Assembly (NCBI RefSeq): GCF_002005145.1
Contig: NZ_CP019698.1
Location: 2,170,001 to 2,234,000, forward strand
Origin: Desulforamulus ferrireducens
GTDB taxonomy: Bacteria; Bacillota; Desulfotomaculia; Desulfotomaculales; Desulfotomaculaceae
Reading direction: 5' to 3'
Length of the DNA stretch: 64,000 nucleotides
This document shows positions 1 to 64,000 of this stretch, one piece after another. Each line of letters opens with the position of its first letter. Position 1 is the first letter of the stretch. The translations under genes and the position numbers were made by a program. Below the pieces are notes generated by a model, which saw nothing but the letters and a program-made list of their open reading frames with translations, made no database searches and was not told where the DNA came from.

Positions 1-2
1 TT

Positions 3-821
3 CGTTTTAAGCGGGATCATACGGCCATCATACTAAAGCGGATGAAGGATACCGCCGACAAAGCAGAAAAGCTCCTCACTCAATTGGGCGCGGCCATGCA
101 GATTCTTAATAATGACCTATCCAATTTAAGTGAGAAACTGGGTAATCTGCAGGATATGCAGCGACTGGGCATCTCCATTATCCGAGCTCAGGAGGAAGAA
201 CGTAAGCGTGTGGCCAGAGAAATTCACGATGGTCCAGCTCAATCCATGGCTAATATTGTCATGCGGGCTGAGTTTTGTCTTAGGCTGTTAGATATGAATT
301 CTTCTTTGGTGAGAGAGGAATTAATGTCACTGCAGCAATTAGTCCGACTAAGCCTACAGGATGTACGGAAAATCATTTTTGACCTCAGGCCCATGGTGCT
401 GGATGATTTAGGTCTTGTCCCAGCGGTAAAACGTTATCTGGAGGAATATAAAAAACAAAATAATATCGAGGTGGAATTCGTTTTTTGGGGTAAGGAGAAT
501 AGATTTGACACTTCCTTAGAAGTGGCGGCCTTTAGAATTATTCAAGAAGCACTCACCAATATAAAAAAACATGCCAAAGCACGACATGTTATAATAAGAA
601 TGGAGCTCATTCCCAACAAAGTTAACGTATATATAAAGGATGATGGATGTGGCTTCGCCCTTGATAAACTTGTACCAAGTGAGGGCAGCGGCTTTGGCTT
701 AATCGGTATTAAGGAACGTATCCAACTCTTAAAGGGTGGAGTTAATATAAATTCATCTCCCGGTAAGGGAACCGAAATATCCTTCTGGTTGCCTATCGGA
801 GAAGAAAACGGGGGGATGTAA
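3..821 (+). CDS. degS: DegS-like sensor histidine kinase, 5' end outside window
   Basis: Sensor kinase of the HisKA_3/HATPase class that would phosphorylate the response regulator immediately downstream. The reading frame is open back to the window edge (residues ...RDHTAIILKR precede the first ATG at 42), and DegS proteins carry a long N-terminal coiled coil, so the visible ATG is probably internal. Counting from ATG 42, an H-box RVAREIHDGPAQ has His62; the N-box is RIIQEALTNIKKHA and the G-boxes are DDGCGF and GFGLIGIKERI. There is no membrane segment, consistent with a cytoplasmic DegS-type kinase. The stop is 2 bases from the next start, so the two genes are cotranscribed. Confidence 0.85.
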   Translation, partial: RFKRDHTAIILKRMKDTADKAEKLLTQLGAAMQILNNDLSNLSEKLGNLQDMQRLGISIIRAQEEERKRVAREIHDGPAQSMANIVMRAEFCLRLLDMNSSLVREELMSLQQLVRLSLQDVRKIIFDLRPMVLDDLGLVPAVKRYLEEYKKQNNIEVEFVFWGKENRFDTSLEVAAFRIIQEALTNIKKHAKARHVIIRMELIPNKVNVYIKDDGCGFALDKLVPSEGSGFGLIGIKERIQLLKGGVNINSSPGKGTEISFWLPIGEENGGM

Positions 822-823
822 TT

Positions 824-1477
824 ATGCCTGACTCAATTAACCTTCTTATTGCTGATGATCATGCTCTTATTCGGGAAGGACTAAGAAAAATACTTTCCAT
901 TGAACCACAAATTAATGTGGTGGGAGAAGTTGCCGATGGCGAACAAGCAGTGGCATTTTGCCGCCAAAATGATGTGGACATCCTATTACTGGATATCAAT
1001 ATGCCCATCATGAACGGCATTGAAGCCTGCCGTAAGATAAAGGAAATAAAACCCCAGCTGGGTATCATAGCTTTAACCATTCATGACCAGGATGATTATT
1101 TATTTGAACTTATTAAATACGGCATATCCGGCTATGTTTTAAAAGATGTGCATCCCCATCAACTAATTCAAACCATTTTAGGCGTCGCCCGTGGCGAGTC
1201 ATTTATTCCGCCCTCCCTTACCACCAGAGTTCTGGCTGAGTTTCATCGTCTTACCTCCGGTGAGACAGAGAAAAAGCATCATTTATTAACTGAGCGGGAA
1301 ATTGAAGTATTAAAACAAGTAGCTACCGGTCAAAGCAATAAGGACATTGCTAAAGCGCTATACATAAGTGAGAAAACCGTTAAAAACCACCTGACCAACA
1401 TCTTTCAGAAAATTGGTGTTGCCGACCGAACCCAAGCAGCCTTATATGCCATTAAAGAAAAGTTAGTGGAAATCTGA
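824..1477 (+). CDS. degU: DegU-like NarL/FixJ response regulator
   Basis: Response regulator of 217 residues with an N-terminal receiver domain (acidic pocket ADDH, phospho-acceptor Asp in LLLDINMP, conserved Lys in LKDVHPHQL) and a C-terminal LuxR/GerE helix-turn-helix (LTEREIEVLKQVATGQSNKDIA...VKNHLTNIFQKIGV). It lies directly after the DegS-like kinase and is probably its partner. An intrinsic terminator follows at once. The target genes cannot be read from this window. Confidence 0.88.
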   Translation: MPDSINLLIADDHALIREGLRKILSIEPQINVVGEVADGEQAVAFCRQNDVDILLLDINMPIMNGIEACRKIKEIKPQLGIIALTIHDQDDYLFELIKYGISGYVLKDVHPHQLIQTILGVARGESFIPPSLTTRVLAEFHRLTSGETEKKHHLLTEREIEVLKQVATGQSNKDIAKALYISEKTVKNHLTNIFQKIGVADRTQAALYAIKEKLVEI

Positions 1478-1508
1478 CGTCCTGAGTAAAAGCTCAGGGC
1501 GTTTATTG
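1477..1508 (+). terminator. Intrinsic terminator of degSU
   Basis: A 10-bp stem (CCTGAG/CTCAGG core, extended by ACGT/GCGT) is followed by TTTATT directly after the degU stop codon. Confidence 0.7.
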
Positions 1509-1515
1509 GTTCGAT

Positions 1516-1557
1516 AAAAAATAGCTGAAGTGTACCACAGGCACACCCCAGCTATTT
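1516..1557 (-). terminator. Terminator of the phosphodiesterase-like gene
   Basis: A 9-bp stem AAATAGCTG/CAGCTATTT with a run of T on the minus strand sits just past the stop codon of the gene at 1558-2715 and converges on the degU terminator. Confidence 0.7.
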
Positions 1558-2715
1558 CTAAAACATAAGAAATCTTTTGCGTAATAACTTATACATGACA
1601 ATATAACCCAGGGCAAAAATTCCCAATGCCACCAAGGCAATCAAGTGGTAGGTACCGATACGAGCGTTAAGCCCGTCTATCTTTGCATCCCTAACTGCAA
1701 TTTCTCTTTGTATATCGTCCTTCTCCCGGGCTAAAATCTCCTGCTGTTGTTTTACTGCCAATTTTTCTTCCTGTAAACGAGTCATTTCCTGCAGTAAGTG
1801 AGCATTAGCTTTACTTAAATCAGCAATCCTTTCATTTAATAGGTATTCCTTAGACTGCCCGCCAATTTCCTTAAAAGCATTCCATAACACTAAGCCATCC
1901 ACCTTACCTAGCTTGACGCCATTTAAGTAACCAACGGTGGGGGCAATATCGCAGATACTAACTGGTGGAAACTGGCTATTGGTCTGAAAGGGTAGCCCCT
2001 TGATAATTAATGGCGGCGCACCTAAGGTTCCGGTAATGATAATCATACTGTTATCAAAACCAGCTTCATCATGAAGTTTTTTTAGTAAACGGCCCACCTG
2101 AGCATCTGTTTTGGTGACTGCCATTTTATATTCATTGCTCTTGGCACCGTATTTTTTATAAACTTCCCTTAATTCCGGCAACACAACCACATTGAAATAA
2201 GCCGATTCCATATTCCATTCGTTTAGTAGGTTGCTAATTACCAATTCATCCTTACCATTAAAGGGCCCGCTGCAATTATGTCCACCCTGAGCCGGTAATT
2301 TTTTCAGTTCACCCTCTGCGCCAAAAAAAGCTGTTTTTATCTTTTTCTCTGCCATTAAGTGTTGGATGGTTTTTCCTGTAAAGTTATCCCCCTTTTGTAT
2401 AAACTTATGGTTTTCCGGCAGCAGCCCGGTTAATATGGAGGTTACTGTAGCTTGTGCTGTATCGGGGAATACAGAAATCACCTCATTACAACGAATCCCT
2501 GCATTGGCTATGCCGTTTATATTGGGGGCGGAAGTCTTTTGCAGTGTTTCTGCCTGTAGTCCGTCAATGATAATCAAGAATATTTTACTGGTTACTTGCG
2601 GCGTCTGCCCTTGGGTCGGTTGCTTGGTATCAGGCTCAGCTGCAGCTAAGGACGTAGTGGTTAAAACTATGATCATCATTAGTAGACAGCAAAGTAACTT
2701 TTTACCAGTATACAT
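1558..2715 (-). CDS. Membrane-anchored alkaline phosphatase/phosphodiesterase-superfamily protein, probably degenerate
   Basis: Protein of 385 residues with an N-terminal signal peptide (KKLLCCLLMMIIVLTTTSLAAA), a type I phosphodiesterase/nucleotide pyrophosphatase-like core and a C-terminal coiled coil (about residues 290-350) followed by one membrane segment near the end (LIALVALGIFALGYIVMYKLL). The core keeps IFLIIIDGLQ with the first metal Asp and the nucleophile-region motif FPDTAQATVTSILTG. The later metal motifs usual for the family (D..GH and SDHGM) are not visible: MIIITGTLGAPP stands where the DHG motif is expected. It may be a non-catalytic, externally exposed relative. A strong RBS (GGGGGG) precedes ATG 2715. 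It is transcribed alone. Confidence 0.7.
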   Translation of the reverse strand: MYTGKKLLCCLLMMIIVLTTTSLAAAEPDTKQPTQGQTPQVTSKIFLIIIDGLQAETLQKTSAPNINGIANAGIRCNEVISVFPDTAQATVTSILTGLLPENHKFIQKGDNFTGKTIQHLMAEKKIKTAFFGAEGELKKLPAQGGHNCSGPFNGKDELVISNLLNEWNMESAYFNVVVLPELREVYKKYGAKSNEYKMAVTKTDAQVGRLLKKLHDEAGFDNSMIIITGTLGAPPLIIKGLPFQTNSQFPPVSICDIAPTVGYLNGVKLGKVDGLVLWNAFKEIGGQSKEYLLNERIADLSKANAHLLQEMTRLQEEKLAVKQQQEILAREKDDIQREIAVRDAKIDGLNARIGTYHLIALVALGIFALGYIVMYKLLRKRFLMF

Positions 2716-2895
2716 TAAAGTAACCCCCCTTTGGGTGGCATTTTATTATTCATGTATATAAAGGCTTTGTCCACTTTATGACCATAATTTTCCTCTTTTT
2801 TCTGACACTGGATAAAATTTTGGTATTAATGAATAAACCTATCCATATTTGTCCAAAATATTAATACTCCGCTTTGGTGAGTTCTATCTCTCCCC

Positions 2896-2924
2896 GTCCA
2901 GCTTATTGCTGGACTATTTTTTTT
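2896..2924 (+). terminator. Terminator-like hairpin with no gene upstream
   Basis: GTCCAGC/GCTGGAC stem with a 5-base loop followed by TATTTTTTTT. No plus-strand gene precedes it. It may end a short transcript from about 2760-2890, where nothing else is recognised. Confidence 0.4.
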
Positions 2925-2948
2925 GTTGAAAATAACATCTAATAACTC

Positions 2949-2977
2949 TTGCCAACGGGCAATTATTTTGTTAAAAT
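2949..2977 (+). promoter_or_regulatory. Promoter of tRNA-Pro
   Basis: TTGCCA and TAAAAT separated by 17 bases, ending 21 bases before the tRNA 5' end. Confidence 0.65.
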
Positions 2978-2998
2978 AGCTTCTGTCAGTGAACGAAT

Positions 2999-3075
2999 CG
3001 GGGTGTAGCGCAGCTTGGTAGCGCACCTGCCTTGGGAGCAGGGGGTCGCACGTTCAAATCGTGTCACCCCGACCA
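2999..3075 (+). tRNA. tRNA-Pro (UGG)
   Basis: A full cloverleaf can be drawn: acceptor CGGGGTG/CACCCCG, anticodon arm CCTGC-CTTGGGA-GCAGG with anticodon TGG, T-loop GTTCAAATC, and an encoded CCA end at 3073-3075. It is a stand-alone gene with its own promoter and terminator. Confidence 0.95.
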
Positions 3076-3080
3076 GTTAT

Positions 3081-3120
3081 AAAAATCCTGAAACCTTAAA
3101 CAGGCTTCAGGATTTTTTAT
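3081..3120 (+). terminator. Terminator of tRNA-Pro
   Basis: Stem AAATCCTGAA-CC/GG-TTCAGGATTT followed by T6, six bases after the CCA. Confidence 0.75.
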
Positions 3121-3133
3121 TTTACTGACAAAT

Positions 3134-3175
3134 AAACCACCATTGAGAAGTTTAGTAACTTCTCAAGGTGGTTTT
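3134..3175 (-). terminator. Terminator of gatCAB
   Basis: Long stem AACCACC-TTGAGAAGTT/AACTTCTCAA-GGTGGTT located between tRNA-Pro and the end of gatB, with T-rich flanks on both strands. It can serve the minus-strand gat genes. Confidence 0.6.
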
Positions 3176-3199
3176 AAATAATACCTTTTCTTTTTACCT

Positions 3200-4642
3200 T
3201 TACTTAGTTAGCTCTTCCCGCAGCATTTTATTAACCACGCCGGGATTAGCCTGGCCCTTAGTGGCTTTCATTACTTGCCCCACTAAAAAGCCAATGGCTT
3301 GCTCCTTACCGGATTTAAAATCAGCTACTGATTTCGGGTTATTAGCGATAACCTCGGCAATAACTTGGCTTAACTGCCCGGCATCGGATATTTGAGAAAG
3401 CCCCTTTTCCTTGACAATTTGCTCGGGGTCTTTACCTTCTTTAAACATAATCTCGAAAACTTCTTTACCTATCTTGTTACTGATGGTGCCTTTTTTAATT
3501 AAATTTAACAGAGAGGCTAGGCCATCAGGGGTCACCTTGGCCTGGTGCAGTTCCATATTGCCGGCATTTAACAGACGCAAAAGTTCGCTCATCATCCAGT
3601 TGCTGATGGTCTTGGCGTCAGGAAACTTTTGCAGTGTGGCGTCAAAAAACTCTGCCAAGGCAAGGGAACTGGTAATAATGCCTGCATCGTAGGCCGGCAA
3701 GCCGTATTCCTCAATAAGGCGTTTCCTACGAGAGTCCGGTAATTCGGGTATGGTCGCCCTGACCTCTTCAATCCATTCCCTGGTTAACTCAATGGGGGTA
3801 AGCTCATGATCCATAAAGCACCTGTAATCCGGGTTTTCCTTATTACGCATGGATACAGTGATACCCCTGTTTTCATCCCAGCCCCGGGTCTCCTGGACAA
3901 CCTTATCCCCGTACTCCAACACCGCTATTTGTCTTTCCACTTCATATTCAATAGCCCGCTGTACAGCACGGAAGGAGTTCATATTTTTTATTTCTGTTTT
4001 AGTGCCCAGGGTTGTGCTGCCAACAGGACGAACTGAAACGTTAGCGTCACAACGCAGGGAACCCTGCTCCATCTTAACATCGGATACCCCGGTGTATTCC
4101 AGGATAGCCTTTAGTTTCTCCAGATAAGCTTTGGCCTCTTCACCTGAGCGTATTTCAGGCTCGGATACGATTTCTATGAGAGGCATCCCGGATCTGTTGT
4201 AGTCCACAAAGGAGGCCAGGGAATTAGTAATAGAGCCGCCTGAATGGGCCAGCTTACCCGGATCTTCTTCAATATGGGCCCTGGTAATTCTTATTCGTTT
4301 AGTCTGACCATTTACATCTATATCCAGATAGCCGTTATAGGCAATGGGCCGAAAGACCTGGGAGATCTGATAACCCTTAGGCAAATCCGGATAATAATAA
4401 TTTTTTCTATCAAACCAAGTATAGGTGCCAATTTCACAATTAAGGGCCAATCCGGCCTTGGTGGCTAATTCAACTACTTTTTTATTTAACACACCGGTGC
4501 TGCCAGGCAGACCCAGGCAGACAGGGCATACTTGACTGTTAGGCTCCTTCCCAAATTCCGTGGAACAACCGCAAAATAATTTCGTCTTAGTCTTTAACTC
4601 TACGTGAACCTCTAAGCCGATTACTGCTTCGTATTTACTCAT
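3200..4642 (-). CDS. gatB: Asp/Glu-tRNA amidotransferase subunit B
   Basis: 480-residue GatB. It phosphorylates Glu/Asp on misacylated tRNA-Gln/tRNA-Asn, after which ammonia delivered from GatA yields the amide. The full-length family signature is present: [28 protein letters not shown] at the N-terminus with its Cys pair, [23 protein letters not shown], the Asp/Glu-rich catalytic region HIEEDPGKL and [13 protein letters not shown], and the C-terminal YqeY-like tail ending [13 protein letters not shown]. It is the last gene of gatC-gatA-gatB, 23 bases downstream of gatA. Start ATG 4642 is preceded by a GGGGGT stretch. Confidence 0.95.
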
Positions 4643-4665
4643 CTTAACCCCCTGTAAACATGTAA

Positions 4666-6126
4666 TTAACGGGATAAAGCAGGCTCTGGCCTTGTTTGAT
4701 CCGTACTTTGCTCCAGAGTATAGCCTACCCTCAGCAGAGTTCCCTCGTCAAAAGGCCGGGCAATAAGCTGAAGTCCCACAGATAGCCCCTGGACCATACC
4801 AAAGGGTAGGGACATAGCCGGTAAACCGGCTAAGTTAACCGGTATGTTATAGATATGGGACTGATACATAGCTAAAGGAGTATTTACTTTTTCCGCTAGT
4901 GGAAAGGCAGTTGAGGGACTGGTAGGCGTCAACAGCAAGTCATACTTTTTAAAGACTTGGTCAAAATCCTGTCTTACCAGATTACGTACTTTTAAGGCCT
5001 TAACGTAATAGGCCTCATAATTTGCCGTACTTAAGACAAAAGTTCCCAGCATAATCCGCCTTTTTACTTCATCCCCAAAGCCCTGGCTACGGGTTTTTTT
5101 GAACATGCTTAAAACATCTTCTTCCTCTACCCTTAAACCATGCCTAACTCCATCATAGCGGGCTAAATTGGAGCTTGCTTCCGCAGAGGAGATAATATAA
5201 TGGGCGGCTGGTGCATATTCGGTATGGGGCAGGCTAACCTCTTCACAAACTGCCCCCAGTTCCTCCAGCTTACGGACCGCTTCCTGAATCTTGGCGGCTA
5301 CCTCCGGTGAAAGATTTGTTTCAAAATATTCTTTAGGTAAGCCGATCTTTAATCCTTTGACATCACAGACAAGGTTCTTTTTGAAATCCGGTACATCAAC
5401 AGAAACTGAAGTTGAATCCTTGCTATCGTAACCGCAGATAACATTTAAGACCAGGGCTAAATCAGTTATATCCCTGGTTATGGGGCCGATTTGATCGAGA
5501 GAAGAAGCATGGGATATTAGACCAGTTTTGGAGACATAACCATATGTAGGTTTAAGACCTATTACGCCACAGAAAGACGCTGGCTGGCGAATTGCCCCGT
5601 CTGTATCGGTGCCTAAGGTAAAGGCCGCTTCCCCCGCGGCTACGGCAGCCGCTGCACCACCACTGGCACCACCGGGCACCCTTGCCAAGTCAAAGGGATT
5701 CCTCGTGTTAAAAAATCCTGAATTCTCGGTGGAAGAACCCATGGCAAACTCATCCATATTACACTTACCCAGTAATACCGCGCCGGCACCTTTTAATCTC
5801 TCAGTAACAGTGGCATCATAGGGAGGTACAAAATTATATAGTATTTGGGAAGCACAGGTGGTTTTGATTCCCTTGGTACAAATATTGTCCGTAATGGCCA
5901 TAGGAATCCCTGCCAAAGGAGAAAGCTCTTCACCCCGGGACCGTTTTTCATCAACACTCCTGGCTTGAGCTAAAGCATCCTCCCCTGTGACTGTCACAAA
6001 GGCTTTAATATCATCTTCAACTTGGTCGATATGTTGTAAATAGTCCTTGGTTATTTCTTCGCTGCTAATCTCGTTCTTCTTTAAGAGTTCACTCAGCTGG
6101 TGAACGGATAATCTGTTCAATTGCAT
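4666..6126 (-). CDS. gatA: Asp/Glu-tRNA amidotransferase subunit A
   Basis: Amidase-family glutaminase subunit that releases ammonia for the GatB reaction. The Ser-cisSer-Lys triad is visible: Lys in [13 protein letters not shown], the glycine/serine-rich loop [17 protein letters not shown] and the nucleophile region [25 protein letters not shown]. The frame extends to 6246, but the longer form would overlap gatC. ATG 6126 ([15 protein letters not shown]) has a perfect AGGAGG 6 bases upstream and gives the normal 486 residues, so it is chosen. One odd point: the usual DTGGSIR motif reads DTDGAIR here, an uncommon variation in an active-site strand. Confidence 0.95.
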
Positions 6127-6139
6127 GGGAGACCTCCTG

Positions 6140-6424
6140 CTAAATAATACGGGGCACCACAAAAGCCCCAGCTTCTTCTTTTGGTGCATTTGCCAAGGCC
6201 AATTCTTTATCCAGGCTTGGCTGTAGCTCGTCCTCCCTAAAGACATTCTTTAGTGGAACGACATGACCGGCAGGCTCTACAGCACTGGTATCTATCTTAT
6301 GTAAAATGTCCAGATAGTCCAAAATTTCGTTAAGGGACTCTGTATAGGCTGCACTTTCTTCCACTGCCAGGTCAAGTCTACTTGCATGTGCAAGTTGCTC
6401 CATGTCCTTCTCGTCAATTTTCAA
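6140..6424 (-). CDS. gatC: Asp/Glu-tRNA amidotransferase subunit C
   Basis: 94-residue GatC that stabilises the GatA-GatB complex. Typical features are IDEKDMEQLAHASRLDLAVEE at the N-terminus, LNEILDYLDILHKIDTSAVEP in the middle and the FREDELQPSL motif near the C-terminus. It is the first gene of gatCAB, 13 bases before the gatA start. Confidence 0.93.
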   Translation of the reverse strand: MKIDEKDMEQLAHASRLDLAVEESAAYTESLNEILDYLDILHKIDTSAVEPAGHVVPLKNVFREDELQPSLDKELALANAPKEEAGAFVVPRII

Positions 6425-6531
6425 GACATATCAACCTTCTTTCTTCTACTTTAATCTATTTAATTAATAACATGTCTAAACACCCTATGTCCAGTCGGAA
6501 ACCCCAAAAATCAAAAAGCAGTACAAATGAT

Positions 6532-6559
6532 TAACCGCCTGTCAATTAACTGGCGGTTA
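6532..6559 (-). terminator. Inverted repeat between the diguanylate cyclase gene and gatC, possible terminator
   Basis: Perfect 8-bp stem TAACCGCC/GGCGGTTA. The tail on the minus strand is AT-rich but has no clean T-run, so termination is likely but not certain. Confidence 0.4.
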
Positions 6560-6621
6560 GTATTATTCTTTATAGGGTTACTTATTTGGAGAGTTCTCGA
6601 CGGTTAAGACAATTAGCTTCT

Positions 6622-8379
6622 TTATTCTGCTTGGAGAAAGACTACTCTATTTTTTCCCCCTTCCTTTGCTTTATACAGTGCCATATCTGCCAGGGAAAGA
6701 AGCTTATGTACCGGCAGGGTACCATCAATGACGGCTACACCAATACTCAAGCTAATATTGCAGCAATATTGATAATGAACAAGGCACAACTCTTTCTCTT
6801 TGACTAGACTACGTAGTTTTTCTGCCACAATGACTGCTTCCTCAGCCGAAGCCCCATCCAATAATACAACAAACTCGTCCCCACCTAATCGGGCTAACAG
6901 GTCTCCCTCTCTGAGGTTACTTCTCAGTATACCGCTCACGGATACCAGTAGATTATCCCCGGCTTCGTGTCCTAAAGTATCGTTTACCTCCTTGAAATTG
7001 TCCAAATCAATGAATAATATGGCACTTATTTGACCACGCTTTGCTTTAGCCACTGCCCTGCCAATGGCTTCTTCAAATAACAACCTATTGGGAACACCGG
7101 TTAGGGCATCATGGGTGGCTAAATATCGTAGTTTTTTCTCTGCTAACCTTTCAGAGGTTATATTTCTTATCGATATTATAGCCCCAACCAGCTTTCTGTC
7201 ATTGTTCAATAGAGGTCCAGCAGTAACCAGCAGATAGGTTCCTGGATCTTGTTGGTTGTTAGCCGGGATAAAGAACTCCTTGCTTATTGTTCTTTCCTTT
7301 TGGTTCAGAGAATCACTGCCATCACATTTTGTTACTAAAAAGAGCATATCTACTATATCCACTTCATGATTGTTGTAAAATGGCAAGACACTGGCGTAGT
7401 TGCTTTTACCAATAATATTTTCTTCGGGTACTCCGGTCATTTCTTCAATGGCCCTATTCCAGGCAATGACCTTCTTGTCCTGGTCAATGACGAAGGTAGC
7501 ATCGGGTAAAAACTCAATAATATCTAATAATTGTTGGTGGGCAGCTCGCAGTTCCCTTTCGGCTTTTTTGCGTTCAACCCTCATCCGTTCAAAACTCTTG
7601 GCTAGATAACCTATCTCATCATCCCTCTGTACTTTAATTTCTGTATCAAGATCACCTAATGCCAGAAGATTTGCTGCAGCAGCCAATCTCCTGATTGGTT
7701 TTACAATAAATTTAGTAATAAACAAGATAATCAACAGTATCATTAACAGGTTGATGATGATGGTTGAAATTATATTCCACATGAAATGGGTATAGATTTC
7801 ATTTACATATTGACTACTGGCTCCCACGTACCAAATACCAATATTTTGGCCACTGGCATCTTTAATAGGTTTATAGCCGGTCTGATATTTAACCCCTACT
7901 ACTTCCGCCTCACCAAAATACTCCTGCCCTCTATCCAAAACAATCTGTTTAATCTCTTCTGACACCTTGGTACCCACAGCCCGTTTACCATCTCTAATCA
8001 CATTGGTGGCGATACGAGTATCTCCTTGAAATATCGTACAGGTATCCCCTGTCACACTGCCGATAAAATCAACTATTACATGATTATCGTTCATTAGGTA
8101 AGTGCCCTTATACAGCAAACCGTCCTTAATCTGCCAAGGACCTGGGAAAATAATATTAAGAAGTGCTTCTCCCATTTGCATATCGCCTCTTACTTTCTCC
8201 AGGGCAGCCTGGTTGGCATTGTTTTGGGACTGTTTCGTGATCCAAAGCATGTTGGCAACTTGGACTATGATAACTATTAGAATCAAAATAGTTATTCGCC
8301 AACGAATAGACTTAAGATTGTAAAAGCTGGATTTTGGCTTAGCACTAAACAGGAGTCCTTCCTCCATTCCCACTTTCAT
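6622..8379 (-). CDS. Membrane diguanylate cyclase: Cache-HAMP-PAS-GGDEF
   Basis: Predicted c-di-GMP synthase of 585 residues. Order: cytoplasmic tail, TM (about 27-48, ITILILIVIIVQVANMLW), extracytoplasmic single-Cache-like sensor (about 50-190, ending GIWYVGASSQYVNEI), second TM (about 200-222), HAMP (KPIRRLAAAANLLALGDLD), PAS (about 285-405) and GGDEF (about 415-580). The active site is an intact GGDEF (RLGGDEFVVLL), and an RxxD inhibitory site (REGD) stands five residues before it, so product inhibition is expected. It probably supplies c-di-GMP for the two riboswitches in this window. Monocistronic; no EAL domain. Confidence 0.9.
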   Translation of the reverse strand: MKVGMEEGLLFSAKPKSSFYNLKSIRWRITILILIVIIVQVANMLWITKQSQNNANQAALEKVRGDMQMGEALLNIIFPGPWQIKDGLLYKGTYLMNDNHVIVDFIGSVTGDTCTIFQGDTRIATNVIRDGKRAVGTKVSEEIKQIVLDRGQEYFGEAEVVGVKYQTGYKPIKDASGQNIGIWYVGASSQYVNEIYTHFMWNIISTIIINLLMILLIILFITKFIVKPIRRLAAAANLLALGDLDTEIKVQRDDEIGYLAKSFERMRVERKKAERELRAAHQQLLDIIEFLPDATFVIDQDKKVIAWNRAIEEMTGVPEENIIGKSNYASVLPFYNNHEVDIVDMLFLVTKCDGSDSLNQKERTISKEFFIPANNQQDPGTYLLVTAGPLLNNDRKLVGAIISIRNITSERLAEKKLRYLATHDALTGVPNRLLFEEAIGRAVAKAKRGQISAILFIDLDNFKEVNDTLGHEAGDNLLVSVSGILRSNLREGDLLARLGGDEFVVLLDGASAEEAVIVAEKLRSLVKEKELCLVHYQYCCNISLSIGVAVIDGTLPVHKLLSLADMALYKAKEGGKNRVVFLQAE

Positions 8380-8562
8380 AATATTAAGTTATTTTTACAT
8401 GACGTAATTCTCTGTCTTTTTCTTGTCTCCTTTAATAAACCTTTACTAAATTTAAAAATAATAGGGATAAATATTTTTAGAAAGTTTAAGTCTAATTTGA
8501 GAACAGTTAATAGTCAACTCATGAACCTTTGTTTGTACCTATTTCTATCTAGGTTGCAACAA

Positions 8563-8595
8563 TAAGGGGACCTTGTTCAACTACAACAAGGTCCC
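8563..8595 (-). terminator. Terminator of the chemoreceptor gene
   Basis: Perfect 11-bp stem GGGACCTTGTT/AACAAGGTCCC followed on the minus strand by TTATTGTT, just past the stop codon at 8620. Confidence 0.75.
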
Positions 8596-8619
8596 ACACT
8601 TGCCAGGACAAACTAAAAA

Positions 8620-10502
8620 TTATATTTTAAATTTACTAATTAGTTTCTGCAAATCCTCAGAAGTTTGTTGAAGTTCTGCGGCCGATGCCGAAACCTCCTC
8701 CATGGAAGCGGTCTGCTCCTCTGTGGTTGCTGCCACGTTTTGTACAGCACCGGAAACCTCAGTGGCAGCAGCTGCTACCTCGCGAGCTCTTTCATTTAAT
8801 CTCTCGATTAATTCAATAATCTCAACTAAAGAAGCGCTTACTTTATTAACTACCTGTTGACCCTGATTAACTTTTAGCTGTCCTGCTTGCATAGCTACGG
8901 CAGCCTGTTCGGACTGCTGCTGAATATTGCTGATGATTTTTGTTATTTCCTCTGCCGAGCTGGCGGAGCTTTCCGCCAGTTTCCGCACCTCATCAGCCAC
9001 CACGGCAAAACCTTTTCCCGCTTCCCCGGCACGGGCGGCTTCAATGGCTGCATTTAAAGCCAAGAGATTGGTCTGACCCGCAATTCCATTAATGGTTTCC
9101 ACAAATTTGCCAATCTCAGAAATAGCGTGATTTAGGGCCTCAATAGTTTTGGCAACCTCGTTACTAGATTGTTCAATTTCCTTGATGGTGCTAACAACAT
9201 GATTAACCTGATTTTTTTCCTGCTCCGCCTGGTTGCTAACTTTGTCCAGGTTCTCCGAAACATCTTTGACATTCTCCACAATGTTATCCACGGTGCTGGC
9301 CACCTCTGATACAGTGGAGGCATTGGCAGTAGCTGCCGCAGAGGTTTGCTCAGCCTGAGCAGAGAGTGAACTTACTGTTTCATTAACATTTTCAGTGGCC
9401 ATAACAATATTTCCGATGAGATCCTTTAAATTCTTGCGCATTTCCTCAAAGGATCTAGCTAACTGGCCTACTTCATCGTTGCTGGAAGCAATAATTTCCT
9501 GGTCCAGTTGACCCTCTGCTACCTTACTGGTGGCAGTAACCAACTTGTTGATGGGGGCTAGTATTTTGTTAGCCAATACCAACCCAATTGATATTAATAA
9601 TAAGGAAGATATAATGGCAATTATGCTAAGATTTTTTGTTGTATTTTCAACCTTTGCAAAAACCTCATCCCGGTCAGCTACGTGGATAAAATCCAACCTG
9701 TGGTAGGAATTGTTTGATAGCTATTAATGGATTTAACACCCTCAAAGGTATACTCGCCTTGTCCCTTTTTTGAGGCCACCGCCTGATTTGTCATGCGGGC
9801 AAGCTCTTCTGTGACAGGCCCCTCAACCTTAGTTAGGTTTTTCAGCAATAGATCCTTGTTCGGGTGGGCTATGGTCACCCCTGCCGCATCTGTTAAATAG
9901 GCCCGTCCCTTTTCGCCATATTTCATAGCGATAATCTGTTGGTTAAGCTCCGCTAAATCCAAACGGCTATATAAGACATGGACTAACTGACCATTCCTTT
10001 TGACGGGAACTGCCATCATCACTGCTACATTGCCGCTAACCTTGGAGATCATTGGTGCAGAAATAGCAAAATCCGCACCATTGACAACGGCCTTAAAATA
10101 ATCCCTCTCGCTCAAATCCACAGGTGCATCATCGCTGTTGACGGCCCAACCATCCAGTCCGATTAAGCCCAGGGATTCAAACCAATTGCCTGACAAGCTA
10201 GTTTGGTGAGCTAATTCCATTTTTAGGTAATCCATGGCCGCCTGTTTATCATCACCTTGTACCACTTCTACATTAGCAAAGGTATGTAAGCTATTGATAT
10301 GATTCTGTATACTTTGCTCCAACATATTGATGTTACTGGTTAATGATTGCTGTAGAGTTAGATTTAGTTGTTCCGTTAAATCCTGTTGATAATTTCTTAG
10401 GGCATACACATTGGTAATAACCAGCAAACCTACGGCCAACAATAAAATGCCTAAGATTTTATAACGAACGCTGAAAAAGTTCTTCTTATCTTTATCAGAC
10501 AT
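8620..10502 (-). pseudogene. Methyl-accepting chemotaxis protein, frameshifted
   Basis: One chemoreceptor gene lies in two frames. The first part (10502 to about 9690) gives a signal/TM anchor (ILGILLLAVGLLVITNVYAL) and a dCache-like sensor (DGWAVNSDDAPVDLSERDYF, AYLTDAAGVTIAHP, ending [10 protein letters not shown] then stop). The second part (from about 9690 to 8620) resumes in another frame at [13 protein letters not shown] with TM, HAMP and the MCP signalling hairpin ([34 protein letters not shown] is the conserved tip region). The join falls near 9682-9690 where one base is missing relative to an open frame. Spliced, it would be about 625 residues, normal for the family. RBS GGGAGGAG precedes ATG 10502. 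Its c-di-GMP riboswitch is displaced by an IS. Either a decayed gene or a sequencing error. Confidence 0.85.
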
Positions 10503-10555
10503 TTTACATCTCCTCCCTTCCTTTAAGATATTTTTACAGGCCTTTTATAATAAAA

Positions 10556-10579
10556 AGCAGAGTTTGCCAGAACTCTGCT
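10556..10579. repeat. 24-bp direct repeat flanking the IS, downstream copy of a split terminator
   Basis: Identical in sequence and orientation to 12187-12210. It contains the self-complementary arms AGCAGAGTT and AACTCTGCT around TGCCAG. On the minus strand the hairpin is followed by TTTTTATT, so this copy still looks like an intrinsic terminator for RNA entering the chemoreceptor gene. Confidence 0.85.
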
Positions 10580-12072
10580 CAGACTGAAGACAAACGCCAC
10601 TTTAAGCCGAAAGACTTAAAGTGGCGTTTCCATTTAAATTGAAAAATATTACTAATCGTAAAGAAAATAGAACGTGCCGGTGGCAACATTCCTAATCTTT
10701 TCTTCCACATCGCTATTTTCTTTAAATTCATGCATGCAAAAAGAAGCGTCAGGTAGTTTTGCACTTTCCTCAAGCCTCGGTAGTGAGTGTACCTCATGCC
10801 ATGTTTCTCTTTGGCATCGGCAAATACTCGCTCTATGGTTTCACTCCGCTTTTTGTATAAGTCCTTTCCCTGCTTAGTATACCGTAGATGCTCGGCAATT
10901 TCTCGATATGGTTCCCAAATATGCCTGGTTACAACCTTTGTGTAATTCTTGCTTTGGGTACATTCCATTCTCTTTGGGCAGTTAATGCATATTTTGGGAT
11001 CACTTTTGTATTCCCGATATCCTTCTCGGTTAGTTGTACTATACTTTAAGATTTGATCCTGAGGGCAAATATAGCAATCGTAATATTCATCGTAAACATA
11101 CTCGGATTTTTTAAAGTAGCCCTTTTTAGTCATGGGTCTCTTGTAGGGCATAATAGGAAGTTTTCCTGCTTTGATGATCTCTCTACAAACACCTGGGGTC
11201 TTGTAACCAGCATCAACCACAACTGCTTGGATTTCCGGAAATTGTTTGTTTACTTTTCCAAATATATCGGTGAATACTTGACTATCATGGATATTTCCAG
11301 GGGCAGTTTCTACTCCAAGAATAAAGTTGTTTTTATCACAGGCTACTGAAGCCATATAGGCAAAACATCGCTCTTTTTCACCCTTGTGGAACATTCCACA
11401 TTCAGGATCTGTTTTACTCACCGTAACTTCTCTGGTCTCAGTCGGGGTAGAAGACGCATTGCCGTCTCCTTTGTTATCGTCGTCATCATCATCTCTAAAG
11501 GGTTTCTTCCCGTGCTCTTCACGATCAGCATTTATCTCTACAAATAGATTACGTTTATATTTATGTACTCGGTGCTTAACCATTTTTTTAACGTGCTTAT
11601 TCTTATTAGCACTGGCCTTTACGTGGGTTGCATCGATAAATACGGCATCTGTTTTGACAAAACCACATTGAATAGCTTCCATCAGTACCTTTTCAAAGAC
11701 TTTCTCAAACAAATCACTTTTCTTAAACCGTCTTTCATAGTTTTTTCCAAAGGTTGAAAAGTGGGGTATTTTTTCACCCAGACTATAGCCAAGAAACCAA
11801 CGGTAGGCAATGTTGACTTCTACCTCTTGAATGGTTTGACGCATAGACCTAATTCCATACAAAGCTTGTAACATGATCAATTTAATCAGTACTACTGGAT
11901 CAATGCTAGGCCTTCCGGTATTGTCGCTGTATAATTCTTTGACTTCATCATAAATAAAGTTAAAATCTATACTAGCTTCTACCGCACGAAGTAAGTGATT
12001 ATCAGGAACCAATGTATCAATACTAACGAATTCAACCTGATTAATGATAGTCCGGTCTTTTTTTCTCAGCAC
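10579..12072 (-). CDS. IS1182-family transposase
   Basis: DDE transposase of about 497 residues. The IS1182-type N-terminal domain reads LVPDNHLLRAVEASIDFNFIYDEVKELYSDNTGRPSIDPVVLIKL. Catalytic residues are likely Asp in VFIDATHVKA, Asp in AVVVDAGYKTPG and Glu in SETIERVFADAKEKHGMRYTHYRGL. A Cys cluster (CYICPQDQ...CINCPKRMECTQS) is the zinc-like insertion common in the family. The frame opens at 12120, but no RBS is seen there; GTG 12072 (VLRKKDRTIINQ) follows GGGGGCG and is preferred. It appears intact. Confidence 0.9.
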   Translation of the reverse strand: MLRKKDRTIINQVEFVSIDTLVPDNHLLRAVEASIDFNFIYDEVKELYSDNTGRPSIDPVVLIKLIMLQALYGIRSMRQTIQEVEVNIAYRWFLGYSLGEKIPHFSTFGKNYERRFKKSDLFEKVFEKVLMEAIQCGFVKTDAVFIDATHVKASANKNKHVKKMVKHRVHKYKRNLFVEINADREEHGKKPFRDDDDDDNKGDGNASSTPTETREVTVSKTDPECGMFHKGEKERCFAYMASVACDKNNFILGVETAPGNIHDSQVFTDIFGKVNKQFPEIQAVVVDAGYKTPGVCREIIKAGKLPIMPYKRPMTKKGYFKKSEYVYDEYYDCYICPQDQILKYSTTNREGYREYKSDPKICINCPKRMECTQSKNYTKVVTRHIWEPYREIAEHLRYTKQGKDLYKKRSETIERVFADAKEKHGMRYTHYRGLRKVQNYLTLLFACMNLKKIAMWKKRLGMLPPARSIFFTISNIFQFKWKRHFKSFGLKWRLSSV

Positions 12073-12186
12073 TTTATATCGCCCCCACAAACCAACAAAC
12101 TGATATATATATTTTACCATAAATGGTTATGTTTGGGGCATAGTGTAAATAAAAAGAGTATCGACACTGACTTTGTCGACACTCTG

Positions 12187-12210
12187 AGCAGAGTTTGCCA
12201 GAACTCTGCT
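12187..12210. repeat. 24-bp direct repeat flanking the IS, riboswitch-proximal copy
   Basis: Second copy of the hairpin sequence at 10556-10579. It lies 11 bases 3' of the c-di-GMP aptamer on the minus strand. In this copy the hairpin runs into IS sequence (CAGAGTGTC) instead of the T-run. Confidence 0.85.
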
Positions 12211-12221
12211 TTATTGTAATC

Positions 12222-12291
12222 TTCGGCAACCCGGCCATCCGCCAAACTAAGAGCTTTGCGTCCCTACCTTTCGATAGGTTTGCTATTTTCG
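12222..12291 (-). ncRNA. c-di-GMP-I (GEMM) riboswitch, separated from its gene
   Basis: Read on the minus strand it has the GEMM-I core: AGCAAACC, the GAAA tetraloop stem CTATCGAAAGGTAG, GGGACGCAAAGCT, then the second stem ending in GGCCGGGTTGCC. A promoter lies upstream at 12318-12346. With the IS removed, the terminator hairpin (10556-10579) would follow 11 bases after the aptamer, and the chemoreceptor start about 55 bases after the hairpin. It would thus have been a transcriptional switch for a motility gene. Confidence 0.9.
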
Positions 12292-12300
12292 TTTCCTAAA

Positions 12301-12347
12301 GTTGAATAATTTTCCATAGTATATTATAAAATTCTCTATTATTCAAC
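12301..12347. repeat. 10-bp inverted repeat around the riboswitch promoter
   Basis: GTTGAATAAT (12301-12310) and ATTATTCAAC (12338-12347) are perfect inverted repeats that bracket the -10 box and overlap the -35 box, as a repressor-binding pair could. Confidence 0.5.
12318..12346 (-). promoter_or_regulatory. Promoter of the c-di-GMP riboswitch transcript
   Basis: TTGAAT and TATACT spaced by 17 bases on the minus strand, about 27 bases upstream of the aptamer. Confidence 0.6.
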
Positions 12348-12470
12348 AATATACGATAAGGTTTGCTTGCGAAGGATACGTTCATGTCAATTTATGTTAG
12401 TATTCTTGTTATCTTATCCTTTGGCCGATAAATTCCTTAGACAAAAAAATAAAACACCAAACATCGGTGT

Positions 12471-12731
12471 CTATTTAATAAATTGCAAATCTTTAAGGCT
12501 TTTGTATCTTCTTTTTTCCTCTTTGGTGACACTTTTTTGTTCTTCATACAACTCAAGAAAAGCTTTGATTTCTTCTTCCGTTATCTTTTTATTTAAATGA
12601 AGATAATTTAAAAAACACATCAACATGTCTTCGTTATCAATTAGCAGTTCATGCAGCTTGTAAATGTTAACGACCCCCGTTCCATGTTCGTTTTTAGAAC
12701 AATATAGTTCTTTTTTAGAACACAAGTTCAC
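12471..12731 (-). CDS. Small helical protein of unknown function, start uncertain
   Basis: Open frame of up to 86 residues. The part MLMCFLNYLHLNKKITEEEIKAFLELYEEQKS resembles residues of the small gene at 12843-12992 (FIAFLQYLIDTGRLTEEEVINIVRQFG), so the two are probably paralogues. The frame opens with GTG 12731 without a ribosome binding site, inside the triple operator-like repeat, so the true start is likely further in (ATG 12624 begins MLMCFL but would lose part of the similarity to the paralogue). It may be a degraded copy. No function can be assigned. Confidence 0.45.
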   Translation of the reverse strand: MNLCSKKELYCSKNEHGTGVVNIYKLHELLIDNEDMLMCFLNYLHLNKKITEEEIKAFLELYEEQKSVTKEEKRRYKSLKDLQFIK

Positions 12732-12740
12732 TTTTAGAAC
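12686..12740. promoter_or_regulatory. Three phased GTTC-N7-GAAC operator-like repeats
   Basis: Three 15-bp units of the form GTTCnnTTTTAGAAC start at 12686, 12707 and 12726 (steps of 21 and 19 bases, about two helical turns). Each is an inverted repeat with 4-bp arms, as expected for sites bound side by side by a dimeric regulator. The half-site GTTC(T) resembles the known SinR-type operator. They lie at the head of the small gene at 12471-12731. Confidence 0.55.
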
Positions 12741-12842
12741 AAATTCTACATTTCACAAACTTTTCCTGCTAACTGATAAAAAAAGTTGATTAAATTGAAA
12801 TAAATAAAAATTTATTCAATTTAATTAATTATAAATCATCCT

Positions 12843-12992
12843 CTAATCTTCTTGTTTTTTGTCATCATAGCCAAACTGTCTAACAATATTAATTACTTCT
12901 TCTTCAGTCAATCTGCCCGTATCAATTAAATATTGTAGAAAGGCAATAAATTTTTCCTTATCCTTGGATATTTGTTCTAGTAGGGCCTGCAT
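12843..12992 (-). CDS. Small helical protein of 49 residues, unknown function
   Basis: MQALLEQISKDKEKFIAFLQ... continues to YLIDTGRLTEEEVINIVRQF and ends GYDDKKQED. A strong GGGGAGGT lies 6-7 bases before ATG 12992; an in-frame ATG at 12998 abuts the RBS and is less likely. The T-E-E-E helix pattern is shared with the neighbour at 12471-12731. It is predicted all-helical, acidic and soluble. The family is not recognised; a role as a small regulatory partner is only a guess. Confidence 0.6.
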   Translation of the reverse strand: MQALLEQISKDKEKFIAFLQYLIDTGRLTEEEVINIVRQFGYDDKKQED

Positions 12993-13135
12993 AGCCATAC
13001 CTCCCCGGACATTTCAAGTATACTTGTTTTATTCTACATTATACTTAGATTTCCTCCTGTCTAAATTCAAATTTACAAAATATTTTAAAAATTCGTAGCC
13101 AAAATATTTTGTGCCATTTTTCCTTTTTATATAAC

Positions 13136-13163
13136 CAAAGAGGAGGTAAGAACCTCCTCTTTG
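13136..13163 (-). terminator. Terminator of ilvE
   Basis: Perfect 11-bp stem CAAAGAGGAGG/CCTCCTCTTTG 15 bases past the ilvE stop, followed on the minus strand by a T/A-rich tail. Confidence 0.65.
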
Positions 13164-13177
13164 TCATTACTACATTC

Positions 13178-14263
13178 TTAAATTTTGCCAATCTCCCTCA
13201 CCCAACCGAAGGGATCTGCCTGTCTGCCATATTGAATATTAACCAAGGTATCATACAACTGCTGAGTAACATTACCCACTTGATTGCCATTAATGACATA
13301 TTCCTTTTCCTTATAGGTCAAAGAACCCACTGGCGAGATAACCGCTGCCGTGCCGGAGCCAAAGGCTTCGGTAATTGACCCGGAGGAAATGCCTTCGATT
13401 ACTTCATCTATACTAATGGCTCTTTCTTCTGCTTCCAGTCCCAGATATTTAGCTAATTCAAGTACCGAAGCACGGGTGATGCCGGGAAGGATAGAGCCCG
13501 TGAGAGCTGGAGTCACCAGTTTATTGCCAAACACAAAGAACATATTCATGGCTCCCACTTCTTCCACATACTTGCGTTCCTTAGCATCCAACCATAATAC
13601 CTGGGAGAAGCCCTTCTGTTGCGCCCGGTAACCTGCCATTAGACTGGCTGCGTAATTGCCGCCTGTCTTAATATCCCCTACGCCGCCCACGGCAGCCCGG
13701 ACAAAGGTATCTTCAACATATAGCTTTACAGGTTTAAAACCTTCTTTATAGTAGGCACCTACGGGACTTAGGATAATAAAGAAGGTATACTCTGTCGAGG
13801 GGTGAACCCCTAAGAAGGCTTCCGTGGCTATCATGGTTGGCCTGATATAAAGGGAAGTTCCTGCCGCTCTGGGCAGCCATTCCTTCTCGGCCAGTACTAA
13901 TTCTGTGATAGCCTGTAGCATATCTTCCTCGGGAATAGTTGGCATTACTAATCGTTCAGCGGATTTATTCATTCTCCTAACATTCTGTTCCGGGCGGAAG
14001 AGTAAAATCCTGCCATCCTCTGCTGCATAGGCTTTCATACCTTCGAAGATTTCCTGGGAATAATGAAATACGCAAGCAGATGGGTCCAAATTAAATTTTT
14101 TGTATTTTTCTATCTTTGGTTCTGTCCAAGCATTATTAATATACCGCATGGTAAACATACGGTCGGTAAAAATGCGACCAAAGCCAAGCTGAGAGGCATC
14201 CTGAAATTTAGGCTTTAATTCCTGCTCCGGTATTTGTTCTACGGTTATCTTCAAAATACTCAC
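13178..14263 (-). CDS. ilvE: Branched-chain amino acid aminotransferase
   Basis: 361-residue fold-type IV PLP enzyme that transaminates Leu/Ile/Val with 2-oxoglutarate. Motifs: YSQEIFEGMKAYAAEDGRILLFRPEQNVRRMNKSAERL, the PLP-lysine region GVGDIKTGGNYAASL, and the phosphate-binding EAFGSGTAAVISPVGSLTYK. Length and the FRPEQN... block match the eukaryote/Bacillus-like long IlvE subgroup rather than the E. coli one. Monocistronic with its own terminator. Confidence 0.94.
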   Translation of the reverse strand: MSILKITVEQIPEQELKPKFQDASQLGFGRIFTDRMFTMRYINNAWTEPKIEKYKKFNLDPSACVFHYSQEIFEGMKAYAAEDGRILLFRPEQNVRRMNKSAERLVMPTIPEEDMLQAITELVLAEKEWLPRAAGTSLYIRPTMIATEAFLGVHPSTEYTFFIILSPVGAYYKEGFKPVKLYVEDTFVRAAVGGVGDIKTGGNYAASLMAGYRAQQKGFSQVLWLDAKERKYVEEVGAMNMFFVFGNKLVTPALTGSILPGITRASVLELAKYLGLEAEERAISIDEVIEGISSGSITEAFGSGTAAVISPVGSLTYKEKEYVINGNQVGNVTQQLYDTLVNIQYGRQADPFGWVREIGKI

Positions 14264-14352
14264 TCCCTGTCTAGGTTTAACCTTTAGTTTACTTTATTCT
14301 CCCAGCAAGTGCAATTATCCTTTCGGTATGGACAAATTATTATTTTCACAGC

Positions 14353-14390
14353 AAGAGCAACTCCGGCAGTAATAACACAGAGTTGCTCTT
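14353..14390 (-). terminator. Hairpin downstream of the hybrid kinase
   Basis: Perfect 10-bp stem AAGAGCAACT/AGTTGCTCTT shortly after the kinase stop codon. The T-run is poor. Confidence 0.5.
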
Positions 14391-14409
14391 TAACATAGTA
14401 TTTCAATTA

Positions 14410-17400
14410 TCAGAGTTCTTCTTCTAGTATTTTGGTATAGAGTTCCCGCAGTTCTGCCACCAGTTTCCTCACCAGATTGGCATCCTCACTGGCGGCGGCC
14501 TTTTCAATGGCGGCCCCAATGGTAGAAAATTCCGGAAAACCGTAGGAACCCCCAGAGCCCTTTAAGCCATGGCCAATATAGCGGGCGGTTGTAAAATCAT
14601 TTGTCTTGGCAGCAATTTTTAACTTTTCCATTTCTTCGGACAGATCCTGTAAGTACCAGGGTACCAGGCTCTCTATGCCTTTATCCCTGATGCGTAGTTT
14701 TTTCGTGGACGAAAGGCTCTCTTTAAGATATTGTTTAATCTTTTTGAGGATAGTATCTCTCTTAACCGGTTTAGCTAAGTAATCATTACAACCCGCATTA
14801 ATGCACTTCTCATAATCGCCCTTCATGGCATGGGCTGTTAAAGCTATGATGGGTAAGTCACGGTACTTTTCCTCTTGGCGAATACGTCTGGTGGCCTCAT
14901 AGCCATCCATGATGGGCATTTGCATATCCATCAAAACCAGATCAAATTTACCCTCGACCAATCTTTCCAAGGCCTGCTGCCCATTCTCTGCCACAGTAAC
15001 ATTGTAATCATCGGACAATAACTGCAGCATTAATTTTTGGTTGAAATGATTATCCTCAACTAATAAAATACTAAACTCTTTGGTTCTGGCCTTTGCCATT
15101 AATTCCATGTTTTCCACACGACTTCTGACCAAAGAAGCAAGTTCTTCCAATAATACCTCTGGTTGTACCATCCGCTTGTTTAGTATTTTCTCATATTTGT
15201 CGTTCAACTTCCGGTAGTCTTCCGGAGTTAGTTCCTTACCGGTATTGATTATGACAGGTATATTTTTAAATTCCGGCTTTTCCCGTACTTGGTCTAAGAA
15301 TTCAAAACCATCCATCTCTGGCATCATCAGATCTAAAATAATGGCCTGGACCTGTCCCCCGCTTTGGATATAAGCTAATGCTTCCTCTGCCTGGAGAAAT
15401 TCATGGGTCACATAACCAGCACCACTAACAACCTTTTTTAAATACTGCAGCGCATTGTTATCATCGTCAACTATCACAATATGCTTGGCCTTTGCCGTAC
15501 TGTTAATTAGTTTCCCAAGCCTTTCTAGTAAAATATTTTCAGCCACGGGTTTCTCCAGAAAATCTACCGCTCCCAAGGAAAATGCCCGCTCTTTCTCTGG
15601 AACAATGGAACAGACAATAATGGGGATATCCCGGCTCTCCTCCTGCATTTTAAGTCTTTGCAAAATTTCCCAACCGTTGAGATCCGGTAACAGGATATCT
15701 AGAATAACCACATCTGGATGATATATCTTGGTCAAAGTTAAGGCTTGTTTGCCCTGTTGGGTGGTTATTACTTCGTAGCCTGCCCTTTCCAGGTAATTGA
15801 CGATTAGCTGCTTGGTGGACCAATCATCCTCAACCACCAAAACCACACCGCTATTTTGTCCCTTTTCTACCTGATGCAAAACATGGGGCTCTTCCACTTG
15901 CTTAGCCGGCACCGTAAAGGAGAAGGTAGAACCTTTATTTTCTTGGCTTTCCACAGTCATTTCCCCACCCATTAACTGGGTCAAACTTTTACTGATGGTA
16001 AGTCCCAGACCTGTGCCACCATATTTTCTGGTGGTTGAGCCGTCCGCCTGAGTGAAGGCATCAAATATCAGCTTAAATTTATCCCTGTTAATACCTATGC
16101 CCGTATCCTGTACGGAGAATTTCAAATTAAATTTACCGTCTTCCGAAATAACGTGGCTGATTGACAGCTTTACAAATCCCTGGTGGGTAAATTTGGCAGC
16201 GTTGGAAAGCAGATTACTTAATACCTGTCTAATCCTGGTGGGATCCCCTTTAAAATGGTCCGGCAGGTCAGACTCGATACTTATCTTCATTTCTACATTT
16301 TTTTCTAATAATTTCGGTTCCACTACGCTTACCGCTTCATGAACTAACTTACGCAAACTGAAATCTGTTTCTTCTAAAATTAGTTTCCCTGATTCGATTT
16401 TAGAGAGGTCTAATATATCATTAATCAGCTCCATCAATTGTTCGCCGCATTGTTGAATGATCTTGACACTTTCCTTTTGTTGCTCATTCAATCGTTGTTG
16501 CATTAATACTTCTGCAAAACCTAAAATACCGTTCATGGGGGTTCTTATTTCATGGCTCATATTGGCTAAAAACTCAGACTTAGCCTGATTGGCCTTTTCT
16601 GCAGCCAAACGGGCTTGTTCTGCTTGTCGTTTGGCCTCAATAACCTCAGTAATATCTACCACCATCAGGAGGATACCATCATAGGTCTGCTCCCGGTAAA
16701 CCGGTTGGATGTTCAAAATAACATCCATATTATTTATGCGTCGGGTAATGGTTCGCGGGGGATGATTGGGATTCATACGATACTCTTCTATAATGGAAAG
16801 AACCTTGGGCAGCGCTTCCCCCTTGTGTATTTCCCATACCTTCTTGCCAATAATATCGTCCCTGGTTAAGCCAACCAGTGCCGCACAATGTTCATTTACT
16901 TCAGTTATTACATCATTGGCATCCACCAAAGCAATGGCAGCATTCATAATGGATATAATTGCCCTGAGCTTGGCTGCTTCCCGCTCGTTTTCCTCCCTGG
17001 CCTGTTGTAATTTTAGTTGAACAATTTTGTGGTCAGTAATATCCCTGGCAGCTACGTAAAAACCAATTATTTTTCCGTTAGGCAAACGAATGGGGTTGGC
17101 ATGGACATATAGGATATAACCAATCTGAGTTAGTTCACCACGCCAAGCTTCCCCTCTAATCAAAGATAAGAGCAGCTTTTCTCCACCATGATATACTTCC
17201 TTAATACCCAAATTCATTAATTCTTCTTCGGAACGTTGAAAAAGCTCCCTTGCCACAGGGTTGGCGTAGATTAGCTGGGCACTTTCGTCAAAAATTGTCA
17301 CACACTCAATGGAACTATTATTGGCCTGCATATGCAAACTCAAGGTTTGCTGCATTAAATTGCGCTCAGTTACATCTTCAAATACCTGTACTCCTCCAGC

Positions 17401-18195
17401 ATATTTACCACTGATATCATGCAAAAAAGAACCGCTGGTCAATAGTTGCCTGCGTCCCCGCTTGGTATTGATTGTTACCTCCACATCCTTGTAGCAGCCA
17501 CCGGTTTTCATAGCCTGATAAAGTTGACAGTCCTCCAGGGCACACTTGCAACCCATTAAACTGGAACAATGCATGCCAATTACATCCTCCGGATTAACCC
17601 CGAAATAGGCTGCGGCTGCTGCATTAATCTCAGTAATTTCCATTTGCGAGTTTACCACAAAAACACATTCTGTCATGCTTTCAAAAATGGTGCGAAGTTT
17701 ATTCTTTTCATTAGTAAGTAGTTGGTTGGTTTCCTGCAGTTCAGTCAACCGAGATTCTAGTCCTTCTCCAGCCCATTCACTGCAAAAACCTATTTCGTAA
17801 AGGTCAAAAAAAAGCTCCACAGCCTTTAAGGCTGCCTTTTTTTCTTCTGGCGCTAAATTACTATCTTGTATATACTCCAGGTAGGCACGTCGATAATATT
17901 TAAACATACCCATAAACATTTTCAGGGTAATACCCCTGGCTCTGTGCTGGCGAGCAATTTTTATGCCTGAAAGAGTTACGGGATGGTTGTTGAAATCCGT
18001 ATCCACAGTTATATCTCCGTGGTTTGATTCACTTAGAAAAATCACCAGAGATAAAATAAGTTGTCGAACTGACAAGCGCCAATCTTCCGGGCGGGTAGAA
18101 CTGTAGCGGGTAAACCCTCCAGCCTTGGCATAGTTTATAATCCTTTGATATATTACATCCTCATCACGAGTTAGTAGCTCGACCACATTTCTCAC
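14410..18195 (-). CDS. Multi-PAS hybrid histidine kinase with three receivers and HPt
   Basis: About 1260-residue cytoplasmic phosphorelay protein. Order (residue numbers from the longer frame opening at 18228): helical N-terminal sensor-like domain (1-165), three PAS domains (about 175-290, 300-400, 415-530), HisKA with [12 protein letters not shown] (His near 560), HATPase (G boxes DTGIG and GGTGLGL), REC1 ([12 protein letters not shown]), REC2 ([12 protein letters not shown]), REC3 ([13 protein letters not shown]) and C-terminal HPt ([17 protein letters not shown]). Cys-rich GCKCALEDC in the first PAS may bind a metal. An internal relay His-Asp-His-Asp is expected. GTG 18195 with AGGAGGG upstream is the better start. 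No cognate output gene is adjacent. Confidence 0.9.
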
Positions 18196-18357
18196 AGGTG
18201 ACCCTCCTGCCATAGAATCTAAGCACATTACAATAATACCAGGAAAAAATTGATTTTCATTAACTAAATTATTACAAAAACATTAATTTTCCAGCGGGTA
18301 TTTGCCTATTAGACTTTTCATTGTTAGCATAAAGTTAAAAATAACTTATAAAAGGAC

Positions 18358-18386
18358 TTGCAGCCTAATAAATGTTTTGTTATAAT
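18358..18386 (+). promoter_or_regulatory. Promoter of the tRNA Glu-Tyr-Gln cluster
   Basis: TTGCAG and TATAAT separated by 17 bases, 22 bases before tRNA-Glu. Confidence 0.7.
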
Positions 18387-18408
18387 AAGTTTCGTCACTG
18401 GATGACAT

Positions 18409-18484
18409 GGCCCCTTGGTCAAGCGGCCTAAGACACCGCCCTTTCACGGCGGTAACACGGGTTCGAATCCCGTAGGGGTCACCA
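18409..18484 (+). tRNA. tRNA-Glu (UUC)
   Basis: Acceptor GGCCCCT/AGGGGTC, anticodon arm CCGCC-CTTTCAC-GGCGG with anticodon TTC, T-arm ACGGGTTCGAATCCCGT, encoded CCA. First gene of a three-tRNA cluster. Confidence 0.95.
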
Positions 18485-18651
18485 TTTTTGTAACACTGTT
18501 CGAAGCCCCTCCCCATAGGGGGCACCATTTTTGTAACACTGTTCGAAGCCCCTCCCCATAGGGGTCACCATTTTTGTAACACTGTTCGAAGCCCCTCCCC
18601 ATAGGGGGCACCATTTTTGTAACACTGTTCGCCTCCCCATAGGGGTCACCA
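18485..18651 (+). repeat. Four tandem 43-bp repeats derived from a tRNA 3' end
   Basis: Units begin at 18481, 18524, 18567 and 18610 (period 43, last unit shortened by 5 bases). Each reads ACCATTTTTGTAACACTGTT, then CGAAGCCCCTCCCCATAGGG and a G/T-GC or TC ending that joins the next CACCA. The units mimic a T-loop (GTTCGAA) and the acceptor 3' strand plus CCA of the adjacent tRNA-Glu, alternately GGGGGCACCA and GGGGTCACCA. They are transcribed between tRNA-Glu and tRNA-Tyr. Confidence 0.9.
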
Positions 18652-18660
18652 ATTTAATAT

Positions 18661-18746
<86 letters not shown>

Positions 18747-18749
18747 CAT

Positions 18750-18824
18750 TGGGGTGTAGCCAAGCGGTAAGGCACCGGACTTTGACTCCGGCATTCGTTG
18801 GTTCGAATCCAGCCACCCCAGCCA
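18750..18824 (+). tRNA. tRNA-Gln (UUG)
   Basis: Acceptor TGGGGTG/CACCCCA, anticodon TTG in CTTTGAC, T-arm TGGTTCGAATCCA and encoded CCA. Three bases after tRNA-Tyr. GatCAB in this window suggests this tRNA is charged by transamidation. Confidence 0.94.
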
Positions 18825-18827
18825 ATC

Positions 18828-18866
18828 AGAAAGTGTCGCATAACTAATGCGACACTTTCTTTTTTA
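18828..18866 (+). terminator. Terminator of the tRNA cluster
   Basis: Perfect 13-bp stem AGAAAGTGTCGCA/TGCGACACTTTCT followed by T5. Confidence 0.85.
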
Positions 18867-18868
18867 TC

Positions 18869-19030
18869 TTATGTGGCCGGCCGGTTAATGCCGGTTATTC
18901 TTTGTCTTTTTTTACTATAATTGGCTGCCCCGGTCTCCCAAGTTTCATGATAACCACCGGTTCGGCCAACTAATGCTGCTTCTCCTTTGGTGCCGGCGTT
19001 CTTAATAAAACCTCTAATTTTTTTAGACAC
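18869..19030 (-). CDS. Small basic protein of 53 residues, unknown
   Basis: GTG start with GGGGG 6-7 bases upstream. The product begins MSKKIRGFIKNAGTKGEAAL, has a glycine-rich middle (VGRTGGYHETWETGAANYSK) and a basic tail (KRQRITGINRPAT). Composition is strongly basic and Gly/Thr-rich, with no membrane segment. It lies alone on the minus strand between tRNA clusters. The family is not recognised; a nucleic-acid-binding or spore-associated small protein would fit but is unproven. Confidence 0.6.
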   Translation of the reverse strand: MSKKIRGFIKNAGTKGEAALVGRTGGYHETWETGAANYSKKRQRITGINRPAT

Positions 19031-19188
19031 ATTTTAACCCCCTTTGAATTTTTAGTACACTTTTATTTTCTCCGGTTTCGAATGATGATATTTTGTTTCA
19101 AAAATACAACAAATATTGTCGTCTATATTGCATAAAATATCGTCAAATTATGACATAATAAAGTTACACTTGAAAATTACGCTCCTTT

Positions 19189-19218
19189 TACCGGTAGGAA
19201 GTTTACCGGTATCTTTTT
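19189..19218 (+). terminator. Terminator-like hairpin in the gap before tRNA-Leu
   Basis: ACCGGTA/TACCGGT stem followed by TCTTTTTTG on the plus strand. No plus-strand gene is seen directly upstream; the rest of 19041-19246 is AT-rich and shows nothing else. Confidence 0.4.
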
Positions 19219-19246
19219 TGCCCTGAGGCAACTATTAAATTGGTAC

Positions 19247-19275
19247 TTGCACTATTCAATTTTCTTTGCTATAAT
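19247..19275 (+). promoter_or_regulatory. Promoter of the first tRNA-Leu
   Basis: TTGCAC and TATAAT with a 17-base spacer. Confidence 0.7.
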
Positions 19276-19309
19276 CACTATTGCCTTAGAGATACAGGCA
19301 ATTTTATAA

Positions 19310-19396
19310 GCGGCAATGGCGGAATTGGCAGACGCGTAAGATTCAGGTTCTTATGTCCGTTAGGGCGTGGAGGTTCAAGTCCTCTTTGCCGCACCA
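19310..19396 (+). tRNA. tRNA-Leu (CAG), copy 1
   Basis: Class II tRNA. Acceptor GCGGCAA/TTGCCGC, anticodon arm TAAGA-TTCAGGT-TCTTA with anticodon CAG, variable-arm stem GTCC/GGGC, T-arm GAGGTTCAAGTCCTC, encoded CCA. Confidence 0.93.
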
Positions 19397-19399
19397 AGT

Positions 19400-19431
19400 A
19401 ACAACCCCGTTTTGTCGGGGTTGTTTTTTTA
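19400..19431 (+). terminator. Terminator of tRNA-Leu copy 1
   Basis: AACAACCCC/GGGGTTGTT stem with a run of T. Confidence 0.8.
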
Positions 19432-19476
19432 TGATAACTGTTAGTTGAATTTGTTATTTTTTCATGTAAAATCCTC

Positions 19477-19505
19477 TTGCATGGCATAGCTGATTAGGTT
19501 ATAAT
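19477..19505 (+). promoter_or_regulatory. Promoter of the second tRNA-Leu
   Basis: TTGCAT and TATAAT with a 17-base spacer. Confidence 0.7.
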
Positions 19506-19537
19506 AACACTTGTCGGTAAGGCAAATAATTAAATAG

Positions 19538-19624
19538 GCGGCAATGGCGGAATTGGCAGACGCGTAAGATTCAGGTTCTTATGCCCGTTAGGGTGTGGAG
19601 GTTCAAGTCCTCTTTGCCGCACCA
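19538..19624 (+). tRNA. tRNA-Leu (CAG), copy 2
   Basis: Same sequence as copy 1 except two changes in the variable-arm stem (GCCC/GGGT instead of GTCC/GGGC), which swap G-U wobble positions and keep the stem. It has its own promoter and terminator, so it is a duplicated transcription unit. Confidence 0.93.
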
Positions 19625-19626
19625 AT

Positions 19627-19660
19627 AAAAACACTTGGTTATTACCAAGTGTTTTTTATT
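19627..19660 (+). terminator. Terminator of tRNA-Leu copy 2
   Basis: AAACACTTGGT/ACCAAGTGTTT stem followed by T6. It may also end the minus-strand gene at 19684. Confidence 0.8.
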
Positions 19661-19683
19661 GGTTTGCACAAGTTTATGAGCAT

Positions 19684-20013
19684 TTACTCGACATATTGTT
19701 GGCCGGCCCTTATTTTTGAGTTAATTACTTCTACCAGGAACATGGTGGAAAAAATATGATACAACTCACCCACCACTCCTTCCACTGAACCCTCCCGGTT
19801 AGTTAAGGGTTGCTTGAGGACAATTTCAAACCCATATTGTTCTTGCATCTGCCGGATAAAATCTTTGATTAATCTCTCTCTCAACTCCTCGTCAGCCAGT
19901 TCCGTCCAATTCTGGTCAGTGGCAACTTCACATTGCAGAATTTCTTTGGCCTTAAGGAGAAAATCCTCGCGAAATTTATAAAAGGTGGGTTTACTGATGT
20001 TGCCTATCTTCAC
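19684..20013 (-). CDS. Conserved-looking protein of 109 residues, unknown
   Basis: MKIGNISKPTFYKFREDFLL starts a soluble, charged protein predicted mainly helical in the first two thirds (LADEELRERLIKDFIRQMQEQYGFEIVL) and less regular near EGSVEGVVGELYHIFSTMFL. RBS AGGAGG stands before ATG 20013. No catalytic motif or known domain is recognised. The KPTFYKFREDF opening could be a short helix-turn-helix-like segment, which is only suggestive. Confidence 0.6.
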   Translation of the reverse strand: MKIGNISKPTFYKFREDFLLKAKEILQCEVATDQNWTELADEELRERLIKDFIRQMQEQYGFEIVLKQPLTNREGSVEGVVGELYHIFSTMFLVEVINSKIRAGQQYVE

Positions 20014-20061
20014 GCAAATTCAACCTCCTGTGTTTGGTACTCTGCTATATTATACCATAAA

Positions 20062-20084
20062 AAAACGGCCCCTTAGGGCCGGTT
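20062..20084 (-). terminator. Terminator of the zinc-ribbon gene
   Basis: AACGGCCC/GGGCCGGTT stem, followed on the minus strand by a run of T. Confidence 0.7.
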
Positions 20085-20087
20085 AAG

Positions 20088-20306
20088 CTACCACTTATTA
20101 ATTTCAGGACATTTCATTTTAATTAAATTATAGGAGAAAGGTGCGAAATACTTTTCTTTGTTGGTACATTGAGCGTTTTTGCAGATCAAGGCCGGGATAG
20201 ATTCGGCATGACAAACTGCAACATCATCTTTAACATCCACACTTACCAGGGTTTCCTCTAGAGTTTCACCACAAACAGGGCAATGCTTAATAAATTGAGG
20301 CACCAT
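20088..20306 (-). CDS. Small zinc-ribbon protein
   Basis: 72 residues with two Cys pairs: CPVCGE near residue 9 and CKNAQC near residue 42, the pattern of a YgiT/zinc-finger-like ribbon. RBS GAGGAGAT precedes ATG 20306. Partner and target are unknown, and no toxin gene of the mqsR/higB type is adjacent. Confidence 0.65.
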   Translation of the reverse strand: MVPQFIKHCPVCGETLEETLVSVDVKDDVAVCHAESIPALICKNAQCTNKEKYFAPFSYNLIKMKCPEINKW

Positions 20307-20440
20307 AAATCATCTCCTCTGACTGTTTATGTAGGTAACCAGGGAAACTAACTGAATATTTAGTTATTGATTATATTATACTTTTTAGATGACAAGATTT
20401 CAATAAGTATATCTTAATTTAAAATTAATGTGACAAAATT

Positions 20441-20474
20441 GAAGATCCCTGTCCAGACTAGGACAGGGATCTTC
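20441..20474 (-). terminator. Strong hairpin ending the structured RNA
   Basis: Perfect 14-bp stem GAAGATCCCTGTCC/GGACAGGGATCTTC. Minus-strand tail AATTTTG. Confidence 0.6.
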
Positions 20475-20590
20475 CGGAAAGGCAACCTCATACCTTTCCA
20501 CGGGTATCGGTTTTTCCAGTGGTTTTGTCGATACCTTTGCCCGTTAACCTTTCCGCGCATCCCACAAGCGACGGGTAGGAGTTTGTTTTA
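20475..20590 (-). ncRNA. Unidentified structured RNA downstream of the SIR2-like gene
   Basis: GC-rich stretch in AT-rich surroundings. On the minus strand it folds into nested stems: CGGAAAGG (about 20550) with CCTTTCCG (about 20478), enclosing GGTATCG/CGATACC around an A-rich loop, preceded by a small CCCGTCGCTTGTGGG hairpin and followed by the 14-bp terminator-like stem. A TTGACA box overlaps the SIR2-like stop codon (about 20620) with ATATGAT some 18-20 bases on, so it may have its own start. No known class (SRP, 6S, tmRNA, RNase P, common riboswitches) matches by eye. Confidence 0.45.
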
Positions 20591-20617
20591 TCATATCCCT
20601 GATTACCTTCATTTATG

Positions 20618-21700
20618 TCAACCAATGTTTGTTTCTAGAGGTAGCATCTCAGTAAATTTATCAATATCTGGATAGTAATCCACTTCTTGCACGCGGAAAA
20701 TACTTTTGTGTTTGGCCAGCAACCTTTCCAGCTGGTAACCCTCGGCACTGTCTACTACCACCACCCTTTTTAACACCTTGTTTTGGGTGATAGCCTTACG
20801 AAACATCCAATTTGAGCGAAAATCAGTGGGAGGAAAGGAATAGCCAATAACAATAATTTCCGTTGCCTGGGCCAACTTCCCCCGGGCCTGTCGCCATAAA
20901 TCAGGAATAAAGGGTATGGATTGATAGTTTTTCATTAGGGTTGGTGGGATAATAACTCTGCTTAAATGCTTGCAACAGTGTTCTGTGGAGCATTTGATCA
21001 AATTGGCCATACCGCTGATAATTCTGCTATGACCCTTTTCATCGCTATGGTCATAGCTATAAAGCTGTCCACATTGGGGACAAAAGAGCCAGTTTAATGA
21101 GCCATGCAGCTTATAAAGATGTACGTTGGAAGGTTGCCCATTGTCATTTTTATGATGCTTATGGTGGGTGATATCCTGACAGGGAATACCGTAACCATCC
21201 CGGATGCTCCAATTAGCTGTTGCTCCCTTTAGATCCCTCAGGGCATAGTCCATAAGTAACTCGTAATTAAAGGATATAATGGCGTCTCCTGGTTTGAGGG
21301 ATCTGGCAATAGCCCGATGATGGGGACAAGGTGGGCCATAGAGTATTTTGTCAAAGGTTAAGGCCATTAGTAATAAGTACTCTTCATAGGCCCTCAGTAG
21401 CCTGTCTCGACCGTCAACATCCTCTTCAATTTCAATATTCAGGAGGGTTAATACCTCTTCCATATCCAGGTCTGACTGGCCAATGTCTTCCCTCGGGATA
21501 CCCCATAACTTTTCAATAAAGCAAAAGATTTCCTCATATTGTAGCTGCTCGTCCGCAAAATGGCGATCTCTTATTTGATGTATATCAAGGAGTCGCATGG
21601 CTTTTTGGAAAAAATTTTTCGCCACCGGACTGGTTTCCTTTAAATAAGAACCTTTATAGGATGCTGCTGCGCCTGCTCCTAGAACATATACCTTGGACAC
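20618..21700 (-). CDS. SIR2-like domain protein with zinc ribbon
   Basis: 360 residues. The opening VYVLGAGAAASYKGS is a Rossmann-type GAGAS signature of SIR2-like proteins. GDAIISFNYELLMDYAL matches the S/T-x-N-Y-D motif region, LYKLHGSLNW is the H-G-S motif, CPQCGQ...CSTEHCC is the zinc ribbon, and EIIVIGYSFPPTDF is the G-Y-S-x-P motif. Such SIR2_2-type proteins include NAD-degrading antiphage effectors as well as uncharacterised ones; the sequence alone does not tell which. No partner gene is adjacent: upstream is a small membrane protein gene. ATG 21700 is preceded by GGGAGGGAG. Confidence 0.8.
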   Translation of the reverse strand: MSKVYVLGAGAAASYKGSYLKETSPVAKNFFQKAMRLLDIHQIRDRHFADEQLQYEEIFCFIEKLWGIPREDIGQSDLDMEEVLTLLNIEIEEDVDGRDRLLRAYEEYLLLMALTFDKILYGPPCPHHRAIARSLKPGDAIISFNYELLMDYALRDLKGATANWSIRDGYGIPCQDITHHKHHKNDNGQPSNVHLYKLHGSLNWLFCPQCGQLYSYDHSDEKGHSRIISGMANLIKCSTEHCCKHLSRVIIPPTLMKNYQSIPFIPDLWRQARGKLAQATEIIVIGYSFPPTDFRSNWMFRKAITQNKVLKRVVVVDSAEGYQLERLLAKHKSIFRVQEVDYYPDIDKFTEMLPLETNIG

Positions 21701-21746
21701 ATACTCCCTCCCCAGCTATTTTTCATTTATTTAGTATGGATCCAGT

Positions 21747-21774
21747 AAAAAAAAATAACCCACTGCAGGGTTAT
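21747..21774 (-). terminator. Terminator of the small membrane protein gene
   Basis: ATAACCC/GGGTTAT stem followed on the minus strand by nine T. Confidence 0.75.
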
Positions 21775-21780
21775 CGAGAG

Positions 21781-21984
21781 CTAGAATAACAGTAGACGTG
21801 CAATTTGAGCAATTAAGTAGAGGGCTGTAAGGGAACAAACACCTTTACCGATAAACTGAGCAGCAGGAGTGTCCGTAGTTTCTAACCAATCCATGGTTTC
21901 CTCAATAAGGGAAGAGTTATTAGTTTCCAGGGCAGTCTTATTGGCCAGGGGATTTATATGTAAATTTATACCTGCACTATTCAT
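21781..21984 (-). CDS. Small protein of 67 residues with C-terminal membrane helix
   Basis: MNSAGINLHINPLANKTALE opens a polar N-terminal half. The C-terminus KGVCSLTALYLIAQIARLLL is hydrophobic enough for one membrane helix. RBS GGAGG lies upstream of ATG 21984, and a strong terminator follows, so it is probably a real single-gene unit. Family unknown. Confidence 0.6.
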   Translation of the reverse strand: MNSAGINLHINPLANKTALETNNSSLIEETMDWLETTDTPAAQFIGKGVCSLTALYLIAQIARLLLF

Positions 21985-22055
21985 ATATCTTACCTCCGAA
22001 CATTTGTTTTGATTATTTTATTCCAAACACTTGTTCTTGTCAATATCAAAAAAAT

Positions 22056-22082
22056 AAAAATCCTGCCAAAGACAGGATTTTT
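22056..22082 (-). terminator. Terminator of the lysine aminomutase gene
   Basis: AAAAATCCTG/CAGGATTTTT stem with T-rich tails just past the stop at 22090. Confidence 0.75.
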
Positions 22083-22089
22083 AATGGTA

Positions 22090-23352
22090 CTAACTGCTAA
22101 TCTGATAGGGAATAATGCGTTTTTCCCAGGTGCGCAAGGTTATGTGGTTGTTTTTATTTTCGATTACATATTGAGGCAAGATAGGTGTCTTACCGTAGCC
22201 GTTAGGGGCATTAATAATATAGGTGGGAACTGCCAAACCCGAGGTATAGCCCCTCAGTTGCTCCATAATGGCCAGGCCCTCATCCACCCCGGTAATAAAG
22301 TGCCGGGTTCCTTTTACCGACTTAGCGTGGAAAATATAGTAGGGCCTTACCCGAATTTTAAGCAAGCTCTGGTTTAATCGTTTCATAACATCCGGCTGGT
22401 TATTCACATTCTTTAGTAAAACCGCCTGATTGCCCAGGACAACCCCGGCTTTAATCAGCCTGTCACAAGCTTGTTTGGCTTCGGGAGTAACCTCCAAGGG
22501 ATGATTAAACTGGGAGTTAATGTAAATGGGCGGATATTTCTCGAGAACTTCACATAGCTCCGGGGTAATTCTTTGGGGCATGGTTACAGGAGTTCTGGTA
22601 CCAATTCTCTTAATTTCCACGTGGGGAATGTTGTGCAATTCTCCCAGTAACCAATCAAGTTGTTGATCAGATAATAACAGGGCGTCTCCACCGGTAATCA
22701 GTACATCACGGATCTCTTTATTCTCTCGGATATATTGCAATGCAGCTTCCAATACCTTGCGGGGCTTGTGTACATCAACTTCACCAATGTTTCTTCTTCT
22801 CTGACAATGACGACAGTACATAGCACATTGGTTAGTTACGTTAATTATTAAACGATCGGGGTAGCGTCTGGTAATGCCAGGAGCTGGCGAGGTATATTCT
22901 TCACCCATGGGATCTTCTACACCGTAGCGATCCTTTACTTCTTCTATGCTAGGAATTGCCTGCAGCCAGATGGCTCCTCCCTTACCACCTACCATGGCCA
23001 GTGCCAGATAGTAGGGAGAAACTGCCCAACGGTATTGTTTCCCTACCTTTTCTACCGCATCCCTTTCTTCGGGTGTGAGATCTATGATATCACCCAATAC
23101 CTCTACATCACGAATGCGATTAGCCATTTGCCAATGCCAATTATTCCATTGTTCCTCACTGGCATTAAAGTACTTTAACAGCTTGCCTTTGGCCAAGTTG
23201 TAGGCCTCTTGGATTTCAAATCCATCCGGGATATTCTGTTTGTTTTGCAAATAATCCTCAATATGTGCCTTAAGTTCTTTAGCTCTTTTTAAGGCAATTT
23301 TTCTTTTGTCCTTTGCTACAACTTCTTGATCCTGCTTCCAAATTACTGACAA
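22090..23352 (-). CDS. kamA: Lysine 2,3-aminomutase family radical SAM enzyme
   Basis: 420-residue KamA-type PLP/radical SAM protein. The [4Fe-4S] motif is CAMYCRHCQRR, followed by DVLITGGDALLL, KRIGTRTPVTMPQRI and the PLP-lysine region PNGYGKTP near the C-terminus. It should convert L-lysine to beta-lysine (or a close relative). TTG 23352 with GGGAGGG upstream is the start. The transcript starts with a c-di-AMP riboswitch, and a BusR-like c-di-AMP-responsive regulator is encoded next door. This points to beta-lysine made as a compatible solute, but no beta-lysine acetyltransferase (ablB) is adjacent. Glutamate 2,3-aminomutase is an alternative reading. Confidence 0.85.
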   Translation of the reverse strand: MSVIWKQDQEVVAKDKRKIALKRAKELKAHIEDYLQNKQNIPDGFEIQEAYNLAKGKLLKYFNASEEQWNNWHWQMANRIRDVEVLGDIIDLTPEERDAVEKVGKQYRWAVSPYYLALAMVGGKGGAIWLQAIPSIEEVKDRYGVEDPMGEEYTSPAPGITRRYPDRLIINVTNQCAMYCRHCQRRRNIGEVDVHKPRKVLEAALQYIRENKEIRDVLITGGDALLLSDQQLDWLLGELHNIPHVEIKRIGTRTPVTMPQRITPELCEVLEKYPPIYINSQFNHPLEVTPEAKQACDRLIKAGVVLGNQAVLLKNVNNQPDVMKRLNQSLLKIRVRPYYIFHAKSVKGTRHFITGVDEGLAIMEQLRGYTSGLAVPTYIINAPNGYGKTPILPQYVIENKNNHITLRTWEKRIIPYQISS

Positions 23353-23371
23353 TAATATCCCTCCCTTTCCT

Positions 23372-23527
23372 TTTAGCCTACGAAGTTAGCTGACGGGTTC
23401 GGGTCGAAAGGAATAAACCCTACCCACAAAATGCAGGATTCACCCCAAAAAAAGTCGGGTCCTCCGTTCCTATTGCTAGGATTTGGCTAATTTTTACAGA
23501 CAACATGTTTGTCTTGTTAGGTTGTCA
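23372..23527 (-). ncRNA. c-di-AMP (ydaO/yuaA) riboswitch leader of kamA
   Basis: On the minus strand the conserved ydaO blocks occur in order: CGGAGGACCCG, GGGGTGAATCC, GGGTAGGG, then CGACCCGAACCCGTCAGCTA and ACTTCGTAGGCTAA. Closing stem P1 pairs TTAGCC (about 23484-23489) with GGCTAA (about 23374-23379). No terminator follows. The 3' P1 strand lies about 10 bases before the GGGAGGG ribosome binding site, so control of translation or of an unseen alternative fold is possible. In the known class, c-di-AMP binding turns expression off. Confidence 0.9.
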
Positions 23528-23534
23528 CAACTTC

Positions 23535-23564
23535 ATTATATCACGGAGGTTGCCTGTGTATCAA
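23535..23564 (-). promoter_or_regulatory. Promoter of the c-di-AMP riboswitch-kamA transcript
   Basis: TTGATA and TATAAT with an 18-base spacer on the minus strand; start of transcription expected near 23528. Confidence 0.7.
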
Positions 23565-23572
23565 TAAAAAAT

Positions 23573-23593
23573 GGTGCCTACCATGGGGGCACC
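23573..23593 (-). terminator. Terminator of the BusR-like gene
   Basis: GGTGCC/GGCACC stem followed on the minus strand by ATTTTTTATT. Confidence 0.65.
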
Positions 23594-23598
23594 TTATA

Positions 23599-24213
23599 TT
23601 ATACTCTTACCAATCCCTCCCGGGCTTCCGGTTCAAGTCGTCCGTATATGGTAAAGATATCACCATTTTCTATAATGATATCCTCAGTTAAATCTGTTAT
23701 ATCGTCCATACCTTTGCGTTGGATAGCCAGTATTTTACCCTTGCAAATTTTAGTTTTGGCCAGCGGTTGTCCCACCAAAGGGGAATCCGGCAGCACCTTC
23801 CACTCTTCTATTTTAGTTAGTTTATTTTCTAAGTGAAGTGTGTGCTCCATTAATTCCTCCAGGAGCTTATCTATTTCGTGGTTTAAACGATCTCTTTCTT
23901 TAATCAGATCATGTAGTTGTTCATGCAGACCGGCCAAAACCCGGCGCTGATCAAAATCATCTAAATATTTTCTGGCCGACTCGGTGGATTTAACAACCAC
24001 ACCTACACCAGCGGTTACTTCCACAATACCTACTTCTTGAAGTAAGGTTAACGCCCGGCGAATGGTTTCTGGGGAAACACTATATTTACCTGCCAGGGTA
24101 GAGCGACCAAAGATCTTTTGACCTTCCTGGTACTCCCCGCGAACTATGTGTTCGGCCAAGTCCGCGGCGATGGTAATATACCGTGCCATATGAATATCAT
24201 TATTCACCAACAT
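23599..24213 (-). CDS. GntR-type regulator with C-terminal TrkA_C domain, BusR-like
   Basis: About 204 residues: winged helix of the GntR kind (GQKIFGRSTLAGKYSVSPETIRRALTLLQEVGIVEV, about residues 25-75), coiled coil (LHEQLHDLIKERDRLNHEIDKLLEELMEHT, about 90-130) and a C-terminal RCK_C/TrkA_C domain (DSPLVGQPLAKTKICKGKILAIQRKG...IIENGDIFTIYG). This is the architecture of BusR, the c-di-AMP-dependent repressor of osmolyte uptake in lactococci and streptococci. ATG 24213 with GGAGGG is the start. It lies upstream of, and in line with, the c-di-AMP riboswitch-kamA unit, but a terminator separates them. DNA targets are not visible. Confidence 0.82.
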   Translation of the reverse strand: MLVNNDIHMARYITIAADLAEHIVRGEYQEGQKIFGRSTLAGKYSVSPETIRRALTLLQEVGIVEVTAGVGVVVKSTESARKYLDDFDQRRVLAGLHEQLHDLIKERDRLNHEIDKLLEELMEHTLHLENKLTKIEEWKVLPDSPLVGQPLAKTKICKGKILAIQRKGMDDITDLTEDIIIENGDIFTIYGRLEPEAREGLVRV

Positions 24214-24292
24214 TAAACCCTCCAAGTATACTCTTTAAAGTTAAATTATACCCCCGAAGCACAGATAAGTGAAGAGTTTATTTTCTGCCAAA

Positions 24293-24333
24293 AAGTAAGT
24301 GTCGCAAAACCGCATGGCTTGCGACACTTACTT
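24293..24333 (-). terminator. Terminator of the hydrogenase-maturation operon
   Basis: Perfect 14-bp stem AAGTAAGTGTCGCA/TGCGACACTTACTT followed on the minus strand by TTTTTGG, 25 bases after the hydG stop. Confidence 0.8.
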
Positions 24334-24357
24334 TGGCAGTAATGACGCCTTTTTCTT

Positions 24358-25824
24358 CTAGAAATAAAGGTCCCTTTCACCTGCTTCGATTTGCTTCAGC
24401 CGTTCCTCAGTGATCTTGCGAATTTGCGGGTTGCTAATTTCCTCCAGTTGTTGACGAATGGTTTCTTCCCCCACTGCTCTGGTTTCCGGAGTGGCATAAT
24501 CAAGGAGGTACTCTTTGAAGGTGAGGATGGCATTAGGTTGGCAGACATTTTGAATCTCCCCGCTTTTAGCCAGAGCCATAAAACGGTCACCGGTACGTCC
24601 TTTCCGGTAGCAGGCAGTGCAATAACTGGGCAGCCAACCGGACTGGCAAATACTGCGCAGAACTTCGTCAGGACTCCGGTGGTCATCTACATAAAATTGC
24701 GGTGCATCCTCTTCTCCACAGCCACAATTACCACCCTGGGCTTGACACTGCTGTCTTTCCAGTTCTCTTTTGTAGCCCCCGACACCGGTACAGGAACCGG
24801 CAGAAATTTGGGAGATACCGTAGTTTAACAGCATATCCCGATATTCCGGACGCTCACGGGTGGAAATAATCATACCGGTGTAAGGAACTGCCAGACGAAT
24901 AATGGCGATAAGTTTCATAAATTGCTCATCATTGACCAGATAGGGGAAGTTATCATAGTTCACTCCCCGGGCAGGTCGCAAACGAGGTACTGAGATTGTG
25001 TGGGGACCCACACCAAAGCGTTCTTCCAGATGCAAGGCATGCATCATCAGACCCATTACCTCAAACTTATAATCATACAGGCCGAATAACGCCCCAAATC
25101 CTACATCATCAATGCCAGCCAGCATAGCCCGGTCGTGGGCAGTGGTGTGCCAGTCATAGTCTGCCTTAGGTCCGCTGGGATGCATTTTTTTGTAGGTTTC
25201 CCGGTGATAGGTTTCCTGGAACAAAATGTAGGTACCAATGCCGGCTTCCTTAAGTTTTTTGTAATTTTCAATGGTGGTAGCAGCGATATTAATATTGCAG
25301 CGGCGGATACTGCCGTTATCGAATTTTATGCTATAAATGGTTTTCAGGGTTTCCAGTACATACTCAATGGGGCATTCCCCGGGGTGTTCCCCTGCCTCCA
25401 CAGCCAGTCTCTTGTGGCCCAGGGATTCTAAGATTTTAACTTCTTCCGCCACTTCCTCCTGAGTTAACTTGCGACGTTTAAACCCATTATCTCTGCGGTA
25501 ACCACAATAGACACAGTTATTCACACAGTGATCGCTGATATAGAGGGGAGCAAAGAGCACCAGGCGCTTACCATAGATCTTCAGCTTAATTTCACTGGCC
25601 ACCTGATACATCAAATTCAGCAGCTCTTGATCTTCATTTTGCAGTAAAACTGCAACTTCCTGGGGAGTTAAGCCTTTGGCTTCCCTGGCCTTTTCTATAA
25701 TTGCTCTGACTTCCTCCCGGGTAGCCTTTTTACCCTCTTCTAACATCTGGTTAATTTGTTCTTCATTAATAAAATCTGCCGGTTCCCATTGTCCGTTATA
25801 AACCTTAGCCTTGTTAACTGCCAT
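24358..25824 (-). CDS. hydG: [FeFe]-hydrogenase maturase HydG (tyrosine lyase)
   Basis: 488-residue radical SAM enzyme that cleaves tyrosine to give the CO and CN ligands of the H-cluster. The N-terminal SAM cluster motif is CVNNCVYCGYRR. The ThiH-like barrel contains NINIAATTIENYKKLKEAGIGTYILFQETYH and GVGPHTISVPRLRPARG. The C-terminal auxiliary-cluster motif CTACYRKGRTGDRFM is the mark that separates HydG from ThiH. An extra Cys-rich loop (CQAQGGNCGC) precedes the C-terminal region. It is the last gene of the maturation operon, 25 bases after hydE. Confidence 0.95.
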   Translation of the reverse strand: MAVNKAKVYNGQWEPADFINEEQINQMLEEGKKATREEVRAIIEKAREAKGLTPQEVAVLLQNEDQELLNLMYQVASEIKLKIYGKRLVLFAPLYISDHCVNNCVYCGYRRDNGFKRRKLTQEEVAEEVKILESLGHKRLAVEAGEHPGECPIEYVLETLKTIYSIKFDNGSIRRCNINIAATTIENYKKLKEAGIGTYILFQETYHRETYKKMHPSGPKADYDWHTTAHDRAMLAGIDDVGFGALFGLYDYKFEVMGLMMHALHLEERFGVGPHTISVPRLRPARGVNYDNFPYLVNDEQFMKLIAIIRLAVPYTGMIISTRERPEYRDMLLNYGISQISAGSCTGVGGYKRELERQQCQAQGGNCGCGEEDAPQFYVDDHRSPDEVLRSICQSGWLPSYCTACYRKGRTGDRFMALAKSGEIQNVCQPNAILTFKEYLLDYATPETRAVGEETIRQQLEEISNPQIRKITEERLKQIEAGERDLYF

Positions 25825-25849
25825 TCAGATCACCTTCCCCTTTCTTCGG

Positions 25850-26920
25850 CTAACAAGCCGGACCGTTTTTAAAGTGTTCCTTGGGGCTGTCACCCCGACC
25901 TGTACTGATTTGACGCCCCATTTCTTTTACCAGGGTGGTAATTCTTTCATGGGACTCATCTGCATCTTCTTTACTGCCGGCCTTTTCCGGATAGATTTGA
26001 TACATTTGTCGGTAAGTTGCCGGTGATAGGTTAGGCATGATGACATTGGCACCGCAACTTAAGGCCAGTTTACGTCCTTCCGGGTGCAGCGTACCCACCG
26101 CTGTGGTAGCCGGCAGGTGAGCCAGGGGTAATACCAATCTGGCCACAGCTAAAGCCTTCAAGGTTAGTTTTAGATCACCTGGGCCGCAATCCTTTAAGGG
26201 AGTCTGATGATGTGGAATAAAGGGGCCAATGCCTGCCATTTCCACATCCAATTCCTTTAACAGGAGAATATCCTCCGCCAGTGTTTCCACGGTCTGTCCC
26301 GGTAAGCCGATCATGTTGCCGGAACCCACTTGAAAACCAAGTTCCCTCAGCCAGTTTAGCCGCTTAATTCTTTCCTCGAAGGAGGTACCCGGTCGCATTT
26401 GAGCAAAGAGCTCCGGGTCTGCGGTTTCGTGCTTTAACAGGTAACGATCAGCCCCGGCTTTTCTCATCAATTCATAATCTTCCCGACTGCGTTCACCAAC
26501 ACAGACTGTAACGGCAAAGTCTCCTACCTCTTTAACCCGGCGAATCATGTCGGCCAATTGCTCACCGCTATAATACGGGTCTTCCCCGGCTTGTAGCACA
26601 ATGGTACCGTAGCCTAAGGCTGCAGCGTACCGAGCAGCTTCAATAATTTCCTCCATGGGGATACGATAACGTTTAAGATCTTTGTTACTCCGCCGCAGGC
26701 CACAATAGTGACAGTCGTTGCGACAGTAATTAGAGAATTCGATAATACCCCGTAGATGAACGGCATCTCCATGATTCTCTCTTCTTACCTTGTCAGCTAA
26801 CTGGAATAATTGTTCCTCTTCCTCCCCCGGCAAGGCCTGTAGCAGGGTAACAATATCTTCTTTAGTTAGTTCGCTGCCCATAGACGCTTTCTCTAATACC
26901 TGGCTAAATTGTTGCCGCAT
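25850..26920 (-). CDS. hydE: [FeFe]-hydrogenase maturase HydE
   Basis: Radical SAM protein of about 356 residues needed to assemble the diiron part of the H-cluster from the HydG product. Motifs: LRGIIEFSNYCRNDCHYCGLRR (SAM cluster), YGTIVLQAGEDPYY, and IGPFIPHHQTPL. ATG 26920 (MRQQFSQVLEKAS) follows GGGGG and is preferred over the frame opening at 26938. It stands between hydF and hydG with short gaps. Confidence 0.94.
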   Translation of the reverse strand: MRQQFSQVLEKASMGSELTKEDIVTLLQALPGEEEEQLFQLADKVRRENHGDAVHLRGIIEFSNYCRNDCHYCGLRRSNKDLKRYRIPMEEIIEAARYAAALGYGTIVLQAGEDPYYSGEQLADMIRRVKEVGDFAVTVCVGERSREDYELMRKAGADRYLLKHETADPELFAQMRPGTSFEERIKRLNWLRELGFQVGSGNMIGLPGQTVETLAEDILLLKELDVEMAGIGPFIPHHQTPLKDCGPGDLKLTLKALAVARLVLPLAHLPATTAVGTLHPEGRKLALSCGANVIMPNLSPATYRQMYQIYPEKAGSKEDADESHERITTLVKEMGRQISTGRGDSPKEHFKNGPAC

Positions 26921-26944
26921 GGACAAACCCCCTTCCAAATTTAT

Positions 26945-28174
26945 TTACTCTACATCATCTAACATTTCCTGAAGCATAGGGAAGGGTGATAAGGCACGCC
27001 TTAAAATACCCTGCACATAGGCAATGCAGACACCGTAGTTAACAATGGGTACACCGGCCTGCTGCACTTGCATAATGCGGGACAACATTTCCCGGCGGTT
27101 AATCATGCAGGCCCCACAGTGCACCACCAGTTTAAAGTCGCTCAAATCTGCCGGGAAACGGTGACCGCTGCTCCAGTGGAAATCCAGCTCGCCCCCCACA
27201 ATTTGACGCAGCCAACGGGGAATCTTCACCGTACCTATATCATCCTCCATGCGATGGTGCGTACAGGCCTCCGCAATGAGCACCTTATCACCGGGTTTTA
27301 AACGTTCAATGGCTTTGGCCCCGGCCACTAAAGTTTCCAGATCCCCTTTATAACGGGCAAAGAGGATGGAAAAGGAGGTTAACAACACATCCGGCGGGGT
27401 ATCGGCATCCGCTTTAAGAAAGGCCTGGGAGTCGGTGATAACGATTTTCGGCTTTTTATTGAGAGTAGAAATACATTCCTTTAACTCCCGTTCCTTAACT
27501 ACATAGGCCATGGCGTCGTGATCTAAAATATCTCGGATGGTCTGTACCTGAGGTAAAATTAATCTACCCTTAGGTGCCGCTAAATCAATAGGCACCACCA
27601 GCACGGCCAGATCCCCGGGATTGAGCAAATCACCCACAATGGTTTGGTCATCCCAACTGGGGGGTGCATTTTTGACTATGGCAATTTTAAGTTCACCAAT
27701 CCCTTGCTTGGTTAAGGCACTGACTGCCACAGGCTCCAGACCAAGTTTTTCCTTGGTGTCGGCAAGCTCCTGTTCGGTCACGGGATGGGTATCAATTTTA
27801 TTAAGTACCACGATGGCAGGAAGTTTTTTCTCCTGACAGCGACGGACAATATCTTCCTCAAATTCCGTGACACCGGTTCCGGCATCGATGACCAGCAGTA
27901 CTAAATCCGCTTTATTTAAAACATCTATGGAACGCTGTACCCTCAGTTGTCCTAAATCCCCGGTATCATCAATGCCTGCTGTATCGATAATGACCACCGG
28001 ACCCACCGGTAACAATTCCATAGCCTTGTAAACCGGGTCGGTGGTGGTGCCGGGCACATTGGACACCACGGCAATATCTTGGTCGGTTAAGGCATTAATT
28101 AAACTAGATTTCCCTGCGTTTCTTCTGCCAAAAATAGCTATGTGTAATCTATTACCCCTTGGTGTACTATCCAT
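26945..28174 (-). CDS. hydF: [FeFe]-hydrogenase maturation GTPase HydF
   Basis: 409-residue scaffold that carries the diiron precursor to the hydrogenase. The GTPase domain (1-170) has GRRNAGKSSLINAL (G1), PGTTTDP (G2), DTAG (G3) and NKID (G4). The C-terminal cluster-binding domain has CTHHR and HCGACM, the His/Cys ligand pattern of HydF. Start overlaps the upstream aspA-like stop by 8 bases, showing translational coupling. Confidence 0.95.
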   Translation of the reverse strand: MDSTPRGNRLHIAIFGRRNAGKSSLINALTDQDIAVVSNVPGTTTDPVYKAMELLPVGPVVIIDTAGIDDTGDLGQLRVQRSIDVLNKADLVLLVIDAGTGVTEFEEDIVRRCQEKKLPAIVVLNKIDTHPVTEQELADTKEKLGLEPVAVSALTKQGIGELKIAIVKNAPPSWDDQTIVGDLLNPGDLAVLVVPIDLAAPKGRLILPQVQTIRDILDHDAMAYVVKERELKECISTLNKKPKIVITDSQAFLKADADTPPDVLLTSFSILFARYKGDLETLVAGAKAIERLKPGDKVLIAEACTHHRMEDDIGTVKIPRWLRQIVGGELDFHWSSGHRFPADLSDFKLVVHCGACMINRREMLSRIMQVQQAGVPIVNYGVCIAYVQGILRRALSPFPMLQEMLDDVE

Positions 28175-29609
28175 CTTTTTTAGCCCCCTTACCCTGTATT
28201 TTTCCCTTGCCGGCTATGCCCGGTCTGGTTACTATCTCCGGTCTTAACAGCTGATCCAATTCTTCTTCCGTAAATATACCTGCCTGAAGAATAACGGTTC
28301 TTACTGAAAGACCTGTCTTTAGTGCGGTTTTGGCCAGTTCCGCTGCCACATCATAGCCTACATGGGGGGTTATCACGGTAATAATGCCCACGCTATCATG
28401 TAAATGAGCCAAACATTTCTCTGGTACCGCCTCGATACCCCGAATACATCTTTCGGCCATGGCATTCATGGCCTTAGCCAGGGTTTCCATGGCGGGCAAC
28501 AGGTTGGCCGCAATTAAGGGCAGAAAGGCGTTAAGTTCCAATTGTCCGGCCTGCGCCGCCAGGGTAATGGCCAAATCCTGTGCCATCGCCTGGTAGGCCG
28601 CCTGAGTAATCATTTCCGGTATCACCGGATTTACTTTACCCGGCATAATGGAAGATCCCGCCTGCAAATCCGGTAAGCGAATTTCACCTAAACCTGCCCT
28701 GGGGCCGGAGGATAACAACCTGAGATCCCCGGCAATCTTGGCCAGGCTGGCTGCACAGGCTTTCACCAACCCGGACACTTCCACAAAGACATCGGCATTT
28801 TGTGTGCCGTCGATCATATTTTCATTACGCGCCAGACCCAAGCCAGTGAGCGCCCGAAGTCTTTCGATCACAGAGTAAATATACTTCCGCTCAGCATTTA
28901 GCCCTGTGCCAACAGCGGTGCCGCCCAGGTTAACCTGGCGCAATCTCTCTTCCACTTTGTACAGGCGCCAGCGATCCCGGGCAATTGCCTCAGCCCAGGC
29001 AGAAAACTCCTGACCCAGGGTGATGGGTACAGCATCCTGCATTTCGGTACGCCCTATTTTTAATATCCCGGCAAACTGCGCTTCTTTCTCCTGCAGCGCC
29101 CCCTGCAGGTTGGCACAGGCCTGGGATAAATGAATGAGCAACCGAATGGCGGCAATGCGCAGGGCGGTTGGGTAAACATCATTGGTGGACTGGGACATAT
29201 TCACATGGTTTAGGGGATGCACCAGGCTATAGTCGCCCTTGGTTCCTCCCAGTATTTCAATGGCCCGGTTAGCAATGACTTCATTAACATTCATATTGGT
29301 GGAGGTGCCTGCCCCACCCTGCAGGGCATCTACGATAAACTGGTCAGCCAGCTTTCCTTCGGCCACCTCAGCAGCCGCTTGAAAGATTGCGTTACCTATG
29401 GTCGGGTTTAAATTCCCCAGGGCCATGTTGGTCTCTGCCGCAGCCTGTTTTACCACGGCCAGGGCCTTGATTAGTTCGGGGTGTACCCTTTGCCGGGAAA
29501 TGTTAAAGTTCTCTGCTGCCCGCAGGGTATGAATACCATAATAGGCATCCTGTGGAATTTCCCTGGGGCCAATTAAATCCTCTTCAATACGGTAAGCCAG
29601 CCCATTCAC
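28167..29609 (-). CDS. aspA: Aspartate ammonia-lyase, in the hyd maturation operon
   Basis: 480-residue fumarase/aspartase-superfamily enzyme. Signature GSSIMPGKVNPVIPE is intact with the catalytic Ser, together with GGAGTSTNMNVNEVIANRA and HPLNHVNMSQSTNDVYPTA. TSTNMN and the QSTNDV block favour aspartase (Asp to fumarate and ammonia) over fumarase. Its stop overlaps hydF, and the TM1266-like gene is 3 bases upstream, so it belongs to the maturation operon. Such placement fits a local supply of ammonia for the bridging azadithiolate ligand, which is inference from recent maturation biochemistry. Confidence 0.88.
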   Translation of the reverse strand: MNGLAYRIEEDLIGPREIPQDAYYGIHTLRAAENFNISRQRVHPELIKALAVVKQAAAETNMALGNLNPTIGNAIFQAAAEVAEGKLADQFIVDALQGGAGTSTNMNVNEVIANRAIEILGGTKGDYSLVHPLNHVNMSQSTNDVYPTALRIAAIRLLIHLSQACANLQGALQEKEAQFAGILKIGRTEMQDAVPITLGQEFSAWAEAIARDRWRLYKVEERLRQVNLGGTAVGTGLNAERKYIYSVIERLRALTGLGLARNENMIDGTQNADVFVEVSGLVKACAASLAKIAGDLRLLSSGPRAGLGEIRLPDLQAGSSIMPGKVNPVIPEMITQAAYQAMAQDLAITLAAQAGQLELNAFLPLIAANLLPAMETLAKAMNAMAERCIRGIEAVPEKCLAHLHDSVGIITVITPHVGYDVAAELAKTALKTGLSVRTVILQAGIFTEEELDQLLRPEIVTRPGIAGKGKIQGKGAKKDG

Positions 29610-29612
29610 CCC

Positions 29613-29867
29613 CTAGTACTTGGTACTCAGTGCCGATTTAACTTGAACTCCTTTGATGTTACCAAGTTTGCCTGTCATGGCTCCAATTTCGTCATTGGTA
29701 CCCTCAACAATGAGAGAAATAACTGACAAGCCCCTTTCCCGATGGGGGATACCCATACGGCCAATGATAATATCGGAGTAATTACTCAGAATATGGTTAA
29801 TCTCGGGAACCTTATGCCGATCCTCAATAACTATTCCCACTACACCTAGACGGCGATTCAAGCTCAT
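29613..29867 (-). CDS. TM1266-family iron-only hydrogenase system protein
   Basis: 84-residue ferredoxin-like/ACT-type protein (RLGVVGIVIEDRHKVPEINHILSNYSDIIIGRMGIPHRERGLSVISLIVEGT) of the family annotated as putative regulator of the iron-only hydrogenase system. ATG 29867 (MSLNRRLG) with GGGGGTG upstream is chosen; the frame extends to 29939, but that stretch encodes the leader terminator. First gene of the maturation operon. Its molecular role is not established. Confidence 0.85.
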   Translation of the reverse strand: MSLNRRLGVVGIVIEDRHKVPEINHILSNYSDIIIGRMGIPHRERGLSVISLIVEGTNDEIGAMTGKLGNIKGVQVKSALSTKY

Positions 29868-29872
29868 CACCC

Positions 29873-29916
29873 CCAAAAATAAAACCCGTACCTGCCGGAG
29901 AAAGGCACATACGGGT
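29873..29916 (-). terminator. Intrinsic terminator inside the leader of the hyd operon
   Basis: On the minus strand ACCCGTA-TGTGCC/GGCAG-GTACGGGT stem followed by TTTATTTTT, ending only six bases before the start codon of the first gene. A terminator in this position implies conditional read-through. Confidence 0.8.
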
Positions 29917-30037
29917 AGTGTAAAAATCAAAATCCCCATTGGTTATACCCCTTGGACCGGAGCATTTCTCCTCTCCTCAGGGAATATCCTACATTGTGCC
30001 CCCTCCAAACCAGGCTTACCCCGATTTGTTAGGTGTT
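29917..30037 (-). ncRNA. Candidate riboswitch or attenuator leader of the hyd maturation operon
   Basis: About 120 nt between the promoter and the leader terminator. On the minus strand it contains several pairable blocks: GGTTTGGA with TCCAAGGGGTATAACC, GGAG-AAATG-CTCC, and a G-rich GAGGGGGC facing TTCCC. The layout promoter, compact GC-rich fold, terminator, start codon is that of a transcriptional riboswitch. The fold matches no riboswitch consensus that I can recall, so the ligand is unknown. Confidence 0.55.
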
Positions 30038-30043
30038 ACCTTC

Positions 30044-30071
30044 ATTATACTGGTTAAGAATTATCAGTCAA
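30044..30071 (-). promoter_or_regulatory. Promoter of the hyd maturation operon
   Basis: TTGACT and TATAAT with a 16-base spacer on the minus strand; start of transcription expected near 30037. Confidence 0.75.
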
Positions 30072-30229
30072 TTGTTTTTGCATTTTTTCAGATGAAATTT
30101 ATCTTTCTGTAAGATTTCCTGCTAATAACCAATTTTATGCGTTGTCAGGAATAAAAGGAAATATTCTCCCGATGTAGAATTATTATTTAGAAAATATGTT
30201 TTCGTCGAAAATTGCGAGGAGTGATATGA

Positions 30230-30649
30230 ATGGCAGTGGGTCAGGAAGAACAACTGGTGGTCTTTCAATTAAACGATCAGCAATATGCTTTACCCATTAA
30301 TGAAACCCAAGAAATTATTCGTATGGCAGAGGTTACCCGTTTACCCAATACCAATTATTATATTGAGGGTATTATCAATTTAAGGGGTACCATTCTTCCT
30401 GTGATTAGTCTCAATCGTCGTTTAGGTCTGCCAGAAACTGAGCAAACAGAGGATACCAGAATCATTGTGGTGGAAAACAAAGGCAACAAAGTGGGTATGA
30501 TTGTGGACAGCGTGCTGGAGGTAGGGCGCTACACAGAAAATGAAGTTGAACCTCCTCAGATGATCGGAGACAATGTAGACTTTTTAAAGGGTGTTGTGAA
30601 AAAGGATGACCAACTGTGGTTGCTGATTAATTTAGATACGGTATTATAA
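30230..30649 (+). CDS. cheW: Chemotaxis coupling protein CheW
   Basis: 139-residue CheW that links chemoreceptors to the kinase CheA. Motifs: LVVFQLNDQQYALPINETQEIIRM, VEGIINLRGTILPVISLNRRLG-type core (here IEGIINLRGTILPVISLNRRLGL), and VGMIVDSVLEVGRY. RBS GAGGAG precedes ATG 30230. Single gene with promoter region and terminator, away from a che cluster; its nearest functional neighbour here is the broken receptor at 8.6-10.5 kb. Confidence 0.93.
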   Translation: MAVGQEEQLVVFQLNDQQYALPINETQEIIRMAEVTRLPNTNYYIEGIINLRGTILPVISLNRRLGLPETEQTEDTRIIVVENKGNKVGMIVDSVLEVGRYTENEVEPPQMIGDNVDFLKGVVKKDDQLWLLINLDTVL

Positions 30650-30653
30650 AGGG

Positions 30654-30686
30654 AATCAGCACGGAAGTTCCGTGCTGATTTTTTTC
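30654..30686 (+). terminator. Terminator of cheW
   Basis: Perfect 13-bp stem AATCAGCACGGAA/TTCCGTGCTGATT followed by T6. Confidence 0.85.
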
Positions 30687-30696
30687 TTGCTTCTTT

Positions 30697-31008
30697 TTAT
30701 ATGGTAACTGCTGTGCCGCTGGCAGATACCATTAACATACCATCACGAACTACTTCGTAATCCAGGTCTACGCCAACAATGGCATTGGCACCCAACCGGC
30801 GGGCTTGTTCCTTCATTTCCTCCACTGCAATCTCCCTGGCCTGGGCCAATTTGCTTTCATATGCGCCGCTTCTGCCACCAACCACATCAGAAATGCTGGC
30901 GAAAATGTCTCTGACAATGTTGGCACCCATAATAGCTTCACCTGTAACTAACCCGTGGTAATTTTTAATTGGTCTTCCTTCAATTCCTGGGGTTGTGGTA
31001 ACAATCAT
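30697..31008 (-). CDS. YbjQ/UPF0145 family protein
   Basis: 103 residues matching the YbjQ family: [64 protein letters not shown] and a final [11 protein letters not shown]. Family members form small pentameric domains sometimes called heavy-metal binding, but function is not proven. RBS GGAGG precedes ATG 31008. Possibly cotranscribed with the small membrane gene 19 bases upstream. Confidence 0.85.
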
Positions 31009-31026
31009 GCCTGTGACCTCCTTCGG

Positions 31027-31275
31027 TTATTTGCTTACATAGAAAATGGCAATTCTATGGGACCCTACAAATTGTCCCAGGATAGCACTGCCGATGGTAA
31101 AGGGGATTACATAGGGCGCTAAATGGAAGTACTGCCGCAAGCCAAAAATTAACGGTATGGATAAATGAACTGCCATAAACCAGGCCGCTGAGTATTTACG
31201 GGTTTTTACCCGCCATCTCCCCAGGGGTAGGTTAACCAGAAAAGCAATGGCCAATGTAACAGCTTCTCCCAGCAT
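31027..31275 (-). CDS. Small membrane protein of 82 residues, unknown
   Basis: MLGEAVTLAIAFLVNLPLGR opens a protein with two or three hydrophobic segments (AVTLAIAFLVNLP, AAWFMAVHLSIPLIFGL, YVIPFTIGSAILGQFVG) separated by basic stretches (RWRVKTRKY). ATG 31275 is preceded by GGGGGAG. It is probably in one transcript with the YbjQ-like gene. No family recognised. Confidence 0.65.
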   Translation of the reverse strand: MLGEAVTLAIAFLVNLPLGRWRVKTRKYSAAWFMAVHLSIPLIFGLRQYFHLAPYVIPFTIGSAILGQFVGSHRIAIFYVSK

Positions 31276-31357
31276 GCTATCTCCCCCGCATTAGGCAAAT
31301 CATTCTCTTTATTTCTATTATTTCCCTGCCGGATTTATTAAAAAATGTCTGAGGACA

Positions 31358-31388
31358 TAAAAAGGACAGACCTAAAAAGCCTGTCCTT
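31358..31388 (-). terminator. Terminator of the haem operon
   Basis: AAGGACAG/CTGTCCTT stem followed on the minus strand by TTTTTATG, just after the hemL stop. Confidence 0.75.
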
Positions 31389-31395
31389 ACTGTTT

Positions 31396-32703
31396 TTATT
31401 GAGATTGTGCCACTGCTTTAAAGGCGTTAAAGGCCGCTTCCACAGTCCGCTCGATATCACTATCGCTATGAGCCAGGGAAACAAAGGCAGCCTCAAATTG
31501 GGCCGGAGCCAGATAGATACCTTGATCTAGCATGCTCTTAAAGAAAATGGCATAGTGTTTGGTATTGGAGGTGGAAGCACTGGCAAAATCGTTAACCTGG
31601 TGTTTGGTAAAGAAGCAGCACTGCAGGGATTGGACGCGGTTAAAGGTTACTTCAACACCGGCAGCCTTGGCAGCTTGTGCCATGCCTTGAGCTAACAGTG
31701 CAGATTTACGGTCTAATTCCTGGTAAACACCCGGTTGCTGTAGCTGTTCTAAGGTAGCAATACCCGCCGTCATGGCCAGGGGGTTACCGGACAGGGTACC
31801 GGCCTGATACACCGGCCCGGCCGGGGAAATCATTTGCATAATTTCCTTCCTGCCACCATAGGCCCCCACAGGTAGGCCACCGCCGATGATTTTACCCAGA
31901 CAGGTTAAATCAGGCATAACGTTGTAGTAGGCTTGCGCCCCGCCATAACTTAAGCGGAAGCCCGTAATTACTTCATCGAAGATTAGCAGGGCACCGTACT
32001 GATCACATAGTTTACGGATTCCCTGCAAAAAGCCCTCTGCCGGAGGCACTACACCCATATTGCCGGCCATGGGTTCAACGATAACCGCGGCAACCTCTTG
32101 ACCTATTTCGCTAAAGATTTTTTCCAATAGTTCCAAATCATTGTATCTGGCATTAATGGTATTAGCGGCAATATTCTCCGGCACACCAGGGCTGGTGGGC
32201 ACACCGTGGGTTAAGGCCCCGGAACCGGCTTTAATGAGCAGGGAGTCATGGTGTCCATGGTAATTGCCTTCAAATTTAATAATTTTATTACGGTTGGTAT
32301 AGGCTCGGGCCAAGCGCAGGGCACTCATGGTGGCTTCGGTACCGGAATTGACCATCCGCACCATTTCTACCGAAGGCAGTGCCTCCACCACCATTTGGGC
32401 CAGGGTTAATTCCAGATCTGTTGGTGCTCCGTAGGTGGTGCCCCTTTCCAAGCAGCGCTGAATGGCATGCATGACTGCCGGATGACGGTGGCCGAGAATC
32501 AGTGGTCCCCAGGAACACACATAGTCGATGTACTCATTACCATCCACATCCCACATTCTGGCACCATTGGCCTTGGCAATAAAGGGGGGATTAAGACCCA
32601 CAGATTTAAAGGCCCGCACCGGGCTGTTAACACCACCGGGAATAAACATCTGAGCTTGTTCAAACATTTCTTTGGATTTCTGGTAACTTGGAGCCATGGG
32701 CAA
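31396..32703 (-). CDS. hemL: Glutamate-1-semialdehyde 2,1-aminomutase
   Basis: 435-residue PLP enzyme that makes 5-aminolevulinate from glutamate semialdehyde, the HemA product. Motifs: [54 protein letters not shown] and the PLP-lysine stretch [17 protein letters not shown]. It is the last gene of the haem operon, 4 bases after ahbB. Confidence 0.95.
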
Positions 32704-32707
32704 CCTC

Positions 32708-33181
32708 CTAATCCATGAAATATTTCATACTGCTTTTCTTCAGTTCTGCTTCGCTGTAAAGCACACGGTAATTGTTGCAACCTGCCATTTGCGCTAGCTT
32801 TTCGGCAATCTTCTGACATTCATCACGGCTATGCCCGTGCACCATGGTATAAAAGTTATAGGGCCACTGGGGCAGCGATACCCGTTGATAACAATGGGTA
32901 ACTTCCGGCAATTGAGAGAACTGCTCACCCACAGCGTTGATTTTTTCCTCGGGAATCTGCCAAACAATCATGGCATTGGCGGTGTAGCCAACCCGGCGAT
33001 GCCTCAGGGCAGCTCCGATACGCCGCATAATACCTGCCTGTTGGAAAGCCTGAACCCGGGAGATAAGTTCCTCCTCCGAGATACCCAAGCGCTCCGCTAA
33101 TACTGCAAAGGGTCTGCTCACCAAGGGCAAACCCGACTGTAACTCAACTACGATCTGCTTATCCAGCTCGCTTAAATTCAT
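32708..33181 (-). CDS. ahbB: Siroheme decarboxylase subunit AhbB
   Basis: About 157-residue Lrp/AsnC-like protein of the NirD/L/G/H family. With AhbA it decarboxylates siroheme to 12,18-didecarboxysiroheme. It has an N-terminal HTH ([38 protein letters not shown]) and the AsnC-like half with [39 protein letters not shown] 33181 (MNLSELDKQ) follows GAGGAG; the frame runs back to 33301, but that would overlap ahbA. Histidine HRRVGY and the HCYQR pair are the likely active-site positions. Confidence 0.88.
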
Positions 33182-33200
33182 ATTTCTCCTCACCAAACAG

Positions 33201-33665
33201 TTATTCTTCATCTCTAACTTGGAAATTAACCAATACTTTAAAAAACCTCTGGGCGGGAAGATTGATGATATCCTCAATCCCTGTTTTTTCTTTGATTTCA
33301 TTTAAAATTTGTTGTACCTTTTCCGGTGACCGGGCCAGGATGGTAAACCACATGTTATAGTCATCTTCACGCAAATAGTTATGGGTAATACCAATGTAAC
33401 TATTGATTACCTCGGCCACTTCCTCAATCCGCTCCGGTGGTACTTTGATGGCGCAAAGTGTTCCTTTATAACCTAACTTGCGTGAATCAAAAACTCCCCC
33501 CAGACGCCGGATAACATCCTGTTGCATCAGTCTTGCCAGCCGATCCAGTACCTCTTGCTCAGTAATCCCTAATTTTTCTGCCAAAACCTTATAGGGTTCC
33601 GGGCAAATTGGTACCTCTGCTTGGACTAAATTGAGTAAGCGCCTATCAATTTGATCAAGCTGCAT
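33201..33665 (-). CDS. ahbA: Siroheme decarboxylase subunit AhbA
   Basis: 154-residue partner of AhbB with the same fold: HTH half (LDQIDRRLLNLVQAEVPICPEPYKVLAEKLGITEQEVLDRLARL), then RRLGGVFDSRKLGYKGTLCAIKVP and GITHNYLREDDYNMWFTILA. The HNYLR sequence fits the conserved active-site region. Start at 33665 directly abuts the ahbD stop at 33666; ahbB follows 20 bases on. Confidence 0.88.
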   Translation of the reverse strand: MQLDQIDRRLLNLVQAEVPICPEPYKVLAEKLGITEQEVLDRLARLMQQDVIRRLGGVFDSRKLGYKGTLCAIKVPPERIEEVAEVINSYIGITHNYLREDDYNMWFTILARSPEKVQQILNEIKEKTGIEDIINLPAQRFFKVLVNFQVRDEE

Positions 33666-34658
33666 TTAATACCCCTTTCGTCCATGGTAAAGACACCATG
33701 GTTCCTCAGCCATGTAATCCCCGTGATAATAAAGTGCCCTGGCCCGACAACCACCGCAGATTTTCTTGTAGCCGCAGGTGCCGCAGCCACCTTTATAATC
33801 AAGGGTGCGTAATTCTTTGAGCACAGGGTTGTTTTGCCAGATATCCACAAAGGAGGTTTCTTTCACGTTCCCCAGAGGGATATTCATATAGGCACAGGGC
33901 TGTACATCTCCCTTAGGGCTAATGATACAGTATGCTGTCCCGGCTAAGCAACCCCTCTGAAAACGAGTATCCACTCCCATTTGTTTAGCAATGCGCATGA
34001 ATTGTGGGGCACAGGTGGGCTTCAATTCTATATTAACCTGCTTTTGCTTGGTCATAATTCTGCGCAGGAGATTTTCATACTGTTCCGCCCGGAGGGATTC
34101 CTGCTCAATATTCACTGCCCGTCCGGTGGGTACCAGGAAGAACACGTGATGGGCCATGGCCCCTTCCTGAATAGCCAGGTCTGTTAACCCTTCCACTTCA
34201 TCATAGTTCCAATCCATCACGGTGGTATGAATTTGAAAGGGTAGACCAGCCTGCCGGCAGTTGCGCATACCCTCTATGGCAGCCTGCCAGCAACCCTCCT
34301 GAGCCCTAAATTTATTATGTTTATCCGGATCTACGCTATCCAAACTAATACCGATAGCCATAACGCCGGTTTCCTTTAACCTCTGGGCCACCTCTGGTGT
34401 AATAAGCGTACCGTTACTGCCAAAAACCGGCCTCAGTCCCCGGGACTTGGCATGGGCCACCAGTTCGTAAATGTCCGGGCGCATAAGTGGTTCGCCACCA
34501 CTAAAAATCATTATTTTAAAACCCGCTTGGGCAATTTCATCAATTAGTTTTTTGCCTTGTTCTGTTGTTAATTCATCCTCTGCCTTAATACCGGAATCCC
34601 GGTAGCAGTGGGCACAATATAGGTTACAGGCGTTGGTGGTATTCCAGGAAATAATCAT
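33666..34658 (-). CDS. ahbD: Radical SAM haem synthase AhbD (NirJ2-like)
   Basis: 330-residue radical SAM/SPASM protein. The SAM cluster is CNLYCAHCYRDSG, and the C-terminal auxiliary cluster region is CGTCGYKKICGGCRARALYYHGDYMAEEPWC. In the Ahb pathway the NirJ2-like member oxidatively decarboxylates the two propionates of iron-coproporphyrin III to the haem vinyl groups. AhbD is favoured over AhbC because it starts directly at the SAM barrel (MIISWNTTNACN), without the N-terminal extension seen in the longer gene at 35666-36838. Assignment within the pair is by length and family resemblance. Confidence 0.8.
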   Translation of the reverse strand: MIISWNTTNACNLYCAHCYRDSGIKAEDELTTEQGKKLIDEIAQAGFKIMIFSGGEPLMRPDIYELVAHAKSRGLRPVFGSNGTLITPEVAQRLKETGVMAIGISLDSVDPDKHNKFRAQEGCWQAAIEGMRNCRQAGLPFQIHTTVMDWNYDEVEGLTDLAIQEGAMAHHVFFLVPTGRAVNIEQESLRAEQYENLLRRIMTKQKQVNIELKPTCAPQFMRIAKQMGVDTRFQRGCLAGTAYCIISPKGDVQPCAYMNIPLGNVKETSFVDIWQNNPVLKELRTLDYKGGCGTCGYKKICGGCRARALYYHGDYMAEEPWCLYHGRKGY

Positions 34659-34661
34659 TTG

Positions 34662-35642
34662 TTAAACCTCCCTCAGCCAGCGGGCCACCTCCAAAGCATG
34701 GTAGGTAATAATAATATCTGCCCCGGCTCTTTTAAACCCTGTCATAGTTTCCAGGACAAGCTGTTTCTCGTTAATCCAGCCCAGCTTGGCTGCCGCCTTG
34801 ACCATGGCATATTCGCCGCTGACGTTATAGGCAGCCACCGGGTAACCAAATTGCTCCTTGATACGACGGATAACATCCATGTAGGCCAGGGCTGGTTTGA
34901 CCATGACAATATCCGCACCCTCTTTTATATCCAGGGCCGTTTCCCGGATAGCTTCATCCCCATTGGCATAATCCATTTGGTAGGTTTTACGATCGCCAAA
35001 CTGAGGGGTGGAACCGGCGGCTTCCCGGAAGGGTCCGTAGTAAGAAGAAGCATACTTGGCTGAATAAGCCATAATGGGTATGTCAGTAAAACCTGCCTCA
35101 TCCAACTTGGCGCGGATGGCAGCCACCCGACCATCCATCATGTCCGAAGGAGCCACCATATCTGCCCCTGCCTGGGCATGGGAGAGGGCAGTTGCGGCCA
35201 AGAGTTCTAAGGTGGCATCATTGTCCACCGTTTGGTTTTTAATTAAGCCACAATGTCCGTGACTGGTATACTCACACAGGCAGACATCGGTAATGACGAG
35301 AAGTTGCGGATACTCCTTTTTAATGGCCCGTACAGCTTGCTGCACAATGCCCTCCGGGTGGTAAGCACCGCTTCCCACTTCATCCTTCTCTTCCGGCACA
35401 CCAAAAACAATCACACCGGGAATGCCCAGTTCTTCTACCTTTTTGATTTCTTCCAGCAACATATCTATGGAGAGGTTATAAATGCCAGGCATACTGGAAA
35501 CTTCCCGACGTACCCCCTGGCCATAGGTGACAAACACAGGGTAAATTAAATCATCCACAGTTACATGGTTTTCTCTTACCAGCCGCCGGACACGTTCATT
35601 CAGCCTTAGTCTCCGGGGACGGATGTTAGGAAAGGTCGGCAT
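34662..35642 (-). CDS. hemB: Porphobilinogen synthase
   Basis: 326-residue enzyme joining two 5-aminolevulinates. It has the metal-site [12 protein letters not shown] (Cys-type, zinc), the two Schiff-base lysine regions [18 protein letters not shown] and [17 protein letters not shown], and the C-terminal [15 protein letters not shown]. Located between ahbC and ahbD in the operon with short gaps. Confidence 0.95.
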
Positions 35643-35665
35643 TTTAGGTACACCTCCGGGAACAG

Positions 35666-36838
35666 CTATTTTATCCCAATCTCCTCATCAGTCAAATAAC
35701 AGGCCGGGTCTTCGGCCCAGAAATCGCCATAGACCGCCTCGGCCCTGGCACGGAAATTGCCATTGCAAAGGTTGAGCCAGCGGCACTTGGCACAGCGCCC
35801 CTTGAGCAAGGGTTTACGATCCTTCAAACCGGCCAGGATAGGATGACTCATGTCGGTCCAGATCTCCCCGAATTTACGCTCCCGCACATTTCCGAAACAA
35901 TGGTTCCGGGTAAATTGGTCCGCATGAACATTGCCTTCCCAGTCTACTTCACCAATGGCAATACCGGTACGGTTACCACCGTTACGCGTCAGCAATTCCA
36001 ACACCTGGCGGGCCCGTTCAGGATCTTCTTTCAATAACTTTAGATAAATATAAATTGCATCGGCATGGTTATCAACGGTTAAGATTTCTTTATCCAAACC
36101 CCGGCGGTGAAAATCCAGGGTGCGCTCTATGATTAGGTCTAAGACAGCCCGGGTTTCCTCCGGTGTAATGTCTTCCTTAATCATCTCGCTGCCCCGCCCG
36201 GAATACACCAAATGGTAAAAACAGACCCGGGGAATATTCTCCCTTTCAATTAAATCAAAGATCTTATCCAGTTCCTTATAATTATGGCGGTTAATGGTAA
36301 AGCGCAAGCCTACCCGTTGGCCTACCGCCAGGCAGTTGCGGATACCGGCCAGAGCTGCCTCGAAGGCCCCCTGTTTGCCACGGAAACGGTCATTAACTTC
36401 ACCGATACCATCCAAACTGATACCCACATAGCCAACACCAATGTTTTTCAGGCGTTCTGCTACTTTTGGTGTTATTAATGTACCATTGGTAGAGATGGTG
36501 GTGCGAATACCCTTTTGCTTGGCATACTCTGCCAATTCAAAAAAATCCGGCCTTACCAGTGGTTCCCCACCGGAAAAAAGTAAAACCGGCACATTGAATT
36601 CTGCTAAGTCATCAATAAAGCGTTTAGCTTCTTCAGTATTAAGCTCATGATACTTTTTACTATCGGATTCCGAATAGCAGTGACGACACTTTAAATTACA
36701 GGTACGAGTGGAATTCCAGACCACCACCGGTCCATGACCCGCCACTGCCCCGTGCACCTGCCCCTGGGTACCGTGGGCATAGCGGAGGGAGTCACCATAG
36801 TTTTGGGTACCACAGAGCAATTTGCTGATCCCTATCAT
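35666..36838 (-). CDS. ahbC: 12,18-didecarboxysiroheme deacetylase AhbC (NirJ1-like)
   Basis: 390-residue radical SAM/SPASM enzyme that removes the acetate side chains of didecarboxysiroheme to give iron-coproporphyrin III. It has the family-typical N-terminal extension ([20 protein letters not shown]), the SAM cluster [42 protein letters not shown] and the C-terminal cysteines [19 protein letters not shown] and [10 protein letters not shown]. Confidence 0.87.
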
Positions 36839-36868
36839 TAAAGCTCCCTCTTTTCCAGAAATTTTAAT

Positions 36869-36902
36869 CCGGTCGGAAAATGCCTGAGCATTTCCCGGCC
36901 GG
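36869..36902 (-). terminator. Intercistronic hairpin between cobA-hemD and ahbC
   Basis: A 15-bp stem with one mismatch, CCGGTCGG-AAATGC/GCATTT-CCGGCCGG, in the 78-base gap between the genes. There is no T-run, so it is more likely an RNA-stability or processing element, or a weak attenuator, than a full stop. Confidence 0.45.
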
Positions 36903-36916
36903 CTTTGCTGTCCATT

Positions 36917-38446
36917 TTAGCTGCTAAAATAATCGACAATGGCTTGTACCAAACCGTTAATGGTATATTCCTTGGCTTCTATATCAACCCGTAGGCCCAG
37001 TTCTCTGGCTGTGTTTGAAGTAATGGGACCAATACTGGCCACCACAACCTTAGACATCAGCTCGGGAACATTGTCCTCTCCTATTAGTTTAACAAAATTT
37101 CGCACCGTGGAGGAGCTAGTAAAAGTAACCACCTGGATTTCTTCCCGGGCTAAGGCTTCCCGAATGGCAGCGGCATCGCCATCACCTAAAACCGTGCGGT
37201 AAGCAACCACATCTTCCACCATGGCACCCATTTCTGCCAAGGCCTCGGGCAAAAGTTTACGGGCAATATCCGCCCTAGGTAACAGCACCCGGTCACCGGG
37301 TAAAACCTTACCCTTTAAACCTGCCACAATTTCTTCCGCCCGGTATTCCCCTGGGACGTAATCCACCAATAAGCCCCTTTGCTCCAATTCATCTCTGGTG
37401 CGGGGACCTATGGCACACAGGCGAACGTCACTTAAATCACGAATATCCTTTTTATGGACACGCATACGTTCAAAAAACATCTTAACTCCATTGACACTGG
37501 TAAAAATAACCCAGCGATAGGAGCGTACGTCATTAATGGCCCTGTCCAGGGGTGCAAAATCCTCCGGAGGAGCAATGGAAATGGTGGGGAATTCCCAGGG
37601 TTCGCCCCCCAAGTCCTCAATGGCGGCGGACAGAACACTGGCCTGTTCTCTGGAACGTGTAACAATAACCCGCTTGCCGAAGAGGGGTCTATTTTCAAAC
37701 CAGGCCAGTTTTTCTCTCAGAGAAACAACCTCACCCACCACTATAACAGCGGGATTCTTAAAACCTGCTGCTGTGGCTTTCTGATGAATATCCGCTAATG
37801 TTCCGATAAGGGTGCGCTGTTCCGGTCTGGTTCCCCAGCGAATTAAGGCCACCGGTGTTTGCGGTGAACGTCCAAATTCCATTAATCGAGCACAAATGCC
37901 CGGTAGGTTGCCCATACCCATGAGAAATATCAGTGTCCCTGCTCCGGTGGCAATTTTATCCCAGGCGATACTGGAATCGTCCTTGGTGGGATCTTCGTTG
38001 CCGGTAACCACAGCAAAGGTGGAGGTATAGCCACGGTGAGTAACCGGAATGCCGGCATAGGCCGGTACCGCAATGGCTGAGGTAATGCCCGGTACAACCT
38101 CAAAGGAGAGGCCGTTTGCCACTAATAATTCTGCCTCTTCACCGCCACGGCCAAAAACAAAGGGGTCTCCCCCCTTAAGCCGGGTAACAACCTTTCCTTC
38201 CTTGGCCTTATCCACCAGCAATTGATTGATTTCATCCTGCACCATGGCATGGCGGTCCGGCGATTTACCCACATAAATAAGCTCAGCATCCGGCCGGGCG
38301 TAGGCTAACAGCCTGGGACTGGCCAGCCGATCATAAACCAAAACATCAGCCTGACGAATGCAATTTAAGCCTTTTACTGTAATTAATCCCGGATCTCCGG
38401 GGCCTGCTCCAACTAAATAAACAATACCCTTTGACATTATTATCAT
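36917..38446 (-). CDS. cobA-hemD: Fused uroporphyrinogen-III methyltransferase and synthase
   Basis: 509-residue bifunctional protein. The N-terminal CobA/SUMT part (about 1-250) has YLVGAGPGDPGLITVKG, RLKGGDPFVFGRGGEEAE and PAYAGIPVTHRG and makes precorrin-2. The C-terminal HemD part (about 255-509) starts LFGKRVIVTRSREQASVLS and closes the ring to uroporphyrinogen III. The order is thus the reverse of the reaction order. ATG 38446 overlaps the hemC stop by 4 bases; an in-frame ATG at 38437 with GGGGAA upstream is equally possible. Confidence 0.94.
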   Translation of the reverse strand: MIIMSKGIVYLVGAGPGDPGLITVKGLNCIRQADVLVYDRLASPRLLAYARPDAELIYVGKSPDRHAMVQDEINQLLVDKAKEGKVVTRLKGGDPFVFGRGGEEAELLVANGLSFEVVPGITSAIAVPAYAGIPVTHRGYTSTFAVVTGNEDPTKDDSSIAWDKIATGAGTLIFLMGMGNLPGICARLMEFGRSPQTPVALIRWGTRPEQRTLIGTLADIHQKATAAGFKNPAVIVVGEVVSLREKLAWFENRPLFGKRVIVTRSREQASVLSAAIEDLGGEPWEFPTISIAPPEDFAPLDRAINDVRSYRWVIFTSVNGVKMFFERMRVHKKDIRDLSDVRLCAIGPRTRDELEQRGLLVDYVPGEYRAEEIVAGLKGKVLPGDRVLLPRADIARKLLPEALAEMGAMVEDVVAYRTVLGDGDAAAIREALAREEIQVVTFTSSSTVRNFVKLIGEDNVPELMSKVVVASIGPITSNTARELGLRVDIEAKEYTINGLVQAIVDYFSS

Positions 38447-39372
38447 TCCCCTGACCTAACTTGATCCAATATTTGTCTGCCACCCAGGGCAAGTAATTTT
38501 TCGGCTACTTCAATGCCCAGTTCCCTGGCTTGGGCTACGGGAGCTTCCCCCTGGGCCCGTAACAATCGGCTGCCATCCAAATTGGCTACGATGGCTGTTA
38601 AAGATAGTTTTTGATTTATTACCTCCGCCAAGGCGCCAATGGGTATTTGACAGCCCCCCTCCAGATGCCTTAACAGTGATCTTTCCGCATCGGTAGCAGC
38701 CCTGGTTTCCATATGCTCAATACCTTGCAATAGGCTAACCACTTCTTGATCATCCGAGCGGCATTCCACCGCAATGGCCCCTTGCCCAACAGCCGGCAAA
38801 CAAATGTTAAAGGGGATAATTTCCGCAATCATATCTTGCCAACCCATACGCATAACCCCGGCTGCTGCCAGAACTATGGCATCCAAGTCCTCTGCGACAA
38901 ACTTTTTCATGCGTGTATTTAAATTGCCCCGTAAGGACTCCAAACGAAAATCCGGGCGATAATGAAGTAATTGCGCACAACGGCGCAGGGAAGAAGTACC
39001 TATTCTAGCCCCCTGGGGGAGCTCAGCCAGTTTTCGTCCATCTTTAGAGATGAGAGCATCGCCGGGATTGTCCCTTTTGCATACGGCACCAATGGTTAGG
39101 CCCTCCGGCAGAGCTGTGGGCATATCCTTAAGACTGTGTACAGCAAAATCAATTTCCTTTCGCTGCATAGCCAATTCCAATTCCTTGGTAAACAGACCCT
39201 TATCCCCTATTTTAGCCAGGGCCACATCCAACATTTTATCGCCCTTAGTCTTCATGGTGACCAGCTCAAAGTGAATATCCGGGTGCTGTTGCTGTAGTTT
39301 TTCCATGACCCAACGGGTCTGCCAGAGAGCCAGGGCACTATCCCTGCTTCCAACAACAATGTGGCGTCTCAT
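38443..39372 (-). CDS. hemC: Porphobilinogen deaminase
   Basis: 309-residue hydroxymethylbilane synthase. Motifs: VVGSRDSALALWQTRWV, FTKELELAMQRKEIDFAVHSLKDMP, IGTSSLRRCAQLL, and LEGGCQIPIGALAEV with the Cys that holds the dipyrromethane cofactor. Nine bases separate it from hemA. Confidence 0.95.
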   Translation of the reverse strand: MRRHIVVGSRDSALALWQTRWVMEKLQQQHPDIHFELVTMKTKGDKMLDVALAKIGDKGLFTKELELAMQRKEIDFAVHSLKDMPTALPEGLTIGAVCKRDNPGDALISKDGRKLAELPQGARIGTSSLRRCAQLLHYRPDFRLESLRGNLNTRMKKFVAEDLDAIVLAAAGVMRMGWQDMIAEIIPFNICLPAVGQGAIAVECRSDDQEVVSLLQGIEHMETRAATDAERSLLRHLEGGCQIPIGALAEVINQKLSLTAIVANLDGSRLLRAQGEAPVAQARELGIEVAEKLLALGGRQILDQVRSGE

Positions 39373-39381
39373 GGTTCCTCC

Positions 39382-40749
39382 CTATAAGTTTGTTGTATGT
39401 TCCCAGTTGACATGGCTGCCGGAGCAAGCGGCAAATTTTTTTCTTTTCTCCGGTGGCAAACCTTTGGCTTTGCCTTGCTGTCCTTTTACTTCCAGGTTAA
39501 ATATATTCTGGGTGATCTTTGTATATAAATGGCCTTCCGGCGTCAAGGCATATTGTTTTAAGTTGACCACCGGATTATGAAGCAATTGATTCACAATGGA
39601 GTTGGCTAAAGAGCCAATAATTTTTTTCTCCCGTTCACTCAAATCTCCTAAACGATTAAAGGCGCGGCTCAATTCCCTTTGTTTAATTTCTTCACCCATC
39701 TTTTTCAAGGCGGTAATGGTAGGTACCACAAATCTGGTGGAGAGCCAGCGCATAAATTCATTGAGTTCTTCCTCAATGATCCCTTCCGCCCGTACCGCAG
39801 CCTGGCGCCGTTCTGCCAGGTTTGCGTCTACCACGTTTTGCAAATGGTCCACATCAAACAGACTAATTCCCGGTATGTTACGCACCTGGGGATCAATATC
39901 CCTTGGTACGGCAATATCAATCATCATAATGGGTCTGCCATTCCGAGCAGACATCACCTGCTCAATATCCTGGGGCTTGATCACGTAATGTTGAGCGGCG
40001 GTACTGGAAATGACAATATCAGCCTGGCTCATGTATTGGAATAAGCTGTCAAATTTAACTGCTTTGCCCTCAAATTTTTCCGCCAATTGCACCGCCCGAT
40101 CATAGGAACGGTTGGACACAATGACACTGGAAACACCATTGGCCACCAGGTTTACTACCGTTAGCTCACTCATTTCTCCGGCTCCCACTACCAAAACGGA
40201 ACGACCGTCCAGGGAGCCCAGACTTTGTTTGGCTAATTCCACCGCAGCATAGGGGATGGAGACAGGATTTTGGTCAATGCCTGTTTCTGTCCTCACCCTT
40301 TTACCGGTGGTAATGGCCTGTTGAAACAAGGTATTCAAAACCACGTTGGTACTCTTGGCCTCCAAAGCCATTTCATAGGCCTTTTTTACCTGGCCGAGAA
40401 TTTGCGTTTCTCCTAAGATCATGGAATCCAATCCGGATACCACCCGAAACAGGTGGCGAATGGCATCATAAAGGGTATGGCAAAAGGTGTAGTTTTTTAT
40501 CTCAGAAATATCCAGGCCGGATTTCTCAGACAAAAAAGACCATACAGAATTCATCCCGGTATCTAATTCCACCGGGGCGATATATATTTCCGTTCTATTG
40601 CAGGTGGAAATTAATGCACAGCCATCGATTCCTGGATAGGCTAGCAATTTGTTTAGCCATTCAGTGGTTCCCCATTCTGGAAATGCCAGCTTTTCCCGTA
40701 CTTCCAGTGGCGCTGTACGGTGGTTAACACCAATTACCGCGATAAGCAT
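39382..40749 (-). CDS. hemA: Glutamyl-tRNA reductase
   Basis: 455-residue enzyme that reduces Glu-tRNA to glutamate semialdehyde. The catalytic Cys is in [12 protein letters not shown]; other motifs are [24 protein letters not shown], the NADPH-binding [13 protein letters not shown] and the dimerisation helix [19 protein letters not shown]. Its start overlaps the upstream gene by 16 bases. The tail after residue 420 ([20 protein letters not shown]) is basic and Cys-containing, unlike the core. Confidence 0.95.
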
Positions 40750-41366
40750 TTATCGATGCGCTCCTTTATTAGATCATGCTTTCCTTCTTTTATAAGCTCT
40801 AAAATATCTGACTCTATCAATTTTTTAAAAATCTCTTGTCGCTCTGTTATATCTTCCACATCATTTAAGACTTGTTGACGCACATCCGCCAGGATTTCTA
40901 AAAAATCCCCATACTCAGGCCCAAAGTGTCCTTCCAACTGTCGTCTAATTTTAGCCGCTAATAAAGGACTGGCTCCACCGGTGGAAACTGCTATGGCTAG
41001 CTTCCCTCGCCTAATGACAGAGGGGACAGTAAAATTGCATGCTGCCGGATTATCCACCACATTGATGGGCAAGTTTCTTTGCCTGCAATCCTCCACTACC
41101 CTTTGGTTTACCTGAGGCTGATTGGTGGCGGCAAAAACCAGGAAGGCGCCGTCCAAATCACTGGTTTGGTAATCCCTTGACCTAAGTTCCAGCTTGTTTT
41201 GCCGGCTGTATTGCTCTATCAGGGGTGTAACCTGAGGGCTGACAACCCTTACCAGAGCACCACATTCCAATAGAGAACAAATTTTTCTTTCAGCCACTTT
41301 GCCTCCTCCCACCACCAGGCAAAGCTGCTGATCTAAATTTAAATAGACAGGATATAAACAGTTCAT
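40734..41366 (-). CDS. Precorrin-2 dehydrogenase / possible sirohydrochlorin ferrochelatase
   Basis: 210-residue protein of the CysG N-terminal/Met8/SirC type. N-terminal NAD-binding fold: [40 protein letters not shown]. The middle part [19 protein letters not shown] and [31 protein letters not shown] is typical. It oxidises precorrin-2 to sirohydrochlorin. No separate CbiX/SirB-type chelatase is seen in the operon, so this protein may also insert iron as Met8 does. Nine bases after the prenyl synthase gene. Confidence 0.88.
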
Positions 41367-41375
41367 ATTGAACTC

Positions 41376-42353
41376 CTAAAACCTTCTCACACCAATAAAA
41401 TCTGCAATGCGGTGGAATGTCTCTTTTACCGGTTTATCGGGCAGCCTGGCTAAATTGCCCTTGGCCTTTTCTACGTACTTAAGCGCTGCATTAAAGGAAA
41501 ACTCAATGCCACCGGCTTCTTTGATCAACTCTATGGCTTCATGGATCTGCTCATCTGTTTTATCCGGAATTTCTATTAACTGACGCAGCCTCTCACTATG
41601 TTGACTTTTTTCCAGTGCGTAGATAACCGGCATGGTCATGATACCTTGACGCAAATCTCCACCAATGGGTTTCCCCAGTAACTTGGGGTCAGCAACCATA
41701 TCTAAAATATCATCGGTAATTTGAAAGGCCATACCCAATTGGTGTCCATACCTTCTTAAGGCTTGACAATCCCTTTCGCTGGCACCCGCCGCCGCCGCAC
41801 CCAATTGGCAACTGGCGGCAATAAGCAAGGCCGTTTTCCGTTCAATACGGTAAAAATAATCCCTCCAACCTTGCTTCGAGCTATAGGAGGTGGATATCTG
41901 GTGGATCTCCCCTTCACACATCTTGACACTGGTTTGCGCCAAAACTTTAGCGATAACGGGGTTCTCATAATGTGAGATGAGCACCAGGGATTTTGCAAAG
42001 AGATAGTCTCCTGTATGCATGGAAATTTTGTTGCCCCAGTTCGCCTTGACGGTGGGAGTACCCCTTCTGGTCATGGAGTCGTCCACCACATCATCATGAA
42101 CCAGTGTGGCCATATGTATTAGTTCCAAAGCCACAGCCAAAGGTAATATTTTGTCTAAGGTACTCTCATAAAATTTAGCAGCCAAAAGTGCAAAAGCCGG
42201 ACGCAAACGTTTTCCTCCGGCATTTAACAGGTGCATGGCAGTTTGGGTTAATAATGGATCCCGTGATTGAACAACTTGTTTAATCTGTTGTTCCACTGAA
42301 TCAAGATCGGCTCTTACTTCACTAAAAAAATCCAGCATCTTGTGAACGGTCAC
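41376..42353 (-). CDS. Long-chain trans-prenyl diphosphate synthase
   Basis: 325-residue polyprenyl synthetase with both aspartate-rich motifs, LVHDDVVDDSMTRRGTPT and FQITDDILDMVAD, plus GGKRLRPAFALLAA. Product length (heptaprenyl or similar, for menaquinone) is not readable, and no small HepS-type subunit is adjacent. It is the first gene of the haem operon, which would link quinone and haem supply for electron transport. Confidence 0.9.
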   Translation of the reverse strand: MTVHKMLDFFSEVRADLDSVEQQIKQVVQSRDPLLTQTAMHLLNAGGKRLRPAFALLAAKFYESTLDKILPLAVALELIHMATLVHDDVVDDSMTRRGTPTVKANWGNKISMHTGDYLFAKSLVLISHYENPVIAKVLAQTSVKMCEGEIHQISTSYSSKQGWRDYFYRIERKTALLIAASCQLGAAAAGASERDCQALRRYGHQLGMAFQITDDILDMVADPKLLGKPIGGDLRQGIMTMPVIYALEKSQHSERLRQLIEIPDKTDEQIHEAIELIKEAGGIEFSFNAALKYVEKAKGNLARLPDKPVKETFHRIADFIGVRRF

Positions 42354-42571
42354 CTACTTGCGATAGTATCTTATACCACCATAACAGCTATTTATTCGCC
42401 GGTAGTTATAAAAATCCTGCCTAGAGGAAGAAAAACCAAATTTATCTTGTACAGACACTACTATACTTCATATTTTACCATCTTTACCAAATTCCTATCC
42501 AAGCAGGAAAAACTAGTACTATAATCTAATCTAATAAACAGGAGTTAATCAAACAAGGAGAGATGTATCTT

Positions 42572-42880
42572 ATGAAAAGATTTATTCCTAGGTGGGACCT
42601 TGTTGATACACTGGATCCTGCTACTATGGCAAATTTTATTACTAAATTTCTCCATAAAGTTGATGAATGCCAAACCCATCCTTATTATAAACCAAATTTA
42701 GAAAAGCTTGGCCATGAAATGCTGAAAGCAGCCTTTGAAATGGGGCTAATCAATATAAATCAAGGCTGTCCTGGCTGTGGCGGTGGCAGTTGCCCATCAT
42801 CTCAAGGAGAGCACAAGCCAACAGAAACAAATAACCCTCCCCGCAAGGGCAAAGTGCTGCAGTTTAAAAAACTGGACTGA
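42572..42880 (+). CDS. Protein of 102 residues with Cys/Gly-rich motif, unknown
   Basis: MKRFIPRWDLVDTLDPATMA begins a small soluble protein. The middle is helical (NFITKFLHKVDECQTHPYYKPNLEKLGHEMLKAAFEMGL), followed by QGCPGCGGGSCPSS with four cysteines. The AAGGAG RBS fits ATG 42572 (10 bases) better than ATG 42563 (4 bases). It directly precedes tRNA-Sec. The CPGCGGGSC motif could bind a metal or cluster; no family is recognised. Confidence 0.65.
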   Translation: MKRFIPRWDLVDTLDPATMANFITKFLHKVDECQTHPYYKPNLEKLGHEMLKAAFEMGLININQGCPGCGGGSCPSSQGEHKPTETNNPPRKGKVLQFKKLD

Positions 42881-42945
42881 TTTTCCCAAGGCTTGCTCTT
42901 TTGTCAAAATTGTCGGTATTATTGCCTGATGTTATATTAACCCAG

Positions 42946-42974
42946 TTGCCTATGAATTAATGTCATGTTATAAT
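42946..42974 (+). promoter_or_regulatory. Promoter of tRNA-Sec
   Basis: TTGCCT and TATAAT with a 17-base spacer. Confidence 0.7.
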
Positions 42975-43005
42975 CACTATGCGAATTAATTACATACTAT
43001 GGTAT

Positions 43006-43103
43006 GGGGGTAGATGGTGCCTGGTGGTGCTCCTGGTCTTCAAAACCAGTCGTTGGGCAGCGTTCCTGTCCATGGTGGGTTCGATTCCCACATACTCCCG
43101 CCA
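43006..43103 (+). tRNA. selC: Selenocysteine tRNA (UCA)
   Basis: 98-nt tRNA with the UCA anticodon in CTGGT-CTTCAAA-ACCAG, a long variable arm (TTGGGCAGCGTTCCTGTCCA), T-arm GTGGGTTCGATTCCCAC and an extended acceptor GGGGGTAG/ATACTCCC followed by G and encoded CCA. It implies that the cell makes selenoproteins. Its 3' half is repeated at 56161-56210, so it is the insertion site of the island to the right. Confidence 0.95.
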
Positions 43104-43108
43104 GTAAA
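43059..43108 (+). repeat. attL-like 50-bp direct repeat (3' end of tRNA-Sec)
   Basis: Starts AGCGTTCCTGTCCATGGTGG in the variable arm and runs through the T-arm, CCA and GTAAA. It matches 56161-56210 at 49 of 50 positions (G to C at position 21 of the repeat). The copy inside selC keeps the tRNA intact. Confidence 0.9.
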
Positions 43109-43113
43109 ACATT

Positions 43114-43149
43114 AAGGACTTTTCCATCGTCAATGGATAAGTCCTTTTT
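43114..43149 (+). terminator. Terminator of tRNA-Sec
   Basis: AAGGACTT-TTCCAT/ATGGA-TAAGTCCTT stem followed by T5. Confidence 0.75.
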
Positions 43150-43271
43150 CTGCTCTAACATCAAATACGAGATAAAACTCAATTACTTCACTGGATATCC
43201 CAATCCCCCTGAAGGGTGTAAATAATAAGTTGATAATACTGACTTTTAGATTTCCAACGATAAAAGGTCTG

Positions 43272-43373
43272 TTAACTAATGCTTTGCTGCCGCAGAATGT
43301 CGGCGATCGACATACCGTTCTCGTGGGAGTTAAGTATTACGATGAGCTGCTCTCCATTAAATCTTTTTCTCAT
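43272..43373 (-). pseudogene. Truncated IS3-family OrfA remnant
   Basis: A 33-residue frame MRKRFNGEQLIVILNSHENG followed by MSIADILRQQSIS and stop resembles the first helix-turn-helix of IS3/IS911-type OrfA proteins (FxxEQIIxxLxExExGxSxxExxRxxGIS). Nothing of the rest of an IS3 element is seen around it. Confidence 0.55.
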
Positions 43374-43688
43374 CCCTGTCCCTTGCTGGTCTTGCTTTAT
43401 ATATCAAATTATTAAAAAGAACCCCTGCTAGTAGGCAAGAGTCAAATTTAGAATTTTTTTAGCCAACTTACTTTACTAAGCCTGTCTAAAAATTGATGGC
43501 AACAGGCATTTGTTTCTTATTTGAGCCTTTTGCATAATTGGCTTTTTTTTAAAAAAACAAGGCAATCTAAAGACACTTTTGTTTGGTTTTTATTAAAAAA
43601 TGACCTGTCCCTAACCCTATTTACATTTTATTCCAAATGAATGGTTAGACGTACAGAATTTTTGGATCGACCCGATTTTTTAAGTGCT
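43374..43688. other. AT-rich gap with no recognised gene
   Basis: Between the IS3 remnant and the next transposase no coding frame with a ribosome binding site is seen. The last part (about 43648-43676, TACAGAATTTTTGGATCGAC) is an imperfect inverted match to 44935-44963 and probably the left end of the IS. Confidence 0.4.
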
Positions 43689-44970
43689 TTAAGCTACTTT
43701 TTGTTGGGGTGAGCAGTTTATTTTTTTGGATGCTAAAGCCGTTGCTAATAGCACTATGGCATTAAGGTAAATATATGCCGTAACCTTTTTAATTCCCCTT
43801 ATATGGAGGTCATTCGCAGTAAGATTCTCCTTAAGCCTAGAATTGCAACGTTCCACAGAAGTTCTTTTGTCATATAGCTCTTCCCATCGCTTAGTTCCTC
43901 TATGGGGCAGGGAAAAACGCCTTAGATCGTCCTTTACGTTTATCTTTACAACCATCCCATAGTTTGAAGAGGAGCACCAAGCCATTCCATTGGGACAATC
44001 CACTTTACCCAGTGCATGTGGACATCGAAACTTAAGGAAGTTTTTATCGCAACCCCAATATACCATTTCATAACCCATAGAGCACTTGGGAGTTCCATTA
44101 AATGAAAACCCTTCCGGTGGTTCCTGGGCATTCCTTAAGTTTAAAGGGATAATTGCCTGCGCTCTCTGGGCTTTCGCAGCTTCATAGTTCTTTTGTTGAT
44201 CGTAGCCTGAATCCTCAATGACATATTTTAACCTTCCTTCAGGGATTTGTGCCGCTACTTTCTCAATCAGCGTAGGCCCCATATCGCCGTCATTAATATT
44301 TGCAGGCGTAACCTCAAGGGCTATAGGTAATTCGCTTGATGTATCAACAGCTAAATGAATCTTGTAGCCAAACCAGGTAATTTTGTTTCTAAACGTATCG
44401 TATTTGGCTCCCCAAGTTGCATTACCTGTTTCTTGGCTTTTAGACTTGGGTTGCTTTTTCTCATAAGCATCAATTGCCGTACTGTCAATTGCAATGGTAT
44501 CAGCCACTATAATCTTTTCGTCTAAACACTGTTGTACTAAGTCATTAAATAACTTTTGGGCTATTTCTTTTTCCATAATCTGACCAAATACCCGACTGAA
44601 TGTAGAGATTGAAGGAACCCGCTTAGCGAGTTCGAAACCACACTGATACCGAAAACGAATATCGCTGACCAGGCGATCTCGAAGGGCGGTGAATTCTGAG
44701 ATATTTTCGAAAGGTGCTACGAGGAGCGCTCTAAGAATAGCCTCTCGGTTCTCGGGCTTTCTTCCCCGTTTCGTATCAGAGCAAAGCGCTTGAGAATACG
44801 GACGTAAGTCCAATACACTAAAAAAAGGTTCTAGCCGGTATTCTGATTCAATTTCCAACCATTGTTCAAAGGAAAATAGGTTTTGTTGGAGAATATACAA
44901 AGTGACTTCACTTCCTTTTATGGATTTTTCGGGTTTGGTCACTTGGAAAATTCTCCGTATTTGGGGTGAA
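43640..44970 (-). mobile_element. Insertion sequence with DUF772/IS4-type DDE transposase
   Basis: About 1.3-kb element around the transposase gene 43689-44942. Ends are approximate: an imperfect inverted repeat shares AGAATTTT and GACC at both sides (about 43652-43672 and 44938-44960). No target duplication could be fixed by eye. Confidence 0.6.
43689..44942 (-). CDS. DDE transposase (IS1182/IS5-like, DUF772 N-terminal type)
   Basis: 417 residues. N-terminal DUF772-like region (LRPYSQALCSDTKRGRKPENREAILRALLV...FRYQCGFELAKRVPSISTFSRVFG), then catalytic DTIAIDSTAIDAYEK, VIEDSGYDQQKNYEAA and TSVERCNSRLKENLTANDLHIRG. A Cys-containing insertion (CSMGYEMVYWGCDKNFLKFRCPHALGKVDC) precedes the last motif. 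It seems full length. GTG 44942 has GGAG about nine bases upstream. It probably inserted after the defence genes and is not part of their function. Confidence 0.85.
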   Translation of the reverse strand: MTKPEKSIKGSEVTLYILQQNLFSFEQWLEIESEYRLEPFFSVLDLRPYSQALCSDTKRGRKPENREAILRALLVAPFENISEFTALRDRLVSDIRFRYQCGFELAKRVPSISTFSRVFGQIMEKEIAQKLFNDLVQQCLDEKIIVADTIAIDSTAIDAYEKKQPKSKSQETGNATWGAKYDTFRNKITWFGYKIHLAVDTSSELPIALEVTPANINDGDMGPTLIEKVAAQIPEGRLKYVIEDSGYDQQKNYEAAKAQRAQAIIPLNLRNAQEPPEGFSFNGTPKCSMGYEMVYWGCDKNFLKFRCPHALGKVDCPNGMAWCSSSNYGMVVKINVKDDLRRFSLPHRGTKRWEELYDKRTSVERCNSRLKENLTANDLHIRGIKKVTAYIYLNAIVLLATALASKKINCSPQQKVA

Positions 44971-45010
44971 GTCCTTTTTTATGCTCCTAGAAACCTTGGT
45001 ATTTACGGGA

Positions 45011-46102
45011 TTACAAAATTGCAAAAGGCTCATTTATAATCGAATAGTAATTATCTAATACTTCTTTAATTTGAATTGCTAATAACTCTGCAAGCTCAAA
45101 AGCAACCCCATTCCCAACCATTTTAAACATGTCTGTTAATGATAATCCTACGGGGAACTCATACCAATCTGGTACAGACTGTATTCGCAATGCCTCCCGA
45201 ACTGTTAATCTTCTGGGTTTCGTAGGATGCAGGTGAACCTCATTATTACCATAGGCTAAAGTAGGGCTGTATCTAAATCTATGGAGCCTTTTAAAAGACT
45301 TTCCCTTAAACTTTCCTTCGGGAGTAGTGAAAAATTTATTTGAATAGGCTCTAAAACTAATATGGTTAGGAAGATTAATAAGTTCCTCTTCCCTACCAAT
45401 TCTTGAGTGTACAGTTAAGCAATATGGATATTGTAATTGATTAATAAAATCTTCTTCATCCACTACCGTTCCATAATCCCACATATCTGGCCACTTAAAA
45501 GTATCCTTCGCATTATTAAATAAAGGTTTTGGCCACTGAAATATAGGCAAATCATTCTCTTGGAGAAGATTAATTATTTCTTCCCTAAAGGCTACTATGA
45601 ATACTCTGGATCTGTCCTGAGGTATGCCATAGTCTAAAGCATTTAATACCCTAAAATAGGGTTTATACCCCAGATTGCTAAATTGTTCTAGCAACGGCAT
45701 CAGTGCTTCTGTTCTATGTTTTTTAGTAGTATAAAGAGCATCGACATTCTCGAACAAAAAGAACTTTGGTCGGAGATATTCAATCTTAGCAAGAAAATCC
45801 CATACCAAACTTCCACGGTTACCCTCTACCCCTTGGCTTTTAGCATTACCCTTTGAAAAATCCTGGCAAGGTGGTCCTCCGATGACACCATCCGCTATTG
45901 GAATATCCCGTGGATTTACCATTGTAATATCGATGTTATGCACTCTATTTGAATGCCCATATCTGAGACGCATGTTGTAATTATTAGCTAAAGCAAATTC
46001 GGAAATTAGTTCTGCACCCCAAACTATCTCAAAACCATTTTCTGCAAACCCAAAGTCCAGAAAACCAGCTCCCGAAAACAAAGATATTATTTTATAAGTC
46101 AT
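45011..46102 (-). CDS. drmMII: DNA 5-cytosine methyltransferase, DrmMII-like
   Basis: 363-residue C5 methyltransferase. Motif I YKIISLFSGAGFLDFGFAENGF, motif IV GGPPCQDFSKGNAKSQG with the catalytic Cys, motif VI FFLFENVDALY, motif VIII QDRSRVFIVAF and motifs IX/X RRLTVREALRIQSVPDWYEFP and KMVGNGVAFELAELLA. In class 2 DISARM a 5mC methyltransferase marks self DNA, and its place beside DrmB suggests the same here. It is separated from drmB by 214 bases and a terminator-like hairpin, so it has its own transcript, as protection genes often do. Target site unknown. Confidence 0.85.
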   Translation of the reverse strand: MTYKIISLFSGAGFLDFGFAENGFEIVWGAELISEFALANNYNMRLRYGHSNRVHNIDITMVNPRDIPIADGVIGGPPCQDFSKGNAKSQGVEGNRGSLVWDFLAKIEYLRPKFFLFENVDALYTTKKHRTEALMPLLEQFSNLGYKPYFRVLNALDYGIPQDRSRVFIVAFREEIINLLQENDLPIFQWPKPLFNNAKDTFKWPDMWDYGTVVDEEDFINQLQYPYCLTVHSRIGREEELINLPNHISFRAYSNKFFTTPEGKFKGKSFKRLHRFRYSPTLAYGNNEVHLHPTKPRRLTVREALRIQSVPDWYEFPVGLSLTDMFKMVGNGVAFELAELLAIQIKEVLDNYYSIINEPFAIL

Positions 46103-46282
46103 AATTCCCCTCCTTTCCTAGGCAGGTTGTATATGTTTTTATATTTTTCATAATTTTGAGTTTTAGAATGTTTCTCTCAGGAAACAAGCAAAATTTGTTA
46201 AGAAAATTAAAATACACACTAGTTAAATATAACTTAACGTTGACATTTCTACAAGTTTTACTTTGTTATTAAATCAAAGGAA

Positions 46283-46308
46283 AACTGCCACAAATAAATG
46301 TAGCAGTT
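46283..46308 (-). terminator. Terminator of the drm operon
   Basis: AACTGCCACA/TGTAGCAGTT stem followed on the minus strand by TTTTCCTTT, just after the drmB stop at 46317. Confidence 0.65.
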
Positions 46309-46316
46309 ATGTAAAA

Positions 46317-48212
46317 TCAGAATGTATTAAAATATCCTAACTTATCATTAGATATATCCCCCACAACCAAACCCCTATCCAAAAACATGTTGAACTCTTC
46401 ACAGGCAGTTTCAGGTACTAGTGCACAGTTGTGGCAGGCTGCAAGGTTACAGGAATTAGGTCCTTGTCCACCTCTTAATGCCATCTCCATACACACTGGA
46501 TCAGCCGAACACCATTTGGCATTCTCCAGTGCTCTTTTCACAACTGGTTCAAAATAACCCGGTTTGCCCATTCTTACCAAGCCACCCATGGTACCTTCAG
46601 AGTCACCAGCTGCGGTGTATATCAGTATCCCCCCCATGGGAAAAGTTGGATTATCTGAAATATATAATCTTTCTCTAAGGGATGCGGAACTGTACCCACA
46701 TTCAAATGTTAATCTGTTTATTAATAGATGCGCAAATGTGTGTAATAATATAAACCTTGGGCTAATAATCCTTTCTCGTAAATGTCTATCTTGCTGGACC
46801 TGTTGGTATCGATCAACTAAGGGCTTTATCCTTTTTTCTATATCAGCTTTATTTTGTTTAAGCCACTGTTGCAGCAATTCTTCATTGAATTCTAGAAAAA
46901 TACCTTCCCCGTACACTATGTATGCTGGAAGCCAATTATTTTTAATACCTTCATAATCCTGCCACAGCAGCGCTTTCATATCTTCTAAAGACTGTTCATT
47001 ATCTGGAAATATCCTCCTAAAACCAGCTAATGCTCTTGTCTCCCGAAGCTTATCAACAAGCATGATCTTGGAGAAAAATTTTGATATTGTGGGGTCGTAC
47101 TGTGTTATATTATTTTTCCTTATCTTTAATTGTTCTTCATCCTTTTCCGTACATAGAACATTAAATTCTACTCGTCTAAACTGAGTTTCCTGATCCTCAC
47201 CCTCGATATTGTCTGATAATTCCTCGTTATTAACTTTTTCTTTACCCAAAACTATTTTTAAGCCAGAATTTATTTGGTCATCTGTATATGGTTTTAATAG
47301 TAAACCATGTAAATCTCTTAAATCAGAAGACTTTATATCTTGCCCTGTTTTTGAAAGAAGGTTAATTACGGTAGATAAAGGAGGGTCTTCTAATAGTGTA
47401 ATGAGTTCAGAGGGAACTTTATTTGTCCCTCTGGGAATATATATTGAACTATACACTTGTGCAAAGTAAACATTAGAGGCACTACGTAGGGATCCTCTAA
47501 GAGGTCGACCGCAGGCGCTTTCAAGATCTGAACCAAGCCAAGGTCTTTTTCCTTTACAATTATATTCATATCCATTTTTATCCAGCTTTTCACTTAAAAG
47601 GGTGCTTCCATTGGGGAAAGCTGTAGTAATGCCACCCAGGTTCCTTTGAGCACCACAAGAACATTTTATTATCTGCCCAGCAAGCGTTGCCCCACCTGTA
47701 CTAATTAGTTTTAATTTTTCGTTGCATCTAGGATTACTTGATTCGTGAACCCATTCCCGCCAGGGAAAATCTTGTATATGGCCTTGATCACAAACAGCAA
47801 CAAATGGTACTTGAACTACATATCTTGTTTTACCGTTTTTTTCACACTCTCGGCACTTCACCCTTCCCCTAACCGAAAGAGGAAGCTCTACCATAGTGTG
47901 GCAAGTTTGACAATAATGCCACTTAGGAAAACGTAATACTGGTATCGTTAGGTAGCAATTAGGAATTTCTTCGTTCCGCCATTTTTTTCTAAAATCTGGC
48001 GGCAAACGAAAATGACTAACATTTAACCTTTTCTGTAGACGCCATTCAAATATCTTAAATTCTTGGATATCTGTGGTCTCGACTTCCCCCTCCTGTTTAT
48101 ACCAATGATCTAATCCGCAAGTTATCACTGACGTGCCATCGCGAATGACAGACAATGCACCAACACCAAAAGGGGCTATTAATTGTGCTCTCCGAAGAGG
48201 ACCACTACTCAT
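46317..48212 (-). CDS. drmB: DrmB-like DUF1998 protein
   Basis: About 631 residues. MSSGPLRRAQLIAPFGVGAL is the typical N-terminus. Cys/His clusters fit the DUF1998/MrfB-like zinc fold: CQTCHTMVEL...CRECEKNG, AVCDQGHIQDFPWREWVH, LISTGGATLAGQIIKCSCGAQR, and C-terminal CSADPVCME...NSCNLAACHNCALVPETACEEFN. LLHTFAHLLINRLTFECGYSSASLRERLY is the hallmark DUF1998 stretch. Start chosen at 48212 after GGGGAGG (triple ATG, two earlier ones possible). It overlaps the drmA stop, so DrmA and DrmB are translationally coupled, as expected for their complex in DISARM. Confidence 0.88.
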   Translation of the reverse strand: MSSGPLRRAQLIAPFGVGALSVIRDGTSVITCGLDHWYKQEGEVETTDIQEFKIFEWRLQKRLNVSHFRLPPDFRKKWRNEEIPNCYLTIPVLRFPKWHYCQTCHTMVELPLSVRGRVKCRECEKNGKTRYVVQVPFVAVCDQGHIQDFPWREWVHESSNPRCNEKLKLISTGGATLAGQIIKCSCGAQRNLGGITTAFPNGSTLLSEKLDKNGYEYNCKGKRPWLGSDLESACGRPLRGSLRSASNVYFAQVYSSIYIPRGTNKVPSELITLLEDPPLSTVINLLSKTGQDIKSSDLRDLHGLLLKPYTDDQINSGLKIVLGKEKVNNEELSDNIEGEDQETQFRRVEFNVLCTEKDEEQLKIRKNNITQYDPTISKFFSKIMLVDKLRETRALAGFRRIFPDNEQSLEDMKALLWQDYEGIKNNWLPAYIVYGEGIFLEFNEELLQQWLKQNKADIEKRIKPLVDRYQQVQQDRHLRERIISPRFILLHTFAHLLINRLTFECGYSSASLRERLYISDNPTFPMGGILIYTAAGDSEGTMGGLVRMGKPGYFEPVVKRALENAKWCSADPVCMEMALRGGQGPNSCNLAACHNCALVPETACEEFNMFLDRGLVVGDISNDKLGYFNTF

Positions 48213-51200
48213 CATCATCCTCCCCTTCATACAAGTAGTGACGTGTAATTTGAACTTTACATTCCGCATCAACATTTCTCATTGACATGGGTGTAGACCA
48301 TGATAACTTTTCCCAATCTTTACTGGCATAGGAACCTGCTAATCTTAGTAGAGGTATGTCACCTTTTATATCCCAATTTTCCCATATAATACGTTGCCAA
48401 AACTTCCATTCCTTAACTCTTTTTCTAATTACTTTGTCAGTATTAGTAATCTCATTTTTGTCTACTTTCTCTACCCGCTCCATAAGAATTTGACCCACTT
48501 CATTAACGAGATCATCTGGAAATGGGTATGGACTACCTGCGATATTTTCATTTCCAACTTGCCTGGTATATGCAACCATTACTGCATGCAGCGCACGGTC
48601 TAAAGCAGGTGGTGAAAATGGTGTTGCACTCGTTGGTTCTACTTGGGCATATAGTCGCTCATGATAACTTCTAAATTTTTCAAAATGAGATCGATCCCTA
48701 GGCTTAGCTGCTCCATAAATGGTAACAACAATTCCTGGTCTCTCCCACCAACGTCTACCAACTCGACCAGTCACCTGAATGTATTGTGAGGTAGTTTTAG
48801 GTTGACCTACTACTGCCATTACTGATAACCTGTCAATATCCACCCCTACTTCTATAATATTAGATGCCAAACAAACATCAACAGGATATTTAGACTTTGT
48901 GCAGGGAACCTCCATAGCTTCGATAGCTTTCGGAACCTGATCCCCTCTTAAACGACTAGTTAATTCCATAATATTCCAAAGACTACGCATTTCATTAAGG
49001 TTTTTACCAATTCTGTTACTAATAACTCTTAAATAGTCAGGTATATCAGATTGAAATAAAGAAAGCGTAGTCCCCAATTCCCTCAAACTATTAAAGAATA
49101 TTAACAAGGTCCACCAAGGATCACGTTCTTCATTATTTAAGTCTACAGGGGCCTGGAGTAATGCACTAAATGTTCTTACTTGAGCAGTTTGCATGGAACG
49201 CAGACCCGGTGCATGTACGCCTACGTAAATTCTTCCAGGCTGCAACTTACCATCTGGATGGCAAGCATATTGTGAAAAAAAGGAATCACCTGCATCTAAG
49301 CCTGGTGGTGGAAATAATGCAACATTATCTCTTCCGTAGAGGGCTTTAACCTGTTCTGAGTACCGACGTATAGTTGCAGTAGAACATACAATCTTAGGTA
49401 CAATTGGTACATCTTTACGATAATCCGTACAAAGCTTCTCAATTACTGATTCATACAATCCTACCATCGAACCTAGTGGCCCAGATATTAAGTGCAATTC
49501 ATCTTGAATAATTAAACCCGGGGGAGAACTCTCCCTGTTACCATCCTTATCTATTCCAAAAATCGACCGTGCTTCAGGGCGCCATGCAAGCATGGCAAAC
49601 TTATCAACTGTTCCAATGACTAGAGAAGGTCGCTTTTGATAGATATCTTCATCAATTACATAAATCGGTAGACCCTTGTTAAACTCACAGGCACTATCTG
49701 GACACTTAAATACTACAGAATTATCCTTTTGTTCATACCCCAGTACTCGGGATAAAGGGCTTTTTTCGGGTAAAGTCCCCCCATACCTACCCATCTTTGC
49801 TCCACACCAAGGGCAACTACCTAAAACAAAAGGATTTTCAACTTTAGCACCTTTATTTAATTTCCTCAGCGCAGTTATTGCATCTTTACGTGTATTTGGG
49901 GTTGTATCGCCACCTAACCACATGCCTATCGAAAATTCAGCTTCACCTAATTCACTTGGGTACTTTCTACGAATATACTCCATTGCACACAGTAGGCCTG
50001 AGGTACGCTGGAATTGTTGTGCTGTTAATAACCGTAGAGTGTACCTCATTATCACACTTACACCTGAGTCTGTAGGATTAGCTATCCTTCTCATAAACAT
50101 GGAAAAGGCAGCTAGACCTAAATAAGCCTCAGTTTTTCCACCACCAGTTGGAAACCAGATTAACTCCACTGTATTACGGTCAGGTATCTTCCCTTCCACA
50201 GTAGATTTAATAGACATTAGTAAAAATGCAATTTGGAAGGCTCTCCACTTGCCGCGATAAGGACCAGGATTTAACGGATCTGGTGGCTGATATTGCTCAA
50301 GAAATTTATATCTATTTTCTTTTGCTTCAAACTGAACCTCACGTGGTCCTTTCCTAATGGATTGCTGTAAAAGTATTGCATAGTTTGCCAATTGAAATGC
50401 CCTTAGAGCTTTTTTATTATGTAAAAGATACTCTAAACCTTCCTTCATCTTGTTAGCACAACGTTGGCAATTTTCCATATGATGATTTGCTGCATACTGA
50501 AATTCCTTATCTAGCAAGCCTATTTGTTCTTTCTTTTCTTCAATCCATTCTTGGTATAATTGAATTATCTGTTTTAAAGAACTAATGCCATCGTTACCAG
50601 GCACAAGTCCCGCCAGAGGTGCCATGGGAACTTCAATTGCCCTACCATCTTTAGTTTTAATATCAGGAGTAATACTGGGGGTCTCATAAATAGGAAGACA
50701 CTGGGCACTCACCCACATTGCCTTTCTTTGAGAAATTACTGCTTTCCAATCTGCTGCACAGCCATGTCCTACAGCATAAGTTTCAGCTTCTCGATAAAGC
50801 AAATCCAAAGATTGCTCTTCTAGATCTTTATCTTTATTACAAAAGGTAGTTCTTGGATAAGGTAGAATATGGCAATCCCCAGCGTCTGAAATAACCATTA
50901 CCTTGAAAAATGTTTGGAATAGACAATACTGATCTATTAGGTGTTCTTTAGAAACATCATACTCGCTTCGATTAACCAAACAAACGGTAACTAACCGCGT
51001 CCTTAAATTATTGACTGGTCTAGAAAACACTTCTATTTGTAGGTTCAATTCACCGGTATTTTTTTCTGTAAAACTCTCCTTAACTTTTTTACTATCTTGA
51101 CAGCAAATATCATTTCCATTAAACAGTGCATATATAGTCACTGGTTTGCGAAGCCACCATTTTCTTTCATTTCCTGCCACAGTTATTTTCTTTTCCTCAT

Positions 51201-51687
51201 AGCGACCTCCCGATGCCTCTACAATAAGCTTTGATTCTTCAGGGAATTCCGCCAAAAAACTTATTCCCATAGTGCTAGGACTAAATGTATTGGCATTGGA
51301 CAATTCAAAATCATCTGATTCTGGTTCATGTCCAATCTCAGCTCTTTTTTGAATTTCTTCAATATTTTTTATCCTTTGCTCAACTAATTCATTATAATCT
51401 TTATTCCAATCGTTTTCTTCCCCAGTCTCCCCTGTAATATCCTGAGCAACTATTTCATGTTCGGTTCCAATTGGATAAAGGACACCCACACCGTAACGTA
51501 CTGTAGGACGATCTCGTTGTAATATCTCTTCGCCAGATTCTTTTTGTCTATAAGGTCTATAGGAATCTGCAGGTGTCTCAAATATAATTGTACCTGAACA
51601 ATCAAGTTCCTCCCCTTGCGGTGATGGCCCAACAAGTTCTTCAAACAAAGCTTGAATTATTTTTTCCCTGTTTTTTATATGTGGCAA
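48205..51687 (-). CDS. drmA: DrmA-like SF2 helicase
   Basis: 1160 residues. Helicase motifs: FPTGGGKTEAYLGLAAF (Walker A), GLIIQDELHLISGPLGSMVGLYE (DExH-type box II as DELH), ICSTATIRR (III), CLASNIIEVGVDIDRL (V) and YIQVTGRVGRRWWERPG (VI). A Cys4 insertion (CPWCGAKMGRYGG...CPDSACEFN) lies between the lobes. The large N-terminal part (1-500) holds the extra domains usual in DrmA. In DISARM the DrmA-DrmB pair loads on 5'-single-stranded foreign DNA. Immediately followed by drmB with overlap and preceded 19 bases by the NERD-helicase gene. Confidence 0.88.
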   Translation of the reverse strand: MPHIKNREKIIQALFEELVGPSPQGEELDCSGTIIFETPADSYRPYRQKESGEEILQRDRPTVRYGVGVLYPIGTEHEIVAQDITGETGEENDWNKDYNELVEQRIKNIEEIQKRAEIGHEPESDDFELSNANTFSPSTMGISFLAEFPEESKLIVEASGGRYEEKKITVAGNERKWWLRKPVTIYALFNGNDICCQDSKKVKESFTEKNTGELNLQIEVFSRPVNNLRTRLVTVCLVNRSEYDVSKEHLIDQYCLFQTFFKVMVISDAGDCHILPYPRTTFCNKDKDLEEQSLDLLYREAETYAVGHGCAADWKAVISQRKAMWVSAQCLPIYETPSITPDIKTKDGRAIEVPMAPLAGLVPGNDGISSLKQIIQLYQEWIEEKKEQIGLLDKEFQYAANHHMENCQRCANKMKEGLEYLLHNKKALRAFQLANYAILLQQSIRKGPREVQFEAKENRYKFLEQYQPPDPLNPGPYRGKWRAFQIAFLLMSIKSTVEGKIPDRNTVELIWFPTGGGKTEAYLGLAAFSMFMRRIANPTDSGVSVIMRYTLRLLTAQQFQRTSGLLCAMEYIRRKYPSELGEAEFSIGMWLGGDTTPNTRKDAITALRKLNKGAKVENPFVLGSCPWCGAKMGRYGGTLPEKSPLSRVLGYEQKDNSVVFKCPDSACEFNKGLPIYVIDEDIYQKRPSLVIGTVDKFAMLAWRPEARSIFGIDKDGNRESSPPGLIIQDELHLISGPLGSMVGLYESVIEKLCTDYRKDVPIVPKIVCSTATIRRYSEQVKALYGRDNVALFPPPGLDAGDSFFSQYACHPDGKLQPGRIYVGVHAPGLRSMQTAQVRTFSALLQAPVDLNNEERDPWWTLLIFFNSLRELGTTLSLFQSDIPDYLRVISNRIGKNLNEMRSLWNIMELTSRLRGDQVPKAIEAMEVPCTKSKYPVDVCLASNIIEVGVDIDRLSVMAVVGQPKTTSQYIQVTGRVGRRWWERPGIVVTIYGAAKPRDRSHFEKFRSYHERLYAQVEPTSATPFSPPALDRALHAVMVAYTRQVGNENIAGSPYPFPDDLVNEVGQILMERVEKVDKNEITNTDKVIRKRVKEWKFWQRIIWENWDIKGDIPLLRLAGSYASKDWEKLSWSTPMSMRNVDAECKVQITRHYLYEGEDDDE

Positions 51688-51705
51688 AATAGCACCTCCA
51701 TCCTA

Positions 51706-53439
51706 TCAGCTACAATTCTTTACAATTAGTTCTTTAATTTCTCTCTTAACCCTATCTCGAGCTAAGATTATTACCCTCTGAGTTGAACGTGTTAGGGCAA
51801 TATAAAATAAGTTATTATAGATATCTCCACTTACATGCTCTATGTCTGTGATAATAATAGCAGGAGCTTCTAACCCCTTATATGCCTGTATTGAGGTATA
51901 ACCAATGTATCCTCCAGTGCAAACATCAAAGGGTTTTATCCTGTCCTTCCAAGGTTTAGTATTAATGCTCGAGGCACAGGACCCATTGGCTATAGGTGAT
52001 AGAATAACTATATCCTTACCAATAAACCCTTCCTCAGTTAATTTAGACAATATTTCAATTAACATATACTGCTGTTCGTCTCTGTGTGAAAAAAAATATA
52101 TTTCCGGCTCAGTTTTATCATCAGGTCTCAATATTTTACTATAACTAGGTACCATACGACCTAAAATTTCAGCCATAGAAGCCACACGCGGAGTATTTCT
52201 GCAATTAATTCTAAGAGTATAGATGGGTGCATAAATGCCCCTTCTCTTTATAAACTCCTCAATATTGGGGTAATCCGGGTTAAAAATAGCTTGTTTTTCA
52301 AAATCCCCAAAGAACCGCCACTTCCCCGAGGCTAAGCCTCCTTTTAGGCTTAGATCCAAGAAGTCTAAATAGTTTTCTCTAAATATATCTTGTGCTTCAT
52401 CACATATTATTTCATCATACAGATATGTTCCGTCAGGTTCATATATTAATTTTTCTATTGCAAATAAAGGAAGATCTTTCTCCCAGAACAACTCATCGCA
52501 AGCATTAAAATCAATGTGTTCTCCATAAACTTTAAGCATGTGTCTATGGAGAGTGATAGTTGTAACAGATGGTCGCAGGTTAGCCGTTACTTCCTCTAAC
52601 CATTTCCCCAGTAGACGGTTAAAGCATAGAAAAAGAACCTTATTTCCTGCATCTTTACTTCTTCTAGCTGCTTCTATGGCAAGTAGGGTCTTACCCGTGC
52701 CAGCTGGCCCTGAAAAGACAATCCGCGGGTTACTCTCCATAGCGTCAAGAGCTATGAATTGTTCTTCAGTATAGCGCTTTAATTCCTGATCCCTTCTGTT
52801 GTTTATTGATTTATAATTTTCAATAAATTCAAAATCGGGTCTTAAGATATTAGAAATAATGATACATTGTTCAATGTAGGGTTCTTTAGAATTAATGAAA
52901 AACCAAGAGGCATTTGGACATTTCTCTAAATAATTCCGAGCATTATTTAGTATTTCTATAATCTGCTTGCCCAATGGCCTGGATCTAAAAGATTTATTGT
53001 CTATCACTTGCCAGGGATGCCATTCTTCAGATTTTACATTGAAAGATACATATGGAAATATCACAGCAGTCCAGAAAACAACCCTAGCTAAATCGGGTCT
53101 CCGTTCAACTAGTTTTTTCCTTAAACTATGCATAGCCTCAGATGCTTGTTTAAAAGGACCTCTTGAATCAGGCTTTAAATCCCTCCCATAATACCACATA
53201 CCATCCCGGCGACTAAGTCTGGAACATGCCTTAACTTCAATACATAGAACACCTTTGTTAGGAACGATAACTACAAAATCTATTTCGCCAGAAATTTGTT
53301 TTCTATGATTGGCTAGGTCTAAAGAATGCAGTACTATCCAATCTTTTGTATCAGGATCATCTCTAAGCCTTCGAAATATTTCCTGTTCCCCAGGACTTGT
53401 ACAATCTTCGTAAATCCTGGATGGTATCATTCTAGCCAT
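51706..53439 (-). CDS. NERD nuclease-like domain fused to UvrD-like helicase
   Basis: About 577 residues. N-terminal NERD domain (restriction-endonuclease fold) with EQEIFRRL, SGEIDFVVIVPNKGVLCIEVKA (D...ExK catalytic pattern). The helicase part has IVFSGPAGTGKTLLAIEAARR (Walker A), LYDEIICDEAQDIF (Walker B, DEAQ), LRINCRNTPRVASMAEIL, and a C-terminal YTSIQAYKGLEAPAIIITD and LFYIALTRSTQRVIIL. Such proteins cut and unwind DNA. It stands where DISARM operons usually carry DrmC (phospholipase-D nuclease), which is absent here. ATG 53439 overlaps the upstream stop, so it is coupled to the drm genes. Confidence 0.83.
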   Translation of the reverse strand: MARMIPSRIYEDCTSPGEQEIFRRLRDDPDTKDWIVLHSLDLANHRKQISGEIDFVVIVPNKGVLCIEVKACSRLSRRDGMWYYGRDLKPDSRGPFKQASEAMHSLRKKLVERRPDLARVVFWTAVIFPYVSFNVKSEEWHPWQVIDNKSFRSRPLGKQIIEILNNARNYLEKCPNASWFFINSKEPYIEQCIIISNILRPDFEFIENYKSINNRRDQELKRYTEEQFIALDAMESNPRIVFSGPAGTGKTLLAIEAARRSKDAGNKVLFLCFNRLLGKWLEEVTANLRPSVTTITLHRHMLKVYGEHIDFNACDELFWEKDLPLFAIEKLIYEPDGTYLYDEIICDEAQDIFRENYLDFLDLSLKGGLASGKWRFFGDFEKQAIFNPDYPNIEEFIKRRGIYAPIYTLRINCRNTPRVASMAEILGRMVPSYSKILRPDDKTEPEIYFFSHRDEQQYMLIEILSKLTEEGFIGKDIVILSPIANGSCASSINTKPWKDRIKPFDVCTGGYIGYTSIQAYKGLEAPAIIITDIEHVSGDIYNNLFYIALTRSTQRVIILARDRVKREIKELIVKNCS

Positions 53440-55000
53440 ATTCCATCTCACCCCCAGCATAATATACAACCCCCACTCGTGATAAAGGGACAGTATATTG
53501 ATTAGGAGCTATATCTATTACACGAAAGGCCGACATTTTTCCCCCATCAACTTCGTCTAGTTCAAAATCCATTCTACCTAAACTTTTTAACTCCGATAAA
53601 TTAGTATTATAAACTTTCCGAATAAGTAACTTTCTTATGTAATGACCAGCATGACGATGGCTTTGCTCTATTCTTTTACAGTTCTCCCATATTTTCTTTG
53701 CACTTTCTTCACTTTTACCAATTAATTTCATAATAGCTAAAAAATCTTTAAAATTTCGAGGACTAATATTTTTCTCGGAAGCCCAATTGCGGACATTTAT
53801 TTCTGTTGCTATCGATGACCCCAGTGCTCTTAAGGTTTTGCTTATCTCCTGAACTCCCTTATTCTCAATTATATTAAGAAATTCCATCTTCCACTGAGAC
53901 TGTATTCTTCTAAATTTTGATGCATTTTCACCCATAAATCGGTCTGCTATTTCAATTACATAGTCTCCGCCCCCACTGGTTCTTAAGAGTATGAATGTAC
54001 CGGGTTCTATACTTTTATTAGTGAGTTTAACAATATCAATAGAAGTTTTAGATTTGTTCGTATTATCCTTAAAGTCAATAATTAAACTCTTAGCACTTTC
54101 AGATGAATCCAGAAATACTGCATAATTGCCTTCTAATAACACTTGTATTGCTTCAATTCTATCCATGCCGTTTACTTGTACTTCATTAGATATATTTTCA
54201 TTGGATATATCAAACCAATTCATTTTTGGTTCCAGTAAAATTTCTTCAGGTTCTATCATATCTTCATCTTTAATTGCATTGTCTAATAATATTTCTCTTT
54301 TATTAATCTTTATTGGATTAGTTGGCGTATATCCAATAAAAGAGGGCTCATCTTTTATATAACACTTAACACAACTAAATGTTATTATATCGATTTCTTT
54401 AGCTCTTGATGCATTAAACACATATTCTGGAAACCAATTAATTGGACCAATTACTATTATGCGATCATAACAGTTTACACCTTTTAGATCTGAGGAGCCA
54501 AGAATTCTAACACTGTTAAACTGTGAGTTTTTCAGAATAAACCTATTAAATTTATTTGGTTCTTTAAGCAGGATTGCAGTATTATTTAATTTAATTCCTT
54601 TATAATTTTCGTTCATAAAATCTAGAATTGGATTCTCGTTACAATTAGATAAATATTTTAACCTTTCAAATAAGTTAACTGCAATTTCTTCATAATTTGG
54701 GAATAGTAATTTGCATTTTTTTAGCTTCTTAGAAAGAAACCTAATTTTTTCTTCAGAAATAACATTAGTATCATTAAATGGAATCGGTAACGAGTAAATA
54801 TTATATCTATATACATTTAATTCCCGAATAATGTCAGCTAAATATTCATCATCAGCATTGGCATCTAGGTAAATTTGTTTTTTAAAAAGATTTAAGGAAA
54901 TGCAATATTTAGTAAACTCATTATGACTAATTAAGTACCAGTTAATCTGGGTATTACCGGCACATTCATAAACCAAATTTGCATCGTACATATCAAACAT
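53432..55000 (-). CDS. Unknown protein of the DISARM-like operon, possible C-terminal half of DrmE
   Basis: 522 residues, AT-rich gene. No firm domain match. The first part is alpha/beta with YDANLVYECAGNTQINWYLI and DRIIVIGPINWFPEYVFNASRAKEIDIITFSCVK, the latter looking like a Rossmann-type strand and a helicase-domain remnant. A central segment resembles a beta-rich region (FILLRTSGGGDYVIEIADRFMG), and the C-terminus is helical (NFKDFLAIMKLIGKSEESAKKIWENCKRIEQSHRHAGHYIRKL). RBS GAGGAG precedes ATG 55000. It directly follows the 336-residue gene (2 bases). Together they reach 858 residues, comparable with DrmE proteins, which prompts the split-DrmE idea; unproven. Confidence 0.55.
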   Translation of the reverse strand: MFDMYDANLVYECAGNTQINWYLISHNEFTKYCISLNLFKKQIYLDANADDEYLADIIRELNVYRYNIYSLPIPFNDTNVISEEKIRFLSKKLKKCKLLFPNYEEIAVNLFERLKYLSNCNENPILDFMNENYKGIKLNNTAILLKEPNKFNRFILKNSQFNSVRILGSSDLKGVNCYDRIIVIGPINWFPEYVFNASRAKEIDIITFSCVKCYIKDEPSFIGYTPTNPIKINKREILLDNAIKDEDMIEPEEILLEPKMNWFDISNENISNEVQVNGMDRIEAIQVLLEGNYAVFLDSSESAKSLIIDFKDNTNKSKTSIDIVKLTNKSIEPGTFILLRTSGGGDYVIEIADRFMGENASKFRRIQSQWKMEFLNIIENKGVQEISKTLRALGSSIATEINVRNWASEKNISPRNFKDFLAIMKLIGKSEESAKKIWENCKRIEQSHRHAGHYIRKLLIRKVYNTNLSELKSLGRMDFELDEVDGGKMSAFRVIDIAPNQYTVPLSRVGVVYYAGGEMEYG

Positions 55001-55002
55001 TT

Positions 55003-56013
55003 TTATCGCCTCTCCTCAAAGGCTATTAACTCTATACCAGCAGGTGGTGGATAGATATCTTTAAAAATTTCACCTTCGTTAACACGGTTCTGAATATACC
55101 TTTGATTAATTATTCCCACAGCTTCCTTAAAGCTTAAGTCCCACTCTGTGCGGTCTAGTATTATGATCCAATTTGAATTATTAAAATGATCTCTCCATCT
55201 AATAAAACCACTGGCACCATCAAAGATGGCAAATGAAGGTAAGTGATTAATTGTATTTAACAGAATTTTATTTTGATTAAGTGGAAATATCTCACTCCTA
55301 TAGCCCTGATTTTCTTTAGTAAATCTTTTCACACGTATAATATCCTGTAAGTAAGCCTGATTAATTCCTGTAGCATCTGATATAATTGAAAAAGGGCTTT
55401 CATTGATTTCTCTTTCCAGATGTTTAATTTTCCCAAGGATAATACACTCAAGTTTTGATTTTCTATAAAAATCATCCGGGTCAACTTGCCTAGTTAAAAG
55501 CCTAACAAATTGTCCTCCAGGGTACAGATCCCAGTATCGGTTAAAATCCCTCATTTTTTTAGTATTTTTGTGTATTCTATTTGATAATTTATGAACATCT
55601 TCGATAGGTATTAAAATATCTTTTTTACTTTTTGCTAGTTGAATTTTCATTTTATAATGATTATTAGCATAAGTATTGGAAAAACCCAAAAAGTAGGCTT
55701 CTATTTGAGAGTTACTTTTATCCTTATAATATACGGGTGTTCCGTAATCAAGTGACTGTAAAAATTCAATATATTCTCTAGAAATATTTAAGCTTTTATA
55801 TGAAGGTCTTATACTTGCACTGATTATACCTAGTGTAATAAGGCTTGCTGCATATGCCCTAGTAGGAACCGTAATACCCAATATGGTTCTGTAATTTTGC
55901 TTTTTCATGTTCATCAGTAAATATCCTAATCTGATAAAATACATACCCCAATAGGGTATTTTTTTCCATCCGGCAGTTATCCTGTAACGTAAGTCTATAT
56001 CATTTAGAATCAT
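55003..56013 (-). CDS. Unknown first protein of the DISARM-like operon, possible N-terminal half of DrmE
   Basis: 336 residues, start of the operon. It opens MILNDIDLRYRITAGWKKIP, then TVPTRAYAASLITLGIISASIRPSYKSLNI, a central beta-rich segment (YGTPVYYKDKSNSQIEAYFLGF), and a C-terminal part with LPSFAIFDGASGFIRWRDHF and NWIIILDRTEWDLSFKEAVGIINQRY. The alternation of strands and DG/DRTE turns suggests a nucleotide-binding-like fold without Walker motifs. Position as first gene matches drmE in class 2 DISARM. No hydrophobic segment of clear membrane type. The gene is strongly AT-rich compared with the core genome. Confidence 0.55.
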   Translation of the reverse strand: MILNDIDLRYRITAGWKKIPYWGMYFIRLGYLLMNMKKQNYRTILGITVPTRAYAASLITLGIISASIRPSYKSLNISREYIEFLQSLDYGTPVYYKDKSNSQIEAYFLGFSNTYANNHYKMKIQLAKSKKDILIPIEDVHKLSNRIHKNTKKMRDFNRYWDLYPGGQFVRLLTRQVDPDDFYRKSKLECIILGKIKHLEREINESPFSIISDATGINQAYLQDIIRVKRFTKENQGYRSEIFPLNQNKILLNTINHLPSFAIFDGASGFIRWRDHFNNSNWIIILDRTEWDLSFKEAVGIINQRYIQNRVNEGEIFKDIYPPPAGIELIAFEERR

Positions 56014-56160
56014 TATCTCACCTGCACAATTTAATTCATGAATTATTCTATACTTTCTTGAAACTTTCCTTCCGAAATTGTCAAGAGATTAATTAAGAGA
56101 AAAGCTCTTAACTTTTAGAATGGGTATCCCTAAATGTATGCGACCGGACTTCAAAAGGGT

Positions 56161-56210
56161 AGCGTTCCTGTCCATGGTGGCTTCGATTCCCACATACTCC
56201 CGCCAGTAAA
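56161..56210 (+). repeat. attR-like 50-bp copy of the tRNA-Sec 3' end
   Basis: 49 of 50 positions match 43059-43108. Just upstream, GGACTTCAAAAGGG recalls the anticodon region of tRNA-Sec (GGTCTTCAAAACCAG), but the 5' half is missing, so it is not a tRNA gene. It marks the right border of the island. Confidence 0.88.
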
Positions 56211-56299
56211 TTTAAGGCTTCCACAAAGTCGGAGACCTTTTATTTTTGAGTTTATAACGATTCATCTTATAATTACATTGATAAATTTATAATAATACA

Positions 56300-56328
56300 T
56301 TGAGGATAATCACTTTACCTTATATAAT
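56300..56328 (+). promoter_or_regulatory. Promoter of the second c-di-GMP riboswitch
   Basis: TTGAGG and TATAAT with a 17-base spacer. Confidence 0.6.
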
Positions 56329-56357
56329 TATAGTAGGACCTTTTTCCTAAAAGGTTT

Positions 56358-56440
56358 GAAAAAGGCAAACCTATCGAAAGGTAGGGGCGCAAAACTATGG
56401 GTCTAAATCGTTTTTACGATATGATCGCCAGGTTGCCAAA
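56358..56440 (+). ncRNA. c-di-GMP-I (GEMM) riboswitch upstream of a Cys-rich peptide gene
   Basis: Core GGCAAACC, tetraloop stem CTATCGAAAGGTAG, GGGGCGCAAAACT, second stem with an apical TTTTT loop, then ATCGCCAGGTTGCC. The first stem is identical to that of the riboswitch at 12222-12291. A short hairpin ACAGGGT/ACCCTGT (56444-56461) follows without a T-run, so the expression platform may act on the AAAGGTGG ribosome binding site rather than on transcription. Confidence 0.88.
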
Positions 56441-56488
56441 CTAACAGGGTATTCACCCTGTGTATCATAAGGAAAAGGTGGTTACCGA

Positions 56489-56644
56489 ATGAACTGGGAA
56501 ATATGTTTTAGTTGTGGTTGCATTCAATGTAGAATCTTTTGTTGTTTTAGATGTGTCGCCGAAAATTGTTCACTACATGCTGTGCGGAAATGCAAAGGCG
56601 AAAATGAACCAGAACTTATTAGTGAGTTAGTAAAAGTTCTATAG
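56489..56644 (+). CDS. Cysteine-rich 51-residue protein under c-di-GMP riboswitch control
   Basis: ATG 56489 has AAAGGTGG about 7 bases upstream. The product begins MNWEICFSCGCIQCRIFCCF and continues RCVAENCSLHAVRKCKG, then an acidic tail. Nine cysteines fall in 30 residues (positions 6, 9, 11, 14, 18, 19, 22, 27, 35), enough for a zinc or iron-sulfur site or disulfides. There is no signal peptide. No family recognised. Placement behind a GEMM aptamer argues that it is a real gene of the motile/sessile switch. Confidence 0.7.
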   Translation: MNWEICFSCGCIQCRIFCCFRCVAENCSLHAVRKCKGENEPELISELVKVL

Positions 56645-57141
56645 GTTTTAATAATTGAGTAGGAGGGAGCGATTAACTCCCGTCCTCTCACACCACCGTA
56701 CGTACCGTTCGGTATACGGCGGTTCATGTTGTGGAACGAAGTTCGTTGTATCTTTCAACTAAACTTTTAAGCCCTTGTTCTTGCCAAAAGGCGAGACCGA
56801 GGGCTTTGTTTACTTGTGGCGTGTTTGATAATCTCCAGTATCCCTTACGTGACGCACTTATCAGCATTGCCCATTCTGGCGGTATTCCCAGCGCTACTAA
56901 TTTCTTTCTTTTGGTCTTTGGTTTCTTCCATGTTTTAAGTAGCACATTCGTAGTCGCCGTCTTAGCCATTCATCAAGGGCTTGAAATACGCTTCTTGTAT
57001 CAGCTAATCTGTAATAGCCAACCCACCCTACTATATAGGTGTTGATTGCCTTTATTCTTTTGTTCATTGACTGGCTTTTGCTTCGGTTGGTTAGCTCCCG
57101 TATTTTGTCCATGAATCGCTTTTTCGTCTTTGGGGCTATTC

Positions 57142-57149
57142 TGATTTTG
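57142..57149. repeat. IS66 target-site duplication, left
   Basis: TGATTTTG, identical to 59591-59598; 8 bp is the normal duplication size for the IS66 family. Confidence 0.9.
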
Positions 57150-57264
57150 GTAAGCGACAAACCCGCCGTCACCTAGAATCACACATACAAAACTGATACA
57201 CTGGGCTATGAAAAACTTGAAAAACCACTAGTGGTAATTCAAGACGAACAGGAGTATCAGCAAT

Positions 57265-57657
57265 ATGAATACTAGAGAAATTGCTGCGGAATACCGCCTG
57301 GCACACTGGGCACAGATCGTGCGCAGAAAAAATGAAAGCGGCCTTAGTATTAAAGCCTTCTGTGCAAACGAGGGATTCCGTGAAAACACCTACTACTATT
57401 GGCAAAGGAAGCTGCGAGAGGCTGCCTGTGAACAACTAACAGAAATTCGAACTGAGCACGCAAAGCTGCCTTGCCTAGTCCCACCAGGATTTGCCGAATT
57501 GAAAATTACAGACGCACCTGAAAAGTTTCCTGTCCACAACGATGCCAAACAGAGTGAAATCCGCATTGAACTTGGAGGAATGCGGATTGCTGCGGACAGC
57601 GCCTATCCGGTAGAAAAGATAGCCGCACTGCTTGGCCTGTTTAAACAGCTATGCTAA
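57265..57657 (+). CDS. tnpA: IS66 TnpA (OrfA) protein
   Basis: 130-residue accessory transposition protein with the N-terminal helix-turn-helix RLAHWAQIVRRKNESGLSIKAFCANEGFRENTYYYWQRKLRE. The end overlaps tnpB by 7 bases, the usual IS66 arrangement. Confidence 0.85.
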   Translation: MNTREIAAEYRLAHWAQIVRRKNESGLSIKAFCANEGFRENTYYYWQRKLREAACEQLTEIRTEHAKLPCLVPPGFAELKITDAPEKFPVHNDAKQSEIRIELGGMRIAADSAYPVEKIAALLGLFKQLC

Positions 57658-58004
57658 GCCTGGCCGGAAAACGGGTATTTCTCGCCTGCGGTCACACAGA
57701 TATGCGGAAAAGCATCAACGGGCTTGCGGCCATTGTGGAAGGGAGTTTCAAACTTGACCCATGTGACGGGGCACTGTTCGTATTCTGCAACAGAAGCCGC
57801 GACCGCATAAAAATATTGGAATGGGATGGCGACGGGTTCTGGCTTCACTTCAAACGTCTGGAAAAAGGACATTTTCGGTGGCCAACGTCCGGTGAAGAAC
57901 AGACCCTTGTGCTAACAGGTGAGGAATTGTCAATCCTATTAGGTGGGACAAGGGTGGCATTAAAGCTAAGGCGAGAAGAATTGCTGGGAAAACGAATTAC
58001 ATAA
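57651..58004 (+). CDS. tnpB: IS66 TnpB (Orf2) protein
   Basis: 117-residue protein of the IS66 Orf2 family: VFLACGHTDMRKSINGLAAIVEGSFKLDPCDGALFVFCNRSRDRIKILEWDGDGFWLHFKRLEKGHFRWP. Complete. Confidence 0.92.
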   Translation: MLSLAGKRVFLACGHTDMRKSINGLAAIVEGSFKLDPCDGALFVFCNRSRDRIKILEWDGDGFWLHFKRLEKGHFRWPTSGEEQTLVLTGEELSILLGGTRVALKLRREELLGKRIT

Positions 58005-58058
58005 AAAATATGCAAAAAATAACTTGCTTTTCAAAGTTTTCCATGAGAATATGGAGAT

Positions 58059-59202
58059 ATGGAAACTGCAAACAACTGGACCGAAATAATAGCTGAAAAG
58101 GATGCCCGTATAGCCGAACTGGAGATGCTCGTAAAGTTTTACGAGGAACAGTTTCGGCTTTCTAAACATCGCCAATTTGGGCCATCAAGCGAAAAGGGTA
58201 CTTTGCCTGGTCAGCTTGGTCTGTTTGACGAGGTTGAAAAAGAAGCTGATTTACAAAAAAACGAGCCGGAGCTCGAAGAAATTACCTATGCCCGCCGCAA
58301 ACGCATTGGCAAAAGAAAAGATGACCTGTCAGTATTGCCGGTGGAGACGGTGGAACATACACTTCCCGAAGAAGAACGAGTTTGTCCTGAATGCGGTGGG
58401 ATGCTGCGTGAAATGGGACATGATACCCGGCGCGAGCTTGTAATTATTCCTCCTCAGGTCAAGGTTGTGGAGCATAGACGTGCCGTACTATCCTGCCGGA
58501 ACTGCGAAAAAAATGGCGACCATGTGCCTATAGTAAAGGCGGAAATGCCCAAGCCGCTAATCAGCGGCAGCCTTGCTTCGCCATCTGCAGTGGCCCACAT
58601 CATAACACAAAAATATGTTCAGCATATCCCACTGTACCGGCAAGAGCAAGACTGGAAAAGGCAGGGGGTGCGGCTTTCCCGCCAGACTATGGCCAACTGG
58701 GTCATCCGCTGCAGTGAGGATTGGCTGTTGCCCATTTATGAGCGAATGAAGGCCATATTGCTGACACAGGATGTGCTTCATGCTGATGAGAGTACAGTGC
58801 AGGTTTTACGGGAACCTGGGAAGACTGCCGTTTCAAACAGCTATATGTGGTTGTACAGGACAAGTGGGGATACAAAACGGCAGATTGTTCTCTTTGAGTA
58901 TCAACCCAGCCGGTCAAGCACCCACCCGCGGCAGTTTTTAAAGGGTTTTAGGGGCTTTCTGCACACAGATGGCTATGCTGCCTATCACACATTACCCGGG
59001 GTCACAGTTGTGGGATGTTGGGTTCATGGTTTATTCCATCATAGAAACCGCCAAAGCAAACGGGCTGCTGCCCTTTGAATATATGAAATTCCTACTTGAA
59101 ACTGTTCCATCTACATCAATTGGGGAATTGGATGCCCTATTACCTTGGGGCGAAGCTATCCCCGAAAAATGCCGTATGCCATTTACAAAGGAGAATGCCT
59201 AA
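58059..59202 (+). pseudogene. tnpC: IS66 TnpC transposase with internal deletion
   Basis: The N-terminal part reads normally: coiled coil, zinc-binding CPECGGMLREMG, the IS66 core HIITQKYVQHIPLYRQEQDWKRQGV and first catalytic Asp in VLHADESTVQVL and Asp in FLHTDGYAAYH, up to VVGCWVH. At about 59022-59030 it jumps, out of frame, to the family C-terminus YSIIETAKANGLLPFEYMKFLLETVP...LLPWGEAIPEKC. The middle of TnpC, which contains the catalytic Glu, is missing (roughly 130 residues by comparison with the family). The element is therefore not self-mobile. Confidence 0.88.
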
Positions 59203-59203
59203 G

Positions 59204-59485
59204 ATGTCCAGAGGCACCGCAACTAAATTTATGATGACTTTTGTCCAGGAATATCTGGACGGAAAGCGTAGTCGCTTAGACTTTGATTTAGATTTCAACC
59301 ATTACCTGATAAAGCACTATGCAAAAATGGAACGAGAAAATCCGGATCTTGCGGAGTGCTTTAATTATTACCTGGCTGAGGAAGGATTTGACCAAGCGGT
59401 GGGCCTGTCGGACGACCGGCACAGAAGGTTAATTCAAAAACAATTTAACGAATTTAAAGCGGCCCTGCGTGATGGATTTTTTTAG
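59204..59485 (+). CDS. Accessory protein carried by the IS66 element
   Basis: 93 residues beginning MSRGTATKFMMTFVQEYLDG, mostly helical and acidic/basic mixed (RLDFDLDFNHYLIKHYAKMERENPDLAECFNYYLAEEGFDQAVGLSDDRHRRLIQKQFNEFKAAL). It starts 2 bases after the tnpC remnant stop and ends inside the IS, before the right inverted repeat. Passenger or regulatory gene of some IS66 elements; function unknown. Confidence 0.7.
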   Translation: MSRGTATKFMMTFVQEYLDGKRSRLDFDLDFNHYLIKHYAKMERENPDLAECFNYYLAEEGFDQAVGLSDDRHRRLIQKQFNEFKAALRDGFF

Positions 59486-59590
59486 GGGGAACCAGTTATC
59501 CATATCCCCCTAATCCATTCCTGGGCGCTTTTTATATATGTTAGCATACCCGTAGTGCTGGCAACAGGTGACGTAGGATTTGACGCTTAC

Positions 59591-59598
59591 TGATTTTG
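59591..59598. repeat. IS66 target-site duplication, right
   Basis: TGATTTTG, identical to 57142-57149. Confidence 0.9.
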
Positions 59599-60995
59599 GG
59601 TTCTTTGCCCCACGTAAATGAGAATCCTAGAAATTTCCTCTTCCACGGCCTGTCTACTGCACTCTTTTGCATATTGACTTTAAGTTTTAGTCTCTCTTCT
59701 ACAAACCTTTTGACACTCGCCATGACTCTTTCCCCGGCTCTTCGGCTCTTCACGTAAATGTTGCAGTCATCTGCATATCTGACGAATCTGTGTCCCCGTT
59801 TCCAGAGCTCCCAGTCTAGGTCATTCAGCATGATGTTGGCTAAGAGTGGACTTAACGGGCCTCCTTGGGGGGTTCCTTCTCCGGTTGCTATGCAGCATCC
59901 GTTTACCATTACCCCGGCTTGGAGGTATCTCCGAATGAGCAGTAACACCCTTTTGTCTTGGATTCTTCTGGCCACCTTTGACATAAGTATGTCGTGGTTG
60001 ACCTTGTCGAAGAATTTCTCCAAGTCCATGTCCACTACCCACCGGTATCCTTCCTTGATGTATTCTCTTGCCAGTTCTACTGCCGAATGTGCTCTTTTGT
60101 GGGGCCGAAAGCCGAAGCTAAATGGGACAAAGGTTGGTTCAAAGATGTCGTTCATTTTCTGTAGAAGTGCCTGTTGGATTAGGCGGTCTATTACCGTTGG
60201 TATTCCCAACAACCTTGTTCCTCCGTCTGGTTTCGGGATTTCGACTCGACGTACTGGTTTTGGTTGGTAGGTTCCTTTTAGGAGTTGTTCTCTAATTACG
60301 GGCCACTGGTCTTTGAGGAATGGACGAAGGGATTCTATCGTCATTCCATCTATTCCAGCTGCTCCTTTGTTAGTCTCCACCCGGTATAGCGCATATAGCA
60401 TATTGTACCTTGCTACCACCCGTTCCATCAGGTTGTTACAACTTTCTTCGCGGGTCGTTTCTTTGGTTCGTGCCGGTGATAAACTCGGCCCTCCTCCAGT
60501 CCCCTGCGTATTCACCGCTTCCTCCTGAAGGTAGTTCCCTTTTGGGATTTTCTGCTGTCTTTGCTTATCTCTCGAATTCCCCATGAACTTCCCTCACAAT
60601 CATGTTCAGCCCTTCCCTGCTCAGACGTCTCTTCGCAGGTACTATGGCCTCTGCTGACTCCTGCCGATTCAGCCATGCATCTCTACATGGGTTACCAATT
60701 TAATTGGCGTTTCCGGCAGGCCTCCCCGGGTAAGAACGTTATCTTTCCCTCCATCTACCCGCTCCATTTACTCTCGACAGCCTTTGGTAGCAAGGACTTT
60801 ATCTTGGCATGCAGATTCATCCAACTGTCGCTAGCCTCACCTGGAGTTCGTGGTCCTCGGGCCAGAGGTTTGCCGCCGACTTCCTTCAGATTCTACCTCG
60901 CGATAGACACCCTTGTCTTAAGCTATGGCTACTGCTACCTTCGCCATTCGGGACTTTCACCCTATAGATAACGCCCATGCCGGGCACACATGCTA

Positions 60996-61031
60996 AGTAA
61001 CCCCCGGCTTTATGTCTAGCCGGGGGTTACT
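60996..61031. terminator. Strong bidirectional terminator hairpin next to the intron
   Basis: Perfect 14-bp stem AGTAACCCCCGGCT/AGCCGGGGGTTACT with an 8-base loop. It lies downstream of the HD-domain gene (minus strand) and, without the intron, would be 30-50 bases after the Cys-rich gene (plus strand). Confidence 0.75.
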
Positions 61032-61070
61032 GGTTATTAGATTAGGCTTATTTATTATAATATTTATTGT

Positions 61071-61619
61071 CTATAGGCCAATTTCTGCTGCCTTTGTACG
61101 CATAGCTAGAATACATTTATTAATTACATCATCCAGCTCCATACCAAGATTTTGACAGCCTTGTTTAATTACTTCGCGGTTTACGCCGGCAGCAAAACTT
61201 TTGTCCTTAAATTTCTTTTTGACGCTTTTTACTTCTATATCCATCACAGACTTTGATGGACGCATTAAAGCAGCTGCTCCAATTAAACCAGTTAATTCAT
61301 CTGTGGCATAAAGGACCTTTTCCATGTACAGTTTTGGCTCTGCATCCACCACTATGCCGTGTCCATGACTAATAACTGAGTAGATGAAGGCATCGTCATA
61401 TCCTGCTGCTCTCAATAGTTCAGGAGCCTTTTTGCAGTGCTCATCGGGATACATTTCATAATCTACATCGTGCAGCAAACCAACGGCACCCCAATATTCC
61501 ACATCTTCCCCGGCCTCCGCAGCAAAATAGCGCATTACCGCTTCCACAGCGATGGCATGGCGAATTAAAGCTTCACTCTTAGTGTACTGTTTTAATACCG
61601 ACATTGCTTTTTCTCTCAT
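61071..61619 (-). CDS. HD-domain hydrolase
   Basis: About 182-residue HD-superfamily metal-dependent phosphohydrolase: RHAIAVEAVMRYFAAEAGEDVEYWGAVGLLHDVDYEMYPDEHCKKAPELL with the His and HD metal ligands, then YSVISHGHGIVVDAEPKLYMEKVLYATDELTGLIGAAALMRPS. It is the short cytoplasmic form often annotated as HDIG/hydrolase, and the substrate is unknown. ATG 61619 with AGAGGG is chosen; MSVLKQYT at 61604 is an alternative start. Confidence 0.82.
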   Translation of the reverse strand: MREKAMSVLKQYTKSEALIRHAIAVEAVMRYFAAEAGEDVEYWGAVGLLHDVDYEMYPDEHCKKAPELLRAAGYDDAFIYSVISHGHGIVVDAEPKLYMEKVLYATDELTGLIGAAALMRPSKSVMDIEVKSVKKKFKDKSFAAGVNREVIKQGCQNLGMELDDVINKCILAMRTKAAEIGL

Positions 61620-61842
61620 TATGAACACCCTCTGATCCTAAATGTATTTACAAACTTTAGCATTATTTTACATGAAAATACGGTTTAAAGAAAGACAACT
61701 GAACTTAGTTGTTTGGTACAAAACAAATAAGCCTCACCCGAAGGCAAGGCACAATCTACATTTGTTGTTTGAAAAATATGCTATTATTTACTCAGAGAGA
61801 GTATATGTCAGATGCTATTTCTTTCCTGAGAGGTGATAACCT

Positions 61843-62016
61843 TTGGAAAAATTCCTCTTCTTCGCCTTTCTTGTACTGTCGATTAATGCCTTTACCATCA
61901 TCCCAACCCTCTGTTTTGATGGTATTTTCGACTGGCGGCGGATCAGAAAAGTGTGGTTCCGGGTCAATCTTATTTTGGTGAGTTTTATTTTGTTGACAAA
62001 TTACATTTTGTCATGA
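61843..62016 (+). CDS. Small membrane protein of 57 residues
   Basis: TTG 61843 is preceded by GAGAGGTG. The product begins MEKFLFFAFLVLSINAFTII, has a basic loop (FDGIFDWRRIRKVWF) and a second hydrophobic helix (RVNLILVSFILLTNYILS): two membrane segments. It converges with the hydrolase gene downstream. No family recognised; it could also be chance, but RBS and composition favour a gene. Confidence 0.5.
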   Translation: MEKFLFFAFLVLSINAFTIIPTLCFDGIFDWRRIRKVWFRVNLILVSFILLTNYILS

Positions 62017-62038
62017 AATAGCGATATCGGCCACTCTA

Positions 62039-62851
62039 TTAACCAACAAATAATGCCAATTCCCTATTGAATTTATCCTTCTCATCATAGAATAAGCCGT
62101 GGCCGCTGTATTCAAAGGGTATAAGTATAGAGTTTTTAATTCCTTCTTTTTGTACCTCAGCCAGTGGGAAAGGGACAACCTGATCATGAATACCGTGCAT
62201 AATTAAAGTGGGAACATTTATTCTACCAAGATCAGAAAATAGCCCCTCTTCGCCTAACCAAGTATTAGCTACAGCAGCGGTGGACCAACCGGCTGCCTGT
62301 AGCCCTAATTGAAAGAACCATTCTGCAAAGGGCTGCGTTACATACTGGAAGAAAAACATATCCCCAAACTCCCGCAACATTTTCGGTCGATCGTCATATG
62401 TCCCTCTAATGATGCTAAGTACAACTTCTTTGTCTAAGCCGTAAGGGAAATAGGGGCGTTTGATGAGACTGGGAGCTGCTGCGGCAAAGAGAGCTAATTT
62501 AGCTACCCCATAGCCTTTATGACGAGCCATATAGCGTATGGCTACCGCCCCACCGGTGGAGTGTCCGCCGAGAGTGATATTCTGTAGCTTCAGCGCCTCA
62601 ACAACACTTCTTACATCATCCGCTAAACGATCGTAACTGTAACCGGTCCAAGGCTTATCAGAATTACCAAATCCCCGCATATCCATGCCAATACATCTAT
62701 AACCTAATTGGGGAAGCTGGTTAAATTGATATTCAAACATTTTATGATTTGCCGGCCAACCGTGTAAAAAAAAGATCGTCTTACCACCAGTGGGGTTAAT
62801 ATCTTCCACATAAACATTTACCCCTGGTTCCACGTTAATATAGTATCCCAT
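62039..62851 (-). CDS. Alpha/beta hydrolase (haloperoxidase/esterase-like)
   Basis: 270-residue alpha/beta hydrolase. Oxyanion region TIFFLHGWPANHKMFEYQF, nucleophile elbow ITLGGHSTGGAVAIRYMA (G-H-S-T-G-G), acid in LIMHGIHDQVVPFPLAEV and His in FEYSGHGLFYDEKDKFN. MRGFGNSDKPWTGYSYDRLADDV is the pattern of non-haem chloroperoxidase-like esterases. Cytoplasmic, substrate unknown. RBS GGGAGG before ATG 62851. Confidence 0.88.
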   Translation of the reverse strand: MGYYINVEPGVNVYVEDINPTGGKTIFFLHGWPANHKMFEYQFNQLPQLGYRCIGMDMRGFGNSDKPWTGYSYDRLADDVRSVVEALKLQNITLGGHSTGGAVAIRYMARHKGYGVAKLALFAAAAPSLIKRPYFPYGLDKEVVLSIIRGTYDDRPKMLREFGDMFFFQYVTQPFAEWFFQLGLQAAGWSTAAVANTWLGEEGLFSDLGRINVPTLIMHGIHDQVVPFPLAEVQKEGIKNSILIPFEYSGHGLFYDEKDKFNRELALFVG

Positions 62852-63067
62852 CTAGATTCCTCCCTAACCATTTATTGGTAATATATTATTTTTTTGTAAG
62901 AAATTGTGTGCTTACGGCTAGGGAAAGAAGACACGCTAAAAAAGGTTAGAAACGTTCAAAGAGTATATTTTTCTCTATCCCAACCCAGGAAACTCACGGT
63001 TTAACAGTAACCTATAGCAATACCAATCCATATTATGGGACCAAACAATACAAGGAGGTCTCTTAAT

Positions 63068-63412
63068 ATGGGATTCGGATTTCGTCCAGGGGGACAAAGA
63101 CCGCCGATTAAAACTCATGTGCATAATTATCGTACACTAACCAGTTTCGATGTCTGGCATACCCACGGTATGGCAGGTGTTACCAGCCCAACCATTAATC
63201 CTGGACCACGACATGTTCATAGTATGGAAGGAAAAACTACCCTAGTTAATGGCCACGTTCATAGTTACAAAAATATAACCGGCCCGGCTATCCCAACCAG
63301 ACCAGGTTTTCATATTCACAGGTATTACGGTACAGTAGCTATCGCCGGCCGTCTCCCCCACATCCATAGATATATGGGTTTTACTTCCGAAGCTCCGGAT
63401 GATAATTCTTAA
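63068..63412 (+). CDS. YmaF-like His-rich repeat protein
   Basis: 114 residues from ATG 63068 (MGFGFRPGGQRPPIKTHVHN), which has a perfect AAGGAGG. The protein is built of repeats with H-x-H-x-Y/S spacing: KTHVHNYRT, WHTHGMAG, RHVHSMEG, GHVHSYKN, FHIHRYYG, PHIHRYMG. This matches the YmaF family of small Bacillus/Clostridium proteins with tandem beta hairpins. The histidines could bind metal. Function unknown; sporulation or surface roles have been suggested only by occurrence. Confidence 0.8.
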   Translation: MGFGFRPGGQRPPIKTHVHNYRTLTSFDVWHTHGMAGVTSPTINPGPRHVHSMEGKTTLVNGHVHSYKNITGPAIPTRPGFHIHRYYGTVAIAGRLPHIHRYMGFTSEAPDDNS

Positions 63413-63588
63413 CAAGCTATAACTACTGATATTGTCATGACATGAAAATTACCACGAAAAAATAGCTGTTATGAAATAATGTTAATATATCAGAAGGCTT
63501 GACATAAGATATTGGTAACTAACACCTTTTGCTTTTAATTCTGCATAAAAACTGCTGAGAAATCTCACTCTATCATCGAGGTGATTAA

Positions 63589-63723
63589 ATGTCTAAGAGC
63601 AATAACCCCAAGGAGTTAGTTATCCCCAAGTCTGACACCCAAGCTGGACCTGGCTTGCTTAACTTAGAAGAGGCGGTAAGGGAAGAAACTGATCCCCTTG
63701 CTTCATTTAATGAGGCGGATTAG
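63589..63723 (+). CDS. Small acidic protein of 44 residues, unknown
   Basis: ATG 63589 with GAGGTG upstream. The product begins MSKSNNPKELVIPKSDTQAG, continues PGLLNLEEAVREETDPLASFNEAD. Polar and acidic, disordered in appearance. It lies 53 bases before the next gene on the same strand and may share its transcript. Family not recognised; short proteins of this composition occur near spore-coat genes. Confidence 0.55.
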   Translation: MSKSNNPKELVIPKSDTQAGPGLLNLEEAVREETDPLASFNEAD

Positions 63724-63776
63724 TATTTAGCGCTGCAAGTTTTGACTAAACTACTTTTATATGCGAGGTGTGTTCC

Positions 63777-64000
63777 ATGACGGAACCAATAACAGCTCTT
63801 TTTGCTTCAGTAAACCAGGCCAGTCAGGCATATAAGGAGCTAAAGGAAGCCGGCTTTACCGGGCTCACATCCAATATTGACGATTTTAATGAATCCATCC
63901 ATCCAGACAATAGCGGCGGTACTTTATCTGATTTAGAGTATAAATACAACGTTAGTTTTAATGAACCCACAACACAGGAACAATTTGATCAAGCAGTATC
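63777..64000 (+). CDS. Unknown protein, 3' end outside window
   Basis: ATG 63777 with GAGGTGTG upstream. The visible 74 codons begin MTEPITALFASVNQASQAYK, continue ELKEAGFTGLTSNIDDFNES and reach the window edge in frame. The opening (alpha/beta with A-x-Y-K-E-L-K-E-A-G-F) resembles general-stress-protein 17M/DUF-type domains, where a short repeat reports helix then strand, but the visible part is too short to assign. Confidence 0.55.
   Translation, partial: MTEPITALFASVNQASQAYKELKEAGFTGLTSNIDDFNESIHPDNSGGTLSDLEYKYNVSFNEPTTQEQFDQAV

Follow-up and report, generated by a model that had tools for sequence, protein, structure and literature searches.

A c-di-AMP riboswitch and BusR-type operators stacked ahead of a predicted glutamate 2,3-aminomutase gene in Desulforamulus ferrireducens

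The locus described here lies in a stretch of 64,000 nucleotides of the Desulforamulus ferrireducens genome, hereafter the window, and carries a gene for glutamate 2,3-aminomutase (eam) that is probably repressed twice, at transcription by a BusR-type protein and at translation by its own c-di-AMP-bound leader RNA. In the mechanism that we propose from computational evidence, the enzyme would convert L-glutamate to the compatible solute beta-glutamate, and the BusR-like repressor would bind two abutting operators over the -10 box and the transcript start and thereby block initiation. The mRNA would start with a c-di-AMP aptamer, and as the Shine-Dalgarno sequence is at the same time the 3' strand of its pseudoknot, the ligand-bound RNA could stop translation without a terminator or any other expression platform. 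Osmotic stress, by lowering c-di-AMP and/or raising ionic strength, would open both locks and beta-glutamate would be made.

Read along the minus strand, the locus consists of busR, promoter, operators, aptamer and aminomutase gene, in that order. The order of busR, aptamer and aminomutase is as in the initial annotation, which placed the locus correctly, at 23372-24213, with an extent slightly too short at both ends. The features are, in window coordinates:

22090-23352, minus strand: eam, glutamate 2,3-aminomutase, 420 aa, TTG start at 23352, matching TIGR04368.
23360-23498, minus strand: c-di-AMP (ydaO/yuaA) riboswitch aptamer, 103.7 bits to RF00379 and 121.0 bits to our own model R1, a model of which the window sequence is itself a part.
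23360-23369, minus strand: GAAAGGGAGG, Shine-Dalgarno sequence and 3' strand of the aptamer loop-tail pseudoknot, from its sequence, start-codon spacing and loop-tail covariation.
23406-23411, minus strand: loop strand CCTTTC, which can pair with the tail GAAAGG, from the aptamer alignment and covariation.
23499-23526, minus strand: BusR-type operator 1, GACAAC-N16-GTTGTC (GAC-N22-GTC), between the promoter (-35 box) and the aptamer.
23527-23553, minus strand: BusR-type operator 2, GCAACCTCCGTGATATAATGAAGTTGT, covering the -10 box and abutting operator 1.
23535-23564, minus strand: promoter-like TTGATA-N18-TATAAT ahead of eam, 11 of 12 consensus positions.
23566-23593, minus strand: hairpin and T-run, likely the busR terminator, read from the sequence; the terminator scan listed the plus-strand form only.
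23599-24225, minus strand: busR-like gene, 208 aa, with winged helix, long coiled coil and a divergent RCK_C/TrkA_C domain.

The operator region is 55 bp long (23553-23499) and overlaps the promoter-like element. Since the hairpin and T-run likely end busR, eam would have its own transcription unit.

The enzyme had been taken for a lysine 2,3-aminomutase that makes beta-lysine as an osmoprotectant, and neither the enzyme name nor the product was borne out. Scored against NCBIfam, it exceeded the cut-off of the glutamate 2,3-aminomutase family TIGR04368 (717.8 bits, cut-off 650) and fell short of that of the lysine 2,3-aminomutase AblA, TIGR03820 (445.2 bits, cut-off 525.4). The radical SAM CxxxCxxC motif is formed by C176, C180 and C183. 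In an alignment to the lysine 2,3-aminomutase 2a5h, the Asp residues of 'YQCD' and 'VDAP', which we take to bind the far amino group of the substrate and so to set the substrate, are replaced by Lys344 and Asn381, and Lys/Asn occupied both columns in 163 of the 164 fetched eam loci, the window locus included. The window genome contained a single TIGR04368 match, and a search for the partner acetyltransferase AblB elsewhere in the genome gave none over the cut-off (TIGR03827, best 26.4 bits against 205.1), so that beta-lysine is not a likely product; given also the family cut-offs and the two substrate columns, it was rejected. By family cut-off and substrate columns the enzyme is a glutamate 2,3-aminomutase, and its product is most likely beta-glutamate, an osmolyte. 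Genome G034 encodes a second aminomutase of the KamA family downstream of its eam (L074:5333-6424), with 43% identity to the window eam.

Beta-glutamate is a known compatible solute, chiefly of methanogens and of a few bacteria (PMC1224877, in the part of this review available). In Moorella thermoacetica, blue light strongly induces glutamate 2,3-aminomutase, which the authors read as osmoprotective (PMC7835215, available in part). An enzyme working in glutamate catabolism or another pathway, with beta-glutamate not an osmolyte in this organism, is nevertheless conceivable, since early NMR work on methanogens spoke against an aminomutase route to beta-glutamate (cited in the same review, PMC1224877). 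We consider such a role unlikely, given that most eam genes of the class carry a c-di-AMP riboswitch, that a common operator motif precedes ablA genes and betaine importers (below), and that Na+ riboswitches on eam are in print, with beta-glutamate counted among the osmoprotectants in the accessible text of PMC9337991.

The leader RNA is a c-di-AMP (ydaO/yuaA) riboswitch by its Rfam score, as the initial annotation had proposed, and is predicted to bind the ligand. The match to RF00379 at 23360-23498 on the minus strand covered the full model (1-134) at 103.7 bits, against a gathering score of 38 (E 1.4e-23). Four RF00379 copies were found in the window genome, the other three preceding genes for a LysM-NlpC/P60-type protein, a LysM cell-wall hydrolase and a CAP-domain protein (domains read from translations), and two diadenylate cyclase (DAC) matches exceeded the cut-off. 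There was no Na+ riboswitch at the eam locus among the 12 gathering-level Rfam matches in the window.

The pairing of this aptamer with an aminomutase gene had been called unusual, and a survey showed it to be common. For this analysis, we used 84 eam loci from the 113 genomes of the class that were searched (78 exceeding the TIGR04368 cut-off and 6 below) and 80 loci from a set of named genomes, about ten of which duplicate class loci, as judged from matching contigs and titles; three weaker or partial eam matches, in G083, G071 and G052, lie outside the fetched set. Scanning the eam strand within 700 nt before the gene with a covariance model built from 20 eam aptamers, we found an aptamer ahead of eam at 62 of the 84 class loci and 39 of the 80 named loci, or at 59/78 and 38/79, respectively, when restricted to loci with at least 400 nt upstream. 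The literature also has a gene named lysine-2,3-aminomutase that carries Na+ and c-di-AMP riboswitches in tandem (PMC9337991, available in part). The description as unusual was thus discarded, most eam genes of the class having the aptamer.

Several other elements were observed in the window. Of two c-di-GMP-I riboswitches, the one at 12222-12294 (minus strand) has a transposase-like ORF (10579-12120) after it on the same strand and ahead of a sensor-like ORF (9678-10502), and the one at 56354-56440 (plus strand) is followed by an IS66-like cluster from 57265 (ORFs read from translations), so that mobile elements may have inserted between riboswitch and target. A group II intron, identified by two Rfam matches, is located at 59541-60907 on the minus strand together with a reverse-transcriptase-like ORF. 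A SIR2-like protein (Pfam SIR2_2; weak PADLOC match to Aga_SIR2, E 1.3e-11) is encoded near tRNA genes at 20618-21700, also on the minus strand, and is possibly a defence gene.

The leaders of the window genus are short at their 3' ends. With start codons chosen by script, the distance from the end of the aptamer to the start codon was 4-8 nt at nine loci, eight of them from the window genus (where it is 5-8 nt) and one from G069, a genome of another family whose EAM groups beside the window genus (support 90), as against 20-333 nt at the other 92. In the window genus the aptamer has no terminator. An alignment of 87 aptamers, 85 of which belong to eam genes, shows the loop and the 3' tail to be complementary, with covarying pairs such as GGCUUUC/GAAAGCC, CUAUC/GAUAG and UGUUUC/GAAACA. 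Among the 81 distinct loop-tail pairs, the mean length of the longest Watson-Crick run was 5.07, compared with 4.29 for shuffled tails (300 shuffles, sd 0.10, largest 4.54; relatedness among the sequences is ignored in this comparison). In the window genus, GAAAGGGAGG or a near copy of it forms the tail strand and is itself the Shine-Dalgarno sequence, ending 4-7 nt before the start codon, so that the folded aptamer would pair part of the ribosome site directly, and we infer that a fold hiding this site would be an off-switch when ligand-bound. In its nested minimum-energy fold the leader pairs the Shine-Dalgarno sequence elsewhere, and this fold is no better than those of shuffled sequences (z 0.25), so that the free state is not predicted as cleanly open; the mean unpaired probability of the Shine-Dalgarno sequence was 0.40-0.53 in the free ensembles of nine leaders. 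In view of the z value, nested folding was dropped as uninformative.

The case for the protein turned out stronger than could be seen from gene order and domains, because BusR-type operators are located in the promoter. The published BusR motif is GAC-N22-GTC, with a spacing of 22 bp in four determined sites (PMC8517857), and one of the two BusR footprints at S. agalactiae busAB overlaps -35, -10 and +1 (PMC5919688; both papers available in part). Operator 1 fits this motif exactly, and its extended form GACAAC-N16-GTTGTC at 23499-23526 is the sole exact match in the 3.24 Mb window genome. The pattern GRCAAC-N16-GTTGYC was present at the start of the eam aptamer in eight of nine genus genomes (seven loci and G052) and in G069, and the ninth genus genome, G056, had sites with two mismatches.

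Several searches with looser patterns were set aside. The bare GAC-N22-GTC occurred 3 times in the window against 4.75 expected and was dropped as evidence, and the weight was therefore put on the longer half-sites, the place beside the aptamer and the genes behind a strict motif. Allowing two mismatches in GACAAC-N16-GTTGTC proved too loose for a regulon search in the window genome (78 sites against 155 for a reversed control), and GRCAACN{16,17}GTTGYC gave 25 sites over the nine genus genomes against 21 for its reversed control, so that within the genus the case for the operators rests on their position beside the aptamer.

To extend the comparison beyond the genus, a matrix built from 16 half-sites of the window genus was applied, at a score of at least 8, to non-genus eam promoter regions of at least 200 nt, five loci with less upstream sequence and the eight genus loci lying outside this test. 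Operator-like sites were obtained at 9 of 33 eam promoters in genomes with a full BusR, 5 of 8 with a short BusR and 2 of 30 without BusR. Two wrong-spacing controls gave 1 and 1 of 33, 0 and 0 of 8, and 3 and 3 of 30, respectively, so that the rate in genomes without BusR is about the level of the controls. Operator-like promoters were thus associated with a full or short BusR (14/41 versus 2/30, Fisher 0.0086). In family f9, where BusR and the riboswitch are both present, none of the 7 loci scanned (of 8) had a good eam site (best score 5.3).

In 5 of the 80 named loci busR is divergent from eam (titles Desulfitobacterium for L131, Peptococcaceae for L137, Desulfosporosinus for L144 and L156, and Gracilibacter for L149); these five come from another class. 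Three of them have GRCAAC-N17-GTTGYC at the promoter with 0-1 mismatch, and no site within two mismatches was found at L131 and L149. In relatives, the N17 sites exceed the published BusR spacing by one base. At L144:2944-5215 (Desulfosporosinus sp. HMP52), the operator lies over the -10 region between the divergent genes, and the c-di-AMP riboswitch is 153 nt before the start codon.

We also examined a strict motif, GRCAACYTN{12,13}ARGTTGYC, which gave 28 sites in 23 of the 113 class genomes against 8 for the reversed pattern. The window genome has none, and within the genus it was found once each in two of nine genomes (G052 and G056), neither time at eam; both sites precede a binding-protein gene, and an ablA-like gene follows about 2.4 kb downstream. 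Targets were called by reading the flanking ORFs, with family searches on part of them and the positions of the TIGR04368 search, and by this reading 24 of the 28 sites fall into five groups: 11 lie before ablA-like genes (the one in G064 being fragmentary), 3 before eam, 4 before an amino-acid binding protein beside or in an ablA operon, 1 before a dapB with a c-di-AMP riboswitch motif as well and 5 before betaine importers (ProV, OpuAC or ABC-CBS ATPase). The four sites that did not fit are in G001, G063 and G064 (one of two in each of the latter) and G066. All four ablA-like genes scored against NCBIfam were over the AblA cut-off, and five of the nine f9 sites are at ablA genes. A full or short BusR homologue was present in 21 of the 23 genomes with a strict site, compared with 70 of 113 overall (Fisher 0.0013). 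We infer from these sites that in the relatives the BusR regulon would span both synthesis and uptake of osmolytes.

Two observations were made alongside. A second stack of operator and riboswitch, this one on lysine synthesis, is found at L229:1949-3088 in G096, where a BusR-type operator precedes a c-di-AMP riboswitch and a DapB-like gene. The best OpuAC match of the window genome itself (G000:C1:3141-3948; L234, L235) consists of two neighbouring pieces out of order, one with a stop, so that the glycine-betaine uptake gene may be broken.

These results bear on two other readings of the palindromes. A regulator other than BusR that recognizes a similar half-site might read them: only GAC and GTC are fixed in the published motif, and the G107 site precedes a betaine importer in a genome in which no BusR was found. 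This is improbable in our view, because the spacing in the window is exactly that of BusR, five strict sites precede the classic type of BusR target, the betaine importers, and nearly all site-bearing genomes have a BusR homologue. Alternatively, the riboswitch alone might regulate eam, with the adjacent BusR a chance or ancestral neighbour that has other targets, in keeping with the absence of strict-motif sites at eam in the genus and with the separation of busR from eam in the other families looked at, where it is near ribulose-phosphate epimerase-like, CBS-domain and riboflavin-type ORFs (our reading; these neighbours were dropped as uninformative with regard to function). The site at the aptamer in eight of nine genus genomes, the five divergent busR-eam loci and the predominance of osmolyte genes behind the strict sites argue against this reading, to which we give the least credence. 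The preferred reading thus remains that a BusR-type repressor would act at the eam operators.

The regulator is BusR-like by domain order and fold, as had been suggested from its GntR, coiled coil and TrkA_C segments, and is predicted to bind the eam operators. The product of 23599-24225 scored 44.2 bits for GntR (cut-off 27) and 24.2 bits for TrkA_C, just under the cut-off of 27, in Pfam, and its two best sequence matches among solved structures were 7wjg and 7b5t, the BusR proteins of S. mutans and S. agalactiae. An AlphaFold model (mean pLDDT 81.5, pTM 0.44) searched with Foldseek placed BusR chains at ranks 1-13 (best E 9.5e-13, probability 1.00, TM about 0.4, rmsd 12.8), and VIA against 7b5t_C gave Z 14.9 and rmsd 15.6 over 150 aligned residues. 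We read the low TM and high rmsd as probably reflecting hinged domains set at other angles.

The initial annotation had RNA and protein sensing the same messenger. The aptamer and the BusR fold support this idea, and the part that became doubtful is c-di-AMP sensing by the protein. The pocket of S. agalactiae BusR includes Ala164, Thr165, Ile166 and Pro181 (PMC8517857, available in part; its numbering is taken by us as offset by two from the chain index), and the RCK_C pocket residues were not recovered in the window protein. In 7b5t and 12 full-length relatives of other families the pocket loop reads RTGAT, KTGAT or QTGAT, and in the seven genus proteins aligned (of nine genomes) it is short by two (G057) or three residues, the genus regulators of G051 and G058 and that of G061 (L099) being absent from this alignment. 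The window protein has the three-residue deletion, and DLTED replaces SPGPF, with both Pro of SPGP gone. The shortened loop and the TrkA_C score under the cut-off make activation of this BusR by c-di-AMP doubtful, and the riboswitch may be the sole c-di-AMP sensor at the locus.

Short regulators were found in another family. RCK_C is wholly absent from the six f16 regulators examined. At L106-L111 (G094, G096, G098, G085, G087 and G109) the BusR homologues are about 137-150 aa long, with winged helix and coiled coil and without RCK_C; these genomes have eam with a c-di-AMP riboswitch, and the operator-like eam sites in G094, G096, G098 and G087 are of the N17 type.

It is accordingly possible, although we would not put it at even chances, that RNA alone senses c-di-AMP and that BusR of the genus reports ionic strength or another ligand, so that eam would need low c-di-AMP and a second salt signal. 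The loop deletion throughout the aligned genus proteins and the loss of RCK_C in f16 point this way, as does the presence of the riboswitch wherever the regulator is short (8/8 loci) or of the window genus (8/8). Such a second signal could be ionic strength, to which DNA binding by L. lactis BusR responds (review PMC10243994, available in part). A short loop is, however, no proof of lost binding: the Thr of GAT is replaced by Lys or Arg, which could contact phosphate, and the protein still has RCK_C, which in the predicted model matches RCK domains. Whichever signal the protein reads, the osmolyte under c-di-AMP control that had been proposed for this locus stands as regards osmolyte synthesis and the joint presence of an RNA sensor and a BusR-family protein, and was wrong as regards the substrate.

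The combination of the two regulators varies within the class. Among 81 resolved eam loci, 28 have a riboswitch without BusR, 26 a riboswitch and a full BusR, 8 a riboswitch and a short regulator, 16 a full BusR without a riboswitch and 3 neither; BusR absence was called at E 1e-15, BusR presence is a genome-level count that is by itself no sign of a site at eam, and three further loci were cut off. The counts are clumped by family, all 15 f4 loci being without a riboswitch. A broader reading, which we put forward tentatively, is that a repressor and a riboswitch of one signalling system stand back to back on an osmolyte gene, that the c-di-AMP domain of the repressor decays once the riboswitch carries that sense and a two-signal gate results, and that the pseudoknot strand, as ribosome binding site, replaces the expression platform.

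If the preferred reading is true, the BusR regulon extends from osmolyte uptake to synthesis (eam and ablA) in these anaerobes, the loci form a natural series in which to study the exchange of RNA and protein sensors of one messenger on a single gene, and the window genus has a predicted c-di-AMP riboswitch whose own fold would conceal the ribosome site. A search of the accessible literature found no paper joining BusR with an aminomutase and no study of BusR control of osmolyte synthesis in this group of anaerobes. For dual control by riboswitch, GntR protein and c-di-AMP, no paper described this type of locus in its title or the start of its abstract. A c-di-AMP riboswitch with beta-glutamate or an aminomutase was found only in PMC9337991, as far as the available texts go, and an earlier gene list naming eam is possible. 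What appears to be new is the stacked arrangement of operators and aptamer, the Shine-Dalgarno sequence within the pseudoknot strand and the putative BusR regulon of both synthesis and uptake.

The closest known arrangement is the tandem Na+-I/c-di-AMP riboswitch of Dehalobacter sp. CF on a 'lysine-2,3-aminomutase' gene (PMC9337991, in the part available), which likewise has a c-di-AMP aptamer on a KamA-family osmolyte gene and two stacked inputs. In Dehalobacter, two RNA sensors work through transcription termination, whereas in the window one would be a DNA-bound protein and the RNA lacks a terminator. The BusR-busAB systems of S. agalactiae and L. lactis (PMC8517857, PMC5919688, in the parts available) share with the window the fold and domain order of the regulator, the GAC-N22-GTC spacing, two sites with one over promoter elements, and an osmolyte target. 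They differ in that the window target would be osmolyte synthesis rather than uptake, that a riboswitch follows in the promoter-leader and that the pocket loop of RCK_C is shortened. With the ydaO/yuaA riboswitch (RF00379) the window shares a full aptamer at 103.7 bits, but in the window genus the start codon follows the aptamer after only 5-8 nt, and the Shine-Dalgarno sequence is the pseudoknot strand itself instead of part of a separate expression platform.
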